This document shows, in pieces, positions 1-64,000 of a DNA stretch of 64,000 bases. Position numbers and translations under genes: made by a program. This DNA is from Thioalkalivibrio sp. ALJ24 (lineage in GTDB: Bacteria > Pseudomonadota > Gammaproteobacteria > Ectothiorhodospirales > Ectothiorhodospiraceae). Position 1 is the stretch's first letter. Each line of letters begins with the position of its first letter. The notes beneath the pieces were generated by a model. It saw nothing but the letters and a program-made list of their open reading frames with translations, was not told the DNA's origin and did not search any database. The DNA lies in assembly GCF_000377785.1 (NCBI RefSeq), contig NZ_KB898725.1, positions 1 to 64,000 of the forward strand. The letters run 5' to 3'.

Positions 1-191
1 CGGTTCTCCTCCTCCAGCTCCTTGAGGCGCTTGAGGTCCGAGGCGGCCATGCCGCCGTACTTCGACTTCCAGTTGTAGAACGTCGGCTGGCTGATCCCGT
101 GCTTGCGGCAGATCTCCTTAACGGACTGCCCGGCATCCGCCTCCTTCAGGATCGACAGGATCTGGTTCTCGCTGAAGCGTGACTTCCGCAT
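1..191 (-). mobile_element. IS3-type transposase OrfA, N-terminal part (cut by window edge)
   Basis: The first 63 codons read from an ATG at 191 on the minus strand begin MRKSRFSENQILSILKEAD and contain a helix-turn-helix of the IS3/IS911 OrfA type (GQSVKEICRKHGISQPTFYN at about residues 21-40). OrfA binds the element's ends and usually joins OrfB by programmed frameshifting. The remaining codons and OrfB lie outside the window. A purine-rich stretch precedes the start. The right end of the element should lie between 191 and the next gene at 294, but I could not identify a terminal inverted repeat without the other end. Confidence 0.85.
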
Positions 192-293
192 GGCTCCCCT
201 CCCGGCGGCTCGACCTCGATTGTGCCAGAGCACTCTAATAACCACTGGTCCTCGTGGATGGGAAGCTTACGCCTTAGCGAGAGGTGAACACCG

Positions 294-1214
294 ATGAAAA
301 CCAGGTTTTTTGGCGCTGCCGCCTTACTGGCCGGCGGAATGGCCTGTTCAGTGGCCAATGCGGCGTTGATCGATCTGCCGAACGTGGATGAGACTTACGA
401 CGGCATTCCTTTGACCCTTCAGTTCAACGACTTCTACTCCTATTCCGGCTCGTTGCTACGCCAGTGGGATTACCTCACTCAAGATCAATATACCGGGCAG
501 GGTACCGGCACCCTCGACCTGATTGTGGGTACGGGCTCTGGCGGGGCCAATAATCAGGACATCGGACCCGGGGGCGACTATTATTTTGAGGACCCAATGC
601 CGTTCCCCAGTGGCAGCACCAGCGAGTTCAGTGGCAGCTGGGGGATTGGCGACCAGGATAACGGCCCGGTCCTGGTCGATGACCTGGTGGATTACCTGGA
701 TGCCGTAAACCCCGGTGCCACCATCCCGGTATTCCTGTTCGATCATAATCAGACCGGTGGACAACCCGACCTGCTGGTGAGGGCCCAGGTCTACATCGAG
801 GACCCCAGCACCGGCGAGCGTGTAGCCAGCTGGTACTTTGACGATGGGACAGGCGACTGGGCTCTCGCCTCTGGCGAAGTGGAACTGGTGGGGGATTCCG
901 GGGAGCAGTACGTGGCCAACCACAACCTGGGTAGCGGCCGGCTGGACTACATCGTCTTCGCGCCGACCATGGACCTGAGCCTTTACACCGGTTCGAATTA
1001 CTGGTTCGGCATCGATTTCGAGATGGATGACCTGAATAACGGTTTCGAGGAGTTGTTCCTTAGTGGTCGGTTTGTCATCGACAATGGCGAAGTGCCGGTT
1101 CCGGCCTCGATGTGGTTGTTTGGTGCGGGATTGCTGGCCCTGGGCTGGTTTTATCGGCGCCGTGCGCCGGTTGCTTCGCCAGCCCCCGCAGGCGGGTCAC
1201 CTTCCGTCCACTGA
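294..1214 (+). CDS. Secreted PEP-CTERM/VPxPA-type sorting-signal protein
   Basis: This is a 306-residue exported protein of unknown role. It has an N-terminal signal peptide (residues 1-23, probable cleavage after SVANA). Near the C-terminus (about 273-296) it carries the tripartite exosortase signal: a VPVPAS motif, a hydrophobic helix (MWLFGAGLLALGWF) and a basic RRR cluster. In this family that signal directs processing by an exosortase and surface or exopolysaccharide-associated deposition. The mature part is rich in Asp, Gly, Tyr and Trp, and I recognise no enzymatic domain. A GAGAGGTG ribosome site precedes the ATG. No exosortase gene is in the window. The adjacent IS end may have replaced its promoter. 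Confidence 0.85.
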   Translation: MKTRFFGAAALLAGGMACSVANAALIDLPNVDETYDGIPLTLQFNDFYSYSGSLLRQWDYLTQDQYTGQGTGTLDLIVGTGSGGANNQDIGPGGDYYFEDPMPFPSGSTSEFSGSWGIGDQDNGPVLVDDLVDYLDAVNPGATIPVFLFDHNQTGGQPDLLVRAQVYIEDPSTGERVASWYFDDGTGDWALASGEVELVGDSGEQYVANHNLGSGRLDYIVFAPTMDLSLYTGSNYWFGIDFEMDDLNNGFEELFLSGRFVIDNGEVPVPASMWLFGAGLLALGWFYRRRAPVASPAPAGGSPSVH

Positions 1215-1481
1215 CCGATCGAAGGAATGAGAGCAGGCCGCGGCCACTGGACGGCTCGGGGCCTGCTCGGCAAAACCTGCACGACAGTTCCCGCCACGCG
1301 CGCCCGCGTTCTCCACCCCTATCTCCATCACGCCCGTAAAGGTCGCGAATCCCTCCGGCATTTCGCCCTGCGTATCGTGCATTTGGAAGAAGCGAACGCG
1401 AGATCGGGTGATGGCTCGTCGGAGACAGGCTGGCGCGGACCATTTACCCTTGGGGGCAGTGATCGAGCAAGGGACTGAGCG

Positions 1482-2924
1482 ATGCCGTTTCCCGCACAGA
1501 AGACCAAGATCGTGGCCACCGTCGGGCCGGCGTCCGATTCTCCGGAGACGCTGCGGCGGATGATACAGGCCGGGCTGAACGTGGTCCGGCTGAACTTCTC
1601 GCATGGCGACCCCGCCTATCACGCCGGCCTGATCGCGCAGATCCGCGAAGCGGCGCAGGAGACCGGCACCCGTGTGGCCATCCTCGGGGATCTGCCGGGG
1701 CCCAAGATGCGCATCGGCGAGCTGATCGACGAGCCGATCGAGCTGGAGCCGGGTGAGGGCATCACGCTGACCACGCAGGAGTGCATCGGGGACGCCTCGC
1801 GGGTCAGCGTGTCGTTCTCCGGGTTGCCGGAGGCGGTGCAGGCGGGCGATGCGCTGTTTTTGAACGACGGCTACATCGAGCTGGAGGTGGTGTCGGTCGC
1901 CGGGCCCGACGTCTACTGCCGCGTGCAGACCGGCGGGGAACTGCGTTCGCGCAAGGGGCTGAACCTGCCGGGCATCGATCTCGGGATCCGCGCCTTCACG
2001 CTGGACGATCACGCATGGCTGCGGTTTTCCGCGGAGCACGGGGTGGACGCGATCAGCCAGAGCTTCGTGGTCGACGGCGAGGACATCCTGGCGGTGCGCA
2101 AGGCCGCGGAGGATCTGGGCTACAACCCCTTCATCATCGCGAAGATCGAGCGCGCCGATGCGCTGGAGCAGCTCGACAGCATCCTCGAGACGGCCGACGG
2201 CATCATGGTGGCGCGCGGAGACCTGGGGGTAGAGATCCCGATCGCGAGTATCGCGCTGGCCCAGCGCCGCATCACCCGCCGCGCCAACCGGCACAACCGC
2301 CCGGTGATCACCGCCACGCAGATGCTGGAGTCGATGGTGAACTCGCGCCGGCCCACGCGCGCCGAGGCCACCGACGTGGCGAATGCCATCCTCGGCGGCA
2401 CCGATTGCGTGATGCTCTCCGGCGAGTCCGCGATGGGGCGCTATCCGGTGGAATCGGTGGCGATGCTGGCGGCCATCGCCCGCTCGATCGAACCGGAACG
2501 CGACGCCGCCGCGGGCACCGACCACCCCGACGAACCCGACCTGCCCGAGCAGGAGCGCGCCGCCGACCTGATCGCGCGCAGCGTATTCCACACCGCGCAC
2601 CGGAGCCGACCGCAGGTCACGCTGGTGCCCACGCTCAGCGGGGCCACCGCCCGACGCATCGCCGGCCTGGGCCTGCCCTGCTGGATCGCGGCCTTTACCC
2701 CGCGCCCCGAAACCGCTCGGGGCCTGCAGTTTTCCTACGGTGTCCGGCCGGAGGCCGTGGCCGAGGACCGCAGCGACTGGAACGACTTTGCGCACCAGTG
2801 GCTCGCGGAGAACGGCATCAACGAAGGCCTGGCACTCCTCGTCCAGGGCCCGTCCGAGCCACATCCCTCGGGCAATCACCGCCTGGAGCTGCTGGAACTG
2901 GGTCCTGTCCACACGCAAGGCTGA
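1482..2924 (+). CDS. pyk: Pyruvate kinase
   Basis: The protein transfers phosphate from phosphoenolpyruvate to ADP, giving pyruvate and ATP in the cytoplasm (last step of glycolysis). Its 480 residues match the family's usual length. Visible signatures are the N-terminal KTKIVATVGPAS block, the substrate-binding NVVRLNFSHGD (Arg36, Asn38, Ser40), the catalytic lysine block FIIAKIERADALEQL, the metal-binding ADGIMVARGDLGVEI and the long VITATQMLESM block. The C-terminal alpha/beta domain is complete. A weak GGGACTGAG ribosome site precedes the ATG. The 267 bases upstream hold no gene I can support. The neighbouring protease has its own promoter-like sequence, so pyk is probably monocistronic. 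Confidence 0.97.
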   Translation: MPFPAQKTKIVATVGPASDSPETLRRMIQAGLNVVRLNFSHGDPAYHAGLIAQIREAAQETGTRVAILGDLPGPKMRIGELIDEPIELEPGEGITLTTQECIGDASRVSVSFSGLPEAVQAGDALFLNDGYIELEVVSVAGPDVYCRVQTGGELRSRKGLNLPGIDLGIRAFTLDDHAWLRFSAEHGVDAISQSFVVDGEDILAVRKAAEDLGYNPFIIAKIERADALEQLDSILETADGIMVARGDLGVEIPIASIALAQRRITRRANRHNRPVITATQMLESMVNSRRPTRAEATDVANAILGGTDCVMLSGESAMGRYPVESVAMLAAIARSIEPERDAAAGTDHPDEPDLPEQERAADLIARSVFHTAHRSRPQVTLVPTLSGATARRIAGLGLPCWIAAFTPRPETARGLQFSYGVRPEAVAEDRSDWNDFAHQWLAENGINEGLALLVQGPSEPHPSGNHRLELLELGPVHTQG

Positions 2925-2928
2925 TCCC

Positions 2929-2946
2929 GGCCGCGGGAGCGCGGCC
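2929..2946 (+). terminator. GC-rich hairpin just after pyk
   Basis: A perfect 7-bp stem (GGCCGCG / CGCGGCC) with a 4-base loop begins 4 bases after the pyk stop codon. No T-tract follows, so it is only a candidate terminator or 3' stabilising hairpin. Confidence 0.35.
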
Positions 2947-2969
2947 CGGCAACCCCGGGGCGCAGGTCT

Positions 2970-2999
2970 TTGTCGCCGGGGCGGGTATCCGGCTATGGT
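2970..2999 (+). promoter_or_regulatory. Candidate sigma-70 promoter of the Lon-like protease gene
   Basis: A -35-like TTGTCG (2970-2975) lies 18 bases from a -10-like TATGGT (2994-2999), ending 27 bases before the ATG at 3027. Each hexamer matches consensus at 4 of 6 positions. It is assigned by eye. Confidence 0.35.
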
Positions 3000-3026
3000 C
3001 CGGGGTACGGATCAAGGAGAGCTAGC

Positions 3027-5465
3027 ATGACCCGACCGACACCCCTGGACGCGGAACGGACCTACCATCGCTGCCCGCCGGAGCAGCTCGAGTTCGACAC
3101 CACCGAAGAGCTGGACGAACTGGAACTCCCCTGCGGCCAGGACCGGCTGCTGCGTGCGCTGGAATTCGGGGCGGGCATGCGCAGCGCGGGGTTCAACCTG
3201 TTCGTGCTCGGCCCCGAGGGCAGCGACCGGCACGACCTGGTGCGCCGCTTTCTCGCCCGCCGCGCGGCCAGCGAGGCGGTCCCGCCGGACTGGTGCCATG
3301 TCTTCAACTTCGACCGGCCGGAACGCCCCCACGCGATCCGTCTGCCGGCCGGCGAGGGACGTCAGCTGCGCGATGATCTCGAGAATCTGGTCGAGGAGAT
3401 GCGCACCAGCATCCCCGCCGCCTTCGAGAGCGACGAATACCAGGGGCGGCTGCGGGAACTGCAGGAGGAGATGTCCGAACGCCAGAACGAAGGCGTCCGC
3501 GAGGTCCAGGAAGAGGCCAACAAGCACGACATCGAGCTGGTCAGCACCCCCAGCGGCTTCACCTTCGCGCCCGTGCGTGACGGCGAGGTCCTGGACCCGC
3601 AGGAATACGAGAAGCTGCCGGAGGAAGAACGCGAGCGCATCGAGCAAAAGGCCGAGGAGTTGCAGAAACAACTGCAGCAGGCCATCCAGCAGGTGCCCCG
3701 CCTGCGCAAGGAGCTGCGGGAGAAGGTCCACTCGCTGAACGAGGAGATGGTGCAGCTGACCCTCGGCGGCCCGATCCGCGAACTGAAGGAGAAGTGGGCG
3801 CACCTGCCGCGCGTGGCGGAACAGCTCGACGCCATCCACGGGCACGTGGTGGAACACGCGGAGATCTTCCGCGGCGGCCACGACGAACACGGCGGGCAGG
3901 ATGCGCAGAGCGGGCAGGATCACGCGCCCCCGGAAGCGCTGCTGGCCCGTTTCCGCGCCAATCTGCTGGTGGACCATGCGGAAACCGAAGGGGCGCCGGT
4001 GATCTACGAGGACCTGCCCAATCACCAGCATCTGACCGGCCAGATTGAACACCACGTGCACAACGGCGCGCTGTACACCGACTTCTCGCTGATCCGCGCC
4101 GGTGCCCTGCACCATGCCAGCGGCGGCTATCTGATCCTCGACGCCCGGCGGGTGCTGATGCAGCCGATGGCCTGGGACAGCCTGAAGCGCGTGCTGTTCT
4201 CCGGCGAGATCCGCATCGAATCGCTGGAGCGGCTCTACGGCCTGGTCAGCACGGTCAGTCTGGAACCCGAACCGGTCCCGGTATCGCCCAAGGTGGTGCT
4301 GGTGGGCGACCGCCTGCTGTACTACCTGCTGTCGCATTACGACCCGGACTTCGCCGAGCTGTTCAAGGTCGAGGCCGACTTCGAGGACGACCTCGAGCGC
4401 GACGAGGCTGGTTACGCCCTGTACGCGCGCATGCTCGCCAGCATGGCACGGCGCGACAAGCTGCGCCCGCTGGACCGCGGTGCCGTGGCCCGCACCATCG
4501 AACACGCCAGCCGTCTGGCCGGGGACCAGACGAAACTCACCGCCCACGACCGCACCCTGCGCGACCTACTGATGGAGGCCGACCACTGGGCGCGTCAGGC
4601 AGAGGCCGAAACCATCGGCGCCGCCCACATCGAACGCGCGATCGAGGAACGCATCGAGCGCTCGGCACGCGTGCAGCGGCGCAGCCTGGAGCAGATCCGC
4701 CGCGGCACGGTGATGATCGCCACCGAAGGCAGGCAGACGGCCCAGGTCAATGGCCTGTCCGTAATGCAGCTGGGCAGCCATCTGTTCGGACGCCCGCTGC
4801 GCATCACCGCGACCGCGCGGCCGGGCAAGGGCCAGGTCATCGACATCGAGCGCGAGGCCAGACTGGCGGGACCGATCCACAGCAAGAGCGTGATGATCCT
4901 TTCACGCTTTCTCGCCAGCCGTTACGCCGGGGATGCGGAGCTGTCGCTGTCGGCCAGTCTCGCCTTCGAACAGTCCTACGGCGGGATCGAGGGAGATTCC
5001 GCCTCGGTCGCCGAGATCTGTGCCCTGCTGTCGGCCATCGCGCGGATCCCGCTGAAGCAGGCGCTGGCGGTGACCGGATCGGTCAACCAGCACGGCGAGG
5101 TCCAGGCGGTCGGCGGCATCAACGAAAAGATCGAGGGGTTCTTCGATGTCTGTCGGGAGGCGGGCGAGATGAACGGCCACGGCGTGCTCATCCCCGCCAG
5201 CAACGTCGAGCACCTGATGCTGCGGCGCGACGTGCGCGAGGCCGTGGCCGCCGGCCGCTTCCACGTGTACCCGCTGCGCACGGTGGACGACGCCGTTGCC
5301 CTGCTCGCCGAGATGTCCCCCGGGGAAGCGGACGCCGAAGGCGAGTTCCCGGCGGAGAGCTTCAACCGCGCGGTCGCCGACCGGCTGGCGACCTTCGCCC
5401 GCCTCGCGCGGCATCGCCGGCACGAGGACGCCGAACCCGTTTCTCTGGACGAGGACGATGACTGA
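3027..5465 (+). CDS. Lon-like (S16 family) ATP-dependent protease, AAA_32 type
   Basis: This cytoplasmic protease has 812 residues. The C-terminal third is a Lon proteolytic domain with the catalytic dyad Ser658 (in EGDSAS) and Lys701 (in GGINEKIEGF). The 43-residue spacing equals that of classical Lon. The N-terminal AAA-like region contains a degenerate P-loop (FVLGPEGSDRHDLV, residues 59-72) without the usual lysine, then a long charged coiled coil (about 130-260) and an SGGYLILDA block typical of LonB/YcbZ-like proteins. The start at 3027 is chosen over upstream in-frame codons because AAGGAGA sits 6 bases before it. The gene overlaps the universal-stress gene by 8 bp, so the two are translationally coupled. 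The substrate cannot be predicted. Confidence 0.9.
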   Translation: MTRPTPLDAERTYHRCPPEQLEFDTTEELDELELPCGQDRLLRALEFGAGMRSAGFNLFVLGPEGSDRHDLVRRFLARRAASEAVPPDWCHVFNFDRPERPHAIRLPAGEGRQLRDDLENLVEEMRTSIPAAFESDEYQGRLRELQEEMSERQNEGVREVQEEANKHDIELVSTPSGFTFAPVRDGEVLDPQEYEKLPEEERERIEQKAEELQKQLQQAIQQVPRLRKELREKVHSLNEEMVQLTLGGPIRELKEKWAHLPRVAEQLDAIHGHVVEHAEIFRGGHDEHGGQDAQSGQDHAPPEALLARFRANLLVDHAETEGAPVIYEDLPNHQHLTGQIEHHVHNGALYTDFSLIRAGALHHASGGYLILDARRVLMQPMAWDSLKRVLFSGEIRIESLERLYGLVSTVSLEPEPVPVSPKVVLVGDRLLYYLLSHYDPDFAELFKVEADFEDDLERDEAGYALYARMLASMARRDKLRPLDRGAVARTIEHASRLAGDQTKLTAHDRTLRDLLMEADHWARQAEAETIGAAHIERAIEERIERSARVQRRSLEQIRRGTVMIATEGRQTAQVNGLSVMQLGSHLFGRPLRITATARPGKGQVIDIEREARLAGPIHSKSVMILSRFLASRYAGDAELSLSASLAFEQSYGGIEGDSASVAEICALLSAIARIPLKQALAVTGSVNQHGEVQAVGGINEKIEGFFDVCREAGEMNGHGVLIPASNVEHLMLRRDVREAVAAGRFHVYPLRTVDDAVALLAEMSPGEADAEGEFPAESFNRAVADRLATFARLARHRRHEDAEPVSLDEDDD

Positions 5466-6327
5466 CCCAGCGGGCACGCAGCCATCCCCTTCGGCGGGGG
5501 CCGGGCGCATCCTGGTCCTGCTCGACGCCTCGCGTGCCAGCCAGGCCGCGCTCGAGGCCGCGGCGACGCTGGCCTCGACGCTGCAGGGCGAACTGCAGGC
5601 GATCTTTGTCGAGGAGGCCGATCTGCTGCGCAGCGCCGCCTTTCCCTTCACCCGCGAGATCGGTTCGCTCTCCGGGCAGCCGCGGCCGCTGGAAACCGGG
5701 CCGCTGGAGACCCGTCTGCGGCGCCGGGCCACCCACCTCCGCCGTGCGGCCGAACAGGCCGCCGCGCGTGCAAAGATCCGCTGCTCGCTCGAGGTCCGGC
5801 GCGGATCGGTGCACCGCGAGGTGCTCGCGCTGACCACCCCCGATGATTTCCTCGTGCTGGGCAAGATCGGATGGTCGGCCGCGACCGGCAGCCGCCTGGG
5901 CTCCACCGCGCGCCGCCTGGTCCATGAAGCCCCGGGACGGGTCCACCTCACCGGAACCCGGCCGACACGTCCCGACAGCCCGGTCCTGGTGGTGGTCGAT
6001 GCCCCGGAGACCGCGCACGAAGCCCTCGCCTTCGCCCGCGCCCGGGCCCGCCAGCAAAGACGCCCGCTGACCGTGCTGCTCACCCCGCTGGACGATCCTA
6101 ACGCCGCGCGGGAGCGGGACCGGGGCCTGAGCGAGTGGATCGCGGCCACCGACCCTCCGGTCCGGGTTCACTCGCTGCGCTCGAGCGCTCCCCGCGAGCT
6201 GCTCCGCGCACTGGAACGTCAGCCGGCAGCCGAAGTGGTGCTCGGCCGCGAGAGCCCGCTGCTGGCCGGCCCGCAGGGCGACACCCTGCTCGGGGCTCTC
6301 GAGCCCCCGGTCACGATTACCCCATAG
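5458..6327 (+). CDS. Tandem universal stress protein (UspA superfamily)
   Basis: This 289-residue cytoplasmic protein has two UspA-like alpha/beta halves. Residues 17-150 begin GRILVLLDASRASQAALEAA. Residues about 175-285 begin with PVLVVVDAPETAHEALAFAR. The canonical ATP-binding G-2x-G-9x-G(S/T) motif is not obvious in either half, so nucleotide binding is uncertain. Its ATG lies inside the last codons of the Lon-like gene (8-bp overlap), which argues for co-expression and a shared stress role. Usp proteins generally support survival under starvation or damage; the specific role here is unknown. Confidence 0.82.
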   Translation: MTDPAGTQPSPSAGAGRILVLLDASRASQAALEAAATLASTLQGELQAIFVEEADLLRSAAFPFTREIGSLSGQPRPLETGPLETRLRRRATHLRRAAEQAAARAKIRCSLEVRRGSVHREVLALTTPDDFLVLGKIGWSAATGSRLGSTARRLVHEAPGRVHLTGTRPTRPDSPVLVVVDAPETAHEALAFARARARQQRRPLTVLLTPLDDPNAARERDRGLSEWIAATDPPVRVHSLRSSAPRELLRALERQPAAEVVLGRESPLLAGPQGDTLLGALEPPVTITP

Positions 6328-6469
6328 GCCGTCTGCGCCGCACAACGACGCCGGCACTCCGGCTCCGGGCTACCCCTTGCGGCCTGTTGACGGGCTCGGC
6401 CGTATCCGGGGCAGGCGGAGGAACGGATCGCCGGCCTGCCCCGGTGCCGTGGTGGTGTTGTCCGCGGGG

Positions 6470-6856
6470 TTAACTGTCGAGTTGCTGCTTCAGGTGGTTC
6501 AGGGTCTCGCAGTGCTCATGTTGCGGACTGAAGAGGATGATCTCGGCGTCCTCCTCCACCCGGAGGGTGTGTCCGGGAGGCCAGTAGAAGAGATCCCCGG
6601 CCGCTACGGCCTCCTCGCTGCCGTCGCGGTAAGTCATGATCAGGCGGCCCTGAATCATGTAACCCCAGTGGGGTGACTGACACAGATCCTCCTTCAAACC
6701 ATGGAGCAACGGGGTGATGTCGGTGCCCGCATCCAGCGAGAAATACTCCCCCGTCATCTGCGTGTAACCGGACGCGTCGCCAAACTCCAGCGCCTGGCGG
6801 GCAACCGCCCCCGGTGCACTGAATACCTCGGGTACTTCGGATTTCGCAATGCGCAT
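6470..6856 (-). CDS. Small cupin-domain protein
   Basis: This 128-residue single cupin protein starts MRIAKSEVPEVF. The beta-barrel core holds a first motif around PHWGYMIQGRLIMTYRDG and a second around GDLFYWPPGHTLRVEED, with metal-ligand-type His residues in each. Small stand-alone cupins often bind a metal and a small ligand; substrate and reaction here are unknown. The ATG at 6856 is preceded by GGAGGCAG and is preferred to a possible longer reading upstream, which is cysteine-rich and unlike the family. It is transcribed alone, facing the DUF3817/ABC genes. Confidence 0.8.
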   Translation of the reverse strand: MRIAKSEVPEVFSAPGAVARQALEFGDASGYTQMTGEYFSLDAGTDITPLLHGLKEDLCQSPHWGYMIQGRLIMTYRDGSEEAVAAGDLFYWPPGHTLRVEEDAEIILFSPQHEHCETLNHLKQQLDS

Positions 6857-6888
6857 GACTGCCTCCTTCCGAGCGGTTAGGACATAAC

Positions 6889-6905
6889 AGGTGCACCCGG
6901 CACCT
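6889..6905. promoter_or_regulatory. Inverted repeat upstream of the cupin gene
   Basis: Six-base arms AGGTGC / GCACCT are separated by 5 bases, 33 bp upstream of the cupin start. A second small repeat (CCTAC / GTAGG) is adjacent at 6903-6915. The position fits an operator, but the regulator is unknown. Confidence 0.3.
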
Positions 6906-7125
6906 ACCCAGTAGGCGTGAGATTCCTTGTCACAACTGGAACAACTCCAGGCCATCCTGAATCCGCTGCCAGCATCGGGCGCCGGGCCCGTGCAGTCCCG
7001 CCGACTGAACGAGCCTGTCGGATTTGGCACCGGGGAAGTTCCGGGGCCCTGCGCCGGGCAATGGCGCCGGCACTCGGGCCCCGTGCTACCCTGCGCGGCC
7101 GTTTCACCAGGGATTCCGGCAATCC

Positions 7126-7422
7126 ATGAAATACTTCCGCGCGATCAGCGTGCTCGAGGGCATCTCCCTGATCACTCTGCTGTTTGTCGCCATGCCGCTG
7201 CGCACCTATGCGGACATGCACATGGCGGTCACCTGGGTCGGCTGGATCCATGGCATCCTGTTCCTGATCTATGCGGCCGCCACGGTGGTGGCCAGCCACC
7301 TGCGCGGCTGGTCGGTTCTGAAGTGGCTGCTGGTACTGATCATGGGCGTGGTGCCCTTCGGGTTCGTGTACGTGGACTGGATGATCCGGCGCGAGCTGAC
7401 GCGCGAGCTGCAGCACGCCTGA
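7126..7422 (+). CDS. DUF3817 small integral membrane protein
   Basis: This 98-residue protein begins MKYFRAISVLEGISLITLLF. It has three predicted membrane helices (about 8-24, 36-57 and 64-84) and the DUF3817-type features: an early LEGISLITLL helix and a central HMAVTWVGWIHGILF block. Function is unknown for the family. Only a weak AGGGA lies upstream of the ATG. It is followed 22 bases later by a GTG-initiated ABC transporter gene on the same strand, so it probably shares that transcript. Confidence 0.8.
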   Translation: MKYFRAISVLEGISLITLLFVAMPLRTYADMHMAVTWVGWIHGILFLIYAAATVVASHLRGWSVLKWLLVLIMGVVPFGFVYVDWMIRRELTRELQHA

Positions 7423-7444
7423 CCGTCCGCAAACGGAGGCAAGC

Positions 7445-8425
7445 GTGGACAACACCATCGAGGTGGAAGGCCTGGTCCGGGATTTCGCCGGCACCCGCGC
7501 GGTGGACGAGGTCAGCCTGCAGGTTCCGGCCGGCCATGTGCTCGGGCTGCTGGGCCCGAACGGCGCCGGCAAGACCACCACGGTGCGCATGCTGGCGACC
7601 CTGCTGTCCCCCACCGCCGGTCGCGCGCGGGTCGGCGGCCTCGATGTCGTCGACCAGGCGGCGCGGGTGCGCGAGATCATCGGCCTGACCGGCCAGTACG
7701 CCTCGGTGGACGAGAAGCTGACCGGGCGCGAGAACCTGATCCTGATCGCCCGCCTGCTGGGAATGAAGCGCGCCGCCGCCCGGGCCCGTGCCGACGAGCT
7801 GCTGGTCGACTTCTCCCTGCGGGAGGCCGGGCACCGCCCGGTGCAGACCTATTCCGGCGGCATGCGCCGGCGGCTGGATCTGGCCGCCAGCCTGGTCGGC
7901 CGCCCGCGCATCCTGTTCCTCGACGAACCCTCCACCGGTCTGGACCCGCGCGCCCGCCGCGACCTGTGGGCGCGGGTGCGCCGGCTGCAGGACGCCGGCA
8001 CCACGGTGCTGCTGACCACCCAGTACCTCGAGGAGGCCGATGCGCTGGCCGATTCCATCGTGGTGCTGGATCAGGGCCGCGTAATCGCCGAGGGCACGGC
8101 CGCGGAACTGAAGGCCCGGGTCGGCACGCGTACGCTGTTCCTGCGCCTGGCGCGGGCGGACCAGGCGGATGCGGCCGCCCGCCAGGTGGCCACGCTCACC
8201 GGCAGCGAACCGCATGTGGAAGGCGAGACCCTCAGCGCACCGGTGGCCGAGGCCTCGCTGCTGCCGGCGGTGCTGCGCGAGCTGGATGCCGCCGGGATCG
8301 AGGTCGCGGAACTGGGCCTGCGCAGCGCCAGCCTGGACGACGTATTCCTGTCACTCACCGGACAGACCGGCAGCGGCGACGCGCCGGCCGATGCCGCCGG
8401 GGACAGCGGGGAGGATGCCGCATGA
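7445..8425 (+). CDS. ABC transporter ATP-binding protein, DrrA-like
   Basis: The cytoplasmic ATPase subunit (326 residues) of an ABC-2 type exporter. It shows Walker A GPNGAGKTTTVRML (about residues 36-49), the Q-loop in GLTGQYASVDEKLTGRENL, the signature SGGMRRRLDLAASL, Walker B ILFLDEPSTGLDP and the H-loop replaced by Gln (LLTTQYLEEAD). That Gln is characteristic of the daunorubicin-resistance (DrrA) subfamily. A C-terminal DrrA-type domain follows. The start is GTG with GGAGG seven bases upstream. The stop overlaps the permease start by 4 bp. The cargo is unknown; lipids, antibiotics or polyketides are typical of relatives. Confidence 0.93.
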   Translation: MDNTIEVEGLVRDFAGTRAVDEVSLQVPAGHVLGLLGPNGAGKTTTVRMLATLLSPTAGRARVGGLDVVDQAARVREIIGLTGQYASVDEKLTGRENLILIARLLGMKRAAARARADELLVDFSLREAGHRPVQTYSGGMRRRLDLAASLVGRPRILFLDEPSTGLDPRARRDLWARVRRLQDAGTTVLLTTQYLEEADALADSIVVLDQGRVIAEGTAAELKARVGTRTLFLRLARADQADAAARQVATLTGSEPHVEGETLSAPVAEASLLPAVLRELDAAGIEVAELGLRSASLDDVFLSLTGQTGSGDAPADAAGDSGEDAA

Positions 8426-9189
8426 ACGCCCTCGACCAGACCCTCGCGCTGGCCTGGCGCAGCCTGGTGCAGGTGCGCCGCAACCCCTGGGAGCTGGGGG
8501 ATTACTCCATCCAGCCGATCCTGTTTCTGGTGCTGTTCCTGTTCGTGTTCGGCGGGGCCATCGCCGGCTCACCGGATGACTACCTCGCCTTCGTGCTGCC
8601 GGGCGTGATCGTGATGAACATGCTGTTCGTCACGGTGTATGTCGGCCACGGCCTCAACACCGACCTGACCCGCGGGGTGTTCGACCGCTTCCGCGCCCTG
8701 CCCATCCCGCGCTGGGCGCCGCTGGCCGGGCGCATCCTCGCGGACGTAGTGAAGCAGGTGCTGTGCATCGGCCTGCTGCTGATCGTGGGCTACCTGCTGG
8801 GCTTCCGTCTGGCCACCTCCTTCGGCCATCTGCTGGTCATGGTGCTGCTGGTGCTGACCTTCGCGGTGGCGTTCTCCTGGGTGATGGTGCTGGTCGGCGT
8901 GCTCGCGCGCGACCCGGAACACGTGCAGCTGTTCGGCTTCACCGCGCTGTTCCCGGTCACGTTCGTCAGCTCGGCGTTTGTCCCGGTGGAGACCATGCCC
9001 GAGTGGCTGCAGGGCTTCGTCCAGGCCAACCCGGTGTCACTCCTGACCGAGGCCGCCCGCGGGCTGATGAACGCCGACGGGGCGGTCGCGGCCCCGGCGC
9101 TCGCATCGCTGGCCTGGGCGGCGGGGATCGCGGCGGTGTTCGCGCCGTTGTCCGTATGGGTGCTCAACCGCCGGCTGGCGCGCGGCTGA
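8422..9189 (+). CDS. ABC-2 type transporter permease, DrrB-like
   Basis: This 255-residue inner-membrane permease starts MNALDQTLALAWRSLVQVRR. It has six hydrophobic segments (around residues 27-47, 55-75, 105-130, 135-160, 168-185 and 225-248) and the ABC-2 layout. The start ATG overlaps the ATPase stop as ATGA, giving strict coupling with the upstream DrrA-like subunit. The pair should form a two-subunit half-transporter dimer that exports a hydrophobic compound. The substrate is unknown. Confidence 0.92.
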   Translation: MNALDQTLALAWRSLVQVRRNPWELGDYSIQPILFLVLFLFVFGGAIAGSPDDYLAFVLPGVIVMNMLFVTVYVGHGLNTDLTRGVFDRFRALPIPRWAPLAGRILADVVKQVLCIGLLLIVGYLLGFRLATSFGHLLVMVLLVLTFAVAFSWVMVLVGVLARDPEHVQLFGFTALFPVTFVSSAFVPVETMPEWLQGFVQANPVSLLTEAARGLMNADGAVAAPALASLAWAAGIAAVFAPLSVWVLNRRLARG

Positions 9190-9224
9190 ACCCCGGCGGG
9201 CGCTACGCCCGCAGCCGTCTGCAC

Positions 9225-9256
9225 AAAAAAAAGGCCGCCGCACGGATGCGACGGCC
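9225..9256 (-). terminator. Rho-independent terminator of the TetR-DsrE-DsrE operon
   Basis: Read on the minus strand, a 10-bp stem with one G-T wobble (GGCCGTCGCA / TGCGGCGGCC, 4-base loop) at 9233-9256 is followed directly by eight T residues. It lies 30 bases past the stop of the last DsrE gene. It may also attenuate transcripts from the convergent ABC genes. Confidence 0.85.
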
Positions 9257-9286
9257 CAAAGGCCCCGTGTGATGGGGTGTGCGGGT

Positions 9287-9793
9287 TCAGTAGACGGGCA
9301 CCAGCGCGTAGCCCTGGTTCTGATAGCCCATCACCGCGATGAATCCGCTGCGCACGACGTTGATCGGCTCCAGGATCGTGTCGTTGTCCACGCCATAGGC
9401 CTGCGTGGCCGCGGCGCAGACTTCCATCTGCACGCCCAGCTCATCCAGCCGGTCCACCGCCTTCGCGATCTCCTCCAGGGTCTCCGCGTGGTCGATGTCG
9501 ACCTCCGGCTCCGGATCGGTGGTGATGAACTTGACCGCCTCGGCGATGAACACCATGCGCAGATCGGGCTCCACGCCCTCCTTGAGCAGGTTCTCGTGGT
9601 TGGTGGCGATCCCGCGCAGGTACGCCAGCATCACGTCCGGATCGGATTTGCGCATATCGTAGACCGCACGCATGGTCTCGATGCCCTGGGTCGCCTCGCG
9701 GTTGTCCAGGCCCTCGTCGTCGGCGACCGCGGGCACGGCCAGGCCAAGCGGCAGGACGCATGCGAAAAAGATGCTCATTATGGTTTTTTTCAT
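9287..9793 (-). CDS. Exported DsrE/DsrF-like family protein (copy 1)
   Basis: This 168-residue protein has a signal peptide (1-24, AVPAVA then DDEG), so it should act in the periplasm. The mature part has the DsrE-like fold pattern: an early MRAVYDMRKSDP strand-loop, a central PDLRMVFIAEAVKFI strand-helix and a single cysteine, Cys126, in VQMEVCAAAT, where sulfur-carrier members carry their active cysteine. It ends GYQNQGYALVPVY. The second gene of the operon encodes a clear paralogue with the same tail. GGAGGAG precedes the start. DsrE-fold proteins often carry sulfur or bind small ligands; the periplasmic versions are poorly understood. Confidence 0.85.
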   Translation of the reverse strand: MKKTIMSIFFACVLPLGLAVPAVADDEGLDNREATQGIETMRAVYDMRKSDPDVMLAYLRGIATNHENLLKEGVEPDLRMVFIAEAVKFITTDPEPEVDIDHAETLEEIAKAVDRLDELGVQMEVCAAATQAYGVDNDTILEPINVVRSGFIAVMGYQNQGYALVPVY

Positions 9794-9835
9794 CGATTTC
9801 TCCTCCTGGTGGTTTTCCGGCTTCCGCTACCGGTC

Positions 9836-10348
9836 TCAGTAGATCGGGATCACCGCGTAGCCCTGCGCCTGATACCCGGTCAGCGACACGAAGGTGTTGC
9901 GCACCGGCTCGATGCCGGGAAGCAGCTCGCCGTGATCCACGTCGAACAGGCGCGTGGCCACCGAACAGGCCTCCATCCGCACGCCCTTCTCGCGCAGCGC
10001 TTCGAGGTGTTCTTCGACCGCATCCAGATGGTCGAACTCGGTCAGTTCGAACCGTTCGCGGTCCTCGCTGACCATGGTCACCGCGTGGCCGCGGAAGGTC
10101 AGGATGATGTCCGGCTCCACGCCCTGGTCGGTGAAGTCCTCGTGGGTCTCGCGGATCACCATCAGGTACAGCGCCAGCCCCTCGGGGTCGCTGTTGTTGA
10201 GATCGAACACCACGCGCCCGGTCTCGACGCCCTCCAGCGCCTTCGCGTCGGTGGGTTCGGCGCCGGCTTCGTCGGCGGACACGGTCAGCGCCGGCCAGGC
10301 GGCCAGCGACAGCAGCAAAGGCAGTACGGCCATTCTTTTCATCATCAT
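9836..10348 (-). CDS. Exported DsrE/DsrF-like family protein (copy 2)
   Basis: This 170-residue paralogue of the neighbouring exported DsrE protein has a signal peptide ending near LTVSA (about residue 25). It shares the same landmarks: GRVVFDLNNSDPEGLALYL, PDIILTFRGHAVTMV, a single conserved Cys128 in VRMEACSVAT, and the C-terminal GYQAQGYAVIPIY. The start could be any of three consecutive ATGs at 10348-10340. The first is used because it overlaps the tetR stop by 4 bp (ATGA). It is the middle gene of tetR-dsrE-dsrE and should be repressed with it. Ligand or sulfur-transfer partner is unknown. Confidence 0.85.
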   Translation of the reverse strand: MMMKRMAVLPLLLSLAAWPALTVSADEAGAEPTDAKALEGVETGRVVFDLNNSDPEGLALYLMVIRETHEDFTDQGVEPDIILTFRGHAVTMVSEDRERFELTEFDHLDAVEEHLEALREKGVRMEACSVATRLFDVDHGELLPGIEPVRNTFVSLTGYQAQGYAVIPIY

Positions 10349-10971
10349 GCGTTCTCCCGGGTGGTGTTGCGAGGCGGATCCATCGCAATCGCCCGCCATG
10401 CCGCCTCCTGCATGTCGGGCAAAAAGTCGGACAGGGGCCGGTCCAGCACGCCGTCGAGGTACAGGTGCAGCAGGCGGATGGCACCGCCGAAGGCCACGGT
10501 GGCCGCCACCGGCACCTCCATCGGCCGCACCTCGCCGGCCGCCATCCCCTGCTCGATGCATTCGCGCATGCGCTGGAACGGCTGCGACGAACACACCGGC
10601 GGTTCATCCGGCAGGAACTCCCGGTGACGGGACTCCAGCACGAAGCGCATGGTCTGCGGGGACTGTGCGGTGGCGTCGAACAGAAAGGCGATGATCCCGT
10701 CGCAGCGCGCGCGGCAGTCCTGACCCTCTTCCATCACCTGCTGCAGTCCGGCGTCCATGCGCTGCAGCAGGTCGTCATACAACGCCTTGGCCAGGGCCTC
10801 CTTGTTGCCGAAGTGGTGATAGATCGAACCGATCGACACCCCGGCCTGGCGACGGATGTCGTGAATGGAAGTATTGAAATAGCCGTCGGCGCTGAAGCGC
10901 TCCAGGGCGGTGTCCAGCACCAGCTTGCGCAGGGTCTCCCCGCGTACGGCCTTTCCGGGACTGGCGGTCAT
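10345..10971 (-). CDS. TetR family transcriptional repressor
   Basis: This 208-residue regulator has an N-terminal TetR helix-turn-helix: LDTALERFSADGYFNTSIHD followed by RRQAGVSIGSIYHHFGNKEAL (about residues 18-59). The helical ligand-binding domain after it has no obvious ligand signature. The stop overlaps the start of the first exported DsrE gene by 4 bp, so regulator and targets form one transcript. A perfect 14-bp palindrome 15 bases upstream of the start is the likely autoregulatory operator. The inducer is unknown; a sulfur or thiol compound would fit the DsrE genes but is speculation. Confidence 0.93.
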   Translation of the reverse strand: MTASPGKAVRGETLRKLVLDTALERFSADGYFNTSIHDIRRQAGVSIGSIYHHFGNKEALAKALYDDLLQRMDAGLQQVMEEGQDCRARCDGIIAFLFDATAQSPQTMRFVLESRHREFLPDEPPVCSSQPFQRMRECIEQGMAAGEVRPMEVPVAATVAFGGAIRLLHLYLDGVLDRPLSDFLPDMQEAAWRAIAMDPPRNTTRENA

Positions 10972-10985
10972 CGAGGCCTCACTAA

Positions 10986-10999
10986 AACGAACGTTCGTT
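10986..10999. promoter_or_regulatory. Palindromic TetR operator
   Basis: The perfect palindrome AACGAACGTTCGTT lies 15 bp upstream of the TetR start codon. A TAGATT -10-like hexamer lies just upstream of it on the minus strand, so bound repressor would cover the transcription start. The position and symmetry are typical of TetR autoregulation. Confidence 0.75.
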
Positions 11000-11043
11000 C
11001 TAATCTACACCCGCAATGCACCGGGGGAAAGACCCGCCCCGGC

Positions 11044-11334
11044 TCAGCCAGTGGTAAAGCGCTCCGGCGGCGGCTGCGGGACCGCGACGTCCTCGGCCTG
11101 CAGGTCATCCACCCGGGCCTGGCGCGGGCCCTCCTGCAGCCATGCGCCGAGCCGGTCGAGGGCCTCGGGCGAGCCCACCGCCAGCACCTCCACGCTGCCG
11201 TCGGGGAGATTGCGGGCATGGCCGGTCAGGCCCAGCGGGCGCGCCTGTTTCTGCGTCGAGGCGCGGAAGAACACGCCCTGCACCCGGCCGCTGACACGCC
11301 AGCGGCGGGCCCGGTTATCATTGGCCTCAGTCAT
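11044..11334 (-). CDS. acyP: Acylphosphatase
   Basis: This 96-residue cytosolic enzyme hydrolyses acyl-phosphate bonds. It shows the family signature GRVQGVFFRAST with catalytic Arg24 and the second block GLTGHARNLPDGSVEV with catalytic Asn42. Length is typical (about 90-100). The start MTEANDN at 11334 is used because GGTGAAGG precedes it. The gene is divergent from arsC, with 26 bases between the starts, so their promoters must overlap or lie within the neighbouring coding regions. Confidence 0.93.
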   Translation of the reverse strand: MTEANDNRARRWRVSGRVQGVFFRASTQKQARPLGLTGHARNLPDGSVEVLAVGSPEALDRLGAWLQEGPRQARVDDLQAEDVAVPQPPPERFTTG

Positions 11335-11360
11335 GAATCCTTCACCTCCGGAGTCCGTGC

Positions 11361-11723
11361 ATGTCCGAATCGCCACGCCCTACGCTGTACCACAACCCGC
11401 GCTGCAGCAAGTCCCGCGCCGCGCTGGCCCTGCTGCGTGAACGCGACATCGAGCCGGAGATCGTGGAATACCTGAAGACCCCGCCGGATGCCGACACCCT
11501 GCGTGCAATCCTCGCCCGCCTGGGCCTGGGCCCGCGGGATGTCCTGCGCACCGGCGAGGCCGAATACCGCGAACTGGGCCTGAAGGACGCCGAGCTGGAC
11601 GACGAGGCGCTGATCCGGACCATGGTCGAACACCCGAAACTGATCGAACGCCCGATCCTGATCCACGGCGACGCCGCACGCATCGGCCGGCCGCCCGAAC
11701 AGATCCTGGAGATCCTCCCGTGA
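11361..11723 (+). CDS. arsC: Arsenate reductase, glutaredoxin-coupled ArsC/YfgD family
   Basis: This 120-residue thioredoxin-fold protein has the ArsC active-site loop YHNPRCSKSRAAL, with the single redox Cys15, and a C-terminal ERPILIHGDAARIGRPPEQIL block that matches the YfgD/ArsC branch. Classical ArsC reduces arsenate to arsenite with glutathione and glutaredoxin. YfgD-type members are less well characterised, and no arsenite pump or ArsR regulator is nearby, so arsenate detoxification is not certain. The stop overlaps wrbA as GTGA, making arsC the first gene of a three-gene coupled operon. Confidence 0.85.
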   Translation: MSESPRPTLYHNPRCSKSRAALALLRERDIEPEIVEYLKTPPDADTLRAILARLGLGPRDVLRTGEAEYRELGLKDAELDDEALIRTMVEHPKLIERPILIHGDAARIGRPPEQILEILP

Positions 11724-12334
11724 GCGGCGCCGTGGAAGTCCTGGTGCTGTACTACAGCCGCTACGGGGCCACCGCCGAACTGGCGCGCCACGTGGCCACC
11801 GGCGTGGAGCAGTCCGGGGCCACCGCCCGGGTGCGCACGGTCCCGCCGGTGACCACCGGCACCCCGGGCGACACCCCGGCGGTGCCCGACAGCGGCCCGC
11901 CGTGGGCCGAGACCCGCGATCTGGAAGAATGCGCCGGGCTGGTGCTGGGCTCGCCGACCCGCTTCGGCAACATGGCCGCGCCGCTGAAGCACTTCCTCGA
12001 CGGCACCAGCGGGCTGTGGGCCAGCGGCGGCCTGGTGGACCGCCCGTTCGGCGTGTTCACCAGCACCGCCACCCAGCACGGCGGTCAGGAAACCACCCTG
12101 CTGACCATGGCCCTGCCGCTGATCCATCAGGGCATGCTGTGGGCCGGCGTGCCGTACACCGTGCCGGAACTCTCCACGACTACCACCGGCGGCACACCCT
12201 ACGGCGCCAGCCACGTGGCGGGCGAACGCGGGGAGGCGCCGGTCTCGCGCGAGGAGCAGCGCATCGCCAGCGCGCTGGGCGAGCGCGTCGGGCGGCTGGC
12301 GCAGCGGCTGAGGTCCGGGGCCGAAGACGCATGA
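11720..12334 (+). CDS. wrbA: NAD(P)H:quinone oxidoreductase, WrbA family
   Basis: This 204-residue flavodoxin-fold enzyme should bind FMN and reduce quinones by two electrons, limiting redox cycling. The FMN-phosphate loop is YYSRYGATAELARHV near the N-terminus. Further landmarks are VLGSPTRFGNMAAPLKHFLD and FTSTATQHGGQETTLL, both typical of WrbA. The start is GTG, overlapping the arsC stop; the stop overlaps the next gene by 4 bp. Operon partners suggest a thiol or redox stress role. Confidence 0.93.
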   Translation: MSGAVEVLVLYYSRYGATAELARHVATGVEQSGATARVRTVPPVTTGTPGDTPAVPDSGPPWAETRDLEECAGLVLGSPTRFGNMAAPLKHFLDGTSGLWASGGLVDRPFGVFTSTATQHGGQETTLLTMALPLIHQGMLWAGVPYTVPELSTTTTGGTPYGASHVAGERGEAPVSREEQRIASALGERVGRLAQRLRSGAEDA

Positions 12335-12714
12335 ACGGCGTCGCCCTGTTCCGCTGGATGGCCCTGATCGGCTGGTTCGGCCTGTTCGCCACGCTGCTGG
12401 CGTTCACCGGGTGGCTGCAGCCACCCGAGGCCCTGCCGCGCGCCCTCGCGCTGGCGATCCTGCTGGTGCCGCTGCTGTTCCCGCTGCGCGGGATCCTGCA
12501 TGCGCGGCGCTACACCCATGCCTGGGCCAGCCTGCTGGCGCTGGCCTATATCACCCTGGGTATCACCCTGGCAGCGAACGCCGATGAGCGCCTGTATGGC
12601 GGACTGGTCACGTTCTTCAGCCTCGCCTGGTTCACCGGCTGCCTGATGTTCGTGAAGCTGGACGCGCGGCGTGCCCGCGCCGCTCAGTCGGCGACCGGCG
12701 ACCGGCCCAGCTGA
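12331..12714 (+). CDS. DUF2069 membrane protein
   Basis: This 127-residue protein has four hydrophobic helices (about 8-27, 36-53, 62-80 and 88-106). DUF2069 membrane proteins commonly sit beside wrbA and arsC-like genes in gammaproteobacteria, as here. Function is unknown. ATG overlaps the wrbA stop (ATGA). Its 3' end overlaps the convergent hda gene by 31 bp, so the two mRNAs are antisense at their ends and no terminator separates them. Confidence 0.85.
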   Translation: MNGVALFRWMALIGWFGLFATLLAFTGWLQPPEALPRALALAILLVPLLFPLRGILHARRYTHAWASLLALAYITLGITLAANADERLYGGLVTFFSLAWFTGCLMFVKLDARRARAAQSATGDRPS

Positions 12715-13409
12715 TCGCGTACGAAGGGGATGGTCAGGCGGCGCTGCTCGGCCAGCGCCGCCAGATCGAGGCGTTCCAGCAGCGCCAGCAGCCCGGCCAC
12801 GTCCCGCCGATGATGGCGCAGCACATAGCTGGCCACCGCGTCCGGCATCTCCAGCCCGCGGCGGCGGGCGCGTTCCACCAGGATGCGCCGCAGATCGTCC
12901 TCCTGCGGCGGCTCCAGCCGGAACACCGGGCCCCAGGCCAGGCGCGAGGTCAGATCCGGCAGCGTCGCCCCCATCGCATCGGGCGGTTCCGGGGCCGCCA
13001 TCAGCACCCGGCAGCCGGCGTCGCGCAGGCGGTTCAGCAGACCGAACAGCGCCTCGTCCCAGGCCGGCACCCCCACCACCGCCGCGAGATCGTCCAGCGC
13101 CACCAGCCCCGCGCGCTCGAGGCCGTCCAGCACCGCCACGGGCGGCGCCGCGGCCAGTTCGGACAGGGGCAGGTAGGCGGCGCGCTCCCCGCGCTCGTGC
13201 GCGACATGACAGGCCGCCTGCAGCAGATGGGTCTTGCCGGTCGCGCCCGGCCCGTGCAGGTAGACCTGCGGCTGGGTCAGGCCACTGTCGTGTCCCAGCG
13301 CCTCCACGGTGTCGCGCGCCAGGCGATTCCCGGCTGCGTGGTATTCCGCCAGGCGCGAGGCGTCACGCAGACGCAGGTCCAGCGGCAGCTGGGCGAGTTC
13401 GCGGCTCAT
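12684..13409 (-). CDS. hda: DnaA regulatory inactivator Hda
   Basis: Hda is a DnaA-like AAA+ protein that, with the DNA-loaded beta clamp, stimulates ATP hydrolysis by DnaA and prevents re-initiation of replication. Its 241 residues show the N-terminal clamp-binding peptide QLPLDLRL (7-14), Walker A HGPGATGKTHLLQAA (about 52-66), Walker B-like LVALDDLAAV and a sensor 1/2 region ending with the DnaA-like lid (RHHRRDVAGLLALLERLD). No DNA-binding domain IV is present, which distinguishes it from DnaA. It is the last gene of the DUF2066-AI-2E-hda operon and overlaps the AI-2E gene by 4 bp. Confidence 0.93.
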   Translation of the reverse strand: MSRELAQLPLDLRLRDASRLAEYHAAGNRLARDTVEALGHDSGLTQPQVYLHGPGATGKTHLLQAACHVAHERGERAAYLPLSELAAAPPVAVLDGLERAGLVALDDLAAVVGVPAWDEALFGLLNRLRDAGCRVLMAAPEPPDAMGATLPDLTSRLAWGPVFRLEPPQEDDLRRILVERARRRGLEMPDAVASYVLRHHRRDVAGLLALLERLDLAALAEQRRLTIPFVRDQLGRSPVAD

Positions 13410-14572
13410 GGCCCGGCCCCTGCGTCATGCTCGCGCTGATCTTCATCGGCCCCGTCGTGCCCGGGGCGCGGCTGGTTGAGCGCGCGATAGTGCGCCAGCG
13501 CATGGCGCACGGCGACCGCCAGCACCGCCGTGACCGGCAACGCCAGCAGCACGCCCACGAAGCCGAACAGCTGCCCGCCCGCCAGCACCGCGAAGATTAC
13601 CGCGACCGGGTGCAGGCCGGTCCGGTCCCCCACCAGCCACGGCGTCAGCCACACCGATTCGAGGATCTGCGCCACCGCGAAGATCGCCCAGACCACCAGC
13701 AGCAGGATCCAGCCGTCGCCGGCGAACAGCACCGCCGCACTGGCCAGGGTGATGCCGACGATCACGCCCACGTACGGGATGAAGCTCACCACGCCCGCGA
13801 TCACCCCGATGGCCAGCCCCAGCTCCACCCCGGCCAGTGACAGGGTGATGGCGTAGAACAGCCCCAGTGCGCTCATCACCAGCAGCTGCCCGCGCAGGAA
13901 CGCGCCCAGCACCTCGTCGGATTCGCGCGCAAAGGTCTCCACCGACGGGCGCCAGGCCAGCGGCAGCAGGTCATGCAGACCATCGATCAGACGCGGCCAG
14001 TCGCGCAGCAGATAGAAGCTCACCACCGGGATCAGCACCAGGTTGAGCACGCCCATCACCAGCGCGGTGGTGGAACTGCCGATCCAGTGAAGCGCCCCGC
14101 CGGCGAGGCCCCCGGCCTCCTGCCAGTGACGCGCCACCAGGTCCTGCAGCGCGCCCGGATCCAGCGCCGGCAGGTCATCCCCGAAGCGCGCCTCCAGCCA
14201 CGGCCGCGCCTGGCGGTCGAACCAGGCCATGACCTCCGGCAGGAACAGGAACAGCCGCTCCAGCTGGGCCGCCACCAGCGGGATCAGGACCAGCACGATG
14301 GTCGCCAGCAGCAGCATCACCAGCAGGAAGATCACCAGCGTCGCCACCGTGCGCGAGGTCTGCAGACGCAGCCCCAGGCGGGTCACCAGCGGGTTGAACA
14401 GATACCCCACCAGCAGCGCGACCAGGAAGGGCATCAGGATCGGGGCCAGCAGATAAAGCGCCCCGGCCACCACCAGCAGTCCCAGCAGGGCGGCCACGGT
14501 GGCGGCGGATGCATTCCCTCGACCCGGACTCGGGCCCGGACTGCCGGGCAGCGTCGTTCCCTCGGCGCTCAT
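13406..14572 (-). CDS. AI-2E (PerM) family transporter, copy 1
   Basis: This 388-residue inner-membrane protein has about eight helices in the AI-2E/PerM pattern: two N-terminal helices (28-65), a pair near 75-95, a long periplasmic or cytosolic loop (about 110-160), then four or more helices with the signatures SFIPYVGVIVGI and LHPVAVIFAVLAGGQLFGF. Family members export autoinducer-2 in some bacteria or act as Na+/H+ antiporters in others; neither can be assigned here. It sits between a DUF2066 lipoprotein-like gene and hda, a conserved gammaproteobacterial order. A second, divergent copy lies at 36966-38099. Confidence 0.92.
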   Translation of the reverse strand: MSAEGTTLPGSPGPSPGRGNASAATVAALLGLLVVAGALYLLAPILMPFLVALLVGYLFNPLVTRLGLRLQTSRTVATLVIFLLVMLLLATIVLVLIPLVAAQLERLFLFLPEVMAWFDRQARPWLEARFGDDLPALDPGALQDLVARHWQEAGGLAGGALHWIGSSTTALVMGVLNLVLIPVVSFYLLRDWPRLIDGLHDLLPLAWRPSVETFARESDEVLGAFLRGQLLVMSALGLFYAITLSLAGVELGLAIGVIAGVVSFIPYVGVIVGITLASAAVLFAGDGWILLLVVWAIFAVAQILESVWLTPWLVGDRTGLHPVAVIFAVLAGGQLFGFVGVLLALPVTAVLAVAVRHALAHYRALNQPRPGHDGADEDQREHDAGAGP

Positions 14573-14584
14573 CGCAACCCGCCC

Positions 14585-15628
14585 CTAGCGCATGTCCAGC
14601 CACAGCGCGGCTTCCGGGAGGTCTTCTCCTTCTTCGGCCCGCTCGTCCTCGGCGTAGCCGGCATCCGCCAGCACATCGCCGAGCCCTTCGGCATCCAGCC
14701 CGGTCAGCACCCGCAGGGTCAGGGCAGCGCCGCTGAGCGTATCCAGCTGCACGCGTTCAATGGCCTCCATCGCCCCCAGTTCGGCGCGCAGCGCCCGGAA
14801 GTCATCAAAGCCCGACACCCCGGTGAAGCCCACTGTCACCCAGTCCGGCTCGTCCGGCACGCGGGCCAGCTGCGCACCCATCCGGTCGAGCGCGTCGGCC
14901 GTGGCCCGGCGGGCAGCGTCCGGGGCGTCTTCGGCAGTCGCCTCGGCACGGTACTCCCGGTCGCGATGCACCAGCAGGGACCGCGCGCGGGTCTCGCCGC
15001 CCGCGCTGCGCAGATGCAGCAGGATCAGGCCGTCCGGGCCGTAGCGCCGGGCGGCCTCGAACAGCGGTTCGGTCACGCGGCCGACGATGTCGCTGACGCG
15101 CGCCTCGCGGCGGTCTTCCAGGTCCCCCAGCGGGAACAGCAGCGGTATATCCCGCTCGCCGGCCAGCGCCTCCAGCCCCGCCAGCACCCCGGTATCCTCC
15201 CCGGCGGTGCCCAGCAGATCGCGCCGGCCGGCGGATTCCTCCACCGCCCACACCAGCAGGGACGGGCGCGACCCCACGAGTACCGGCACCGCGCCATCAC
15301 GCAGCGACCGACGCAGTGATTCGCGGTCGAATTCCAGCCGGTAGCCGCCGTCCTCGCGCGCCCGCTGGCGCTCCAGCGCCGCCGGCAGGCCCTCTTCATC
15401 CGCGGCCTCCAGCAGCTCGTCGGCAAGCCCGCGCACCGCGTCGGAATCCAGCCCGGCCAGCCGCACCAGCGCGGCATGCAGGCCATCGGCCAGCGCCGCC
15501 TCGCGCTCCTCCTCATCGCTTTCCACCGCCACCGATGCGGCCGCACCGGACAGCGGCAGCAGGCCGACCAGTGACACCAGCAGGCAGACCAGGAACGGCG
15601 AACGCGAGAGACGGGGCATGGGGATCAT
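14585..15628 (-). CDS. DUF2066 exported protein
   Basis: This 347-residue exported protein has an N-terminal hydrophobic signal (about 9-30: FLVCLLVSLVGLLPLSGAAA) followed by an acidic mature part and no further membrane helices. DUF2066 proteins are regularly found between purM (divergent) and perM-hda, as here, but have no known function. Two in-frame ATGs (15628 and 15619) are possible and neither has a convincing ribosome site; a much longer upstream reading is rejected because it would lie in promoter sequence. It is the first gene of the operon. Confidence 0.8.
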   Translation of the reverse strand: MIPMPRLSRSPFLVCLLVSLVGLLPLSGAAASVAVESDEEEREAALADGLHAALVRLAGLDSDAVRGLADELLEAADEEGLPAALERQRAREDGGYRLEFDRESLRRSLRDGAVPVLVGSRPSLLVWAVEESAGRRDLLGTAGEDTGVLAGLEALAGERDIPLLFPLGDLEDRREARVSDIVGRVTEPLFEAARRYGPDGLILLHLRSAGGETRARSLLVHRDREYRAEATAEDAPDAARRATADALDRMGAQLARVPDEPDWVTVGFTGVSGFDDFRALRAELGAMEAIERVQLDTLSGAALTLRVLTGLDAEGLGDVLADAGYAEDERAEEGEDLPEAALWLDMR

Positions 15629-15673
15629 TGCGGGAAAGGACGCAGAGAAAGACACGGCGCTCAAGATAGCATA

Positions 15674-15690
15674 GCGCCGCGTTACGGCGC
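15674..15690. promoter_or_regulatory. Inverted repeat between the DUF2066 and purM promoters
   Basis: The arms GCGCCG / CGGCGC are separated by 5 bases. The repeat lies directly upstream of the purM -35-like element and next to an AGCATA (TATGCT on minus) -10-like hexamer at 15668-15673 for DUF2066. It could be an operator for both directions. It is not a good match to the PurR box. Confidence 0.35.
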
Positions 15691-15691
15691 T

Positions 15692-15720
15692 TTGCACACC
15701 CCGGCACGGACGGCTAACAT
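15692..15720 (+). promoter_or_regulatory. Candidate purM promoter
   Basis: A TTGCAC -35-like element (15692-15697) is spaced 17 bases from a TAACAT -10-like element (15715-15720), 75 bases before the purM ATG. The spacing is optimal, but the hexamers match consensus only in part. Confidence 0.45.
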
Positions 15721-15795
15721 GCCCGGTTTCGGGCCGGGGCCATATGGGGAAGCCCCGCCCCCGCCAGACGGCCCTCCTGCTCGGGAACATCGCCC

Positions 15796-16853
<1,058 letters not shown>

Positions 16854-16857
<4 letters not shown>

Positions 16858-17540
16858 GCCAGCCCCGCCCTCAGCGACTGGTCGTGCTGATCTCCGGGCG
16901 CGGCAGCAACCTCCGGGCCCTGATCGAGGCCTGTGAACGCGGCGAGATCAACGCCCGCGTGGTCGGCGTGATCAGCAACCGCCCCGATGCCGGCGGACTC
17001 GAGTTCGCGCGGGACCACGGGATCCCGGAACGGGTCCTCGACCACCGCACCTACGCCGGGCGCGAGCCGTTCGATGCGGCGCTGGCCGAGGCCATCGAGG
17101 CGTTCGAGCCGGATCTGGTCCTGCTGGCCGGCTTCATGCGCATCCTGACCCCGGGATTCGTCGAGCAGTTCACCGGCCGTCTGCTGAACATCCATCCGTC
17201 GCTGCTGCCGAAATACCGCGGCCTGGACACCCATGCACGCGCGCTGGCCGATGGCGAGCGCGAACACGGCGCCAGCGTGCACTTCGTCACGCCGGAACTG
17301 GACGGTGGTCCGGTTATCATGCAGGCGCGGGTGCCGGTGCGGGCCGAAGACACCGAGTCCTCGCTGGCCGCGCGCGTTCAGCAGGCCGAACACCGGCTCT
17401 ACCCCGCGGCGGCCGGGCTGGTGTGTTCAGGCCGGATTCAGTGGTCGGAACCCACGCTCCAGTATGACGGCGCCCCGCTGGAGGCGCCCCTGCAGCTCGA
17501 TCACGAGGTGACCCCCGATGCCCCAGGTGAAGCGACCTGA
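16854..17540 (+). CDS. purN: Phosphoribosylglycinamide formyltransferase (GAR transformylase)
   Basis: The enzyme transfers a formyl group from 10-formyltetrahydrofolate to glycinamide ribonucleotide in purine synthesis. In its 228 residues I see the phosphate-binding [15 protein letters not shown] near the N-terminus, [14 protein letters not shown], and the active-site block [18 protein letters not shown] (catalytic Asn and His) followed by [17 protein letters not shown] with its conserved Asp. The ATG overlaps the purM stop. A C-terminal extension of about 25 residues overlaps the next gene by 23 bp. Confidence 0.96.
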
Positions 17541-18333
17541 TCCTTCCCGCCGGTTTTCCGCGGCGCCGATCCTGACCGCCTGCGTATTCGCCCTGGCCAT
17601 GCTGCTGGCCGCACCCGCGGCCACCCTGGCCTCCGACGACAGCTCCCGGATCCCGGCCTTCACGGCCAGCTTTGAAGCCAGGGCCATGGGCAGCACACTG
17701 AAGGCATCCATGAGCCTGAACCACGAGGACGTGCGCTCGCGCATGGCGATGGATGCGCATGTCACCGGTCTGCTGCGGGTGCTGGGGCGCTTCGAGCTGA
17801 GCCGCGAGTCGCTGCTGAACACCAACAGCAGCGGCCTGCATCTGGTCTCCTCGCGTTCCCACCAGGTAACCCCGCGCGACGAACGCGAGGTCGAGACCCG
17901 GCTGGACCATGAGGAACAGATGGCAATCGGCCACATCAACGGTGAACGTTTCGACGCGGAGGTACCGAAGGACACCCTTGATTTTCTCGGTTCACTGTAC
18001 GCGATCATGCAGCAGCTGGAGGATGGCGAACTGGAGGCGACCGGCGATACCACCACCATCCGGACCCTGGAGCGCGACCGCCTGCGCGAATACGAATTCC
18101 GCCGCGACGGCGAGGAAACCGTGGACTCCGGTATCGGTTCGCTGGAGACCGTGCGGCTGGTGCGTCGCAGCGACGGCAGTGATGTCGAGCTCGCCGCCTG
18201 GTTCGCCCCCGCCCTCAGCCATCTCCCGGTGCGCTTCGACTACGAGGCCGGCGGGCGCGTGTTCGAACTCGAACTGACCGCGCTGGAATGGCACGAACCC
18301 ATCATCGACCTGACCGAAGACCCCAATCCGTGA
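17518..18333 (+). CDS. DUF3108 exported protein
   Basis: This 271-residue protein has a signal peptide (about 1-38, ending PAATLAS). The mature part carries the DUF3108 pattern, with strands such as FTASFEARAMGSTLKASMSL and a C-terminal LPVRFDYEAGGRVFELELTA. DUF3108 genes usually follow purN in gammaproteobacteria. The protein is predicted to be periplasmic and lacks any catalytic motif I can recognise. The start overlaps purN by 23 bp, indicating coupling. Confidence 0.85.
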   Translation: MPQVKRPDPSRRFSAAPILTACVFALAMLLAAPAATLASDDSSRIPAFTASFEARAMGSTLKASMSLNHEDVRSRMAMDAHVTGLLRVLGRFELSRESLLNTNSSGLHLVSSRSHQVTPRDEREVETRLDHEEQMAIGHINGERFDAEVPKDTLDFLGSLYAIMQQLEDGELEATGDTTTIRTLERDRLREYEFRRDGEETVDSGIGSLETVRLVRRSDGSDVELAAWFAPALSHLPVRFDYEAGGRVFELELTALEWHEPIIDLTEDPNP

Positions 18334-18341
18334 GCACATCC

Positions 18342-19748
18342 ATGAGCGAAACCTTCGACCTGGCCATCATCGGCAGCGGCCCCGGCGGTTATCGCGCCGC
18401 CGTCCTCGGCGCCCTGCGCGGACTCTCCGTCGTCATCATCGAGAAGGACACCTGGGGCGGCTGCTGCCTCAACCGCGGCTGCGTGCCCAAGAAGGACTGG
18501 TACCACACCGCGCGCACCGTCGCCGCCCAGCGCCATTTCGAAGGCCGCGGCATCCGGGGCTCGCTGAGCGCGGAGATGGACCCGGCCTGGGACCACCAGA
18601 AGGAGGTCGTGACCACGGTGCGCGATTCCTACCTGGAGTACATGAAGCACCTGAAGATCCAGTACCGCGAGGGCACCGCCCGCTTTCGCGACGCCACCAC
18701 CCTGGAGGTCACCAGCGCCGACGGCAGCGAGACCCTGGAAGCGAAGCACACCATCATCGCCACCGGCGCCACCGCCACCGTGCCCGCACCGTTCGAGGCC
18801 GTCCCCGGCCGGGTGCTGACCACCGACATGCTGTTCGACGAGCGCCCGCCGCAGGGCCGCCGGGTGGCGATCATCGGCTCCGGCGTGGTGGCCACCGAAT
18901 TCGCCTTCATCTTCTCCATGCTTGGCAAGGAAGTGACCTGGCTGACCCGCTCGAAGCCCCTGAACGGCCAGAAGTTCAGCCCGCAGGCCCTGTCGACGCT
19001 GAAGGACAAGCTGGGCGAGAACGGCGTCGAGCCGATCCGGGTGAAGGGCTACGAGAGTGTGGAAACCACCGATGACGGCGTCGTCATCACCGATCAGGAC
19101 GGCGGGCGCCACGAGGTCGACTGGGTCCTGCTGGGTACCGGCCGCACGCCGCATACCGCGGACCTGAACCTGGAAGGCGTCGGGGTGCAGACGGACGCGC
19201 GCGGTTTCGTGCAGCGGCGCGCCACCCTGCAGACCGATGTCGACCACATCTATGCCATCGGCGACGTCGCCAGCGAATGGCAGACCGCCAACCACGCGCT
19301 GGCCGATGCCACCATCGCGGTGGAGAACATCCAGACCGGCAACACCCGCGAGCAGGACGAGCGCTACGTCCCGATCGCCATCTATTCGGCGGTGGAGATG
19401 GCGCGTCTGGGCATGGACGAGGACGATGCCGAGGACGAAGAACTGGAACCCGCGGTCGGCTTCGCCGCGTTCGAGACCTCGCCACGCGCCCTTGGGCAGG
19501 ACGAGCCCGAGGGCTTCGTCCGCCTGATCGGCGACATGGACACCGGCGGCCTGCTGGGCGGCGAGGTGATCGGCGGTGACGCCGGCGAGCTGATCCACGT
19601 CCTGTCGCTGGCCCCCGATCGCGAAACCGCGCTCAACTGGATCGCGAAGGGCCAGTGGAACCACCCGGCCCGCTCCGAGGAATTCCTAAACGCCACCGAG
19701 ACCCTGGCCTCCAAGTGGGGCCTGAAGGCCGAGATCTTCGACCTGTGA
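18342..19748 (+). CDS. Dihydrolipoamide-dehydrogenase-like FAD/NAD disulfide oxidoreductase
   Basis: This 468-residue flavoprotein belongs to the class I pyridine nucleotide-disulfide oxidoreductases. The FAD dinucleotide fold is LAIIGSGPGGYRAAVLG (7-23). The redox disulfide is Cys42-Cys47 in GGCCLNRGCVPKK, with an extra Cys41 where Thr is usual. The NAD-binding fold is RVAIIGSGVVATEFAF, and the FAD-ribose Asp lies in IYAIGDVAS. The C-terminal catalytic pair His441-Glu446 (WNHPARSEE) is kept. No 2-oxoacid dehydrogenase or lipoyl-protein gene is adjacent, so its substrate may be another disulfide. It starts 9 bases after DUF3108 and is probably in the purM transcript. Confidence 0.9.
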   Translation: MSETFDLAIIGSGPGGYRAAVLGALRGLSVVIIEKDTWGGCCLNRGCVPKKDWYHTARTVAAQRHFEGRGIRGSLSAEMDPAWDHQKEVVTTVRDSYLEYMKHLKIQYREGTARFRDATTLEVTSADGSETLEAKHTIIATGATATVPAPFEAVPGRVLTTDMLFDERPPQGRRVAIIGSGVVATEFAFIFSMLGKEVTWLTRSKPLNGQKFSPQALSTLKDKLGENGVEPIRVKGYESVETTDDGVVITDQDGGRHEVDWVLLGTGRTPHTADLNLEGVGVQTDARGFVQRRATLQTDVDHIYAIGDVASEWQTANHALADATIAVENIQTGNTREQDERYVPIAIYSAVEMARLGMDEDDAEDEELEPAVGFAAFETSPRALGQDEPEGFVRLIGDMDTGGLLGGEVIGGDAGELIHVLSLAPDRETALNWIAKGQWNHPARSEEFLNATETLASKWGLKAEIFDL

Positions 19749-19782
19749 CCCGCCGGCCGGCGCCCGTCCCCGGCCGTCTGTC

Positions 19783-21171
19783 TCAATCCCCGCGCCGTGT
19801 CATCCGCACCGCATGTTCGTGCGGATAGCGTGCCGCATGGAAGCGGCCCTCCCAGGTGTCCGCATTCAGGCGTTCGAGCTCCAGGTGATAGCTCTCCTGC
19901 TGGTCCGGGGTCGGGTTCCACACCAGTTCCACGCGGTCCCCGTCTGCGGCAAGCTCCACCGCATCCAGATCACCGCTGGCGCCGTCCAGCCCGGGCCCGC
20001 GGGCATTGCCCATCAGGAAATCGCCCTGCGCGCGGGTCTCGCCACGGCCGTGGAACACGCTGAAATACGCCAGCGGCACGTCACCCTCGACCAGCGCCGC
20101 ACGCCACGATCCCTGCAGCACACCGGCGGGCTGGCCGCCCTTGCCGTACTCGGCATCCCGTGCGTCCTTCCCGGCGTCCTTCCCGGCGTCCTTCCCGGCG
20201 TCGCCCGGAGTGGCATCCGGGGCGTCATCTTCGTCCAGCCACGGCGGCGGCGGACGCCGGTCCACCGCCCAGGCGGTGCGGACCTGCGCGTCCGGCCCGA
20301 CACTCAGGCGCTGCCAGATCGCCTCCAGCTCGTGGTCCATCAGGTCGCCGTCGCGCAGCAGGACCTCCACGCCGCCCGGCTCCTCCAGCCCGACCTCCAC
20401 CACCGCCTCGGCGAAAGGTTCGGCGAAGCCGACGCTCTCGCGGGCCTCCAGCTGTCCCGGCCGGGTATCCAGCAGGGACCCCAGCAGGGCCGCCGGGGCC
20501 GGGGTGCCCTCCGGCGTTGAGGGCAGCGATGGCGGGACGAAATCCCACAGTTCCTCGCCGTTGTCACGCCAGTCGGTGACCCGGTCGCCCAGCGGTTCGG
20601 GGTCGGTACAGGCCTGCTCGAGGCAGCGGGCCTGTTCGATGGCCGATGCATCCAGGCTCCGGCGCGAGGCCGCGACCACGTGACCCGGGAACCCCTGGAT
20701 CGGACTCATCACCATGCGCCAGGAGACCCCTTCCCGGGCCCCGCCGGCGTCACCGTCGTTGGTGTTCTCGTACGGGGGTTCAAAGCGGTCGATCTGCACG
20801 AAATGGACGTCCTGCATCCGTCCGGGCGGACTGCCCTCCATCCACTCGAAGCCGGCCTGCATCCGGTAGCGCGCGGGTTCCGCTAGGCCCTCGTGGCCCT
20901 CCAGCAACAGGATGGGTACGGTCCACGGACCGGCCCGTTCGAACGGCCGGGCCGATTCGCGCTGCTCGGGCGGCAGACGCTCGCGCAGCAGCTCCGGGAC
21001 CTCCTCGCTCGCGAAGCGCTGGTAGCCTTCCGCTTCCACGAAATCGGTGGCGGCCTCGCCCATGTCCTGCGGCGGTCCGGCCATCGCGCCCCCCACCATC
21101 AGGCCGAATATCGTGGCGACCCCGCCCGCATGCCGTCCGAACCTGCGCTGCCTCCCTGATGCATCCAGCAT
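19783..21171 (-). CDS. Unrecognised exported protein with GKDA repeat
   Basis: I do not recognise this 462-residue protein. It begins MLDASGRQRRFGRHAG with a hydrophobic segment at about 16-32 (VATIFGLMVGGAMAG) that looks like a signal peptide. The rest is hydrophilic and acidic, rich in Trp, Arg and Glu, with two cysteines close together (RCLEQAC). A low-complexity GDAGKDAGKDAGKDARDA linker separates the main part from a C-terminal beta-rich segment (SWRAALVEGDVPLAYFSVFHG onward). GAGGAAG precedes the ATG at 21171. It is transcribed alone, convergent with the flavoprotein gene and divergent from the hybrid kinase. Confidence 0.7.
   Translation of the reverse strand: MLDASGRQRRFGRHAGGVATIFGLMVGGAMAGPPQDMGEAATDFVEAEGYQRFASEEVPELLRERLPPEQRESARPFERAGPWTVPILLLEGHEGLAEPARYRMQAGFEWMEGSPPGRMQDVHFVQIDRFEPPYENTNDGDAGGAREGVSWRMVMSPIQGFPGHVVAASRRSLDASAIEQARCLEQACTDPEPLGDRVTDWRDNGEELWDFVPPSLPSTPEGTPAPAALLGSLLDTRPGQLEARESVGFAEPFAEAVVEVGLEEPGGVEVLLRDGDLMDHELEAIWQRLSVGPDAQVRTAWAVDRRPPPPWLDEDDAPDATPGDAGKDAGKDAGKDARDAEYGKGGQPAGVLQGSWRAALVEGDVPLAYFSVFHGRGETRAQGDFLMGNARGPGLDGASGDLDAVELAADGDRVELVWNPTPDQQESYHLELERLNADTWEGRFHAARYPHEHAVRMTRRGD
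20162..20197. repeat. 12-bp tandem repeat, three copies
   Basis: GCGTCCTTCCCG is repeated three times without change, followed by a partial fourth copy. It is in frame in the unrecognised gene and encodes the GKDA-type linker. Because the unit is a multiple of three, changes in copy number would alter linker length without shifting the frame. Confidence 0.9.
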
Positions 21172-21332
21172 ATACCTTCCTCCTCTCCGGTGATGTCTCT
21201 CCATCCTGCCGGAACCTCATCGCCGGCGCCCCCCATGATCGGAGAGGAACCGACCACCACGAGCGGGCTCTCGCAACCGGCCCCGGAATGCGCGAGACTT
21301 TCGTCACATCCAGCCAGTGCGTGCATCCCGGC

Positions 21333-26407
<5,075 letters not shown>

Positions 26408-26411
<4 letters not shown>

Positions 26412-27331
26412 ACCACGATGAACCGAAGCCGACCCTGCTGCTGGTCGACGACGAACCGACCAACATACAGGCGCTGGGACACCTTCTGAAGGACGATTAC
26501 CGCATTCGGGTTGCGAACAACGGCGAGAAGGCCCTGGCGCTGGCCGCAGAGGGTGCCCCGGAACGCCCCGACCTGATCCTGCTGGACATCCAGATGCCCG
26601 GCATCGACGGCTACGAGGTCTGTCGCCGCCTGAAGGAAGACCCGCACACCAGCAACATCGCCGTCATCTTCGTCTCGGCACTCGACGACGCGCGCGACGA
26701 AGAGCACGGACTGAACCTGGGCGCCGTGGACTACATCGCCCGGCCGTTCAGCCCGGCGATCGTCCGCGCCCGAGTCAACACGCACGTGAAGCTCAAGCGC
26801 AGGACCGACCTGCTGGAACAGTACGCAATGCTCGACGGCCTCACCGGCGTTCCCAATCGTCGCTATTTCGACGAGCAGCTGGACCGGGAGACCCGCCGCA
26901 GCCAGCGCGAGGGAGAACCCCTGTCACTGATCATGCTCGACATCGACCACTTCAAGGGCTTCAACGACCATTACGGGCACGGGGCCGGGGATCGCTGCCT
27001 GCAGAAGGTCGCTGAAACACTGGCGCGGACGCTGAACCGGCCCGGGGACAGCCTGTGCCGTTATGGCGGCGAGGAATTCGTGGCCCTGCTCCCCGGGACG
27101 CCGACATCCGGCGCGCTGGAGGTCGCCGAGAAACTGAGAAAAGCGGTTGAGGAGCTGGCCCTGCCGCATGAACATTCCAGCGCGGCCCCCGTGGTGACCG
27201 TGAGCCTGGGGGCCGCGACCCTCGACCCCGTCGGAGAACCCGGAGCCGACGCGCAGTCGGTGCTCGCAAGGGCCGACGCGGCCCTGTACCGGGCGAAGAA
27301 CGCCGGCCGCAACCGCTGCTGCGGGGGCTGA
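26408..27331 (+). CDS. Response regulator diguanylate cyclase (REC-GGDEF)
   Basis: This 307-residue protein should make cyclic-di-GMP from two GTP when phosphorylated. The REC domain (1-125) has acidic Asp14/Asp15 and phospho-acceptor Asp60 (LILLDIQMPGIDG), but the usually invariant switch lysine is Arg112 (YIARPFSP). The GGDEF domain (about 140-305) has an intact GGEEF (220-224) and an inhibitory I-site RPGD (211-214) exactly five residues before it, so product feedback is expected. The ATG overlaps the stop of the hybrid kinase, so this is the probable output of that phosphorelay. It converges with pmbA with no gap between the stop codons. Confidence 0.95.
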
Positions 27332-28705
27332 TTATTCCCCGGCGACGGTCATCGACTCGATCAGGATCGAGCCGGTGCGGATGTTCCCGCGGTAGTCGAC
27401 GTCGGAACCGGTGGCGACGATGGCGCGGAACATGTCCCTGAGGTTGCCGGCGATGGTGATCTCCTCCACCGGATGGACGATCTCGCCGTTCTCCACCCAG
27501 AACCCGGCCGCACCGCGCGAGTAGTCGCCGGTCACCGGATTCACGCCCTGACCGATCAGCTCGGTCACCAGCAGCCCGGTGCCCATCTCGCGCAGCATGC
27601 CCGGGGCGTCCAGCGTCCCCGGGCGCACCGTCACGTTGCGCGCGCCGCCGGCGTTGCCGGTGGTCTCGCGGCCGAGGCGCCGGGCGGCGTAGCTGTCGAG
27701 GGTGTAGCTGCGCAGCACGCCGCGGTCCACCAGCGGCCGGTTGCGGGTCTGCACGCCCTCGCCGTCGAACGGCGCGCTGCCCAGCCCGCGCGGGGTCAGC
27801 GGGCGCTCCTCGATGCGCATCCATTCGGGGAAGATGCGTTCGTCCAGGGCATTCAGCAGGAACGAGCTCTCGCGGAACTGGGCCGGGCCGGAGATCGCGC
27901 GGGTGAAACTGCCGATCAGGGTGCGCGCCATCTCCGGGGCGAACAGCACCGGGCAGCTGCGGGTGGAAAGCTTTTCCCCGCCCAGCCGGCGCACGGTGCG
28001 CTCCGCCGCCTCGCGCCCGATGTCCTCGGGGATGCCCAGATCGGCGGCGCGACGGCTGACGCTGTAGGCGTAATCACGCTGCATGCCGTCATCGCCGCGC
28101 GCCACCAGGGCGCAGGACAGTGAATGGCGGGTGCTGCGATAGCCGCCCATGAAGCCCTGGGTGTCACCGAGGAACGCCATCGCGCGGCGGGTATTCACCG
28201 AGGCGCCTTCGGAGTTCTCGATGCGCGATTCGGCGTCGAAACCGGCCTGTTCGGTGCGCTGCGCCAGCTCGGTGGCCTGCGCGATGGACAGCTCCCAGGG
28301 GTGATCCAGGTCCAGATCCTCCCAGTCCACCGCCTTGAAGGCGATCGACGGCATGCCGGCATACGGATCCGGCTCGGTGTAGCGCGCGATGCGGCAGGCC
28401 GCCTCGACGGTGTCGAGCAGGGCCTGCTCGCTGAAATCGGTGGTCGATGCCGCGCCCTTGGACTGGCCGAAGTGCGCGATCAGCGACAGGTTCTGGTCGC
28501 GTTCGTGCTCCAGGGTTTCGATCTCGCCCTTGCGCACCCCCAGGTCCAGGCCCACGCTGTGGCTGACGACCACCTGCGCATCACTGGCACCGCGCTTCTT
28601 CGCCTCTTCCAGCGCCTGCTGCACGCGGGCGCGCAGGGATTCGGGGCTGTGCGAGAGCGCCTGGGCGGCGGCTTCCGGGGTCTCGACTGCGGGACGTTGG
28701 CTCAT
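27332..28705 (-). CDS. pmbA: Metalloprotease partner PmbA/TldE
   Basis: PmbA (TldE) pairs with TldD in a cytoplasmic heterodimeric protease that degrades unfolded peptides and matures certain modified peptides. The 457-residue protein shows the N-terminal TldE pattern (GASDAQVVVSHSVGLDLGVR), a central block with RESSFLLNALDERIFPEW, and the C-terminal GLLVTELIGQGVNPVTGDYSRGAAGFWVENGE region. As expected for this subunit it lacks the HExxxH zinc motif found in TldD. Start MSQRPAVE at 28705 is chosen by homology. It lies downstream of tldD, separated by one small gene. Confidence 0.95.
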   Translation of the reverse strand: MSQRPAVETPEAAAQALSHSPESLRARVQQALEEAKKRGASDAQVVVSHSVGLDLGVRKGEIETLEHERDQNLSLIAHFGQSKGAASTTDFSEQALLDTVEAACRIARYTEPDPYAGMPSIAFKAVDWEDLDLDHPWELSIAQATELAQRTEQAGFDAESRIENSEGASVNTRRAMAFLGDTQGFMGGYRSTRHSLSCALVARGDDGMQRDYAYSVSRRAADLGIPEDIGREAAERTVRRLGGEKLSTRSCPVLFAPEMARTLIGSFTRAISGPAQFRESSFLLNALDERIFPEWMRIEERPLTPRGLGSAPFDGEGVQTRNRPLVDRGVLRSYTLDSYAARRLGRETTGNAGGARNVTVRPGTLDAPGMLREMGTGLLVTELIGQGVNPVTGDYSRGAAGFWVENGEIVHPVEEITIAGNLRDMFRAIVATGSDVDYRGNIRTGSILIESMTVAGE

Positions 28706-28799
28706 GCGGATTCGGCTCGGTTGTTCGATGGGGAGAAAAAACCAAGGGGCCCGCACCCGCCGCGCCGGTGGCGGGCACGGACCCCGTGCGGAAGACGGA

Positions 28800-29060
28800 C
28801 TAGACGCGTGCGCCGTGCTTGTGGACCGCGCCCGCGTTGCCCCAGCGTTCGAGGTCGTCCACGTGCACGCCGACCCAGTACAGCATGCCGACGCTGTCGC
28901 GGGTCCAGCCGCCAATCAGCTCCTGACCCTCGCCCAGCTGCACGTGCCGGGCAAACTCCTCGGCCTTGTCACGGGCCCGGAACACGTGCCACTGCACCAC
29001 CTTGTCATGGCCGTGGCCTTCCGGGAGGGAGCGTTCCTGTTCCAGAAAATCGGTATTCAT
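28800..29060 (-). CDS. Small unknown protein between tldD and pmbA
   Basis: This 86-residue gene starts MNTDFLEQERSLPEGHGHDK with an AAAGGAGA ribosome site. The product is soluble, His- and Trp-rich (HGHDKVVQWHVF, WTRDSVGMLYWVGVHVDDLERWG) and has no motif I recognise. The core alternates hydrophobic and charged residues like a small beta-alpha fold. It is embedded in the tldD-pmbA run on the same strand, 58 bases from the tldD stop and 94 bases before pmbA, so it is probably cotranscribed. Whether it is a substrate or partner of the protease is unknown. Confidence 0.75.
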   Translation of the reverse strand: MNTDFLEQERSLPEGHGHDKVVQWHVFRARDKAEEFARHVQLGEGQELIGGWTRDSVGMLYWVGVHVDDLERWGNAGAVHKHGARV

Positions 29061-29118
29061 GCGGCTCTCCTTTGGTTGCTCGCCAGATCCGGTCCGGTGA
29101 CGCCCCGGTGCGGACGAG

Positions 29119-30561
29119 TCATGCCGCCCGGGTGCCCCCCACGGTCATGCCGTCGATGCGCAGCGTGGGCTGGCCCACGCCCACCGGCACCCCCTGCCCC
29201 TCCTTGCCGCAGGTACCCACGCCGGGGTCGAGCTGCATGTCGTTGCCGACCATCGACACGCGGGTCAGGACATCCGGACCGTTGCCGATCAGGGTCGCAC
29301 CCTTCACCGGCCGCGTCACCTTTCCGTTCTCTATGAGATAGGCCTCCGAGGCCGAAAACACAAACTTGCCGGAGGTGATGTCGACCTGACCGCCGCCAAA
29401 ATTGACCGCATACAGGCCGTCTTCCACCGACCCGATGATCTCTTCGGGATCGGCATTGCCCCCCAGCATGTAGGTGTTGGTCATGCGCGGCATGGGCAGA
29501 TGGGCATAGGACTCGCGGCGACCGTTGCCGGTGGTCTGCGTGCCGCTCAGGCGGGCATTGAGCTCGTCCTGCATGTAGCCGCGCAGGATGCCGTCCTCGA
29601 TCAGCACGGTCTCCTCGGTGGGGTTGCCCTCGTCATCGACATTGAGCGAACCGCGGCGCTCGGCCAGCGTGCCATCATCCACGATGGTGATGCCTTCGGC
29701 CGCCACCCGTTCGCCGATGCGTCCGGCGAAGGCGGAGGTCCCCTTGCGGTTGAAGTCGCCTTCCAGGCCGTGGCCGATCGCTTCGTGCAGCAGCACACCG
29801 GGCCAGCCCGGCCCCAGCACCACCTTCATGCTGCCGGCCGGAGCGTCCACCGCCTCGAGGTTCACCAGCGCCTGGCGCACCGCCTCGCGGGCATGCGCCG
29901 CGGCCTGTCCGTGTTCGCGGAAATGGCGATAGCCGAAGCGGCCGCCGCCACCGGAACTGCCCGATTCGCGGCGACCGCCCTGCTCGACGATCACCTGCAC
30001 GTTCAGGCGCACCAGCGGGCGCACGTCGGTGGTCAGCTCGCCACGGGCGTTGAGCACCATCACCACCTCGCGCGAACCGGCCAGCGAGCACATCACCTGG
30101 GTCACGCGCGGATCCGCGGCGCGGGCCTCGGCGTCGACTTCCTTGAGCAGGTCGATCTTTTCCTGTTCACCCAGCGAGTCGATGGGGTTGTCGGGCACGT
30201 ACAGCTCGCGCGCAGGGGTGCGCCCCTGCACCGCGACGCTGCCGCTCTGGCCCGCGCGGGCGATGCTGCATGCGGTGCCCGCGGCCTCCAGCAGTGCGGG
30301 CATCGCGAGGTCGTCGGAGTAGGCGAAGCCGGTCTGCTCGCCACGCACCACGCGGATGCCGGCGCCGCGCTCGATGTTGAAGCTCGCCGACTTGACGATC
30401 CCGTCCTCCAGCGACCAGCCCTCCTGGCAGGCGAACTGGAAATAACAGTCACCGCCATCCACCCCTTCGCGGCCGAAGGTGGTGCCGAGCAGACGGGAAA
30501 GCTCGGATTCGCCGAGCCCGGCGGGATCCAGCAGGGTTTGTCGGGCCAGATTGTCGATCAT
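29119..30561 (-). CDS. tldD: Metalloprotease TldD
   Basis: TldD is the zinc-bearing subunit of the TldD/PmbA protease. The 480-residue protein carries the HExxxH zinc motif as HEAIGH (259-264) in [18 protein letters not shown]. The conserved C-terminal zinc-ligand cysteine lies in [13 protein letters not shown], and the family's glycine-rich [12 protein letters not shown] segment is present at about 200-211. Length agrees with the family (about 480). The order nitrilase-tldD-pmbA on the same strand is typical of gammaproteobacteria. Confidence 0.96.
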
Positions 30562-30641
30562 GCGTCCCCCGATTCGGGTATTTACTGAAGTATGACGTTT
30601 GGGGGCGGGCCGGTGCTTTCAAGCCCGTCGCCGATGCGGGC

Positions 30642-31472
30642 TTACTCCGGGATCGAGCAGCCCAGCCGCCGGTGCGACACGGTCGGAAACACCGAACGCA
30701 TGCGTTCCACCTCGCGGCCGTCGATCTCGCCCAGCAGCACCCCGGGGTTGCGCCCCATCTCGCCCAGCACCCGGCCCCAGGGATCGATCACCGCGCTGTG
30801 TCCCCAGGTCTCGCGACCGTTCACGTGGAAACCGCCCTGTGCGGCGGCCACCACGTACAGCTGGTTCTCCACCGCGCGCGCCCGCAGCAGGACCTCCCAG
30901 TGGGCCTGCCCGGTCTGCGCGGTGAACGCCGACGGCAGGGCGACCCATTCGGCCCCCTGATCCAGCAGCGCACGGAACAGTTCGGGGAAGCGCAGGTCGT
31001 AGCAGATCGCCAGCCCCAGGCGCCCGGCGGGGGTATCCACCGTCACCACCTCTTCGCCGGGCTGATACACCCGCGATTCGGTGTAGGCCTCGTTGTTGTC
31101 CGGCAGGTTCACGTCGAACAGGTGGATCTTGTCGTAGCGCGCCGCCACCGCGCCGTGCTCGTCGTACACCAGGCAGGCCGAACGCACGCGTTCGCCGTCC
31201 GGGGCCTGCAGCGGGATGGTGCCACCGACGACCCACACCCCCAGGCTGCGGGCCTGTTCGGCGAGGAACTTCTGCAGCGGCCCCTGGCCGTCGGGCGCCT
31301 CGGCAATATCGAGGACATCGGTCTCCCGCATGCCCATGAAGGCGAAATTCTCCGGCAGGACCAGCACCCGGGCACCCTGTTCCGCCGCCTCGGCCATGCG
31401 CCGGCGGGCGTCGGCCAGGTTGGCCTGTGGCTGGGTTCCGGATGCCATCTGGATGGCCGCTACCGGTGTCAT
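30642..31472 (-). CDS. Nitrilase-superfamily amidase (Nit1/YbeM-like)
   Basis: This 276-residue cytoplasmic carbon-nitrogen hydrolase has the catalytic triad Glu41 (LVLPENFAF), Lys115 (RYDKIHLFDV) and Cys157 (LGLAICYDLRFPE). Sequence context matches the Nit1 branch, whose known members hydrolyse deaminated glutathione as a metabolite-repair step; a broader omega-amidase role cannot be excluded. It lies between yhdP and tldD, a common gammaproteobacterial order, with short gaps on both sides (37 and 80 bases), so it is probably in the rng-yhdP transcript. Confidence 0.92.
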   Translation of the reverse strand: MTPVAAIQMASGTQPQANLADARRRMAEAAEQGARVLVLPENFAFMGMRETDVLDIAEAPDGQGPLQKFLAEQARSLGVWVVGGTIPLQAPDGERVRSACLVYDEHGAVAARYDKIHLFDVNLPDNNEAYTESRVYQPGEEVVTVDTPAGRLGLAICYDLRFPELFRALLDQGAEWVALPSAFTAQTGQAHWEVLLRARAVENQLYVVAAAQGGFHVNGRETWGHSAVIDPWGRVLGEMGRNPGVLLGEIDGREVERMRSVFPTVSHRRLGCSIPE

Positions 31473-31509
31473 GCGCGCTCCTTTTCGGGATGCCTGTTCA
31501 TCGTGTTCT

Positions 31510-34500
31510 TCATTCCTGTTCTTCGTCCGCCGGTTCCACCCGGGTCTCCACCCGTGGCGTGGCCCACGGGCCGGTCACGTGGTATTCGACCCGGGCGGCC
31601 TCTTCCATGTGATCGCCGATGCCCAGCACCCGTTCGACCAGCAGCACCGCGGCCCCGGTCACCGGACCGCCGAGCAGGGCACCCGCGATCGGCAGGGCAC
31701 TGCGCAGCCGCGGGACCACAACGACCTGCTGATCATACTCGCGCGCCACCAGGTCGGTGCGCCCACCGACACGCACCTCGGCAGAGGCCCCCTCCAGCGT
31801 CAGGCCTTCCACGTTCAGCACGCCGTCACCCAGCTGCGCGCGCCCATCCAGCTCACCGAAGGCAAACCCCTCGGTGAACAGGTCACGGAAGTCCAGCCGC
31901 AGCCGCTGCGGCAGCAGGTCCAGGCTGACCAGCCCCAGCAGACGCCCGGCCCCGGGCTCGACATCGCTCAGCCCGCCATCGTTCAGGGCCAGTTCCATCT
32001 CGCCCTGCAGGCGTCGCAGCGACGGGCGATACAGCGCTCCGGCCCAGTCCAGCTGCAGGGCCCCGCTGCCCTCGCCCCCGCGCAGGGCGCGGGTCAGCCC
32101 GGCCGACTCCAGACCGCCGCCCCAGTCCTCGCCTTCGAGTTCGAGCCGCAGGCGACTGTTCCCGCGCCCGTCGGCATCCACACGCCAGCCACCGTCGCCC
32201 CGCGCGCGGACCCCGGGCTCGGGGGTCTCGACCAGCAGCTCACCCAGCTCCAGGCCGTCCGGATCCGGAGACAGATCGCCCCGGATGCCGGCGAAACGGT
32301 AATCCCCCAGCCGCAGGCTGTCGAGCGTGAGGCGCACCGAGGGCCAGTTGCGCGGGTCGTCGACCCCCTCGACCGGGGGCGGGGCCTCGTCGTCCGCCGG
32401 TTCGTCACCGGTCTCCGGCCACGGGAGCTCCAGCCGCTGGAGATCGAGATTCAGGTGATCGCGCCGGTCGGTCATGCCATAGCGCCAGCCGGCGCGTCCT
32501 TCGACCCAGTCGGAGCGGCTGTCCAGCCACCAGCCGCCGGAATCCCGGACCGCCTCCAGCCGGGTCCCCGTCACGCTCAGGTCGTCCCAGCGCAGCGCCT
32601 CGTCGACCCGCAGGTCCAGACGGTTCAGGGGCAAGCCGGTGGTCACTTCCTCCGGGGCATCCGCATCGGGCGCGGCGACCTGTACGTTGCCAGCCCACGG
32701 GGCGTCCTGCAGGGCCTCGCCCCAGGCGCGGGCGTCCAGTTCGGCAAAATGTCCGGCCACCTGCGCCCCCTGCGCCGGCAGTTCCGGGGGCTGCGCGGCG
32801 GCCCGACCGAGTCCCAGCGCCAGTGCCTGCAGCACCGGGGATTCATCGTCATCATCGGCCTCCGGCTGCAGGCGCAGGTCCGCCCGCAGCACATCGCCGA
32901 GGATCAGCTCGCCGGTCGCGGGCTCGCGATTCCCCAGCGGCAGCGAGAGTTCCAGGTTGCGCGATTCATCGGCCGCCTTGCCCACCGGCGCCGGCCAGTC
33001 GATGGTGACCCCGTCCAGGTCCGAGCGCAGATCCAGGCGCATGCCGTCCCGCTCGCCGCCCAGACGCAGTTCGGCATCCCAGTGGGCGCGTCCGCGGGCA
33101 TGGGCGGCCAGTTCCGGGAGATCCTCCAGCCAGGGTCCCAGCGGCTGGGGACCGCGCAGCGCGAGGCGCGCGGCCGAGCCATCCAGCGGCCAGTCCAGGT
33201 CCAGCAACACCGGTTCGCCGTGGACACCGGCCTCCAGCGCCTCGGCCTGTACCCGATCGATGCTGTCGAAGGCGATCTCGCCGGCCACGCCCGACAGCGC
33301 CACCGGCCATTGCGGCACGTCCAGGGCCACGTCCTGCGGGCGCAACCGGCCCGCCACCCGCAGATCATCCATGCGTTCGCTCGACAGCGGCAGCAACAGC
33401 TGGAGGTCCAGACCGACGGGCCCGGACGCGCTGGACGCATCCCGCAGATCCGCCACCTCGTCGCCCAGCCCCGCCTGCCGCAGATACGTCAGCAGGTCCG
33501 CCGCATCGCCTTCGGTCGCGGCGTCCAGCTCCAGGTCCGGCTCGCCGGTCATGTCAGTGACCTCCACGTCGCCACGCGTGATGCGGGTATCGAGGATGCG
33601 ACCGCGTGCGCCCTCGGTGCGGAAGGCCTGGTTGCGGAACAGCAGCCGCCCTTCCAGGTCTTCGGCGAGCGGCCATCCTTCCTGGTAGTCGAGCACGCCG
33701 TCCTCGATGTCGGCCCACAGGTCGAACACGCCCTGGTGATCGGTGAACGGGAAGGCCTGCGGACGGCCACGATAGGCCATAGCCCCTCCGGTCCCGCGGC
33801 CGTCGACGATGCCGTGTGCCAGCCAGTCATGGGTGGTGGCCGGAAGATAGCGCTCGGGCAGATAACGTGCGGCATACGCGCCGTCGGCGTGGTGGATGTC
33901 CATCGCCATCGCCAGCAGCGGACCCTGATCGTGGCCGTCAAGGCGCAGATCGCCGCGCAGGGTCGCGCCCCCCTGATCGGCCTGCAGCTCCAGCCCCTCG
34001 GCGTTGACCGACCAGTCCCCCGGGGCGTGCCTGCGCGCCAGGAGCCTGCCGCGCAAAGCGTCCAGCCAGAGGATCTCGTCGCCCAGCACTCGCGGGAACT
34101 CGACCCGCACCTGCTGCGCGTCCAGACGCGCGCCGGCCTCGCCGGCGTCCCCGTCCCACCAGGCCAGCAGGTCCATCCCGCGAATCCCCGGCCAGTCCCC
34201 GTCGCTCTGCAGGCTGACCGAACGCAGGTCGCCCTCCGCCTCGCGGATCCGCAGATCCTCGCCCTCGCGCCCCGCCACCAGCACGCCCTCCGCGAGCCGC
34301 CCGCGCGGCCGCAGGCGGACCAGCTGCGGGGCGAGCTCGGGGGCCACACGCTCCAGCAGGGGCTTGAGCGGGGCATACGCGCCGGCGTCCATCTCGCGCG
34401 CGACCAGCTCGACATCATTCACCCGCGGGCCTTCGGCGTCCGCCTCGAGACGGTAGCGCATGCGCAGGTCACCCGATCCGGGATGCGTCCCGACCCACGA

Positions 34501-35433
34501 GGACTCGTGCCAGTCATCCGCAACCCGCCAGCGGAAGCGATGCCCGATCTCGCGATCGCGGGCCCCTTCATCGCCATGCAGCCGGGCGGCATGGGAACCG
34601 CTCAGCTTACGGATCCGTCCGTCCGCAAGCTCGCCGTGGACCTGCGCGTCGGCCTCGCCGTCCACCACCGGCAGCCCCAGATAGGCCAGCCAGGGCGCCC
34701 AGTGCGCCAGTTCCAGATCATGCCCGTCGAGGAAGAACCGCGCATCGCGCACCGCCGAGGCCGGGATCCTGACACCGAGATGGAAGCCGCCGGCGGTCTC
34801 CGGATCCAGCGCACCGGCGAGCCGCAGCAGGCCGTCGCCGTCCGCGCCGATGCGAAAATGCACGTGTTCCAGGGCAATCGCCGAAGTGACTCCGGCCACG
34901 CGATCCTCCCAGGCCAGGGAGAGTTGCTCGGCGTCCAGCTCGGGCCAGTTTTCCATCGCGTGTTCCAGGACTGCCCCCTCCCCGGTCCCCAGGCTGCGTC
35001 CATGGAAGACCACCCGGCCGTCCGCTTCGCGCACCAGGCGCGCCTGCATGCCGGCCACGTGCAGACGCAGGCGGGGCGCGCGGTCGCGCAGCGAGGCCAC
35101 CGGGTCGAGCGTGGCGCCGACCTCCTCGACCCGCAGCGGATCGGCCCCGGCCGCGGCCATGCGCACCTCGCGCACGACCAGCTCCGGAGCCCAGCCGCGC
35201 CAGCCCAGATCCACCGTCTCGGCCTGCATCTCCATGCCCGCGGCAGCGGAGACACCCGCCTCCAGGCGTTCGTGCAGGCCGTCCCAGTGCGGCAGCAGCA
35301 GGCGCAGCGCGAGCAGCGTGATGATCAGCAGCAGGATCGCGGACAGCAGCAGGGGGAGGACGACCCGGAGGATCCTGCGGGCCACCCTCCGCATCCCGCG
35401 CCCGCCGCGTCCGGCTCGCTCCGCTGCATTCAC
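31510..35433 (-). CDS. yhdP: YhdP-like AsmA-family envelope protein
   Basis: This very large inner-membrane-anchored periplasmic protein has 1,307 residues with a single N-terminal helix (about 22-42 after a basic MRRVARRILRVV start). The rest is a long repeat-like beta structure of DUF3971/AsmA type ending with a conserved block (LEGASAEVRVGGRTDLVARE) and an acidic tail. YhdP and its relatives bridge the periplasm and help move phospholipids to the outer membrane. GTG at 35433 is preferred because GGAGG precedes it by eight bases; ATG at 35394 is the alternative. It starts 16 bases after the rng stop, so the two are cotranscribed. Confidence 0.9.
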   Translation of the reverse strand: MNAAERAGRGGRGMRRVARRILRVVLPLLLSAILLLIITLLALRLLLPHWDGLHERLEAGVSAAAGMEMQAETVDLGWRGWAPELVVREVRMAAAGADPLRVEEVGATLDPVASLRDRAPRLRLHVAGMQARLVREADGRVVFHGRSLGTGEGAVLEHAMENWPELDAEQLSLAWEDRVAGVTSAIALEHVHFRIGADGDGLLRLAGALDPETAGGFHLGVRIPASAVRDARFFLDGHDLELAHWAPWLAYLGLPVVDGEADAQVHGELADGRIRKLSGSHAARLHGDEGARDREIGHRFRWRVADDWHESSWVGTHPGSGDLRMRYRLEADAEGPRVNDVELVAREMDAGAYAPLKPLLERVAPELAPQLVRLRPRGRLAEGVLVAGREGEDLRIREAEGDLRSVSLQSDGDWPGIRGMDLLAWWDGDAGEAGARLDAQQVRVEFPRVLGDEILWLDALRGRLLARRHAPGDWSVNAEGLELQADQGGATLRGDLRLDGHDQGPLLAMAMDIHHADGAYAARYLPERYLPATTHDWLAHGIVDGRGTGGAMAYRGRPQAFPFTDHQGVFDLWADIEDGVLDYQEGWPLAEDLEGRLLFRNQAFRTEGARGRILDTRITRGDVEVTDMTGEPDLELDAATEGDAADLLTYLRQAGLGDEVADLRDASSASGPVGLDLQLLLPLSSERMDDLRVAGRLRPQDVALDVPQWPVALSGVAGEIAFDSIDRVQAEALEAGVHGEPVLLDLDWPLDGSAARLALRGPQPLGPWLEDLPELAAHARGRAHWDAELRLGGERDGMRLDLRSDLDGVTIDWPAPVGKAADESRNLELSLPLGNREPATGELILGDVLRADLRLQPEADDDDESPVLQALALGLGRAAAQPPELPAQGAQVAGHFAELDARAWGEALQDAPWAGNVQVAAPDADAPEEVTTGLPLNRLDLRVDEALRWDDLSVTGTRLEAVRDSGGWWLDSRSDWVEGRAGWRYGMTDRRDHLNLDLQRLELPWPETGDEPADDEAPPPVEGVDDPRNWPSVRLTLDSLRLGDYRFAGIRGDLSPDPDGLELGELLVETPEPGVRARGDGGWRVDADGRGNSRLRLELEGEDWGGGLESAGLTRALRGGEGSGALQLDWAGALYRPSLRRLQGEMELALNDGGLSDVEPGAGRLLGLVSLDLLPQRLRLDFRDLFTEGFAFGELDGRAQLGDGVLNVEGLTLEGASAEVRVGGRTDLVAREYDQQVVVVPRLRSALPIAGALLGGPVTGAAVLLVERVLGIGDHMEEAARVEYHVTGPWATPRVETRVEPADEEQE

Positions 35434-35449
35434 GCTGGGAAACCTCCGG

Positions 35450-36919
35450 TCAGACAAACACCACGTCGAACTGCTCCTGGGTATAGAGGGTTTCGACCTG
35501 GAAACGGATAGGGATGCCAACGAAGCTCTGCAGCTCCGCCAGGCTAGCCGACTCCTCGTCCAGCAGCAGGTCGATCACGCTCTGCGAGGCCAGCACCCGC
35601 AGTTCGCGGGCATCGTACTGGCGTACTTCCCGGAGGATCTCGCGAAACAGTTCATAACACACGGTTTCGGCCGTCTTGAGATAGCCCCGGCCGCCACAGG
35701 TGGGACAGGGCTCACACAACTGATGCTCGAGGCTGTCGCGGGTACGCTTGCGGGTCATTTCCACCAGACCGAGCGGCGACACGTCGCAGATCTGGGTCTT
35801 CACGTGGTCGCGCTCCAGCGCCTTCTCCAGTGCGCGGATCACCTGGCGCTTGTGCTCGTCGTCCTGCATGTCGATGAAATCGATGATGATGATCCCGCCG
35901 AGATTGCGCAGGCGCAGCTGGCGACCAATGGCCTGGGCCGCCTCGAGGTTGGTCTTGAAGATGGTCTCCTCGAGCTTGCGGTGGCCGACGAACCCGCCGG
36001 TGTTGATGTCCACCGTGGTCATCGCCTCGGTCTGGTCGAAGATCAGGTAGCCGCCGGATTTGAGCTCGACCTTGCGCTCCAGCGCGCGCTGGATCTCCTC
36101 GTCGATGTTGAAAAGGTCGAAGATCGGCCGCTCGCCCGGGTAGTGCTCGATACGCTCGCTCAGCTCCGGCAGGTAGCGCCGGGAGAAATCCGCGATCTTC
36201 TGGTAGGTCTCGCGCGAGTCGATGCGGACGCGTTCCAGATCCACCCCGACCATGTCGCGCAGGATGCGCTGCACCAGCGGGAGGTCGGCGTACACCTCGG
36301 TCCCGGCCGGGGCGGTGCTGGCCGCCTCCTGGAGGCTGTCCCAGATCTTCTTCAGGAAAGCGGTGTCGATGCGCAACGCCTCGGAATCGGCCAGCTCCGC
36401 CGCGGTGCGCACGATGAAGCCGTGCTGCGGGGCCAGCTCGTCACGCAGGGCCTCGACCTGTTCGCGCAGGCGGGCGCGCACCGCATCGTCCTCGATGCGC
36501 GTACTGACCCCCACGTTGTTCTGGTTGGGCATCAGCACCAGGTGGCGTGCCGGCACCGTGATGTAGGTGGTCAGGCGCGCGCCCTTGGATCCCATGGGGT
36601 CCTTGGTCACCTGCACCAGCAGCTCCTGACCCTCGTGCAGCAGGTCGCGGATCCCCTCGTTGCCGCGGCCCTCGCCCTCGCCGGCGTTGCGCGGGATCAC
36701 GTCCGAGGCATGCAGGAAGGCGGTGCGGTCACGCCCGATCTCGACGAACGCCGCGTCCATGCCCGGCAGCACGCGCACCACGCGGCCCTTGTAGATGTTG
36801 CCGACGATCCCCCGCTGCCGGGCGCGCTCGATGTGCAGCTCGGTCAGCACGCCGTTCTCGACCAGGGCCACCCGGCTCTCCTGGGGCGTGACGTTCATCA
36901 GCAGTTCGGTTCCGGTCAT
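35450..36919 (-). CDS. rng: Ribonuclease G
   Basis: RNase G is a single-strand endonuclease that matures the 5' end of 16S rRNA and degrades some mRNAs. The 489-residue protein has an S1 RNA-binding domain (about 38-128, NIYKGRVVRVLPGMDAAFVE), the RNase E/G catalytic block with metal-binding aspartates in TTVDINTGGFVG and GGIIIIDFIDM, and the zinc-link cysteines in CEPCPTCGGRGY. No long C-terminal scaffold is present, which separates it from RNase E. The usual upstream maf gene is absent; an AI-2E transporter takes that place. The ribosome site is weak. Confidence 0.96.
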   Translation of the reverse strand: MTGTELLMNVTPQESRVALVENGVLTELHIERARQRGIVGNIYKGRVVRVLPGMDAAFVEIGRDRTAFLHASDVIPRNAGEGEGRGNEGIRDLLHEGQELLVQVTKDPMGSKGARLTTYITVPARHLVLMPNQNNVGVSTRIEDDAVRARLREQVEALRDELAPQHGFIVRTAAELADSEALRIDTAFLKKIWDSLQEAASTAPAGTEVYADLPLVQRILRDMVGVDLERVRIDSRETYQKIADFSRRYLPELSERIEHYPGERPIFDLFNIDEEIQRALERKVELKSGGYLIFDQTEAMTTVDINTGGFVGHRKLEETIFKTNLEAAQAIGRQLRLRNLGGIIIIDFIDMQDDEHKRQVIRALEKALERDHVKTQICDVSPLGLVEMTRKRTRDSLEHQLCEPCPTCGGRGYLKTAETVCYELFREILREVRQYDARELRVLASQSVIDLLLDEESASLAELQSFVGIPIRFQVETLYTQEQFDVVFV

Positions 36920-36939
36920 GCGGGATCTTTGGTCGGGGT

Positions 36940-36980
36940 AAAAAAACAGGGAACGCGACCCCGCCTCAGGCGGGGTCGCG
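36940..36980 (-). terminator. Terminator-like hairpin overlapping the AI-2E stop codon
   Basis: Read on the minus strand, a perfect 12-bp stem (CGCGACCCCGCC / GGCGGGGTCGCG, 36954-36980) has a 3-base TGA loop that is the stop codon of the AI-2E gene. A run of six to seven T residues follows 7 bases later (36940-36946). The displaced T-run makes it a less than ideal intrinsic terminator, but it separates the LysR/AI-2E unit from rng. Confidence 0.6.
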
Positions 36981-38099
36981 CGCGGGCGGCGCATCGCCCG
37001 GAGTATCACTGGCCTGCGGCCGGGATTTCTCGTCCGGTGGTGGCCCGGACGGCAGGTTGCGGGGCCAGGACTTGATCACCGCGTGTACCAGAGTCGCCAG
37101 CGGGATGGCGAAGAACACGCCCCACAGGCCCCAGATACCGCCAAAGATGAACACCGAGGCGATGATCGCCACCGGATGCAGGTTGACCACCTCGGAGAAC
37201 AGCAGCGGCACCAGCACGTTGCCGTCGAGGAACTGGATCACGCCGTAGGCCACCAGCACCCAGGCGAACTCGGAGCTGAAACCGAACTGGAAGTACGCCA
37301 CCGCGGCCACCGGGATGGTCACCACCGCGGCACCGATATAGGGGATGATCACGGAGATCCCGACCATGAACGACAGCAGCACCGCGTATTCCAGCTCGAA
37401 CCAGTGGAAGGTGGCGAAGCTGACCGCCCAGACGATCAGGATCTCGATGAACTTGCCGCGCACGTAGCTGGCGATCTTCAGGTTCACCTCGCCCCAGACC
37501 TCGCTGGCCAGGTGCGTGTCGCGGGGCATGAAGCCGCGGATCCAGCCCAGGATCTGGTCGCGGTCCTTGAGCATGAAGAACACCATCAGCGGGACCACGA
37601 TCAGGTAGATCACCACGTCCACCAGATGCCGCGCGGAGGCCAGCGAGAAGGTGACCACCTGCTGCCCCATCTGGGTGGCCTCGGCGCGGATCGCGCCCAT
37701 CAGCTCGAACACCTGCTCGTCCGTGATCAGCTGTGGATAGCGCTCCGGCAGCTGCAGCAGCAGCGCCTGACCCTCGGAGATCATGCCCGGCAGTTCTCGC
37801 ACCAGCTGGGTCACCTGCTGCGACATCAACGGCACCACGCTGAACAGCGCGGCCACGGTCGCCAGCAACGCGCCCAGAAGCACCAGAACCACCGCGATGA
37901 TGCGCGGCACATGCAGACGCTGGAGCTTGGATACCGCTCCCTCCAGCAGGTAGGCAATGATCACGCTCGCCAGCAGAGGCGCGAGGATGCGGCCGGCAAA
38001 CATGATGATCAGCAGCCCGACCAGCAGCAGCATGGCCAGGATCACGACCTGTGGATCCGTGAAATGCCGCCGGTACCACTGGCGGAGCATGTCGATCAT
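36966..38099 (-). CDS. AI-2E (PerM) family transporter, copy 2
   Basis: This 377-residue inner-membrane protein has paired N-terminal helices (about 18-50), further helices at 65-85 and 155-180, and a C-terminal helix cluster with VISVIIPYIGAAVVTI and LHPVAIIASVFIFGGIWGLWG, the family signature. Copy 1 at 13406 is a clear but diverged paralogue. The proline- and acid-rich cytosolic tail ends RDPA. It is the last of four genes beginning with a LysR regulator; its start overlaps the upstream unknown gene as ATGA. Substrate is unknown; autoinducer export and Na+/H+ exchange are both known in the family. Confidence 0.92.
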   Translation of the reverse strand: MIDMLRQWYRRHFTDPQVVILAMLLLVGLLIIMFAGRILAPLLASVIIAYLLEGAVSKLQRLHVPRIIAVVLVLLGALLATVAALFSVVPLMSQQVTQLVRELPGMISEGQALLLQLPERYPQLITDEQVFELMGAIRAEATQMGQQVVTFSLASARHLVDVVIYLIVVPLMVFFMLKDRDQILGWIRGFMPRDTHLASEVWGEVNLKIASYVRGKFIEILIVWAVSFATFHWFELEYAVLLSFMVGISVIIPYIGAAVVTIPVAAVAYFQFGFSSEFAWVLVAYGVIQFLDGNVLVPLLFSEVVNLHPVAIIASVFIFGGIWGLWGVFFAIPLATLVHAVIKSWPRNLPSGPPPDEKSRPQASDTPGDAPPARDPA

Positions 38100-38599
38100 G
38101 ACGTCGGGCCTTCCCTTTCGTTACCGCCGCGGTGCGGGTCCTCGGCCTGCACCTTCGCCTGATAGTGAGACCAGAAAACCGTCTCCAGTTCGTCGATCAC
38201 CTCGGCAGCCTCGCGCCCCTGCATCACGTGCTGGGCCATCAAGGACGAGGCCTCGTTGAGCAGCTTGCCGCGATCCAGCATGTAGTAGGTGGCGGTCAGG
38301 CGGCGCATCGCCTTGATCACCGACTCGTTTTCGGGCCGCGGGATCGGTTCGGGCTCCGGGACACCGGCGGGTTCGGGTTCGCCGGCGTCGCCGTCCCCCG
38401 GATCCGCCCCGTCACCCTGCGATTCGAGGAATCGCGCGAATTTCAGCAGGCTCTGGCGGTCGGACTCGGACAGCCGCGCGGCCACTTCGGCGATCGCCTC
38501 GGTGGTCGCGTCACGCCGCCGCCCGCCCTGGCCGGCGGCCAGAACCTGCTCGAGTCCCCCGGGCAGGCCGCCCTCCGTGGAGCCCTTCGGCGGGATCAT
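38096..38599 (-). CDS. Unknown protein with alpha-helical ends and acidic Pro-rich linker
   Basis: This 167-residue soluble protein is not one I recognise. An N-terminal helix-rich part (AIAEVAARLSESDRQSLLKFARFLES, about 35-60) is followed by a low-complexity GDAGEPEPAGVPEPEPIP linker and a second helical part (SVIKAMRRLTATYYMLDRGKLLNEASSL and EAAEVIDELETVFWSHYQAK). It overlaps the amidotransferase-like gene upstream and the AI-2E gene downstream by 4 bp each, so it belongs firmly to that operon. An adaptor or scaffold role would fit but is a guess. Confidence 0.75.
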   Translation of the reverse strand: MIPPKGSTEGGLPGGLEQVLAAGQGGRRRDATTEAIAEVAARLSESDRQSLLKFARFLESQGDGADPGDGDAGEPEPAGVPEPEPIPRPENESVIKAMRRLTATYYMLDRGKLLNEASSLMAQHVMQGREAAEVIDELETVFWSHYQAKVQAEDPHRGGNEREGPTS

Positions 38600-39342
38600 C
38601 CATCACCCTCGATCTGCAGGCTGAATACCGGCATCTTGCGCCGCTCCTGCATCAGCGACAGCTGCTTGACCAGCGCCACGATCAGCCTGTCGGTCACCTG
38701 CTGCATCCCGTTCCATTCCATGCGTGCCTCGCCCAGCAATTCGCCCATGTTCGGCGGCGGATTGTGGTCGGCTTCCATCAGTATGTCTTCCAGCATCCCC
38801 GGCTTGGCCTCCGGCCGGAAAAGCATGCCATAGGTCAGCTCGTCCGGGCGCACTACCAGCCACTGGCCGTCGTCGTCCACCATGACCGGCTCCAGCCCAT
38901 CGGGCAGCTCCACCGAGCCATGGTGCAGCTGCAGCACGCGCTGGCCGTCCATCTCCTCGGCCACCGGATCACCCTCGCCGGCGGCGGTCTTGTGGGCGGT
39001 GGTGAAGCGCGCCACGTAGGGCGGCTCCTCGCGGGCCGTGCCCCCGGCCTGTTCGGCCACCAGCAGCCCGCCCATGCCGAGCCCGACCACCGGGCGCTGC
39101 GAGCGGCGGAAGATGTCGATCAGGGACAGTTCGTCCGGGACCTGCGGGTTGTTCTCGCGGTCCGCCGTGGGCCAGGCGCCACCCAGCAGCCACAGGCCGT
39201 CGAACTGGGCCGCCGAGCCGGGCAGATCCTGCCCGACGAAGGGGCGGTAATAGGAGAAACCGATGTCGCGTTTTTCGAGCTGGGCCTCGATCAGGGCCAG
39301 GAACTCGGAATAGGTGTGCTGTACTACGCAGTAGTTCTTCAT
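38596..39342 (-). CDS. Class I glutamine-amidotransferase-like protein lacking catalytic residues
   Basis: This 248-residue protein has a GMP-synthase-type amidotransferase fold. The oxyanion-like LWLLGGAWPT is at 50-59 and the nucleophile elbow at VVGLGMGGLL (85-94). The Cys of the usual G-x-C-x-G is Gly89, and the catalytic His of the C-terminal F-H-P-E is Arg176 (LFRPE), while Glu178 is kept. It should therefore not hydrolyse glutamine and may bind a ligand or partner instead. Gene context: 6 bases downstream of a LysR gene and overlapping the next gene by 4 bp. Confidence 0.82.
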   Translation of the reverse strand: MKNYCVVQHTYSEFLALIEAQLEKRDIGFSYYRPFVGQDLPGSAAQFDGLWLLGGAWPTADRENNPQVPDELSLIDIFRRSQRPVVGLGMGGLLVAEQAGGTAREEPPYVARFTTAHKTAAGEGDPVAEEMDGQRVLQLHHGSVELPDGLEPVMVDDDGQWLVVRPDELTYGMLFRPEAKPGMLEDILMEADHNPPPNMGELLGEARMEWNGMQQVTDRLIVALVKQLSLMQERRKMPVFSLQIEGDG

Positions 39343-39348
39343 CGCACT

Positions 39349-40263
39349 TTATCCTTGTTTGGGCATGTCGGGACCGGGCCGGCAGTAGTCCTGCAGGAAC
39401 TGTTTGAGCACCTCCAGCGTCGGCACCCGGAATTTCTGCCGCGCGTGGACCAGCGAGATCGGCCTTTCCAGCGCGGGGTCGAGCGGGATCGCCACCAGTT
39501 CGCCCAGCGCCAGTTCCTTGGCCACCACGGCCTCGGACAGCACCGAGACCCCCATTCCGGCGGCCACGGCCCCCTTGATGGCCTCGGGGCTTCCCAGTTC
39601 CATGCAGCCGCGCAGGGCGTTGCGGTCGTACCCGGCCTGCCCAAGGTACTCCATGATGACCTCGCGGGTCCCGGAACCCTCCTCACGGCATATGAATGGG
39701 GCATGGATGAAGTCCTCGACCCCGACCTGCACGCGTCCGGCCAGCGGATGGTCCGGCGGCACCACCAGCCGCAGGCGGTCGCCAAAACAAGCCTGCACCT
39801 CCAGGTTGCGCTGGCCCACCGAGGCCTCGACGATTCCCAGGTCCACGCTGCCCTCCTCGACCATGCCCACCACGGTCACCGTATTGCCCACCCGCAGGCG
39901 GATGCCGATCTCCGGGTGCGCGCGACGAAACGCGCCCAGCAGGGAAGGCAGCATGTATTCCGCCACCGTGGTGCTGGCGCCGATCACCAGCGCCCCGGCC
40001 GCCCCTTTCAGCTCGCGCAGGGCGGCTTCCATCTCGCCGTAGGTATCGAAGATGCGCTCGGCATAGCGGCGCACCAGTTCGCCTGCCTCGGTCAGCGCCA
40101 CCCGGTTGTGGTTGCGGTCGAACAACCGCGCTTCCAGCTGTTCCTCCAGCTGCCGGATCTGGAAGGTGACCGCCGGCTGGGTCATGTGCAGGGTCTCCGC
40201 GGCCCGGGTAAAGGACAGCTGCCGTGCCACGGTCAGAAATACCTGCAAACGTCGATCGGCCAT
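39349..40263 (-). CDS. LysR family transcriptional regulator, CysL/CbbR-like
   Basis: This 304-residue regulator has the N-terminal winged helix-turn-helix (FTRAAETLHMTQPAVTFQIRQL, about 18-39), a linker helix and a two-lobe substrate-binding domain beginning near GALVIGASTTVAEYMLP (about 92). Overall it resembles CysL and related regulators of sulfur, selenium or carbon metabolism, but the effector is not predictable. ATG at 40263 follows GGAGGAACGGAG. Unusually it leads its own operon: the stop is 6 bases from the amidotransferase-like gene. It is divergent from the EAL gene, so the shared 159-bp region may hold its binding site. Confidence 0.92.
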   Translation of the reverse strand: MADRRLQVFLTVARQLSFTRAAETLHMTQPAVTFQIRQLEEQLEARLFDRNHNRVALTEAGELVRRYAERIFDTYGEMEAALRELKGAAGALVIGASTTVAEYMLPSLLGAFRRAHPEIGIRLRVGNTVTVVGMVEEGSVDLGIVEASVGQRNLEVQACFGDRLRLVVPPDHPLAGRVQVGVEDFIHAPFICREEGSGTREVIMEYLGQAGYDRNALRGCMELGSPEAIKGAVAAGMGVSVLSEAVVAKELALGELVAIPLDPALERPISLVHARQKFRVPTLEVLKQFLQDYCRPGPDMPKQG

Positions 40264-40344
40264 CGACTCCGTTCCTCCGCGCTCCCTCGGGAGCGTCATG
40301 TTAGGGAAACGCGGATCAGCGTACACCAGGTCGCACGGCCGGCC

Positions 40345-40373
40345 GTGGCTCTGCCGGCCAGATGGGCTATGCT
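40345..40373 (+). promoter_or_regulatory. Candidate promoter of the EAL gene
   Basis: A TATGCT -10-like hexamer (40368-40373) lies 17 bases after GTGGCT (40345-40350), 49 bases before the ATG. The -35 match is weak. A GCTCCC / GGGAGC inverted repeat near 40285 on the LysR side could be part of a regulator site. Confidence 0.35.
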
Positions 40374-40422
40374 CGGACCCGCACGGGTACGCGCGCACCG
40401 CCATCACCCGCCCGGGAGTTCC

Positions 40423-42129
40423 ATGGACATTCATCGGCTGCTCGAATCCCGCTGGCGCCCCGAACCCTGGCAGGAGATCGCCGGGTTCCGGCGCGTGGCG
40501 GCGCTGCTGCTGATCCTGATCCAGATGGGCGCGGTGATCGCTCTGGTCCTGCGCACCGGCGGCACCGCAACGGCCTATCTCAATTTTATCCTGATCCCGA
40601 TCCTGGCCGGGGCCGCGATCTTCGGAGCGCGCGGAGGCGCGGCGCTGGGCCTGCTGGCCGGTCTGGCGCTGGGGCCGTTCATGCCCATGGACACCACCAC
40701 CGGGCAGATGCAGCCCCTGCTCAGCTGGACCACCCGCACGGGGCTGTACGTATTCCTGGGAGGCGCTACCGGCTGGATGTTCGGCCAGCTGCACAGCCAC
40801 GCCCGCCAGCTGGTGAACCAGGCCCTCACCAGCCCGGTCACCGGACTGCCCAACCGCCAGGCACTGGAAAACGACCTCCGCGACCATTTCGCGCTCGCAC
40901 CGGCCGGCGCGGGGTCGCCGCCCGCCACCCGCCTGGCCAGCCTGCGCATGGATAACTACGAGGACACCATCAGCGCGCTGGGCCTCGGGGCCGAAGAACC
41001 CCTGCTGCGGGCGATCGCCGAGCGGCTGCAGGTCTCGGCCCGGACGGGCGACGGGCGCCTCTACCACATTCACGACGACCACTTCGTGCTGGTGCTGACG
41101 GACAGCGGCGAGCGGCCCTGCCAGACCATCACCCAGCAGGCAGTGGAACGCCTGCAGGCACCGTTCGAGCTGCACGGCATCCCGGTCTATCTGGGCGCCC
41201 ACGCCGGCGTGGCCACCTTCCCCGACAGCGAGGACGACGATCCCGCGCGCCTGCTGACGCGAGCATGGATGGCAATGCACGAGGCACGCACCAGCGGGCA
41301 CGCCTGCCGTCAGTGGAACCCGCGCCAGGATGAACGCTCGCGGCGCACCGTGGCCCGCCTGGGCGCCCTGCAGGAGGCCCTGGGACGCGATCAGCTGCAC
41401 CTGTGGTACCAGCCCAAGACCAATCCCGGCAACGGCCGGCTGCTGGGGGTGGAGGGCCTTCTGCGGTGGGAGCACCCGCGATACGGGCTCATCCCGCCCG
41501 ACGAGTTCATTCCCCAGGCCGAACGGACCGGACTGATCCATCCGCTGACGCGCGAGCTGCTGGAATGCGCGGCGGCCGACACCCGGCGACTTCGCGAAGC
41601 CGGCATCGCCATCCCGGTCAGCGTGAACGTGTCGGCACGCAATTTCATCGATCCCGGGTTTGCGGGACACGTCCTCGCGATCATCCAGCGCGCGGGCCTG
41701 CGACCCGGCGACCTGGAGCTGGAGTTTACCGAGACCGCGGTGATGACCGATCCGGAAGAGGTCATCACCGCGCTGGATCGCCTCCAGGCCGCGGGCGTCG
41801 GCCTCGCGGTCGATGATTTCGGCACCGGACAGGCCTCACTGGCCTACCTGCGCCGTCTGCCGGTGCATGCACTGAAGATCGATCAGGCCTTCGTGCGCGA
41901 GATGGCACAGCAACGGGTGGACGGCCGGATCACCCGCGCGGCGATCGGCCTGGGACACGACCTCGGGCTGCAGGTGGTGGCCGAGGGCGTGGAGGACGAC
42001 AGGACCCTGAGCGAGCTGCGCCAACTGGGTTGCGATGCCGTGCAGGGCTACGGCATCGCCCGCCCCATGCCGCTGGACGAGCTGATCCACTGGGCCCGCA
42101 CGCGCCGCACGGCGCAGCCCGCCACCTGA
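40423..42129 (+). CDS. Membrane EAL phosphodiesterase with degenerate GGDEF domain
   Basis: This 568-residue inner-membrane protein has about four helices (24-44, 51-70, 72-89, 103-122). A GGDEF-like domain (about 133-300) follows, in which the signature is replaced by HDDHF (217-221), so cyclase activity is not expected. The EAL domain (about 310-560) has the residues needed for cyclic-di-GMP hydrolysis: Glu344 (VEGLLRW), Asn402, Glu437, Asp464-Asp465 (VDDFGTG), Lys485, Glu521 (VVAEGVED) and Gln541. The signature is EGL instead of EAL, a conservative change. GGGAG precedes the ATG. The degenerate GGDEF domain may sense GTP. Confidence 0.93.
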   Translation: MDIHRLLESRWRPEPWQEIAGFRRVAALLLILIQMGAVIALVLRTGGTATAYLNFILIPILAGAAIFGARGGAALGLLAGLALGPFMPMDTTTGQMQPLLSWTTRTGLYVFLGGATGWMFGQLHSHARQLVNQALTSPVTGLPNRQALENDLRDHFALAPAGAGSPPATRLASLRMDNYEDTISALGLGAEEPLLRAIAERLQVSARTGDGRLYHIHDDHFVLVLTDSGERPCQTITQQAVERLQAPFELHGIPVYLGAHAGVATFPDSEDDDPARLLTRAWMAMHEARTSGHACRQWNPRQDERSRRTVARLGALQEALGRDQLHLWYQPKTNPGNGRLLGVEGLLRWEHPRYGLIPPDEFIPQAERTGLIHPLTRELLECAAADTRRLREAGIAIPVSVNVSARNFIDPGFAGHVLAIIQRAGLRPGDLELEFTETAVMTDPEEVITALDRLQAAGVGLAVDDFGTGQASLAYLRRLPVHALKIDQAFVREMAQQRVDGRITRAAIGLGHDLGLQVVAEGVEDDRTLSELRQLGCDAVQGYGIARPMPLDELIHWARTRRTAQPAT

Positions 42130-42230
42130 ACCGGCCCCACGTCCGCCAGGGCGCGCAAGGGCAACACGCAAAGTCCCCGCGCCACGCGCCCGCAATCGCC
42201 TCCGGCCACGGAGTTCCCTAAACTGCGAGC

Positions 42231-42803
42231 ATGAGCAAGGCTTGGAAGAAACTCGATCTGGAAGGCGGCGGGCTGCAGGCGGTAAACGCCCGGCTCGCCA
42301 CAGCCATGCGCTCGCGGCCGGCCGCCTATGCCGCCTGGGTCCTGTTCCCGGCCGGGGCGCACCGTTTCTACCTGCACGAGCCACTGGGCGGGTTCGCGTT
42401 CGTGGCCGGCAGCGTGGCAACCGCGGCACTGGCAGCCCTGGCGCCCGGTCTCTGGTGGCTGCTGCCGGCGGTCCCGGTCGCCGGGCTGGCGGCCTTCGAC
42501 CTGGTGTGGATCGACCGTCGCGTAACGCGCTACAACAAGGAACTGCGGATGCGGGCCTTCCTGCGCAAGGGCCATCGTCCGCCGCAGGACTATCGCGGAC
42601 GCTACACCTCCGACGAGGACGCCCAACGCGAGCTGCAGGAATACCAGGAGGTCAAGGAAGGCGAACGCCCGGGCCAGCCGGGCCCCGCCGGTGCCAACGA
42701 TCGCGATCGCGATGCCGGGGGGAAACGCCGCATGCCCAGCTTCAACGAACAGGAGGCGATGCTGCGGCAGATGCGGCAGCGCCGTCAGGACGACGAGGAC
42801 TGA
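42231..42803 (+). CDS. TM2-domain-like membrane protein
   Basis: This 190-residue protein has a hydrophobic part resembling a TM2 module: a helix with AAWVLFPAGAHRFYLHEPLGG (about 33-53, containing the G-x-H-R-F-Y-L turn), then helices at 54-72 and 74-95 ending in a conserved Asp90. The C-terminal half is charged and soluble (to residue 190), rich in Arg, Glu and Asp with a DRDRDAGGKRR stretch. TM2 proteins are of unknown function in bacteria. No strong ribosome site is visible upstream. It converges with the small gene at 42840. Confidence 0.75.
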   Translation: MSKAWKKLDLEGGGLQAVNARLATAMRSRPAAYAAWVLFPAGAHRFYLHEPLGGFAFVAGSVATAALAALAPGLWWLLPAVPVAGLAAFDLVWIDRRVTRYNKELRMRAFLRKGHRPPQDYRGRYTSDEDAQRELQEYQEVKEGERPGQPGPAGANDRDRDAGGKRRMPSFNEQEAMLRQMRQRRQDDED

Positions 42804-42839
42804 CCGGCCGCTCCGGCGCCCCCGTCGCCGACCGCCGGC

Positions 42840-43130
42840 TCAGTCGTCGCCGGGGCGCCACACGCCGCTGGCTTCCTGCGGCGCAGCGGGCTGCTGCTGC
42901 TTCTGGCCTTCCACGTCGTCGAACACCGATTCGGTGAAGGCGGCGAGCTGCTTGAGATAGTCCTTGCGTTCATCCACCGACTCGGGCATCTGCGCCAGCA
43001 GAAAGCCGGTGATCGCACTCAGATACTGCACGGCCACCAGCGGCTGCTGGGCACGCGGGTCGGCCTCGGCCAGCACGCCCTGGACCTTCTGGATCAGTTC
43101 ACCGGACAGTTGCAGGGTCTCGTCGCTCAT
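42840..43130 (-). CDS. Small unknown soluble protein
   Basis: This 96-residue protein begins MSDETLQLSGELIQKVQGVL, preceded by GGAGACC. It appears helical throughout, with a central LVAVQYLSAITGFLLAQMPE helix and a Gln/Pro-rich tail (EGQKQQQPAAPQEA). No known domain is recognised. It lies alone between convergent or separate units. The short helical form suggests a small adaptor protein, but nothing supports a function. Confidence 0.65.
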   Translation of the reverse strand: MSDETLQLSGELIQKVQGVLAEADPRAQQPLVAVQYLSAITGFLLAQMPESVDERKDYLKQLAAFTESVFDDVEGQKQQQPAAPQEASGVWRPGDD

Positions 43131-43203
43131 GTGGCGGTCTCCGTTCGCGCTCTTGAGTTGTACAGACCGGCACCCTAAGCCATGCCCGCGCACACCGAAA
43201 GTC

Positions 43204-43223
43204 GGCCCGCGTGCCGGCGGGCC
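43204..43223. terminator. Hairpin downstream of the BCCT gene
   Basis: A perfect 7-bp stem (GGCCCGC / GCGGGCC, 6-base loop) lies 24 bases past the BCCT stop. Only TTT follows on the plus side and a short CTTT on the minus side, so it is a moderate candidate for a terminator. Confidence 0.45.
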
Positions 43224-43246
43224 TTTCCCCGGGACCGCAGCCTCGC

Positions 43247-44917
43247 TCAGCCCTGGCGCGAGCGCCAGGCCTCGTCATCGGCATCCGGCGAATGCTCGGC
43301 CAGCGGGGCATCGTCATCCACGTCGAAATCCTCGTAGGCCCGGTCCGGTGGCACCTGCCAGGGCTCCGAGGGCAGGATGTTGTGCGCGCCCGGCCGCGGC
43401 GCCCAGCGTTCCTCCTCCAGACCGCGGATCAGCCCGACGATCATCACCACCATCACCAGCGAGAACGGCAGGGCCGCGAGGATGACCGCGCTCTGCAGCA
43501 CCTCCAGCCCGCCGGCCAGCAGCAGCACCGCGGTCAGCAGGCCCATCGCCCCGCCCCAGATCGCCAGGTGCACCGTGCGGTGCTCGGTGGAGCCGTGGGC
43601 CAGCAGGGTGTTGATCACCACGATGCCGGCGTTCGCGGACGTCAGCAGATAGGTCGCGATCAGAACCGTGACCAGCAGGCTGCCACCGAGTGCGACCACC
43701 CCCGGCTCCAGGGTCTCCATGGTCAGGAAGGTCGCGCGGGTCATGTCCTCGCTGACCGCGGCGGCGATGCCGGCCATCCCCTCGGACTCGGCGTACAGCG
43801 CGGTGCCCCCCAGCAGCCCAAGCCAAACGAAGGTGATCAGGGTGGGCACCAGCAGCACGCCCATCACGAACTCGCGCAGGGTGCGCCCGCGCGAGATGCG
43901 CGCGATGAACAGTCCGACGAACGGTGCCCAGGCCAGCCACCAGCCCCAGTAGAACACCGTCCATTCCGCATGCCAGCCGTCGGTATGGTGGGCATGGGTG
44001 TACAGCGACAGCCCCATCAGGTTCTGCAGATAGGAACCGGCGGACTGCACCACCAGCGCCAGCAGGTACTGGGTCGGCCCCCAGATCAGCAGCAGCGCGA
44101 GCAGCCCCGCGCTGAGCCACATGTTGGCCTGCGAGATCCGCTGCACGCCGGACTGCAGCCCGGTCACCACCGACAGCACCGCGATCACCGTGAGCACCGC
44201 GGTGATCACCACCTCGGTAGTCGCCGAGGTGCCCATACCCGTCAGGTGATCCAGCCCCGACCCCAGCTGCTGGATGCCCAGGCCCAGGGTGGTGGCGATG
44301 CCGAATACCGTCGCGAGGATCGCCAGCAGGTCGACGATGTCCCCCGGCCAGCCATGCACGTACTTGCCCAGGATGGGATGCAGGGCCGAGCGCAGCGCCA
44401 GCGGCTGGCCCCGGCGAAAACCGAAGTAGGCCAGCATCAGCGCCAGCAGCGCGAACACCGCCCAGGCGTTGAGCCCCCAGTGGAAATAGGTCAGCACCAT
44501 GGACATGTCGGCGGCGGCCGGATCGCCGTCGCCGGCCACGAACGGATTGCCGCCGTAGTGACTCAGCGGCTCGGCCACGGCCCAGAACAGCAAACCCACC
44601 CCCATGCCGGCGGCGAACAGCATCGCCAGCCAGGACAGGGTGGTGAACTCCGGGACCTCGTCGTCATGGCCCAGGCGCACGTCCTTGTAACGCCCGACCC
44701 CCAGCCAGATGACCAGCACCAGGAAGAAGGCCATGGCCACCACGTAATACCACTCCAGCAGCGGATTGAGGAAATCGCGCGCGCCGCTGACCGCGGCATC
44801 GACCTGATCGGTGCGGTAGATCGCCAGCGCCACGATGATCAGCACGGCAATGATGGACACCAGGGCAACCCGGGGGTTGAGGCCCTTGAACGGTCCGCGG
44901 GTGGCAACGTTGTACAT
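43247..44917 (-). CDS. BCCT family betaine/choline/carnitine transporter
   Basis: This 556-residue inner-membrane protein has twelve predicted helices. The conserved Gly-rich MLFAAGMGVGLLFWAVAEPL occurs near residues 99-118, and the Trp-rich substrate box (WTVFYWGWWLAWAPFVGLF with ARISRGRTLREF after it) lies near 320-350. BCCT members use Na+ or H+ gradients to take up betaine, choline or ectoine-like solutes; which is used here cannot be read from sequence. The acidic C-terminal tail (from about 505) resembles osmosensing tails of the family. It follows a metallopeptidase gene by 21 bases. Confidence 0.95.
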   Translation of the reverse strand: MYNVATRGPFKGLNPRVALVSIIAVLIIVALAIYRTDQVDAAVSGARDFLNPLLEWYYVVAMAFFLVLVIWLGVGRYKDVRLGHDDEVPEFTTLSWLAMLFAAGMGVGLLFWAVAEPLSHYGGNPFVAGDGDPAAADMSMVLTYFHWGLNAWAVFALLALMLAYFGFRRGQPLALRSALHPILGKYVHGWPGDIVDLLAILATVFGIATTLGLGIQQLGSGLDHLTGMGTSATTEVVITAVLTVIAVLSVVTGLQSGVQRISQANMWLSAGLLALLLIWGPTQYLLALVVQSAGSYLQNLMGLSLYTHAHHTDGWHAEWTVFYWGWWLAWAPFVGLFIARISRGRTLREFVMGVLLVPTLITFVWLGLLGGTALYAESEGMAGIAAAVSEDMTRATFLTMETLEPGVVALGGSLLVTVLIATYLLTSANAGIVVINTLLAHGSTEHRTVHLAIWGGAMGLLTAVLLLAGGLEVLQSAVILAALPFSLVMVVMIVGLIRGLEEERWAPRPGAHNILPSEPWQVPPDRAYEDFDVDDDAPLAEHSPDADDEAWRSRQG

Positions 44918-44938
44918 GCAATCCCCTGCAGTTCGAGG

Positions 44939-46126
44939 TCAGTCGGTCGCGCAACCGCCGGCGGCCGCGCCGGTCGTGGCCGCCCCGCCGGGCGGCGCCG
45001 CACCCGAAACCGGGCCGGGCGTCTCGCGATGGTCGCGAATCATCGCATGCACCCACTGCAGTTTGGTAATCGCCGCGGGGGTCAGCATGAACGGATAGAC
45101 ATGGCCGTGCCCCATGCTGCGGTTCAGGCTGTTGAGCGCGTTGGTCAGCGGCAGCCAGTGGTCCATCAGAGTATCGATATCCGGGGCGTTGTAGGGATCA
45201 TAATCCGGTGTCTGCCGCATGGACGCACCCGCCAGAGCCGGCGCGCCCACGTGCAGGCCGTACGCGCGGGCGGTATCCAGGGTGTCGACGATGTGCAGGT
45301 AGTGCGCCCAGGTTTCGGCCCAGTCCTCCCACGGATGGGCGCTGGCATAGGCGCTGACGAACCGGCCCTGCCAGTCGGCCGGCGGCCCCTCGCGATAGTG
45401 CCGGCGAAGCGCGGCGTCGTAGTCGGCGCGTTCGTCACCGAACACCCGGCGGAAGTCCTCGTGCGCCGGTCCGCCGCGCACCAGACGTTCCCAGTAATAG
45501 TGCCCGCTCTCGTGGCGGAAGTGGCCGAGAATGGTGCGGTAGGGCTCGGCCATCGCCTCGCGCATGCGCTCGCGCACCGCCGGATCGGCCTCCGCGATGT
45601 CGAGGGTGATGAGCCCGGCCGCGTGCCCGGTCACCACACCCCCGCCTTCCTGAAACGCGGGCGTGGTCGAGGCCAGAAAATCGAAGGCAAGGCCCTGCGG
45701 ATCTTCGCGCTGCGATACCAGCGGCAGACCCAGCCGCAGCAGGCCGTACACCAGCCGCCGTTTCTCCGCCTCCAGACGCGCCCACAATGTGCGGTTGCCC
45801 GCCACACCCAGATCCGGGATGGTCCGGTTCAGACGGCACGCACGGCAGAACGGATGCGCGTCGGATTCGGGGACCATCCAGTTACAGACCCCGTCCACCG
45901 CGTAGTGCCGGCACTGGCGATAGCGAACACCATCGACCTCGCCGGCCACCCGCCACCAGCCGCCCGGGATCTCCTGCCCGCGGGCATCCCGACCCTCGCC
46001 ATCAGGGAGGAGGGCCGCCACCCGCAGGCGATCCGACAGGAAACCCAGACGGTGCCCGCAGGCGGTACAACAGGTATTGTCAAAGTGGACCGCCATACCA
46101 CAGGCATCGCATTCGAACAGCTCCAT
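44939..46126 (-). CDS. Zinc-ribbon metallopeptidase (DUF2248-like)
   Basis: This 395-residue protein of the putative zinc-binding metallopeptidase family starts with Cys clusters that look like zinc ribbons (Cys6, Cys9, Cys19/20, Cys23 and Cys72, Cys81, Cys94, Cys97). The HExxH peptidase motif is HESGHYYW with His205, Glu206 and His209. A second conserved block, HPWEDWAETWAHYLHIVDTL, probably supplies the third zinc ligand. An Ala/Gly/Pro-rich tail ends the protein. ATG at 46126 is chosen because GGGAGG lies five bases before it. No signal peptide is visible, so it is cytoplasmic. Substrate is unknown. Confidence 0.88.
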   Translation of the reverse strand: MELFECDACGMAVHFDNTCCTACGHRLGFLSDRLRVAALLPDGEGRDARGQEIPGGWWRVAGEVDGVRYRQCRHYAVDGVCNWMVPESDAHPFCRACRLNRTIPDLGVAGNRTLWARLEAEKRRLVYGLLRLGLPLVSQREDPQGLAFDFLASTTPAFQEGGGVVTGHAAGLITLDIAEADPAVRERMREAMAEPYRTILGHFRHESGHYYWERLVRGGPAHEDFRRVFGDERADYDAALRRHYREGPPADWQGRFVSAYASAHPWEDWAETWAHYLHIVDTLDTARAYGLHVGAPALAGASMRQTPDYDPYNAPDIDTLMDHWLPLTNALNSLNRSMGHGHVYPFMLTPAAITKLQWVHAMIRDHRETPGPVSGAAPPGGAATTGAAAGGCATD

Positions 46127-46180
46127 GGGCACCTCCCGCCACGGGTAACGGTTCCAGAGTACGCCCTCGCGGGCCCGCCG

Positions 46181-47536
46181 TCAGCGGGATTCCAGAAGCT
46201 CCCGCACCCGCGTGAGCGTTCGCGGGTGCTCGAGGATGCCGGCATGCGAGGTATCCACCCCGTAGATGCTCGTGGCCGCGGCCTGGGCCTCCGGCCGCAG
46301 CATGCTCTCGAGGCTGACCACGCCGTCGGTCAGTTCGCGGCTGCGGCCGCTGTCGCGCCGGTGCGCGAACAGCAGATGGGTCTGTGCCGGGATCTCCGCC
46401 CCGGGGGCAAACAGGCGCTCGAGGTACTCGGAGCCCGGCGCCAGATCCCGCCACACCGGCACTACCACCGGCGCGCGCGACACCCCGGTGGCGGCCATCC
46501 GGTGCCCGTCCCAGGGGGTGGCCAGGGTCACCAGGAGCGGCACCTCGGCCGGCGCCGCGCGGCGCTCGCGTTCCAGCAGGAAACCGCGAGCCACCAGACC
46601 GCCCATGCTGTGGGCCACGACCTGATACCGCTGCACGTCGTGGCGCAGCTCCAGCTCCTCCATGACCTGGGCGAGGTGTACCGCTGCCGCCTCCAGCGGC
46701 ACCCCCGAGGGGTAGTAGTACACCCAGGGCTGAAAGCGCGAGAGGTCGAGATCCTCGATCAGGGCCGCGAACGAACGGGGCGACCCGTTCATGCCGTGGA
46801 TGAACAGCACCGGCTCGCGCTCGGCATCGTGCTGGCCATCCAGGAAATACACCCCGGCGTGGCCCTCGCGCACAAAATCGAGCGGCCGCCACTGACTCGC
46901 GGCGGCGAGCGCGGGATCAAAACGCGGGTCCTCCAGCGAGGCCACTTCCCCGAAAGTCGTCATCCGCCCGAGGCTGAACAGCGCATCCTCGCCCGCGGCG
47001 CGCTCCGGGCCGGCAGCCGGGAGCACCAGCCCGCCCTCGGCGAAGGCCCCCGGGATGCGCGTGGCGGGGTTATCCAGGCGGATGCGCTGGTCCAGATGGC
47101 GGTCGCCGGCGGCGCAGTGGATCGCGGGGCCGTGTTCCAGGCCATGAACCGCCACCGCCGCCGGATCCGCACCCGAGTCGGTATCCGAACCGTCCTGCCA
47201 GTACCCCAGCACCGACCACTCCCCCGGTTCCAGGGCGAAGAACCAGCGCCCCCCGGGCCCGGTCAGGACGTGATCCACGACCTCCGGCGGCAGACCCTCG
47301 CCGCGCTCGCGCACCGCCAGCACCCGATAGGCACCATCCTCCGGCGCGATACTGGTTTCTGCTGCCCCTTCGATGCTGCCCTCGATCACACAGGCGCCCT
47401 GCATCGCAGCGAACTGGCCGCGCGCCTCGAGCAGCGTGCAGCCGCTCGCGGCCGCCGCCATGGCCAGCACCACCACCCGCACAAGCCGCCGCGTCAACCG
47501 CCGGAACGTGTCACGCCGCCCTGCCCGCTCGTCCAT
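46181..47536 (-). CDS. Lipoprotein alpha/beta hydrolase (lipase-like)
   Basis: This 451-residue secreted lipoprotein has a basic N-terminus, a hydrophobic stretch and a lipobox ending at Cys33 (AAASGC). The N-terminal half (about 40-190) resembles a beta-sandwich. The C-terminal half is an alpha/beta hydrolase with oxyanion motif FIHGMNGSP (245-253) and nucleophile Ser310 in VVAHSMGGLVAR; Asp and His of the triad cannot be pinned down by eye. GGAGG lies eight bases upstream of the ATG. It is 54 bases from the metallopeptidase gene, so possibly cotranscribed. It is divergent from gdhA. Confidence 0.88.
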   Translation of the reverse strand: MDERAGRRDTFRRLTRRLVRVVVLAMAAAASGCTLLEARGQFAAMQGACVIEGSIEGAAETSIAPEDGAYRVLAVRERGEGLPPEVVDHVLTGPGGRWFFALEPGEWSVLGYWQDGSDTDSGADPAAVAVHGLEHGPAIHCAAGDRHLDQRIRLDNPATRIPGAFAEGGLVLPAAGPERAAGEDALFSLGRMTTFGEVASLEDPRFDPALAAASQWRPLDFVREGHAGVYFLDGQHDAEREPVLFIHGMNGSPRSFAALIEDLDLSRFQPWVYYYPSGVPLEAAAVHLAQVMEELELRHDVQRYQVVAHSMGGLVARGFLLERERRAAPAEVPLLVTLATPWDGHRMAATGVSRAPVVVPVWRDLAPGSEYLERLFAPGAEIPAQTHLLFAHRRDSGRSRELTDGVVSLESMLRPEAQAAATSIYGVDTSHAGILEHPRTLTRVRELLESR

Positions 47537-47693
47537 GGTCTCACCCTCCGGCCCGGCCTCCGGCGGGCCCCGATGCTTGCATTCCGGGCATATTCCCGCG
47601 CGGCGGGCTGCCCGTCCAGCCCGCACCACCGGGGTGCATGACGCACCATCGAGAGGCAGCAAGGATTGTCCCGGATACCGGCTTGTGCCTTAA

Positions 47694-49076
<1,383 letters not shown>

Positions 49077-49132
49077 GGTCACGGGCCCGGTGCTGCCGGC
49101 GCCGGCCCCCGCTCACCGGCACCATCCACACC

Positions 49133-49149
49133 GCCACCGTAACGGTGGC
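49133..49149. promoter_or_regulatory. Inverted repeat after gdhA
   Basis: The 8-bp arms GCCACCGT / ACGGTGGC, separated by one base, lie 56 bases after the gdhA stop and 111 bases before the sugar dehydrogenase start. It is either an operator for the next gene or part of a gdhA 3' hairpin; no T-tract follows. Confidence 0.35.
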
Positions 49150-49260
49150 CGGTGGCGCCGAGCACCAGCGAAGCGCGATCCATGCGCATGTTCGCGTTTG
49201 CAACCCCGTCGATGCGGTTTCAGGATAAAACATCCAGCCAGAAAGACGGAGGTATGCGCG

Positions 49261-50511
49261 ATGCAGACAGCTTTCCCGAACAGGCGCCCCACGGTCCGTC
49301 GTGCCGGCGCGGGCGGCCTGGCCGTGGCCCTGCTCTCGGCCAGCACGGCCGCCGGAGCCGGGGTCGCGGTCAGCAACGAGACCGTGGCCTCCGGCGTCAC
49401 CACCGATGCCACCGAGCTGGACGTGGTGCGCGTGGTCGAGGGGCTGGAACACGCCTGGGCCGTGGACTGGCTGCCCGACGGGCGCAAGATCATCACCGAG
49501 CGTCCCGGCCGGCTGTGGCTGATCGACGGGGACGAGGCCACCGAGATCGGCAACCTGCCCGCCATCGAGGCCGAAGCGACCCAGAGGACCGCCCCCGAGG
49601 GCGGCAGCCAGGGCGGCCTGCTGGATGTCGCGGTGCATCCGGATTACGCCGACAACGGCTGGATCTACTTCACCTATTCCAGTCCCGGGGACACCGACAG
49701 CGTGGTCGGCGACGCCGACTACGGCACCGGTACCGCGCTGGCGCGGGCCCGCCTGAGCGACGACGGCACCGAGCTCGAGGACCGCGAGACCCTGTTCGCG
49801 CAGACCCCGCGCTACGACCCCGGCCGGCACTACGGCTCGCGCATCCTGTTCCCCGGCGACGGCACCGTGATCTTCAGCATCGGGGACCGAGGCCTGCGCC
49901 ATCCGTCGCAGAACGTGCGCGACCCGGGCGGCGCCATGATCCGCCTGACGGAAGACGGCCGGGTACCCGACGACAATCCCTTCGCGGATGCGGCCGATCC
50001 GGCCGGCCCGCTGCCGGAGATCTACTCCTTCGGTCATCGCAACAACCAGGGCATGGTCCGCCACCCGGAGACCGGCGAGCTGTGGACTACCGAACACGGT
50101 CCGTCCGGCGGTGACCTGCTGCATCGCCTGGAGGCCGGGGCCAATTACGGCTGGCCGCAGGTCGCCTTCGGCGACGAATACTCCACCGGCGAGGCGGTCG
50201 GGATCGGGCGTCAGGCCCCCGGGGTCAACGAGCCGATCTTCTACTGGGAAGACTCGTTTGCCCCGTCCGGCCTGAGCGTGTACCGGGGCGGACCGGTGGC
50301 GGACTGGGAAGGCGACCTGTTCGCCGGCTCGCTGGTGCGCGGCCAGCTGTGGCGTCTACGGGTGGACGGCGACGAGGTGGTCGAGGACGAGATCATCCTC
50401 GAGGGCACCCCGGGACGCATCCGCGACGTGGCCATGGGACCGGACGGCCATCTGTACGTGATCACCGACCACGGCGACAGCGGCCTGTACCGCCTGGACC
50501 CGGCGGACTAG
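49261..50511 (+). CDS. PQQ-dependent aldose/sugar dehydrogenase (GSDH family)
   Basis: This 416-residue periplasmic enzyme has an N-terminal signal peptide (about 1-33, AGGLAVALLSASTAAGAG). The mature part is a six-bladed beta-propeller of the soluble glucose dehydrogenase/Yli type, with LLDVAVHPDY (catalytic-type His), YSFGHRNNQGMV, WTTEHGPSGGDLLHRLEAG and NYGWPQVAFGDEY. These proteins oxidise sugars with PQQ and pass electrons to the respiratory chain. PQQ synthesis genes are not in the window. GGAGG precedes the ATG. Confidence 0.92.
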   Translation: MQTAFPNRRPTVRRAGAGGLAVALLSASTAAGAGVAVSNETVASGVTTDATELDVVRVVEGLEHAWAVDWLPDGRKIITERPGRLWLIDGDEATEIGNLPAIEAEATQRTAPEGGSQGGLLDVAVHPDYADNGWIYFTYSSPGDTDSVVGDADYGTGTALARARLSDDGTELEDRETLFAQTPRYDPGRHYGSRILFPGDGTVIFSIGDRGLRHPSQNVRDPGGAMIRLTEDGRVPDDNPFADAADPAGPLPEIYSFGHRNNQGMVRHPETGELWTTEHGPSGGDLLHRLEAGANYGWPQVAFGDEYSTGEAVGIGRQAPGVNEPIFYWEDSFAPSGLSVYRGGPVADWEGDLFAGSLVRGQLWRLRVDGDEVVEDEIILEGTPGRIRDVAMGPDGHLYVITDHGDSGLYRLDPAD

Positions 50512-50531
50512 CCGACAACCGGCCCGCACGC

Positions 50532-50560
50532 ACGAAGGCCCGCATAGGGCGGGCCTTCGT
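50532..50560. terminator. Hairpin between sugar dehydrogenase and clpB
   Basis: A perfect 12-bp stem (ACGAAGGCCCGC / GCGGGCCTTCGT, 5-base loop) lies between the two convergent stop codons, 20 bases past the dehydrogenase stop. No T-tract follows, but the length and position suggest a bidirectional transcript end. Confidence 0.6.
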
Positions 50561-50607
50561 GTCATCCATGATGAAGTGGAGGGGGGTCAGGGGCGAACCG
50601 GGGCGGC

Positions 50608-53196
<2,589 letters not shown>

Positions 53197-53235
53197 TCGG
53201 TTGTTCCTCGCACAAATTGGTAACTGACCCGAACC

Positions 53236-53262
53236 ATGGGGCCGGCCGGGGCATGCTTCAAG
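53236..53262 (-). promoter_or_regulatory. Heat-shock (sigma-32 type) promoter of clpB
   Basis: On the minus strand CTTGAA (53262-53257) and CCCCAT (53241-53236) are spaced by 15 bases, 40 bases from the clpB ATG. Both core elements are exact matches to the sigma-32 core, with a spacing near the usual range. This is the best promoter match in the window. Confidence 0.85.
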
Positions 53263-53480
53263 TCCGCACGGCGGATTTCCCTGCCGGGAATGGCCCAACC
53301 GCGATGCGCACACGGAAACGGACAGGGCCGCGGCGACACTTGATCTTCCATGGACCCGTACCCGTCTCACCCCCCGCGCGGCCCCTCCCGGATACCGAAC
53401 GCTACCGCTACTGAAGAAAAGCTGAAACCGATCAATAACCCGTCCGTCAGCGGCGGTATGGGCACGCCGTGGCCGCTCTG
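53263..53480. other. Intergenic part between clpB and fpr, nothing further seen
   Basis: This is the middle of the only gap above 300 bases (53197-53519). It is moderately GC-rich, has no open frame with codon use like the neighbours, no RNA-gene-like fold visible by eye and no repeat. It becomes AT-rich toward the fpr end. Confidence 0.6.
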
Positions 53481-53501
53481 GTATTTTGTTGATCAAAATA
53501 C
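53481..53501. promoter_or_regulatory. AT-rich palindromic operator upstream of fpr
   Basis: The perfect 8-bp arms GTATTTTG / CAAAATAC flank TTGAT, ending 18 bases before the fpr ATG. The symmetry and AT richness stand out in this GC-rich sequence. The spacing fits a T-N11-A LysR-type box. A -10-like GATATT (53505-53510) follows immediately, so bound regulator would touch the promoter. The regulator is not encoded nearby. Confidence 0.6.
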
Positions 53502-53519
53502 TCGGATATTCTTATTGCC

Positions 53520-54311
53520 ATGCCCTATTCGGAACAACAGATCACGTCCCTGCAGCGCTGGTCGGACAAGACCTTCAGCTTCACCACCACGCGGCCGGAA
53601 GGCTTCGAATTCCGCAACGGCCAGTTCGTCACCCTCGGCCTGCGTCCGGAAGGCAAGCTGATCCCGCGCGCCTATTCGATCGTCTCCGACCCGTCCAGCG
53701 AGGAGCTCGAGTTCCTCAGCATCCACGTGCCCGACGGTGACCTGACCAGCCGCCTCGCCCATGTCGAACCCGGCGACTCCATCTGGATCAACACCAAGGT
53801 CACCGGTTCGCTGACGGTAGACTATGTGCAGCCCGGGCGGCATCTGTACATGCTGGCCACCGGCACCGGCATCGCGCCATTCATCTCGCTGGTCCGCGGC
53901 GACGAGGTGTTCGAGCACTTCGAACGGGTGATCCTGGTGCATAGCGTGCGCACCGTGGAGGAACTGGCCTATCGCGAGGAACTGGAAGCGAAGATCAGCG
54001 ACCGCTTCCGCTACGTGCCCACGGTGACCCGCGAGGATCACGACTTCGCCTGCCCGATCGCGCAGCAGCCATTCGACAATAACCGGCGTGGTGCCGAGCT
54101 GTTCCGCTCGGGCGAGCTGTTCCAGGCGCTGGATCTCCCGCCCGCGGATCCGGAGCAGGATCGCGTGATGCTGTGCGGCAACCCCGCGATGAACCGCGAG
54201 ATGAGCCAGTGGCTGGAGGAGCACGGCTGGGTGCAGACCAGCTACAAGGGGACCGGCACCTACACCGTGGAGCAGGCCTTCGTGACCACCATGGACGACG
54301 CCGACGACTGA
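53520..54311 (+). CDS. fpr: Ferredoxin/flavodoxin-NADP+ reductase
   Basis: This 263-residue FAD enzyme moves electrons between NADPH and ferredoxin or flavodoxin in the cytoplasm. The FAD-binding motif is RAYSIVSD (50-57), the NADP fold GTGIAPFISLVRG (about 115-127), and the end is QAFVTTMDDADD. The C-terminal region matches the bacterial subclass I pattern (CGNPAMNREM). A palindromic site overlaps its promoter region, so regulation by redox state is likely. It converges with the DnaJ-like gene, with 10 bases between the stops. Confidence 0.95.
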   Translation: MPYSEQQITSLQRWSDKTFSFTTTRPEGFEFRNGQFVTLGLRPEGKLIPRAYSIVSDPSSEELEFLSIHVPDGDLTSRLAHVEPGDSIWINTKVTGSLTVDYVQPGRHLYMLATGTGIAPFISLVRGDEVFEHFERVILVHSVRTVEELAYREELEAKISDRFRYVPTVTREDHDFACPIAQQPFDNNRRGAELFRSGELFQALDLPPADPEQDRVMLCGNPAMNREMSQWLEEHGWVQTSYKGTGTYTVEQAFVTTMDDADD

Positions 54312-54321
54312 CGCCCCCGCG

Positions 54322-54969
54322 TCAGTCCCCCAGCAGGATCCAGCGCGCCTCGTTGAGGCGCTGAAGCATGGCCGTGTCGCCGCCCCGGTCGGGGTGGTGG
54401 CGCTGTGCCAGGCGGCGGTAACGCGACCGGATCTCCGCATCGTCCACCGGGTCCGCCAGCTCCAGCACCGCCAGCGCCGCTGCCCGGCGGTCACCACCGT
54501 CCATCCGCCGCCAGAAGCCGTCCAGCAGGGCCTGCACCGCGGCTGCGTCCATGTGATCCAGGGTCGTCAGGTCGAGGTAATAGGCCCGCAGCGGATCCTC
54601 GCGCACCAGCCCCGCACGCCGCGTTCCGGAAGTCGCCGCGCCCCGCGCGTCCTCCGGGGCGCGCGCCTGAAGGCCGATATCCAGGCAGTGGATGCGCAGC
54701 CATGCGCCCTCGCCGGCCAACCGGTCGCGCAGGCGATAGAGGCAGTGAAACAGCAGGAAATGGGTGCGGAACAGTCCCAGCGGCTCGCGCAGGTCGGCCC
54801 CGGCAAAAGGTACCACCCCCGCATCGCGCAGGCGGGCGATCAGCGCGTGCTCGGTCTGTCCCTCGGCCTGGGCGCGCACGCCCTGCTCCACCGCCGCCAG
54901 CAGCCCCGGATCGACCTCGGTATCCACCCCGCTGCGCGCATCCATGGCTGGATCGACCGGCGGGTTCAC
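54322..54969 (-). CDS. DnaJ-related J-domain protein
   Basis: This 215-residue cytoplasmic protein has an N-terminal DnaJ-related region (about 20-150, with REPLGLFRTHFLLFHCLYRL) and a C-terminal J domain (about 160-215) with the DnaK-stimulating HPD motif in RLAQRHHPDRGGD. It should help DnaK on particular clients. The start is GTG at 54969, overlapping the YchJ stop as GTGA; an in-frame ATG at 54945 is the alternative. No glycine-rich or zinc-finger region of classical DnaJ is present. Confidence 0.88.
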   Translation of the reverse strand: MNPPVDPAMDARSGVDTEVDPGLLAAVEQGVRAQAEGQTEHALIARLRDAGVVPFAGADLREPLGLFRTHFLLFHCLYRLRDRLAGEGAWLRIHCLDIGLQARAPEDARGAATSGTRRAGLVREDPLRAYYLDLTTLDHMDAAAVQALLDGFWRRMDGGDRRAAALAVLELADPVDDAEIRSRYRRLAQRHHPDRGGDTAMLQRLNEARWILLGD

Positions 54970-55379
54970 GTCGCGTCCGGCATGTCGCCGTCGATGTAGT
55001 ACCAGTGACCATCGATGCGCCGGAAACGGCTGCGCTCGTGCAGGCGCATGCCCTGGCCGCGCAGTCGCGCGCGGGCAACGAATTCGACCTCGCCGGTGGT
55101 GTCATCCCGTCCGCCGGCCTCGGTGTCGCGCACATTCAGGCCCAGCCAGCGCCGCTCGGGATCCAGCTCCAGCGAGGCCGGACGGGTCTGCGGATCCCAG
55201 GTCGCGAGGATGTAGGCCTCGTTGCCTTCGGCATAGGCGGTGTAACGCGAACGCATCAGCGCCTCGGCGGTCTCCGCCGGGGCGCTGCCGTCGATACGCG
55301 GCCCGCAGCAGCGTTCACGCGCCACGCCGGAACCGCAGGGGCACGACCCGGCGGAGGATTTCGCTTTGCGACGGCCCAT
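54966..55379 (-). CDS. YchJ-like SEC-C motif protein
   Basis: This 137-residue protein has an N-terminal SEC-C zinc-binding motif (CPCGSGVARERCCG) after a short basic start. An NTF2-like domain follows with SRYTAYAEGNEAYILATWDPQTRP and a C-terminal HERSRFRRIDGHWYYIDGD, as in the YchJ family. Members are cytoplasmic with no established function. Its stop overlaps the DnaJ-like gene start, so the two are translationally coupled. ATG at 55379 follows AGGGGG and is preferred to the longer reading. Confidence 0.9.
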   Translation of the reverse strand: MGRRKAKSSAGSCPCGSGVARERCCGPRIDGSAPAETAEALMRSRYTAYAEGNEAYILATWDPQTRPASLELDPERRWLGLNVRDTEAGGRDDTTGEVEFVARARLRGQGMRLHERSRFRRIDGHWYYIDGDMPDAT

Positions 55380-55462
55380 GACCCCCTCGAACTGCCACGG
55401 AAACTGACAGCGTTGCGGTAAAGATCGTAGCGTAACCGCGTACCTTCGCCGGAGTGAAGCAG

Positions 55463-56302
55463 ATGGACGACGTCCTGATCCTCGGCTGCGGGGACCTCGG
55501 CACCGGGCTGGGCCGCCGGCTGCACGACGCCGGGCACCGGGTCTGGGGCCTGCGCCGCCACCCGGAACACCTGCCCGAATGGATCCACCCGCTGCGGGGC
55601 GACCTGACGGAGCCCGACGGCCTGCCGGAGCTGCCACGATCGGTACGGGCGGTGTATGTCATCACCACGCCCGACCGGATGGACGACGCGGGTTATCGCC
55701 TCGCCTATGTCGATGCGCTGCGGCATGGGCTGGGCGCCCTGGAGCGCCAGGGCCTGCAGCCGGAACGCGTGATATTCGTGTCGTCCACCGGGGTCTACGG
55801 CGTCGATGACGGCAGCCGGGTCGACGAAGACACCCCCGCCCTGCCACAACGCTTCTCCGGACGCCGCCTGCTGGAGGCCGAACGCCTGCTGGAGGCCTCG
55901 CCATACCGGGGCATCCGTCTGCGTCTGGGCGGGATCTACGGCCCGGGCCGCGAGCGCATGCTGGATCTGGCGCGCGCCGGCCAGCTGGGCGATGACGAAC
56001 CGCCGACGTGGACCAACCGCATCCACCGCGATGACGCGGTCGGCATCCTGCACCACCTGTTCACGCTGGCCGACCCCGACCCGATCTATCTGGGCGTGGA
56101 CACCGAACCGGCGCTCAAGAGCGAGGTGCTGCACTGGCTGGCGACCCGCCTGGGCACCCTGCCGGCAGACACGGCGGTCCACCGCGTGGATGCCCGCGAC
56201 GGGGCCCGCGGCCGGCGCTGCGACAGCCGTCGCCTGCAGGACTCCGGCTACCGCTTCCGCTACCCCGACTACCGTGCCGGCTTCGCCCCGCTGCTGCCCT
56301 GA
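55463..56302 (+). CDS. NAD(P)-binding epimerase-like protein (YeeZ-like SDR)
   Basis: This 279-residue Rossmann-fold protein begins MDDVLILGCGDLGTGLGRRL with a G-x-G-x-x-G pattern for NAD(P). A central IFVSSTGVYGVDDGS strand-loop matches extended short-chain dehydrogenases such as E. coli YeeZ. The catalytic Tyr-x-x-x-Lys is not present at the usual place (FSGRR instead), so classical epimerase chemistry is doubtful. ATG at 55463 is used since GGAG lies eight bases upstream; GTG at 55454 is possible. Substrate is unknown. Confidence 0.85.
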   Translation: MDDVLILGCGDLGTGLGRRLHDAGHRVWGLRRHPEHLPEWIHPLRGDLTEPDGLPELPRSVRAVYVITTPDRMDDAGYRLAYVDALRHGLGALERQGLQPERVIFVSSTGVYGVDDGSRVDEDTPALPQRFSGRRLLEAERLLEASPYRGIRLRLGGIYGPGRERMLDLARAGQLGDDEPPTWTNRIHRDDAVGILHHLFTLADPDPIYLGVDTEPALKSEVLHWLATRLGTLPADTAVHRVDARDGARGRRCDSRRLQDSGYRFRYPDYRAGFAPLLP

Positions 56303-56325
56303 AACCCACGCGCGCCGCACACACG

Positions 56326-56358
56326 AAAAAGGCCCCGTCCGGCAGAACCGGAGGGGCC
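56326..56358 (-). terminator. Terminator of the peroxiredoxin gene
   Basis: Read on the minus strand, the arms GGCCCCTCCGG and CCGGACGGGGCC (with one bulged C) enclose a TTCTG loop. Five T residues follow directly (56330-56326). A second GC-rich hairpin, also with a TTCTG-containing loop, lies between it and the stop codon (about 56369-56398). The hairpin may also end the convergent epimerase-like gene. Confidence 0.8.
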
Positions 56359-56416
56359 CGGAGAGACCCGGCCCGGGGAGGCAGAACCCCGGGGCCGGTG
56401 GTCAGAACCCGGAGGT

Positions 56417-57043
56417 TCAGACCTTGGTGTAACGCAGGTACGAGCGGATCTCGTCGAAGCCCTGCGGGAACTTCTTCTGCGCTTCTTCGTTGCTGACCGT
56501 CGGCGGGATGATCACCTGGTCACCCGGGGTCCAGTCGGCCGGCGTCGCGATGCCGTGCTTGTCGGCGGTCTGCAGGCCGTCGATGGCGCGCAGGATCTCG
56601 TCGAAGTTGCGGCCCAGCGACATCGGGTAGGTCATCATCAGACGGATCTTCTTGTTCGGATCAATGATGTAGACCGAACGCACCGCCGCGGTGTCGCTCT
56701 CGCCGGGATGGATCATCTCGTAGAGTTCCGAGATCTTCTTGTCGGCGTCGGCGACGATCGGGAACTCGAGGGTCGTGTTCTGTGTGTCGTTCACGTCCTC
56801 GATCCACTTGTTGTGCTCTTCCACCGTATCAGTGGACAGGCCCAGCGGCTTCACGTTGCGGTCCGCGAACTCCTTCGCGAGCTGCGCGGTGCGACCCATC
56901 TCGGTGGTGCACACCGGGGTGAAGTCAGCCGGGTGGCTGAAGAAGAAGCACCAGGAATCGCCGATCCACTCGTGGAAATCGATCTTGCCGGCGGTGGTGT
57001 CGATCTGAAAATTCGGTGCGGTATCGCCCAGACGAAGCGTCAT
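56417..57043 (-). CDS. 1-Cys peroxiredoxin (Prx6 type)
   Basis: This 208-residue antioxidant enzyme reduces peroxides with a single peroxidatic Cys45 in HPADFTPVCTTEMG. The long C-terminal part (from about 150), with PADWTPGDQVIIPPTVSNEE, is diagnostic of the Prx6/1-Cys group. A second cysteine, Cys32 in DSWCFFFSHP, is not at a resolving-cysteine position. The upstream region is unusually AT-rich, but I find no convincing OxyR site. GGAG precedes the ATG. Confidence 0.95.
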   Translation of the reverse strand: MTLRLGDTAPNFQIDTTAGKIDFHEWIGDSWCFFFSHPADFTPVCTTEMGRTAQLAKEFADRNVKPLGLSTDTVEEHNKWIEDVNDTQNTTLEFPIVADADKKISELYEMIHPGESDTAAVRSVYIIDPNKKIRLMMTYPMSLGRNFDEILRAIDGLQTADKHGIATPADWTPGDQVIIPPTVSNEEAQKKFPQGFDEIRSYLRYTKV

Positions 57044-57283
57044 ATCGCTATCTCCTTTGCTTGTTTCCGTTCATTCGGTTTGGTTGGTGAAGATGATCGC
57101 TGCGGATCATGTGCATCAATATATCGGCGAATACTTATGATTGGAATTCTATTGTCTCAATCACAGCGATCGTCTCTGCCTATCAAGATCGGTCCCTCTC
57201 CTCCTCTCCATGGACCAATCTGACTTAGACAACACTCGTCCCGTAAGTTCCCGCGAAAAAGAGAACGCTTTCACGCCCTTGTC

Positions 57284-57904
57284 TCAGACTGACCCCGGGT
57301 CCGGGGCGCACCGCCAGATCAGGATCTGGTTGTTCACCGGCATGTCCACCACCGCCTCCCGACTCAGGCCGTGTGCGGCCGCCAGCGCATCCAGATCGGC
57401 GCGATCGCGCACCCCCATGCCCGGGTCCTGCTGGCGCAGGGAGCGGTCAAAACTCGCGTTGGAGTCGGCCGTGTGCTGACCGTCGTGGGCGAACGGCCCG
57501 TACAGCGCGAACCGCCCGCCCGACTCCAGCACCCGGGCGACCCCGGCGAACAGCGCCTCCACCCCCGGCCAGTGCAGGATGTGGACGGTGTTGGCACTGT
57601 AGACATAGCGAAACGGTCCCTCCGGCCAGGCGTCGGCCTGCACGTCCAGCGCGCGCGGCGGCCGCAGGTTGGGGGCCGCGGCCTCGCGCCGCCAGGCCTC
57701 GATCCCCGGCAGGTGTTCGGCGACATCCGTAGGCAGCCACTGCAAATGCGGCATGCGCGGCGCCATGAAGGCCGCATGCTGTCCGGTCCCGGCGCCGACC
57801 TCCAGCAGCGTCCCCGGATCGGTGAACCACTGCTGCAGCACCTGCAGGATGGGCTCGCGGTTCTGCTCGGCCGCCGGGGCGTAGGGGCGATGATCGGGCT
57901 GCAT
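57284..57904 (-). CDS. SAM-dependent methyltransferase-like protein, DUF938
   Basis: This 206-residue cytoplasmic protein begins MQPDHRPYAPAAEQNREPIL. It has a class I methyltransferase core: glycine-rich motif I LLEVGAGTGQHAAF (about 33-46), the acidic residue in LPTDVAEHLPG, and motif IV region FRYVYSANTVHILHW. A GGRFALYGPFAHDG strand-loop follows. DUF938 proteins have no known substrate. AGGAG lies seven bases upstream of the ATG. It is 240 bases upstream of the peroxiredoxin on the same strand, in an AT-rich gap, and probably separately transcribed. Confidence 0.88.
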   Translation of the reverse strand: MQPDHRPYAPAAEQNREPILQVLQQWFTDPGTLLEVGAGTGQHAAFMAPRMPHLQWLPTDVAEHLPGIEAWRREAAAPNLRPPRALDVQADAWPEGPFRYVYSANTVHILHWPGVEALFAGVARVLESGGRFALYGPFAHDGQHTADSNASFDRSLRQQDPGMGVRDRADLDALAAAHGLSREAVVDMPVNNQILIWRCAPDPGSV

Positions 57905-58065
57905 GAGGACACTCCTGAAAGGCAAGGTTTCTGAACAGCAATGGCCAGCATAGGCCGTACCCGTCCGGGGCGCGGGCAAACCCGTACCCCGCGCGGGTGC
58001 GCGGTGGACGCCGCCGGCCCCGGGCTGCCATGATCGAAACAACCCCCTGACGCCCGGATATCGCC

Positions 58066-58947
58066 ATGTGCCGTGACCCGATCCGCCTTCACCCGCGCAA
58101 CCTGCTGCGCCGCCTCGTGTTGCTGCTGAGCCTCGCGCCGGGGTTGCTTGTGGCCTCGGCCGCCGAGGCACGCGATCTCGCGGTCGACCCCGACACCCTG
58201 CTCCCGGTAGAGCTGGCCACGGTGGGTGTGGACTCTCAGACCGGCCGGCCCATCGCCCTGCTGCGCGACCCCGAGTCCGCGGATGTGGTGCCCATCGTGA
58301 TCGGCACCGACCAGGCCCGCGCGATCCTGATGGCGATGCAGGAGGTCGACGTCCCGCGGCCCATGACCCACGACCTGATGGTCAACCTGATGCGCGACCT
58401 CGACGCGGAACTGGAGCGGGTGGTCGTGGACGGGCTGGAAGACGGCACCTACCTCGGGATGCTGGAGCTGCGCGTCCCGGGCGAGGACGAACCGCGTCGC
58501 ATCGACGCCCGCCCCAGCGATGCGCTGGCCCTGGCGGTGCGCACCGGGTCTTCCATCGCGGTCGCCCCGGAGGTGCTGGACGCCGACAGGCCGTTCGACT
58601 TCCAGGCCCCGGGCGACGAGGAGATCGTCACCGCGCTGGGCATCACCGTGATCGAGGCCCGCGAAGACCTGCGCGAAGCGCTGGGCCTGCCGGACGACGA
58701 GGCCGGGGTCCTGGTCAGCCGTGCGGAGAGCGAGGCGGCACGCGCCGGACTGGAACAGGGGGCACTGATCGTGGAGGTCAACGGCCGTACCCCGGAAACC
58801 CCCATCGACTTCCTCGAAGCGGTGGGCGCGACGCCCGATGGCGAGGAGGCGGAGCTGCGCTACTGGCTGGATGGCGAGACCCACGACATCACCCTGCCCA
58901 CCGACGTCCCGGTTCTGCCCGACAGCGACGACGCAATCCAGGCCTGA
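58066..58947 (+). CDS. Exported DUF151 (bifunctional nuclease-like) protein with PDZ domain
   Basis: This 293-residue protein has a signal peptide (about 1-35, LVLLLSLAPGLLVASAAEA). Residues 48-172 form a DUF151/BFN domain with PIVIGTDQARAILMAMQ, HDLMVNLMRDLDAELERVVV and the family signature DARPSDALALAVR. Residues about 205-280 form a PDZ-like domain (GVLVSRAESEAARAGLEQGA then IVEVNGRTPETPIDFLEAVG). The Thermotoga and plant members of DUF151 are linked to nuclease activity, but here export and the PDZ fusion suggest another role in the envelope. It converges with pgi. Confidence 0.88.
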   Translation: MCRDPIRLHPRNLLRRLVLLLSLAPGLLVASAAEARDLAVDPDTLLPVELATVGVDSQTGRPIALLRDPESADVVPIVIGTDQARAILMAMQEVDVPRPMTHDLMVNLMRDLDAELERVVVDGLEDGTYLGMLELRVPGEDEPRRIDARPSDALALAVRTGSSIAVAPEVLDADRPFDFQAPGDEEIVTALGITVIEAREDLREALGLPDDEAGVLVSRAESEAARAGLEQGALIVEVNGRTPETPIDFLEAVGATPDGEEAELRYWLDGETHDITLPTDVPVLPDSDDAIQA

Positions 58948-58967
58948 CGCCCCGGGGCGCCGGGGCG
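58948..58967. terminator. GC hairpin between the DUF151 and pgi stops
   Basis: A perfect 8-bp stem (CGCCCCGG / CCGGGGCG, 4-base loop) begins directly after the TGA of the DUF151 gene, 10 bases before the convergent pgi stop. No T-tract follows. It could serve both genes. Confidence 0.45.
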
Positions 58968-58977
58968 GGGCCGCGGC

Positions 58978-60648
58978 TCAGCCCCCTCCGCCCAGCCGGC
59001 CACGCAGCCATTCAATGGTCGCCGTGGTGGCCGGGTCGTGGGGCCCCGGCCGGCCGGCGGGATCGAGGTCCGCCAGCACCCGGCCGGCCAGCTGCTTGCC
59101 CAGCTCCACGCCCCACTGATCGAACGCATTGACCTCCCACAGGCTCGCGAGCACGTAGATCTTGTGCTCGAACAGGGCAATCAGTGCCCCCAGACGCTCC
59201 GGATCCAGGTCCTCCAGCAGGATCAGCGTGCTCGGACGATCCCCGGGGAAGCTGCGATGCGGCGCCAGGGCGTCGACCTCGGCCGGCGTATGGCCCGCGG
59301 CCGTCATCTCCGCCCGCACCTCCTCCTCGGTGCGACCCAGCGCGAGCGCCTCGGCCTGGGCCACCAGGTTGGCCAGCAGCATCGGATGCTGTGCCGGAAG
59401 ATCATGCCCCGGACGTGCCACGCCGATGAACTCCGCCGGCACCCGGCGCGTGCCCTGGTGCAGCAGCTGATAGAACGCATGCTGGCCATCGGTGCCCACC
59501 GCGCCCCAGACCAGCGCCCCGGTATGCCCCTCCACCGGGGTCCCGTCCAGGCGCACCCGTTTGCCAAGGCTTTCCATCTCGGCCTGCTGCAGGTAGGACG
59601 GCAGGAAGAACAGCCGTTCGTCGTAGGGCAGCACCGCGCGCGACTCCGCGCCCTGGGTGTCCTGGTTCCACAGGTCCACCAGCGCCATGCGCACGGCGGC
59701 GTTGCCCTCCGGTGCCGCATTGCGCACGTGTTCATCCATCGCATGGGCCCCGCTCAGGAACCGGCGAAACCCGTCCATCCCCAGCATCAGGGCCAGCGGC
59801 AGGCCGATCGCCGACCACACCGAATAGCGTCCGCCCACCCAGTCCCAGAATCCGAACATGTGCTCGGGGTCGATGCCGAACTCGGTGACCCGCTCGCGCG
59901 CGGTCGAAACCGCCACGAAATGCGCCGCCACCGCCGCGCCATCACCATCCGCGCAAGCCACCAGCCAGTCGCGCGCCGCCCGCGCATTGGTCAGGGTCTC
60001 CTGGGTGGTGAAGGTCTTGGACGCGACCACGAACAGCGTGGTCTCCGGGTCCACCTGCCGCAGCACCCGCGACAGCGCCTCGCCATCGATATTGGAGACG
60101 AAATGCATCGCCAGCGGATCTCCCGCCGGGCCCGGACAGGCATGATCCGCCAGCGCCCGGCTGACCATCCGCGGGCCCAGGTCGGAGCCGCCGATGCCGA
60201 TATTCACCACGGTGTCAATCGCCTTTCCGCTGAAGCCCCGATGAGCACCCTCGTGCACCGCCCGCACGAAAGCCTCCATGCGGTCCAGCACCGCATGCAC
60301 CGCCGGCACCACATCCTCGCCGTCCAGCTCGCAGCGGGCTTCACGGGGCAGGCGCAACGCGGTGTGCAGCGCGGCCCGCCCCTCGGTCACGTTGACCCGT
60401 TCGCCGGCGAACAGGCGCCCCAGGGCCCCCGGCACATCCGCGGCCCGGGCCGCGGCGAACAGCGTCTCCCAGGCACCGGCGTCCAGCCGCTGGCGCGTCC
60501 AGTCCAGATGCACCCCGGCCACTTCCGCGACATCGCGCTCCACCCGTTCCGGCTCGCGCTCCAGCAGATCGCGCAGGGACTCCTGCTGCAGGCGCCGCGC
60601 CTGGTCCTGCAGGGCCTCGCGCGCGGCGATACGGTCGGAACGGTTCAT
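58978..60648 (-). CDS. pgi: Glucose-6-phosphate isomerase
   Basis: This 556-residue cytoplasmic enzyme interconverts glucose-6-phosphate and fructose-6-phosphate. Landmarks are VVNIGIGGSDLGPRMV, the phosphate-binding VVASKTFTTQETLTNA, FWDWVGGRYSVWSAIGLPL (conserved Arg), the catalytic Glu/His region ERLFFLPSYLQQAEMES, and the PGI signature near the C-terminus (FEHKIYVLASLWEVNAFDQW, catalytic Lys after it in WGVELGKQLA). AGGAA precedes the ATG. The promoter is shared or adjacent with divergent glgA. Confidence 0.97.
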   Translation of the reverse strand: MNRSDRIAAREALQDQARRLQQESLRDLLEREPERVERDVAEVAGVHLDWTRQRLDAGAWETLFAAARAADVPGALGRLFAGERVNVTEGRAALHTALRLPREARCELDGEDVVPAVHAVLDRMEAFVRAVHEGAHRGFSGKAIDTVVNIGIGGSDLGPRMVSRALADHACPGPAGDPLAMHFVSNIDGEALSRVLRQVDPETTLFVVASKTFTTQETLTNARAARDWLVACADGDGAAVAAHFVAVSTARERVTEFGIDPEHMFGFWDWVGGRYSVWSAIGLPLALMLGMDGFRRFLSGAHAMDEHVRNAAPEGNAAVRMALVDLWNQDTQGAESRAVLPYDERLFFLPSYLQQAEMESLGKRVRLDGTPVEGHTGALVWGAVGTDGQHAFYQLLHQGTRRVPAEFIGVARPGHDLPAQHPMLLANLVAQAEALALGRTEEEVRAEMTAAGHTPAEVDALAPHRSFPGDRPSTLILLEDLDPERLGALIALFEHKIYVLASLWEVNAFDQWGVELGKQLAGRVLADLDPAGRPGPHDPATTATIEWLRGRLGGGG

Positions 60649-60679
60649 TGCGGCTTCCTCGCGTGATGGATACCGGATC

Positions 60680-60708
60680 AGCATAATCCGCGTGCCCGCG
60701 GCCGTCAG
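60680..60708 (-). promoter_or_regulatory. Candidate pgi promoter
   Basis: On the minus strand CTGACG (60708-60703) and TATGCT (60685-60680) are spaced by 17 bases, 32 bases from the pgi start. The -35 matches 4 of 6 consensus bases. The same TATGCT -10 occurs ahead of the EAL and DUF2066 genes. Confidence 0.5.
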
Positions 60709-60772
60709 CACGCCCGCCCCGCCCTCGGATACACTGAAGGCAACTCTGAGCATCCCCCACGGAGATTCCGTC

Positions 60773-62251
60773 ATGCGCATCCTGTTCGCCACCAGCGAGG
60801 TCTACGGCCTGGTCAAGACCGGCGGTCTCGCCGATGTCAGTGCCAGCCTGCCCGCAGCCCTGCGGCGGCGACGACAGGACGCGCGCGTGATCCTGCCGGC
60901 CTATCCCGAGGCGGTACAGCGCCTGCGTCGGCCGGTCACCCATCCCGGGCCCGACGACGCCCCCTGGCAGATCATCGAGGGACAGCTGCCGGGGACCCGC
61001 ATGCCGGTCTATCTGGTCGACTGGCCGGAGTACTTCCAGCGTGCCGGCAACCCGTACACCGCCTCCAACGGTCAGGACTGGCCGGACAACGCGCAGCGTT
61101 TCGCCGGCTTCGCCCGGGCCGTGGCAAGGGTCGCCGCGGACAACGTCGGACTCGACTGGGCCCCCGACATCGTGCATGGCAACGACTGGCAGTGCGGACT
61201 GCTGCCGATCTATCTGCGCGAGGCCTGCGGCACCCAGAGCTGTCCGGCCTCGGTATTCACCATCCACAACCTCGCCTACCAGGGCCTGTTCCCGGCCTCC
61301 ACCCGCGAGACCCTCGGACTGCCCGCCGAGCTCTGGCACCCGGACGGCCTCGAATTCCACCAGCAGCTGTCGTTCATGAAGGCCGGGCTGATGTTCAGCG
61401 ATGCGATCACCACGGTCTCGCCCACCTATGCCCGGGAGATCCAGGAGCCGGAACACGGCATGGGTCTGGACGGGGTCCTGCGGGCGCGGAGCAACGTGTT
61501 CCGGGGTATCCTCAACGGGGTCGATTACCGGGCCTGGGATCCGGCCCGGGATCCCCATATCGCCGCTGCCTACGGGCCCGACGACCTCGCCGGCAAGGCC
61601 GACTGCAAGGCCGCGCTGCAGCGCCGCATGGGCCTGACCGAAGATCCGGAAATCCCGCTGCTGGGCCACGTCGGGCGCATGGTCGAACAGAAGGGCATGG
61701 ACCTGCTGCTGGCGGTGGCCGCGCCGCTGGCCAGGGCCGGTCGTATCCAGCTGGCGCTGGTCGGCTCCGGGCAGGCTGATCTGGAGCACGCCGCGGGCGC
61801 GCTGTCGCGGGCCCATCCGGGCCGGGTGGGTGTCCACATCGGCTACGACGAACCCCTGGCGCACCAGATCGAGGCCGGCGCCGATCTGTTCGTGATGCCG
61901 TCGCGCTTCGAGCCCTGCGGGCTCAACCAGCTCTACAGCCTGCGCTATGGGACCCCACCGGTGGTCCATGCCACGGGCGGGCTGGCCGACACCGTGGTGG
62001 ATGCCACGCCGGAGGCTGTGGATGACGGCAGCGCCACCGGTTTCAGCTTCACGCCCGACAGCATCCCGGCGCTCGGCGACGCCCTGGAACGGGCCCTGAC
62101 GCTGTACCGGAACCGGACGGATGGCCGCTGGGAACGGCTGATGCGCACCGGCATGCAGCAGAACTTCGACTGGGAGGTCGCCGCCGGCGCCTATCTCGAT
62201 CTCTACCGCCGGCACCGGCCGCAGGCGCGTTCGCGCGCATCTGCGCTATAA
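60773..62251 (+). CDS. glgA: Glycogen synthase
   Basis: This 492-residue cytoplasmic GT5 enzyme transfers glucose from ADP-glucose to the growing glycogen chain. It begins MRILFATSEVYGLVKTGGLADV, with the ADP-glucose-binding Lys-x-Gly-Gly motif (KTGG, 15-18). It shows DIVHGNDWQCGLLPIYL and the C-terminal Rossmann block SRFEPCGLNQLYSLRYGTPP with its conserved Glu. GGAG precedes the ATG. It is divergent from pgi and followed by ppc 93 bases later on the same strand. No other glycogen genes are in the window. Confidence 0.97.
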   Translation: MRILFATSEVYGLVKTGGLADVSASLPAALRRRRQDARVILPAYPEAVQRLRRPVTHPGPDDAPWQIIEGQLPGTRMPVYLVDWPEYFQRAGNPYTASNGQDWPDNAQRFAGFARAVARVAADNVGLDWAPDIVHGNDWQCGLLPIYLREACGTQSCPASVFTIHNLAYQGLFPASTRETLGLPAELWHPDGLEFHQQLSFMKAGLMFSDAITTVSPTYAREIQEPEHGMGLDGVLRARSNVFRGILNGVDYRAWDPARDPHIAAAYGPDDLAGKADCKAALQRRMGLTEDPEIPLLGHVGRMVEQKGMDLLLAVAAPLARAGRIQLALVGSGQADLEHAAGALSRAHPGRVGVHIGYDEPLAHQIEAGADLFVMPSRFEPCGLNQLYSLRYGTPPVVHATGGLADTVVDATPEAVDDGSATGFSFTPDSIPALGDALERALTLYRNRTDGRWERLMRTGMQQNFDWEVAAGAYLDLYRRHRPQARSRASAL

Positions 62252-62344
62252 TCGCCGGCTTTCGCCGCCGACCGGCACGGGCCGGCAGGCAAGCAACCAC
62301 CACGGCGGGGCCGGCAGCAGTCGGCCCCCTGCGCGGGCCGCCTC

Positions 62345-64000
62345 ATGAACCAAGCCGATCACAACGACCGTTTCCTGCCACAGGACAAGGAACTGCGCGC
62401 CCGGGTGCGCCTGTTCGGAGAACTGCTGGGCAACGTCATCTGGAAACTCGAGGGCCAGGCCGTCTTCGATGCGGTGGAGACCCTGCGCCGCGGCTTTGTC
62501 AGCCTGCGCAAGGAGGAAGACCCGGAGCTGCGCCAGCGCCTGATGGACGACATCACGCAGTTCGACACGACCCTGACCGAACGCGTGATCCGCGCCTTCA
62601 GCATCTATTTCTCGCTGGTCAACATCGCCGAGGAAGACCTGTTTTATCGCTGGCGCCGCGCCCAGGTCTCCAGCGGCGAGCCGCTCTGGGTGGGCTCCTT
62701 CGACCAGGCACTGCGCGAGCTGCACGACGACGGCGTGACCGCGCGGGAACTGGAGGAACTGCTGGGGCAGCTGCGCTATCAGCCGGTGTTCACCGCGCAC
62801 CCCACCGAGGCCCGGCGACGCACCACCATGGAAAACCAGCGCCGGGTGTTCGAGACCGCCGACCGGCTCAACCAGCCGGGACTGGGTGACGAGGAACGCC
62901 GCCTGATCACCGAGGAACTGGAGAGCCAGATCCAGATCCTGTGGCGCACCAACGAGGTGCGGGTAAGAAAGCCGGAGGTCCAGGACGAGATCAAGTACGG
63001 CCTGTTCTATTTCGAGGAGAGCCTGTTCGAGGCGGTGCCCCAGAGCTACCGTTTTCTGGAGAAGGCGATCCGCCGCACCTACGGGGTCAACCCGGACGGT
63101 TCGCTGCCGGTCGAGATCCCGGCATTCCTGCATTTCGGCTCGTGGATCGGCGGCGACCGTGACGGCAACCCCAACGTGACCCCGGAGGTCACTGCACTGG
63201 CCTCCCGGCTGGCGATGGAACAGGTGCTGCGCGAGTACATCAAGCGGGTCAACAAGCTGCGCAACGTACTCACCCACTCCTCCTACATGTGCCAGCCGTC
63301 GGCGGAATTCCTCGCCAGCCTGGAAGCCGACGCCACCATCTCCAACGCGGTGTTCCACGGGGCCTCCGACCGCTTCGAGACCGAGCCCTACCGGCGCAAG
63401 CTCTACATCATGCGCTATCGCCTGCGCGAGACCCTGGACACGGTGAGCCGACGGGTCCGGGGCGAGGCCGCCGTGCTGCCGACCAACAGCGCCTACGCCA
63501 GCCCGGAGTCGTTCCTCCACGACCTGAAGCTGATCCGGGACTCCCTGATCAGCCATGGCGACCGCAACATCGCCAGCGGCGCGCTCACCGACCTGATCCG
63601 CCTGGTCGAGACCTTCGGCTTCCACCTGCACCATCTGGACGTGCGCCAGGAATCCACGGTGCACACCGAGGCGGTCGCCGAGATCCTGCACACCATGGAT
63701 CCCGAACTGGATTACAGGGCCATGGACGAGACGGCCCGCCAGCAGTGTCTGGCGGAGATGATCGCGCGCGAGGGCGATCTGCCCCGCCCGGACAACCTGA
63801 GCAAGGGCACCCGCGAGACCCTGGAGGTGTTCGACGTGATCCGCCGCATGCGCGGCGAGGTCGGCCCGCGCGGCATTGGCACCTATGTGATCTCCATGAC
63901 CCATGCGGCCTCGCACGTGCTGGAGGTCCTGCTGCTCGGACGCCTGGCCGGACTGGCCGGCGAGGACCCGGAATCCGGACCGTTCTGCCACCTGCGGATC
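62345..64000 (+). CDS. ppc: Phosphoenolpyruvate carboxylase (N-terminal part, cut by window end)
   Basis: The enzyme makes oxaloacetate from phosphoenolpyruvate and bicarbonate, replenishing the TCA cycle. The visible 552 codons run without a stop to the window end; full enzymes have about 900. The catalytic His152 lies in PVFTAHPTEARRR. Other signatures are FGSWIGGDRDGNPNVTPEV, FHLHHLDVRQES and YVISMTHAASHVLEVLLL. It follows glgA by 93 bases on the same strand. It lies antisense to a long shadow frame on the minus strand that is not a gene. Confidence 0.97.
   Translation, partial: MNQADHNDRFLPQDKELRARVRLFGELLGNVIWKLEGQAVFDAVETLRRGFVSLRKEEDPELRQRLMDDITQFDTTLTERVIRAFSIYFSLVNIAEEDLFYRWRRAQVSSGEPLWVGSFDQALRELHDDGVTARELEELLGQLRYQPVFTAHPTEARRRTTMENQRRVFETADRLNQPGLGDEERRLITEELESQIQILWRTNEVRVRKPEVQDEIKYGLFYFEESLFEAVPQSYRFLEKAIRRTYGVNPDGSLPVEIPAFLHFGSWIGGDRDGNPNVTPEVTALASRLAMEQVLREYIKRVNKLRNVLTHSSYMCQPSAEFLASLEADATISNAVFHGASDRFETEPYRRKLYIMRYRLRETLDTVSRRVRGEAAVLPTNSAYASPESFLHDLKLIRDSLISHGDRNIASGALTDLIRLVETFGFHLHHLDVRQESTVHTEAVAEILHTMDPELDYRAMDETARQQCLAEMIAREGDLPRPDNLSKGTRETLEVFDVIRRMRGEVGPRGIGTYVISMTHAASHVLEVLLLGRLAGLAGEDPESGPFCHLRI

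Follow-up and report, generated by a model that had tools for sequence, protein, structure and literature searches.

A 20-bp candidate operator, a TetR-family regulator and a DsrE-fold protein form, judging by sequence, a conserved genetic unit, which we describe here from a 64,000-nucleotide stretch of Thioalkalivibrio sp. ALJ24 (the window) and from its relatives in two phyla. Gene order, the operator itself, the co-occurrence of operator, regulator and target, and the conservation of cysteines are observed at the sequence level; protein folds are predicted. Since a TetR protein with a near-invariant cysteine stands beside DsrE genes, behind the same site, in many bacteria of the sulfur cycle, its probable role is to switch on sulfur handling as reactive sulfur accumulates. 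For the operon in the window we lean towards an autoregulated system in which reactive sulfur at Cys127 would release the TetR repressor and exported DsrE proteins would carry sulfur in the periplasm.

The operon lies on the minus strand, where genes for a TetR-family regulator of 208 aa (10345-10971; PF00440, PF16295 and predicted fold), DsrE-A of 170 aa (9836-10348; PF02635) and DsrE-B of 168 aa (9287-9793; PF02635 and an AlphaFold2 DsrE fold) follow one another head to tail. The TetR stop codon overlaps the first start codon of DsrE-A in a shared ATGA, and all three proteins have Pfam matches, bearing out the TetR-DsrE-DsrE unit with a 4-bp overlap given in a preliminary description. The terminator said to close the unit was also found: the hairpin/terminator scan gave, at 9232-9257 of the minus strand, an intrinsic-terminator-like hairpin with 11 pairs and a T-run behind it. 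Upstream of TetR is the candidate operator (10983-11002, given without strand), which reads TAGAACGAACGTTCGTTTTA on the minus strand and contains a perfect 14-bp palindrome, AACGAACGTTCGTT, at 10986-10999. The same description placed this palindrome at the transcription start. The palindrome stands and the placement does not: it sits 15–28 nt upstream of the TetR start codon, and a promoter scan of 9150-11400 found no sigma-70-like promoter.

By eye, the remaining genes of the window resemble ordinary core-genome genes, and no tRNA and no RNA family at gathering threshold was found in the window; the case therefore rests on relatives. A transposase-orfA-like fragment, recognised by eye, lies at the window edge (3-191). 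Elsewhere in the host genome (2.8 Mb in 20 contigs) a DsrE3-like gene is flanked by two GcvH/lipoate-binding-like genes (L001, 1029-2361), by eye an sHdr-type sulfur-oxidation cluster. The palindrome AACGAACGTTCGTT is the sole place in the window at ≤2 mismatches (0.05 expected) and has no other perfect copy in its own genome. A wider regulon in that genome is not supported, the one perfect site and two 2-mismatch places being no more than a reversed control yielded.

The regulator matches PF00440 with 55.2 bits (cut-off 24), and thus has the TetR_N domain, and PF16295 (TetR_C_10) with 31.6 bits (cut-off 28); none of the NCBIfam TetR equivalogs reaches its cut-off for this protein (best, 58.3 of 150 bits). 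Its AlphaFold2 model (pLDDT 89.7) predicts an all-helical two-domain TetR fold, for which the structures 2gen (Z 19.4, rmsd 2.4, 183 aligned residues, 27% identity) and 3whc, FadR of Bacillus (Z 19.2, rmsd 2.2, 183 aligned), are tied matches.

A search of 58 genomes revealed 18 near-full-length DsrE-B genes at ≥80% identity, our own included, all of them within Thioalkalivibrio, besides fragments in three genomes (G016, G017, G018). TetR, DsrE-A, DsrE-B and the palindrome (0–1 mismatch of 14) occur together in 15 of these 18 loci. In the other three (L021, L023, L029) TetR and palindrome were not found and DsrE-A is degenerate. Within the genus, a check for absence of the pair in relatives found it kept with TetR in those 15 loci. 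Of 30 genomes of the genus, 15 have a TetR match at E ≤1e-35; the window protein is 96% identical to its counterpart in T. halophilus HL17, which is its nearest row in the tree. The DsrE cysteine is kept in 20/20 DsrE-B rows, two of which are the same G055 gene, and in 17/17 DsrE-A rows, two of which are degenerate copies. Across species the cassette stands in different gene neighbourhoods, which suggests that it has moved between genomic places. G029 has a decayed cassette (L060, 4658-5153) in which TetR and DsrE survive as remnants (65 and 81.5 bits), with an operator at 4 mismatches. Several Thioalkalivibrio also encode, no more than a few kb from the cassette or from what is left of it, a protein resembling rhodanese and a SoxH-like metallohydrolase at scores under the NCBIfam cut-offs (L063, 3868-5178; homologues in L060, L064 and L065).

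When a six-row TetR alignment was scanned against genomes representing 84,980 species, 116 relatives turned up, and the best 80 of them form the set used here. Among these best 80, members occur in Proteobacteria and Desulfobacterota, and at least 46 of the 80 record titles, counted by hand, name sulfur-oxidising or sulfate/sulfur-reducing groups (Thioalkalivibrio, Thiobacillus, Parasulfuritortus, Sedimenticola, Thiodiazotropha, Desulfocapsa, Desulfoluna, Desulfogranum, Desulfuromusa and others). The remaining carriers are unclassified MAGs or bear other names, such as Ferrimonas, Lautropia, Advenella, Magnetovibrio and Burkholderiaceae; all of these except Magnetovibrio are carriers without known sulfur-bacterial status and speak against our main reading.

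Genes in these loci were called with a codon-usage caller that missed some of them, several TetR genes included; DsrE genes were therefore counted on six-frame ORFs with profiles made from first-round neighbours. This count, which may miss distant DsrE (compare the weak matches in L145), gave 67 DsrE genes with ≥100 bits in the loci of the best 80 of 116 relatives (753 kb), and all 67 lie ≤1 kb downstream of TetR on the same strand. Where at least 1200 nt of downstream sequence was available, DsrE directly follows TetR in 50 of 75 loci, or in 37 of 62 once the 13 Thioalkalivibrio loci (L068-L080) are left out; the 25 of 75 without an adjacent DsrE, likewise among the best 80 of 116, weigh against the main reading. 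Two exported DsrE genes were seen only in those 13 Thioalkalivibrio loci and in a Desulfuromonas MAG (L118), the other loci of the best 80 of 116 having one exported DsrE, DsrE with TusA, or neither. The DsrE pair was accordingly ruled out as the conserved core and is typical of Thioalkalivibrio.

Target genes vary with the branch of the regulator. Of the 67 DsrE genes in the loci of the best 80 of 116, 57 are of the exported and 10 of the cytoplasmic type, and each of the latter (10/10) is followed by TusA. In G002 and G036 the genes behind a subfamily TetR are cytoplasmic DsrE and TusA, and two operators are present; both versions are thus present in G002. An exported-type rhodanese follows DsrE in L092. 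Among loci without DsrE, four (L093, L134, L135, L141) have CoA-disulfide-reductase-like enzymes, those of L093 and L134 scoring 215 and 232 of 578.8 bits and so not being CoA-disulfide reductase by cut-off; others have an FMN reductase (L089) or a cytochrome-c-like protein (L097; 24.6 of 27 bits). Target types cluster on the TetR tree (21 changes vs 35.5 in shuffles; 0/200 shuffles as low), a tree with 23 open branches among its 79 inner ones and with some long branches. The sulfur role advanced earlier for the operon gains support from this context of DsrE with TusA, exported rhodanese, CoA-disulfide-reductase-like loci and many sulfur-bacterial carriers.

Several loci hold further genes of note. 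A small cysteine-rich protein lies between TetR and the exported DsrE, or in place of DsrE, in five of them (L042, 6519-6752; L101, L105, L109, L119); that of L042 has no Pfam match. In L042 (G055) a cytoplasmic-type DsrE between TetR and TusA (5848-6262) has an in-frame TAG at codon 83, which is not the conserved cysteine, and its frame is open past the TAG to the usual end. In two distant genomes (L043, 6429-8148; L048, 5324-7166) an exported DsrE without TetR or operator adjoins, by eye, a gene resembling PLP enzymes of Cys/Met metabolism.

A sister clade of four loci (L098, L117, L125, L140) differs in its target: methanethiol oxidase adjoins TetR in three of them (L098, L117, L140), the L140 protein scoring 784 bits against a cut-off of 650 and the L098 and L117 copies clustering with it. 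It is possible that TetR of this clade regulates methanethiol oxidation. The same loci favour an alternative for the whole subfamily, namely non-covalent sensing by TetR of a small organosulfur molecule (methanethiol or a different thiol), with DsrE removing or shuttling the released sulfur. We consider this improbable, as the methanethiol-oxidase clade is a separate branch and lacks the canonical operator at ≤2 mismatches, and the near-invariance of the cysteine discussed below suggests that chemistry takes place there.

The operator is conserved along with the regulator. Aligned sites have the consensus TAGAACGAACGTTCGTTCTA, and the palindrome was found at ≤2 of 14 mismatches before 66 of the 80 TetR genes whose upstream region could be used (best 80 of 116), a level that first-order Markov shuffles reach in 0.05%. 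The other 14 of these 80 upstream regions, the methanethiol-oxidase clade among them, have no operator at 2 mismatches. When 81 loci (766 kb, the best 80 of 116 included) were scanned at ≤4 of 18 mismatches, 70 sites preceded TetR, 36 followed it closely and 6 lay elsewhere; the last group includes one about 55 nt before DsrE (L124), one before a cytochrome-like gene (L112) and two between a divergent pair of distant DsrE-like genes (L145). A second site at ≤3 mismatches between TetR and DsrE was counted for the 52 loci with adjacent DsrE (best 80 of 116), and its frequency differed with the distance between the genes: 0/13 at gaps of ≤45 nt, all of them Thioalkalivibrio, 18/27 at 46–150 nt and 4/12 at larger gaps. 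By eye, second sites often come after a T-run, which could mark a terminator belonging to TetR itself. In six loci (L042, L102, L103, L107, L116, L138) the operator, again by eye, fills the 17-nt spacer from TTGACT to a TA-rich hexamer, a position suited to repression; the site in the window resembles this arrangement weakly. Conservation and placement of the operator together support well the self-regulation proposed for the operon.

The linkage was also approached from the operator side. An 18-mer searched at ≤1 mismatch in 369 genomes of the class matched in 10 of them, while the reversed control matched in none. At seven of the 10 sites a subfamily TetR and DsrE are present; four of these were already known before the scan (G000, G055, and G325 and G215, the same places as G072 and G069) and three are new (G183, G367, G394). 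The other three have no subfamily TetR, two adjoining weakly similar TetR genes (L173, L180) and one having none (L178). Among 29 TetR genes from eight genomes, all six subfamily members have DsrE and an operator (0–3 mismatches); the 23 others have neither within 3 kb, their best site showing at least 6 mismatches. None of 20 distinct TetR-less loci with a match to the exported-DsrE profile has the operator at ≤4 mismatches.

These results bear on another alternative, an ordinary local TetR repressor with an incidental DsrE neighbourhood and no sulfur signal. TetR autoregulation through a nearby palindrome is commonplace, and two of the three exceptions in the operator-first scan adjoin other TetR-like genes, as this explanation would have it. 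Yet the 23 other TetR genes have neither such a site nor DsrE beside them, the association reaches across two phyla, and a second site stands in front of the target, making an incidental link very improbable. We conclude that control of DsrE by the subfamily TetR through the operator is well supported, as far as genome comparison can carry it.

The window TetR has cysteines at positions 86, 90, 127 and 138. Cys127 belongs to the CSSxPF part of the subfamily motif HxEF..P.CSSxPF and, in the model, sits between a short helix (116-119) and helix 130-144. Conservation was counted in 82 TetRs (the best 80 of 116 relatives, the window protein and that of G055): Cys127 is present in 81, His116 in 81 and Glu118 in all 82, and Cys90 in 53. 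The sole loss of Cys127 among these 82 is in a locus without DsrE (L085). A further cysteine at position 86, 90, 138, 159 or 190 accompanies Cys127 in 76 of the 81 proteins that have it (best 80 of 116 included), and Cys127 stands alone in two full-length members (L125, L140) and in one clipped by a contig end (L123). A strictly conserved TetR dithiol was ruled out by the frequency of Cys90 and by the members with Cys127 alone. Because it is near-invariant, Cys127 is the residue that we infer to be the sensor.

The joint conservation of His116, Glu118 and Cys127 in those 82 TetRs would suit the same circuit with another signal at these residues, a metal, metalloid, oxidant or electrophile, with exported DsrE proteins buffering stress or protecting thiols rather than moving sulfur for energy metabolism. 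Copper-related DUF411 or RND-pump neighbours in five loci (L126, L129, L132, L133, L136) and, by eye, a P-type-ATPase-like and a MerR-like gene upstream in G055 point the same way. According to the accessible text of PMC6620896, DsrE/F-like genes rise or fall in two Thioalkalivibrio species exposed to arsenite, their loci unnamed and their roles open; that of PMC13104084 describes a pocket His116 and Cys122 in the TetR regulator AcuR, which binds DMSP/acrylate. Nevertheless, the targets of the subfamily are sulfurtransferase-type genes and the DUF411 and pump neighbours are restricted to a few clades, so that we regard a metal or electrophile signal as rather unlikely and prefer reactive sulfur.

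Both DsrE proteins of the window match PF02635 (cut-off 22.7), with 47.9 bits for DsrE-B and 30.0 for DsrE-A, which places them in the DsrE family; they are 40% identical to each other and below the DsrE2 cut-off (16.2 of 210 bits). The AlphaFold2 model of DsrE-B (pLDDT 90.3) predicts a DsrE fold and matches ST0148 (Z 17.0), MTH1491 (16.1), YchN (14.3), TusBCD (12.4) and DsrEFH (12.2). Each protein was initially credited with a single cysteine, which holds for the mature parts (Cys126 in DsrE-B; Cys128 in DsrE-A, numbered from the first ATG); DsrE-B has another one in its signal-peptide-like part. A profile match (E 4.9e-6) puts the conserved cysteine opposite one of MTH1491. The same residue is kept in 59/59 exported DsrE proteins (57 from the loci of the best 80 of 116, plus DsrE-A and DsrE-B), as befits an acceptor residue; a check for its loss thus found none. 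The shared C-terminal tail described earlier reads G-Y-Q-x-Q-G-Y-A-x-x-P-x-Y in both proteins, and a GY/W-Q-x-Q/K-G-Y version of it is present in 55 of the 57 exported-type proteins (best 80 of 116 loci). The signal peptides attributed to both are matched by hydrophobic, signal-peptide-like N-termini with Kyte-Doolittle peaks of 2.5 and 2.3. Peaks of the exported type range from 1.81 to 3.37 (median 2.68) and those of the cytoplasmic type from 1.42 to 1.86 (median 1.86); these ranges touch, so export of DsrE-A and DsrE-B to the periplasm is a prediction from their N-termini.

Taken together, the data are consistent with the following scheme. TetR would bind the palindrome at its own promoter as a repressor; in many loci with a separated target gene it would also occupy a second copy in front of that gene. 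Reactive sulfur, as persulfide, polysulfide, thiosulfate/tetrathionate or a related thiol compound, would modify Cys127 of the ligand domain, and in most members a further cysteine (86, 90, 159 or 190) may take part. The modified TetR would leave DNA, and DsrE proteins would be made and exported to the periplasm, where their single cysteine would carry sulfur for onward transfer. DNA binding, repression, export, the ligand and the carrier reaction are the steps that we infer; for the sulfur part, target families, the names of the carriers and DsrE chemistry are suggestive. As to that chemistry, the accessible part of PMC4175335 reports that Metallosphaera DsrE3A takes thiosulfate from tetrathionate on its cysteines and hands it to TusA, and that it is unmodified by polysulfide, GSSH or sulfide; persulfide is thus not the sole candidate cargo. 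Besides this finding and the points named above, the 14 upstream regions without the operator, the three operator-first genomes without a subfamily TetR, the incomplete conservation of Cys90 and the negative promoter scan at the window site count against the scheme.

More broadly, and tentatively, with the chances somewhat short of even, we propose that an undescribed TetR subfamily acts as a reactive-sulfur sensor of sulfur oxidisers and sulfate reducers in two phyla and controls a periplasmic sulfane-sulfur relay of exported DsrE proteins, sister branches using the same 20-bp operator to direct cytoplasmic DsrE-TusA and CoA-disulfide-reductase-like enzymes. With the regulator subfamily, its operator and a named cysteine at hand, sulfur sensing and the role of exported DsrE are open to simple bench tests, and motif and operator allow the circuit to be annotated across Proteobacteria and Desulfobacterota. 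If true, the scheme would offer a sulfur-responsive genetic switch.

The literature searched, which covered few subscription papers, contained neither a TetR-type sulfur sensor nor an exported-DsrE operon, and no assigned role for exported DsrE proteins. Among the papers that mention both TetR and DsrE, three are, in their accessible parts, unrelated to a TetR-DsrE operon (PMC2667191, PMC12016491, PMC5109826). As far as this search goes, TetR and DsrE are known kinds of protein, and their combination, the operator and its spread are new.

The window DsrE proteins share their fold with the cytoplasmic DsrEFH, TusBCD, YchN, MTH1491 and DsrE3A, but differ from them in the signal-peptide-like N-terminus and the GYQxQGYAxxPxY tail. 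Unlike DsrEFH and TusBCD, which are encoded by three adjacent genes (E-F-H or D-C-B), the unit has two DsrE paralogues between TetR and the terminator, without DsrF or DsrH partners. The window TetR, in turn, has the fold of 2gen and FadR of Bacillus (3whc) at low sequence identity and is set apart from both by its CSSxPF motif and sulfur-type targets. Bm3R1 has a GAACGTTC-type operator core akin to the operator of the subfamily.

Repressors of sulfide and sulfane sulfur are of the ArsR type (SqrR, BigR, SoxR, sHdrR), the MarR type or, as CstR, the CsoR type; they have a conserved cysteine as the likely sensor, a feature shared with the subfamily TetR. In the accessible parts of the literature found, those described are of ArsR or MarR type and lie beside sulfur-handling genes, and the window repressor likewise adjoins sulfur-handling genes. 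It lacks the combination of fold and conserved cysteine pair that defines ArsR and CsoR members, which bears on membership and not on working alike. What distinguishes it from the ArsR, CsoR and MarR sensors is a TetR-family protein, one near-invariant cysteine with a varying partner, and a different operator.
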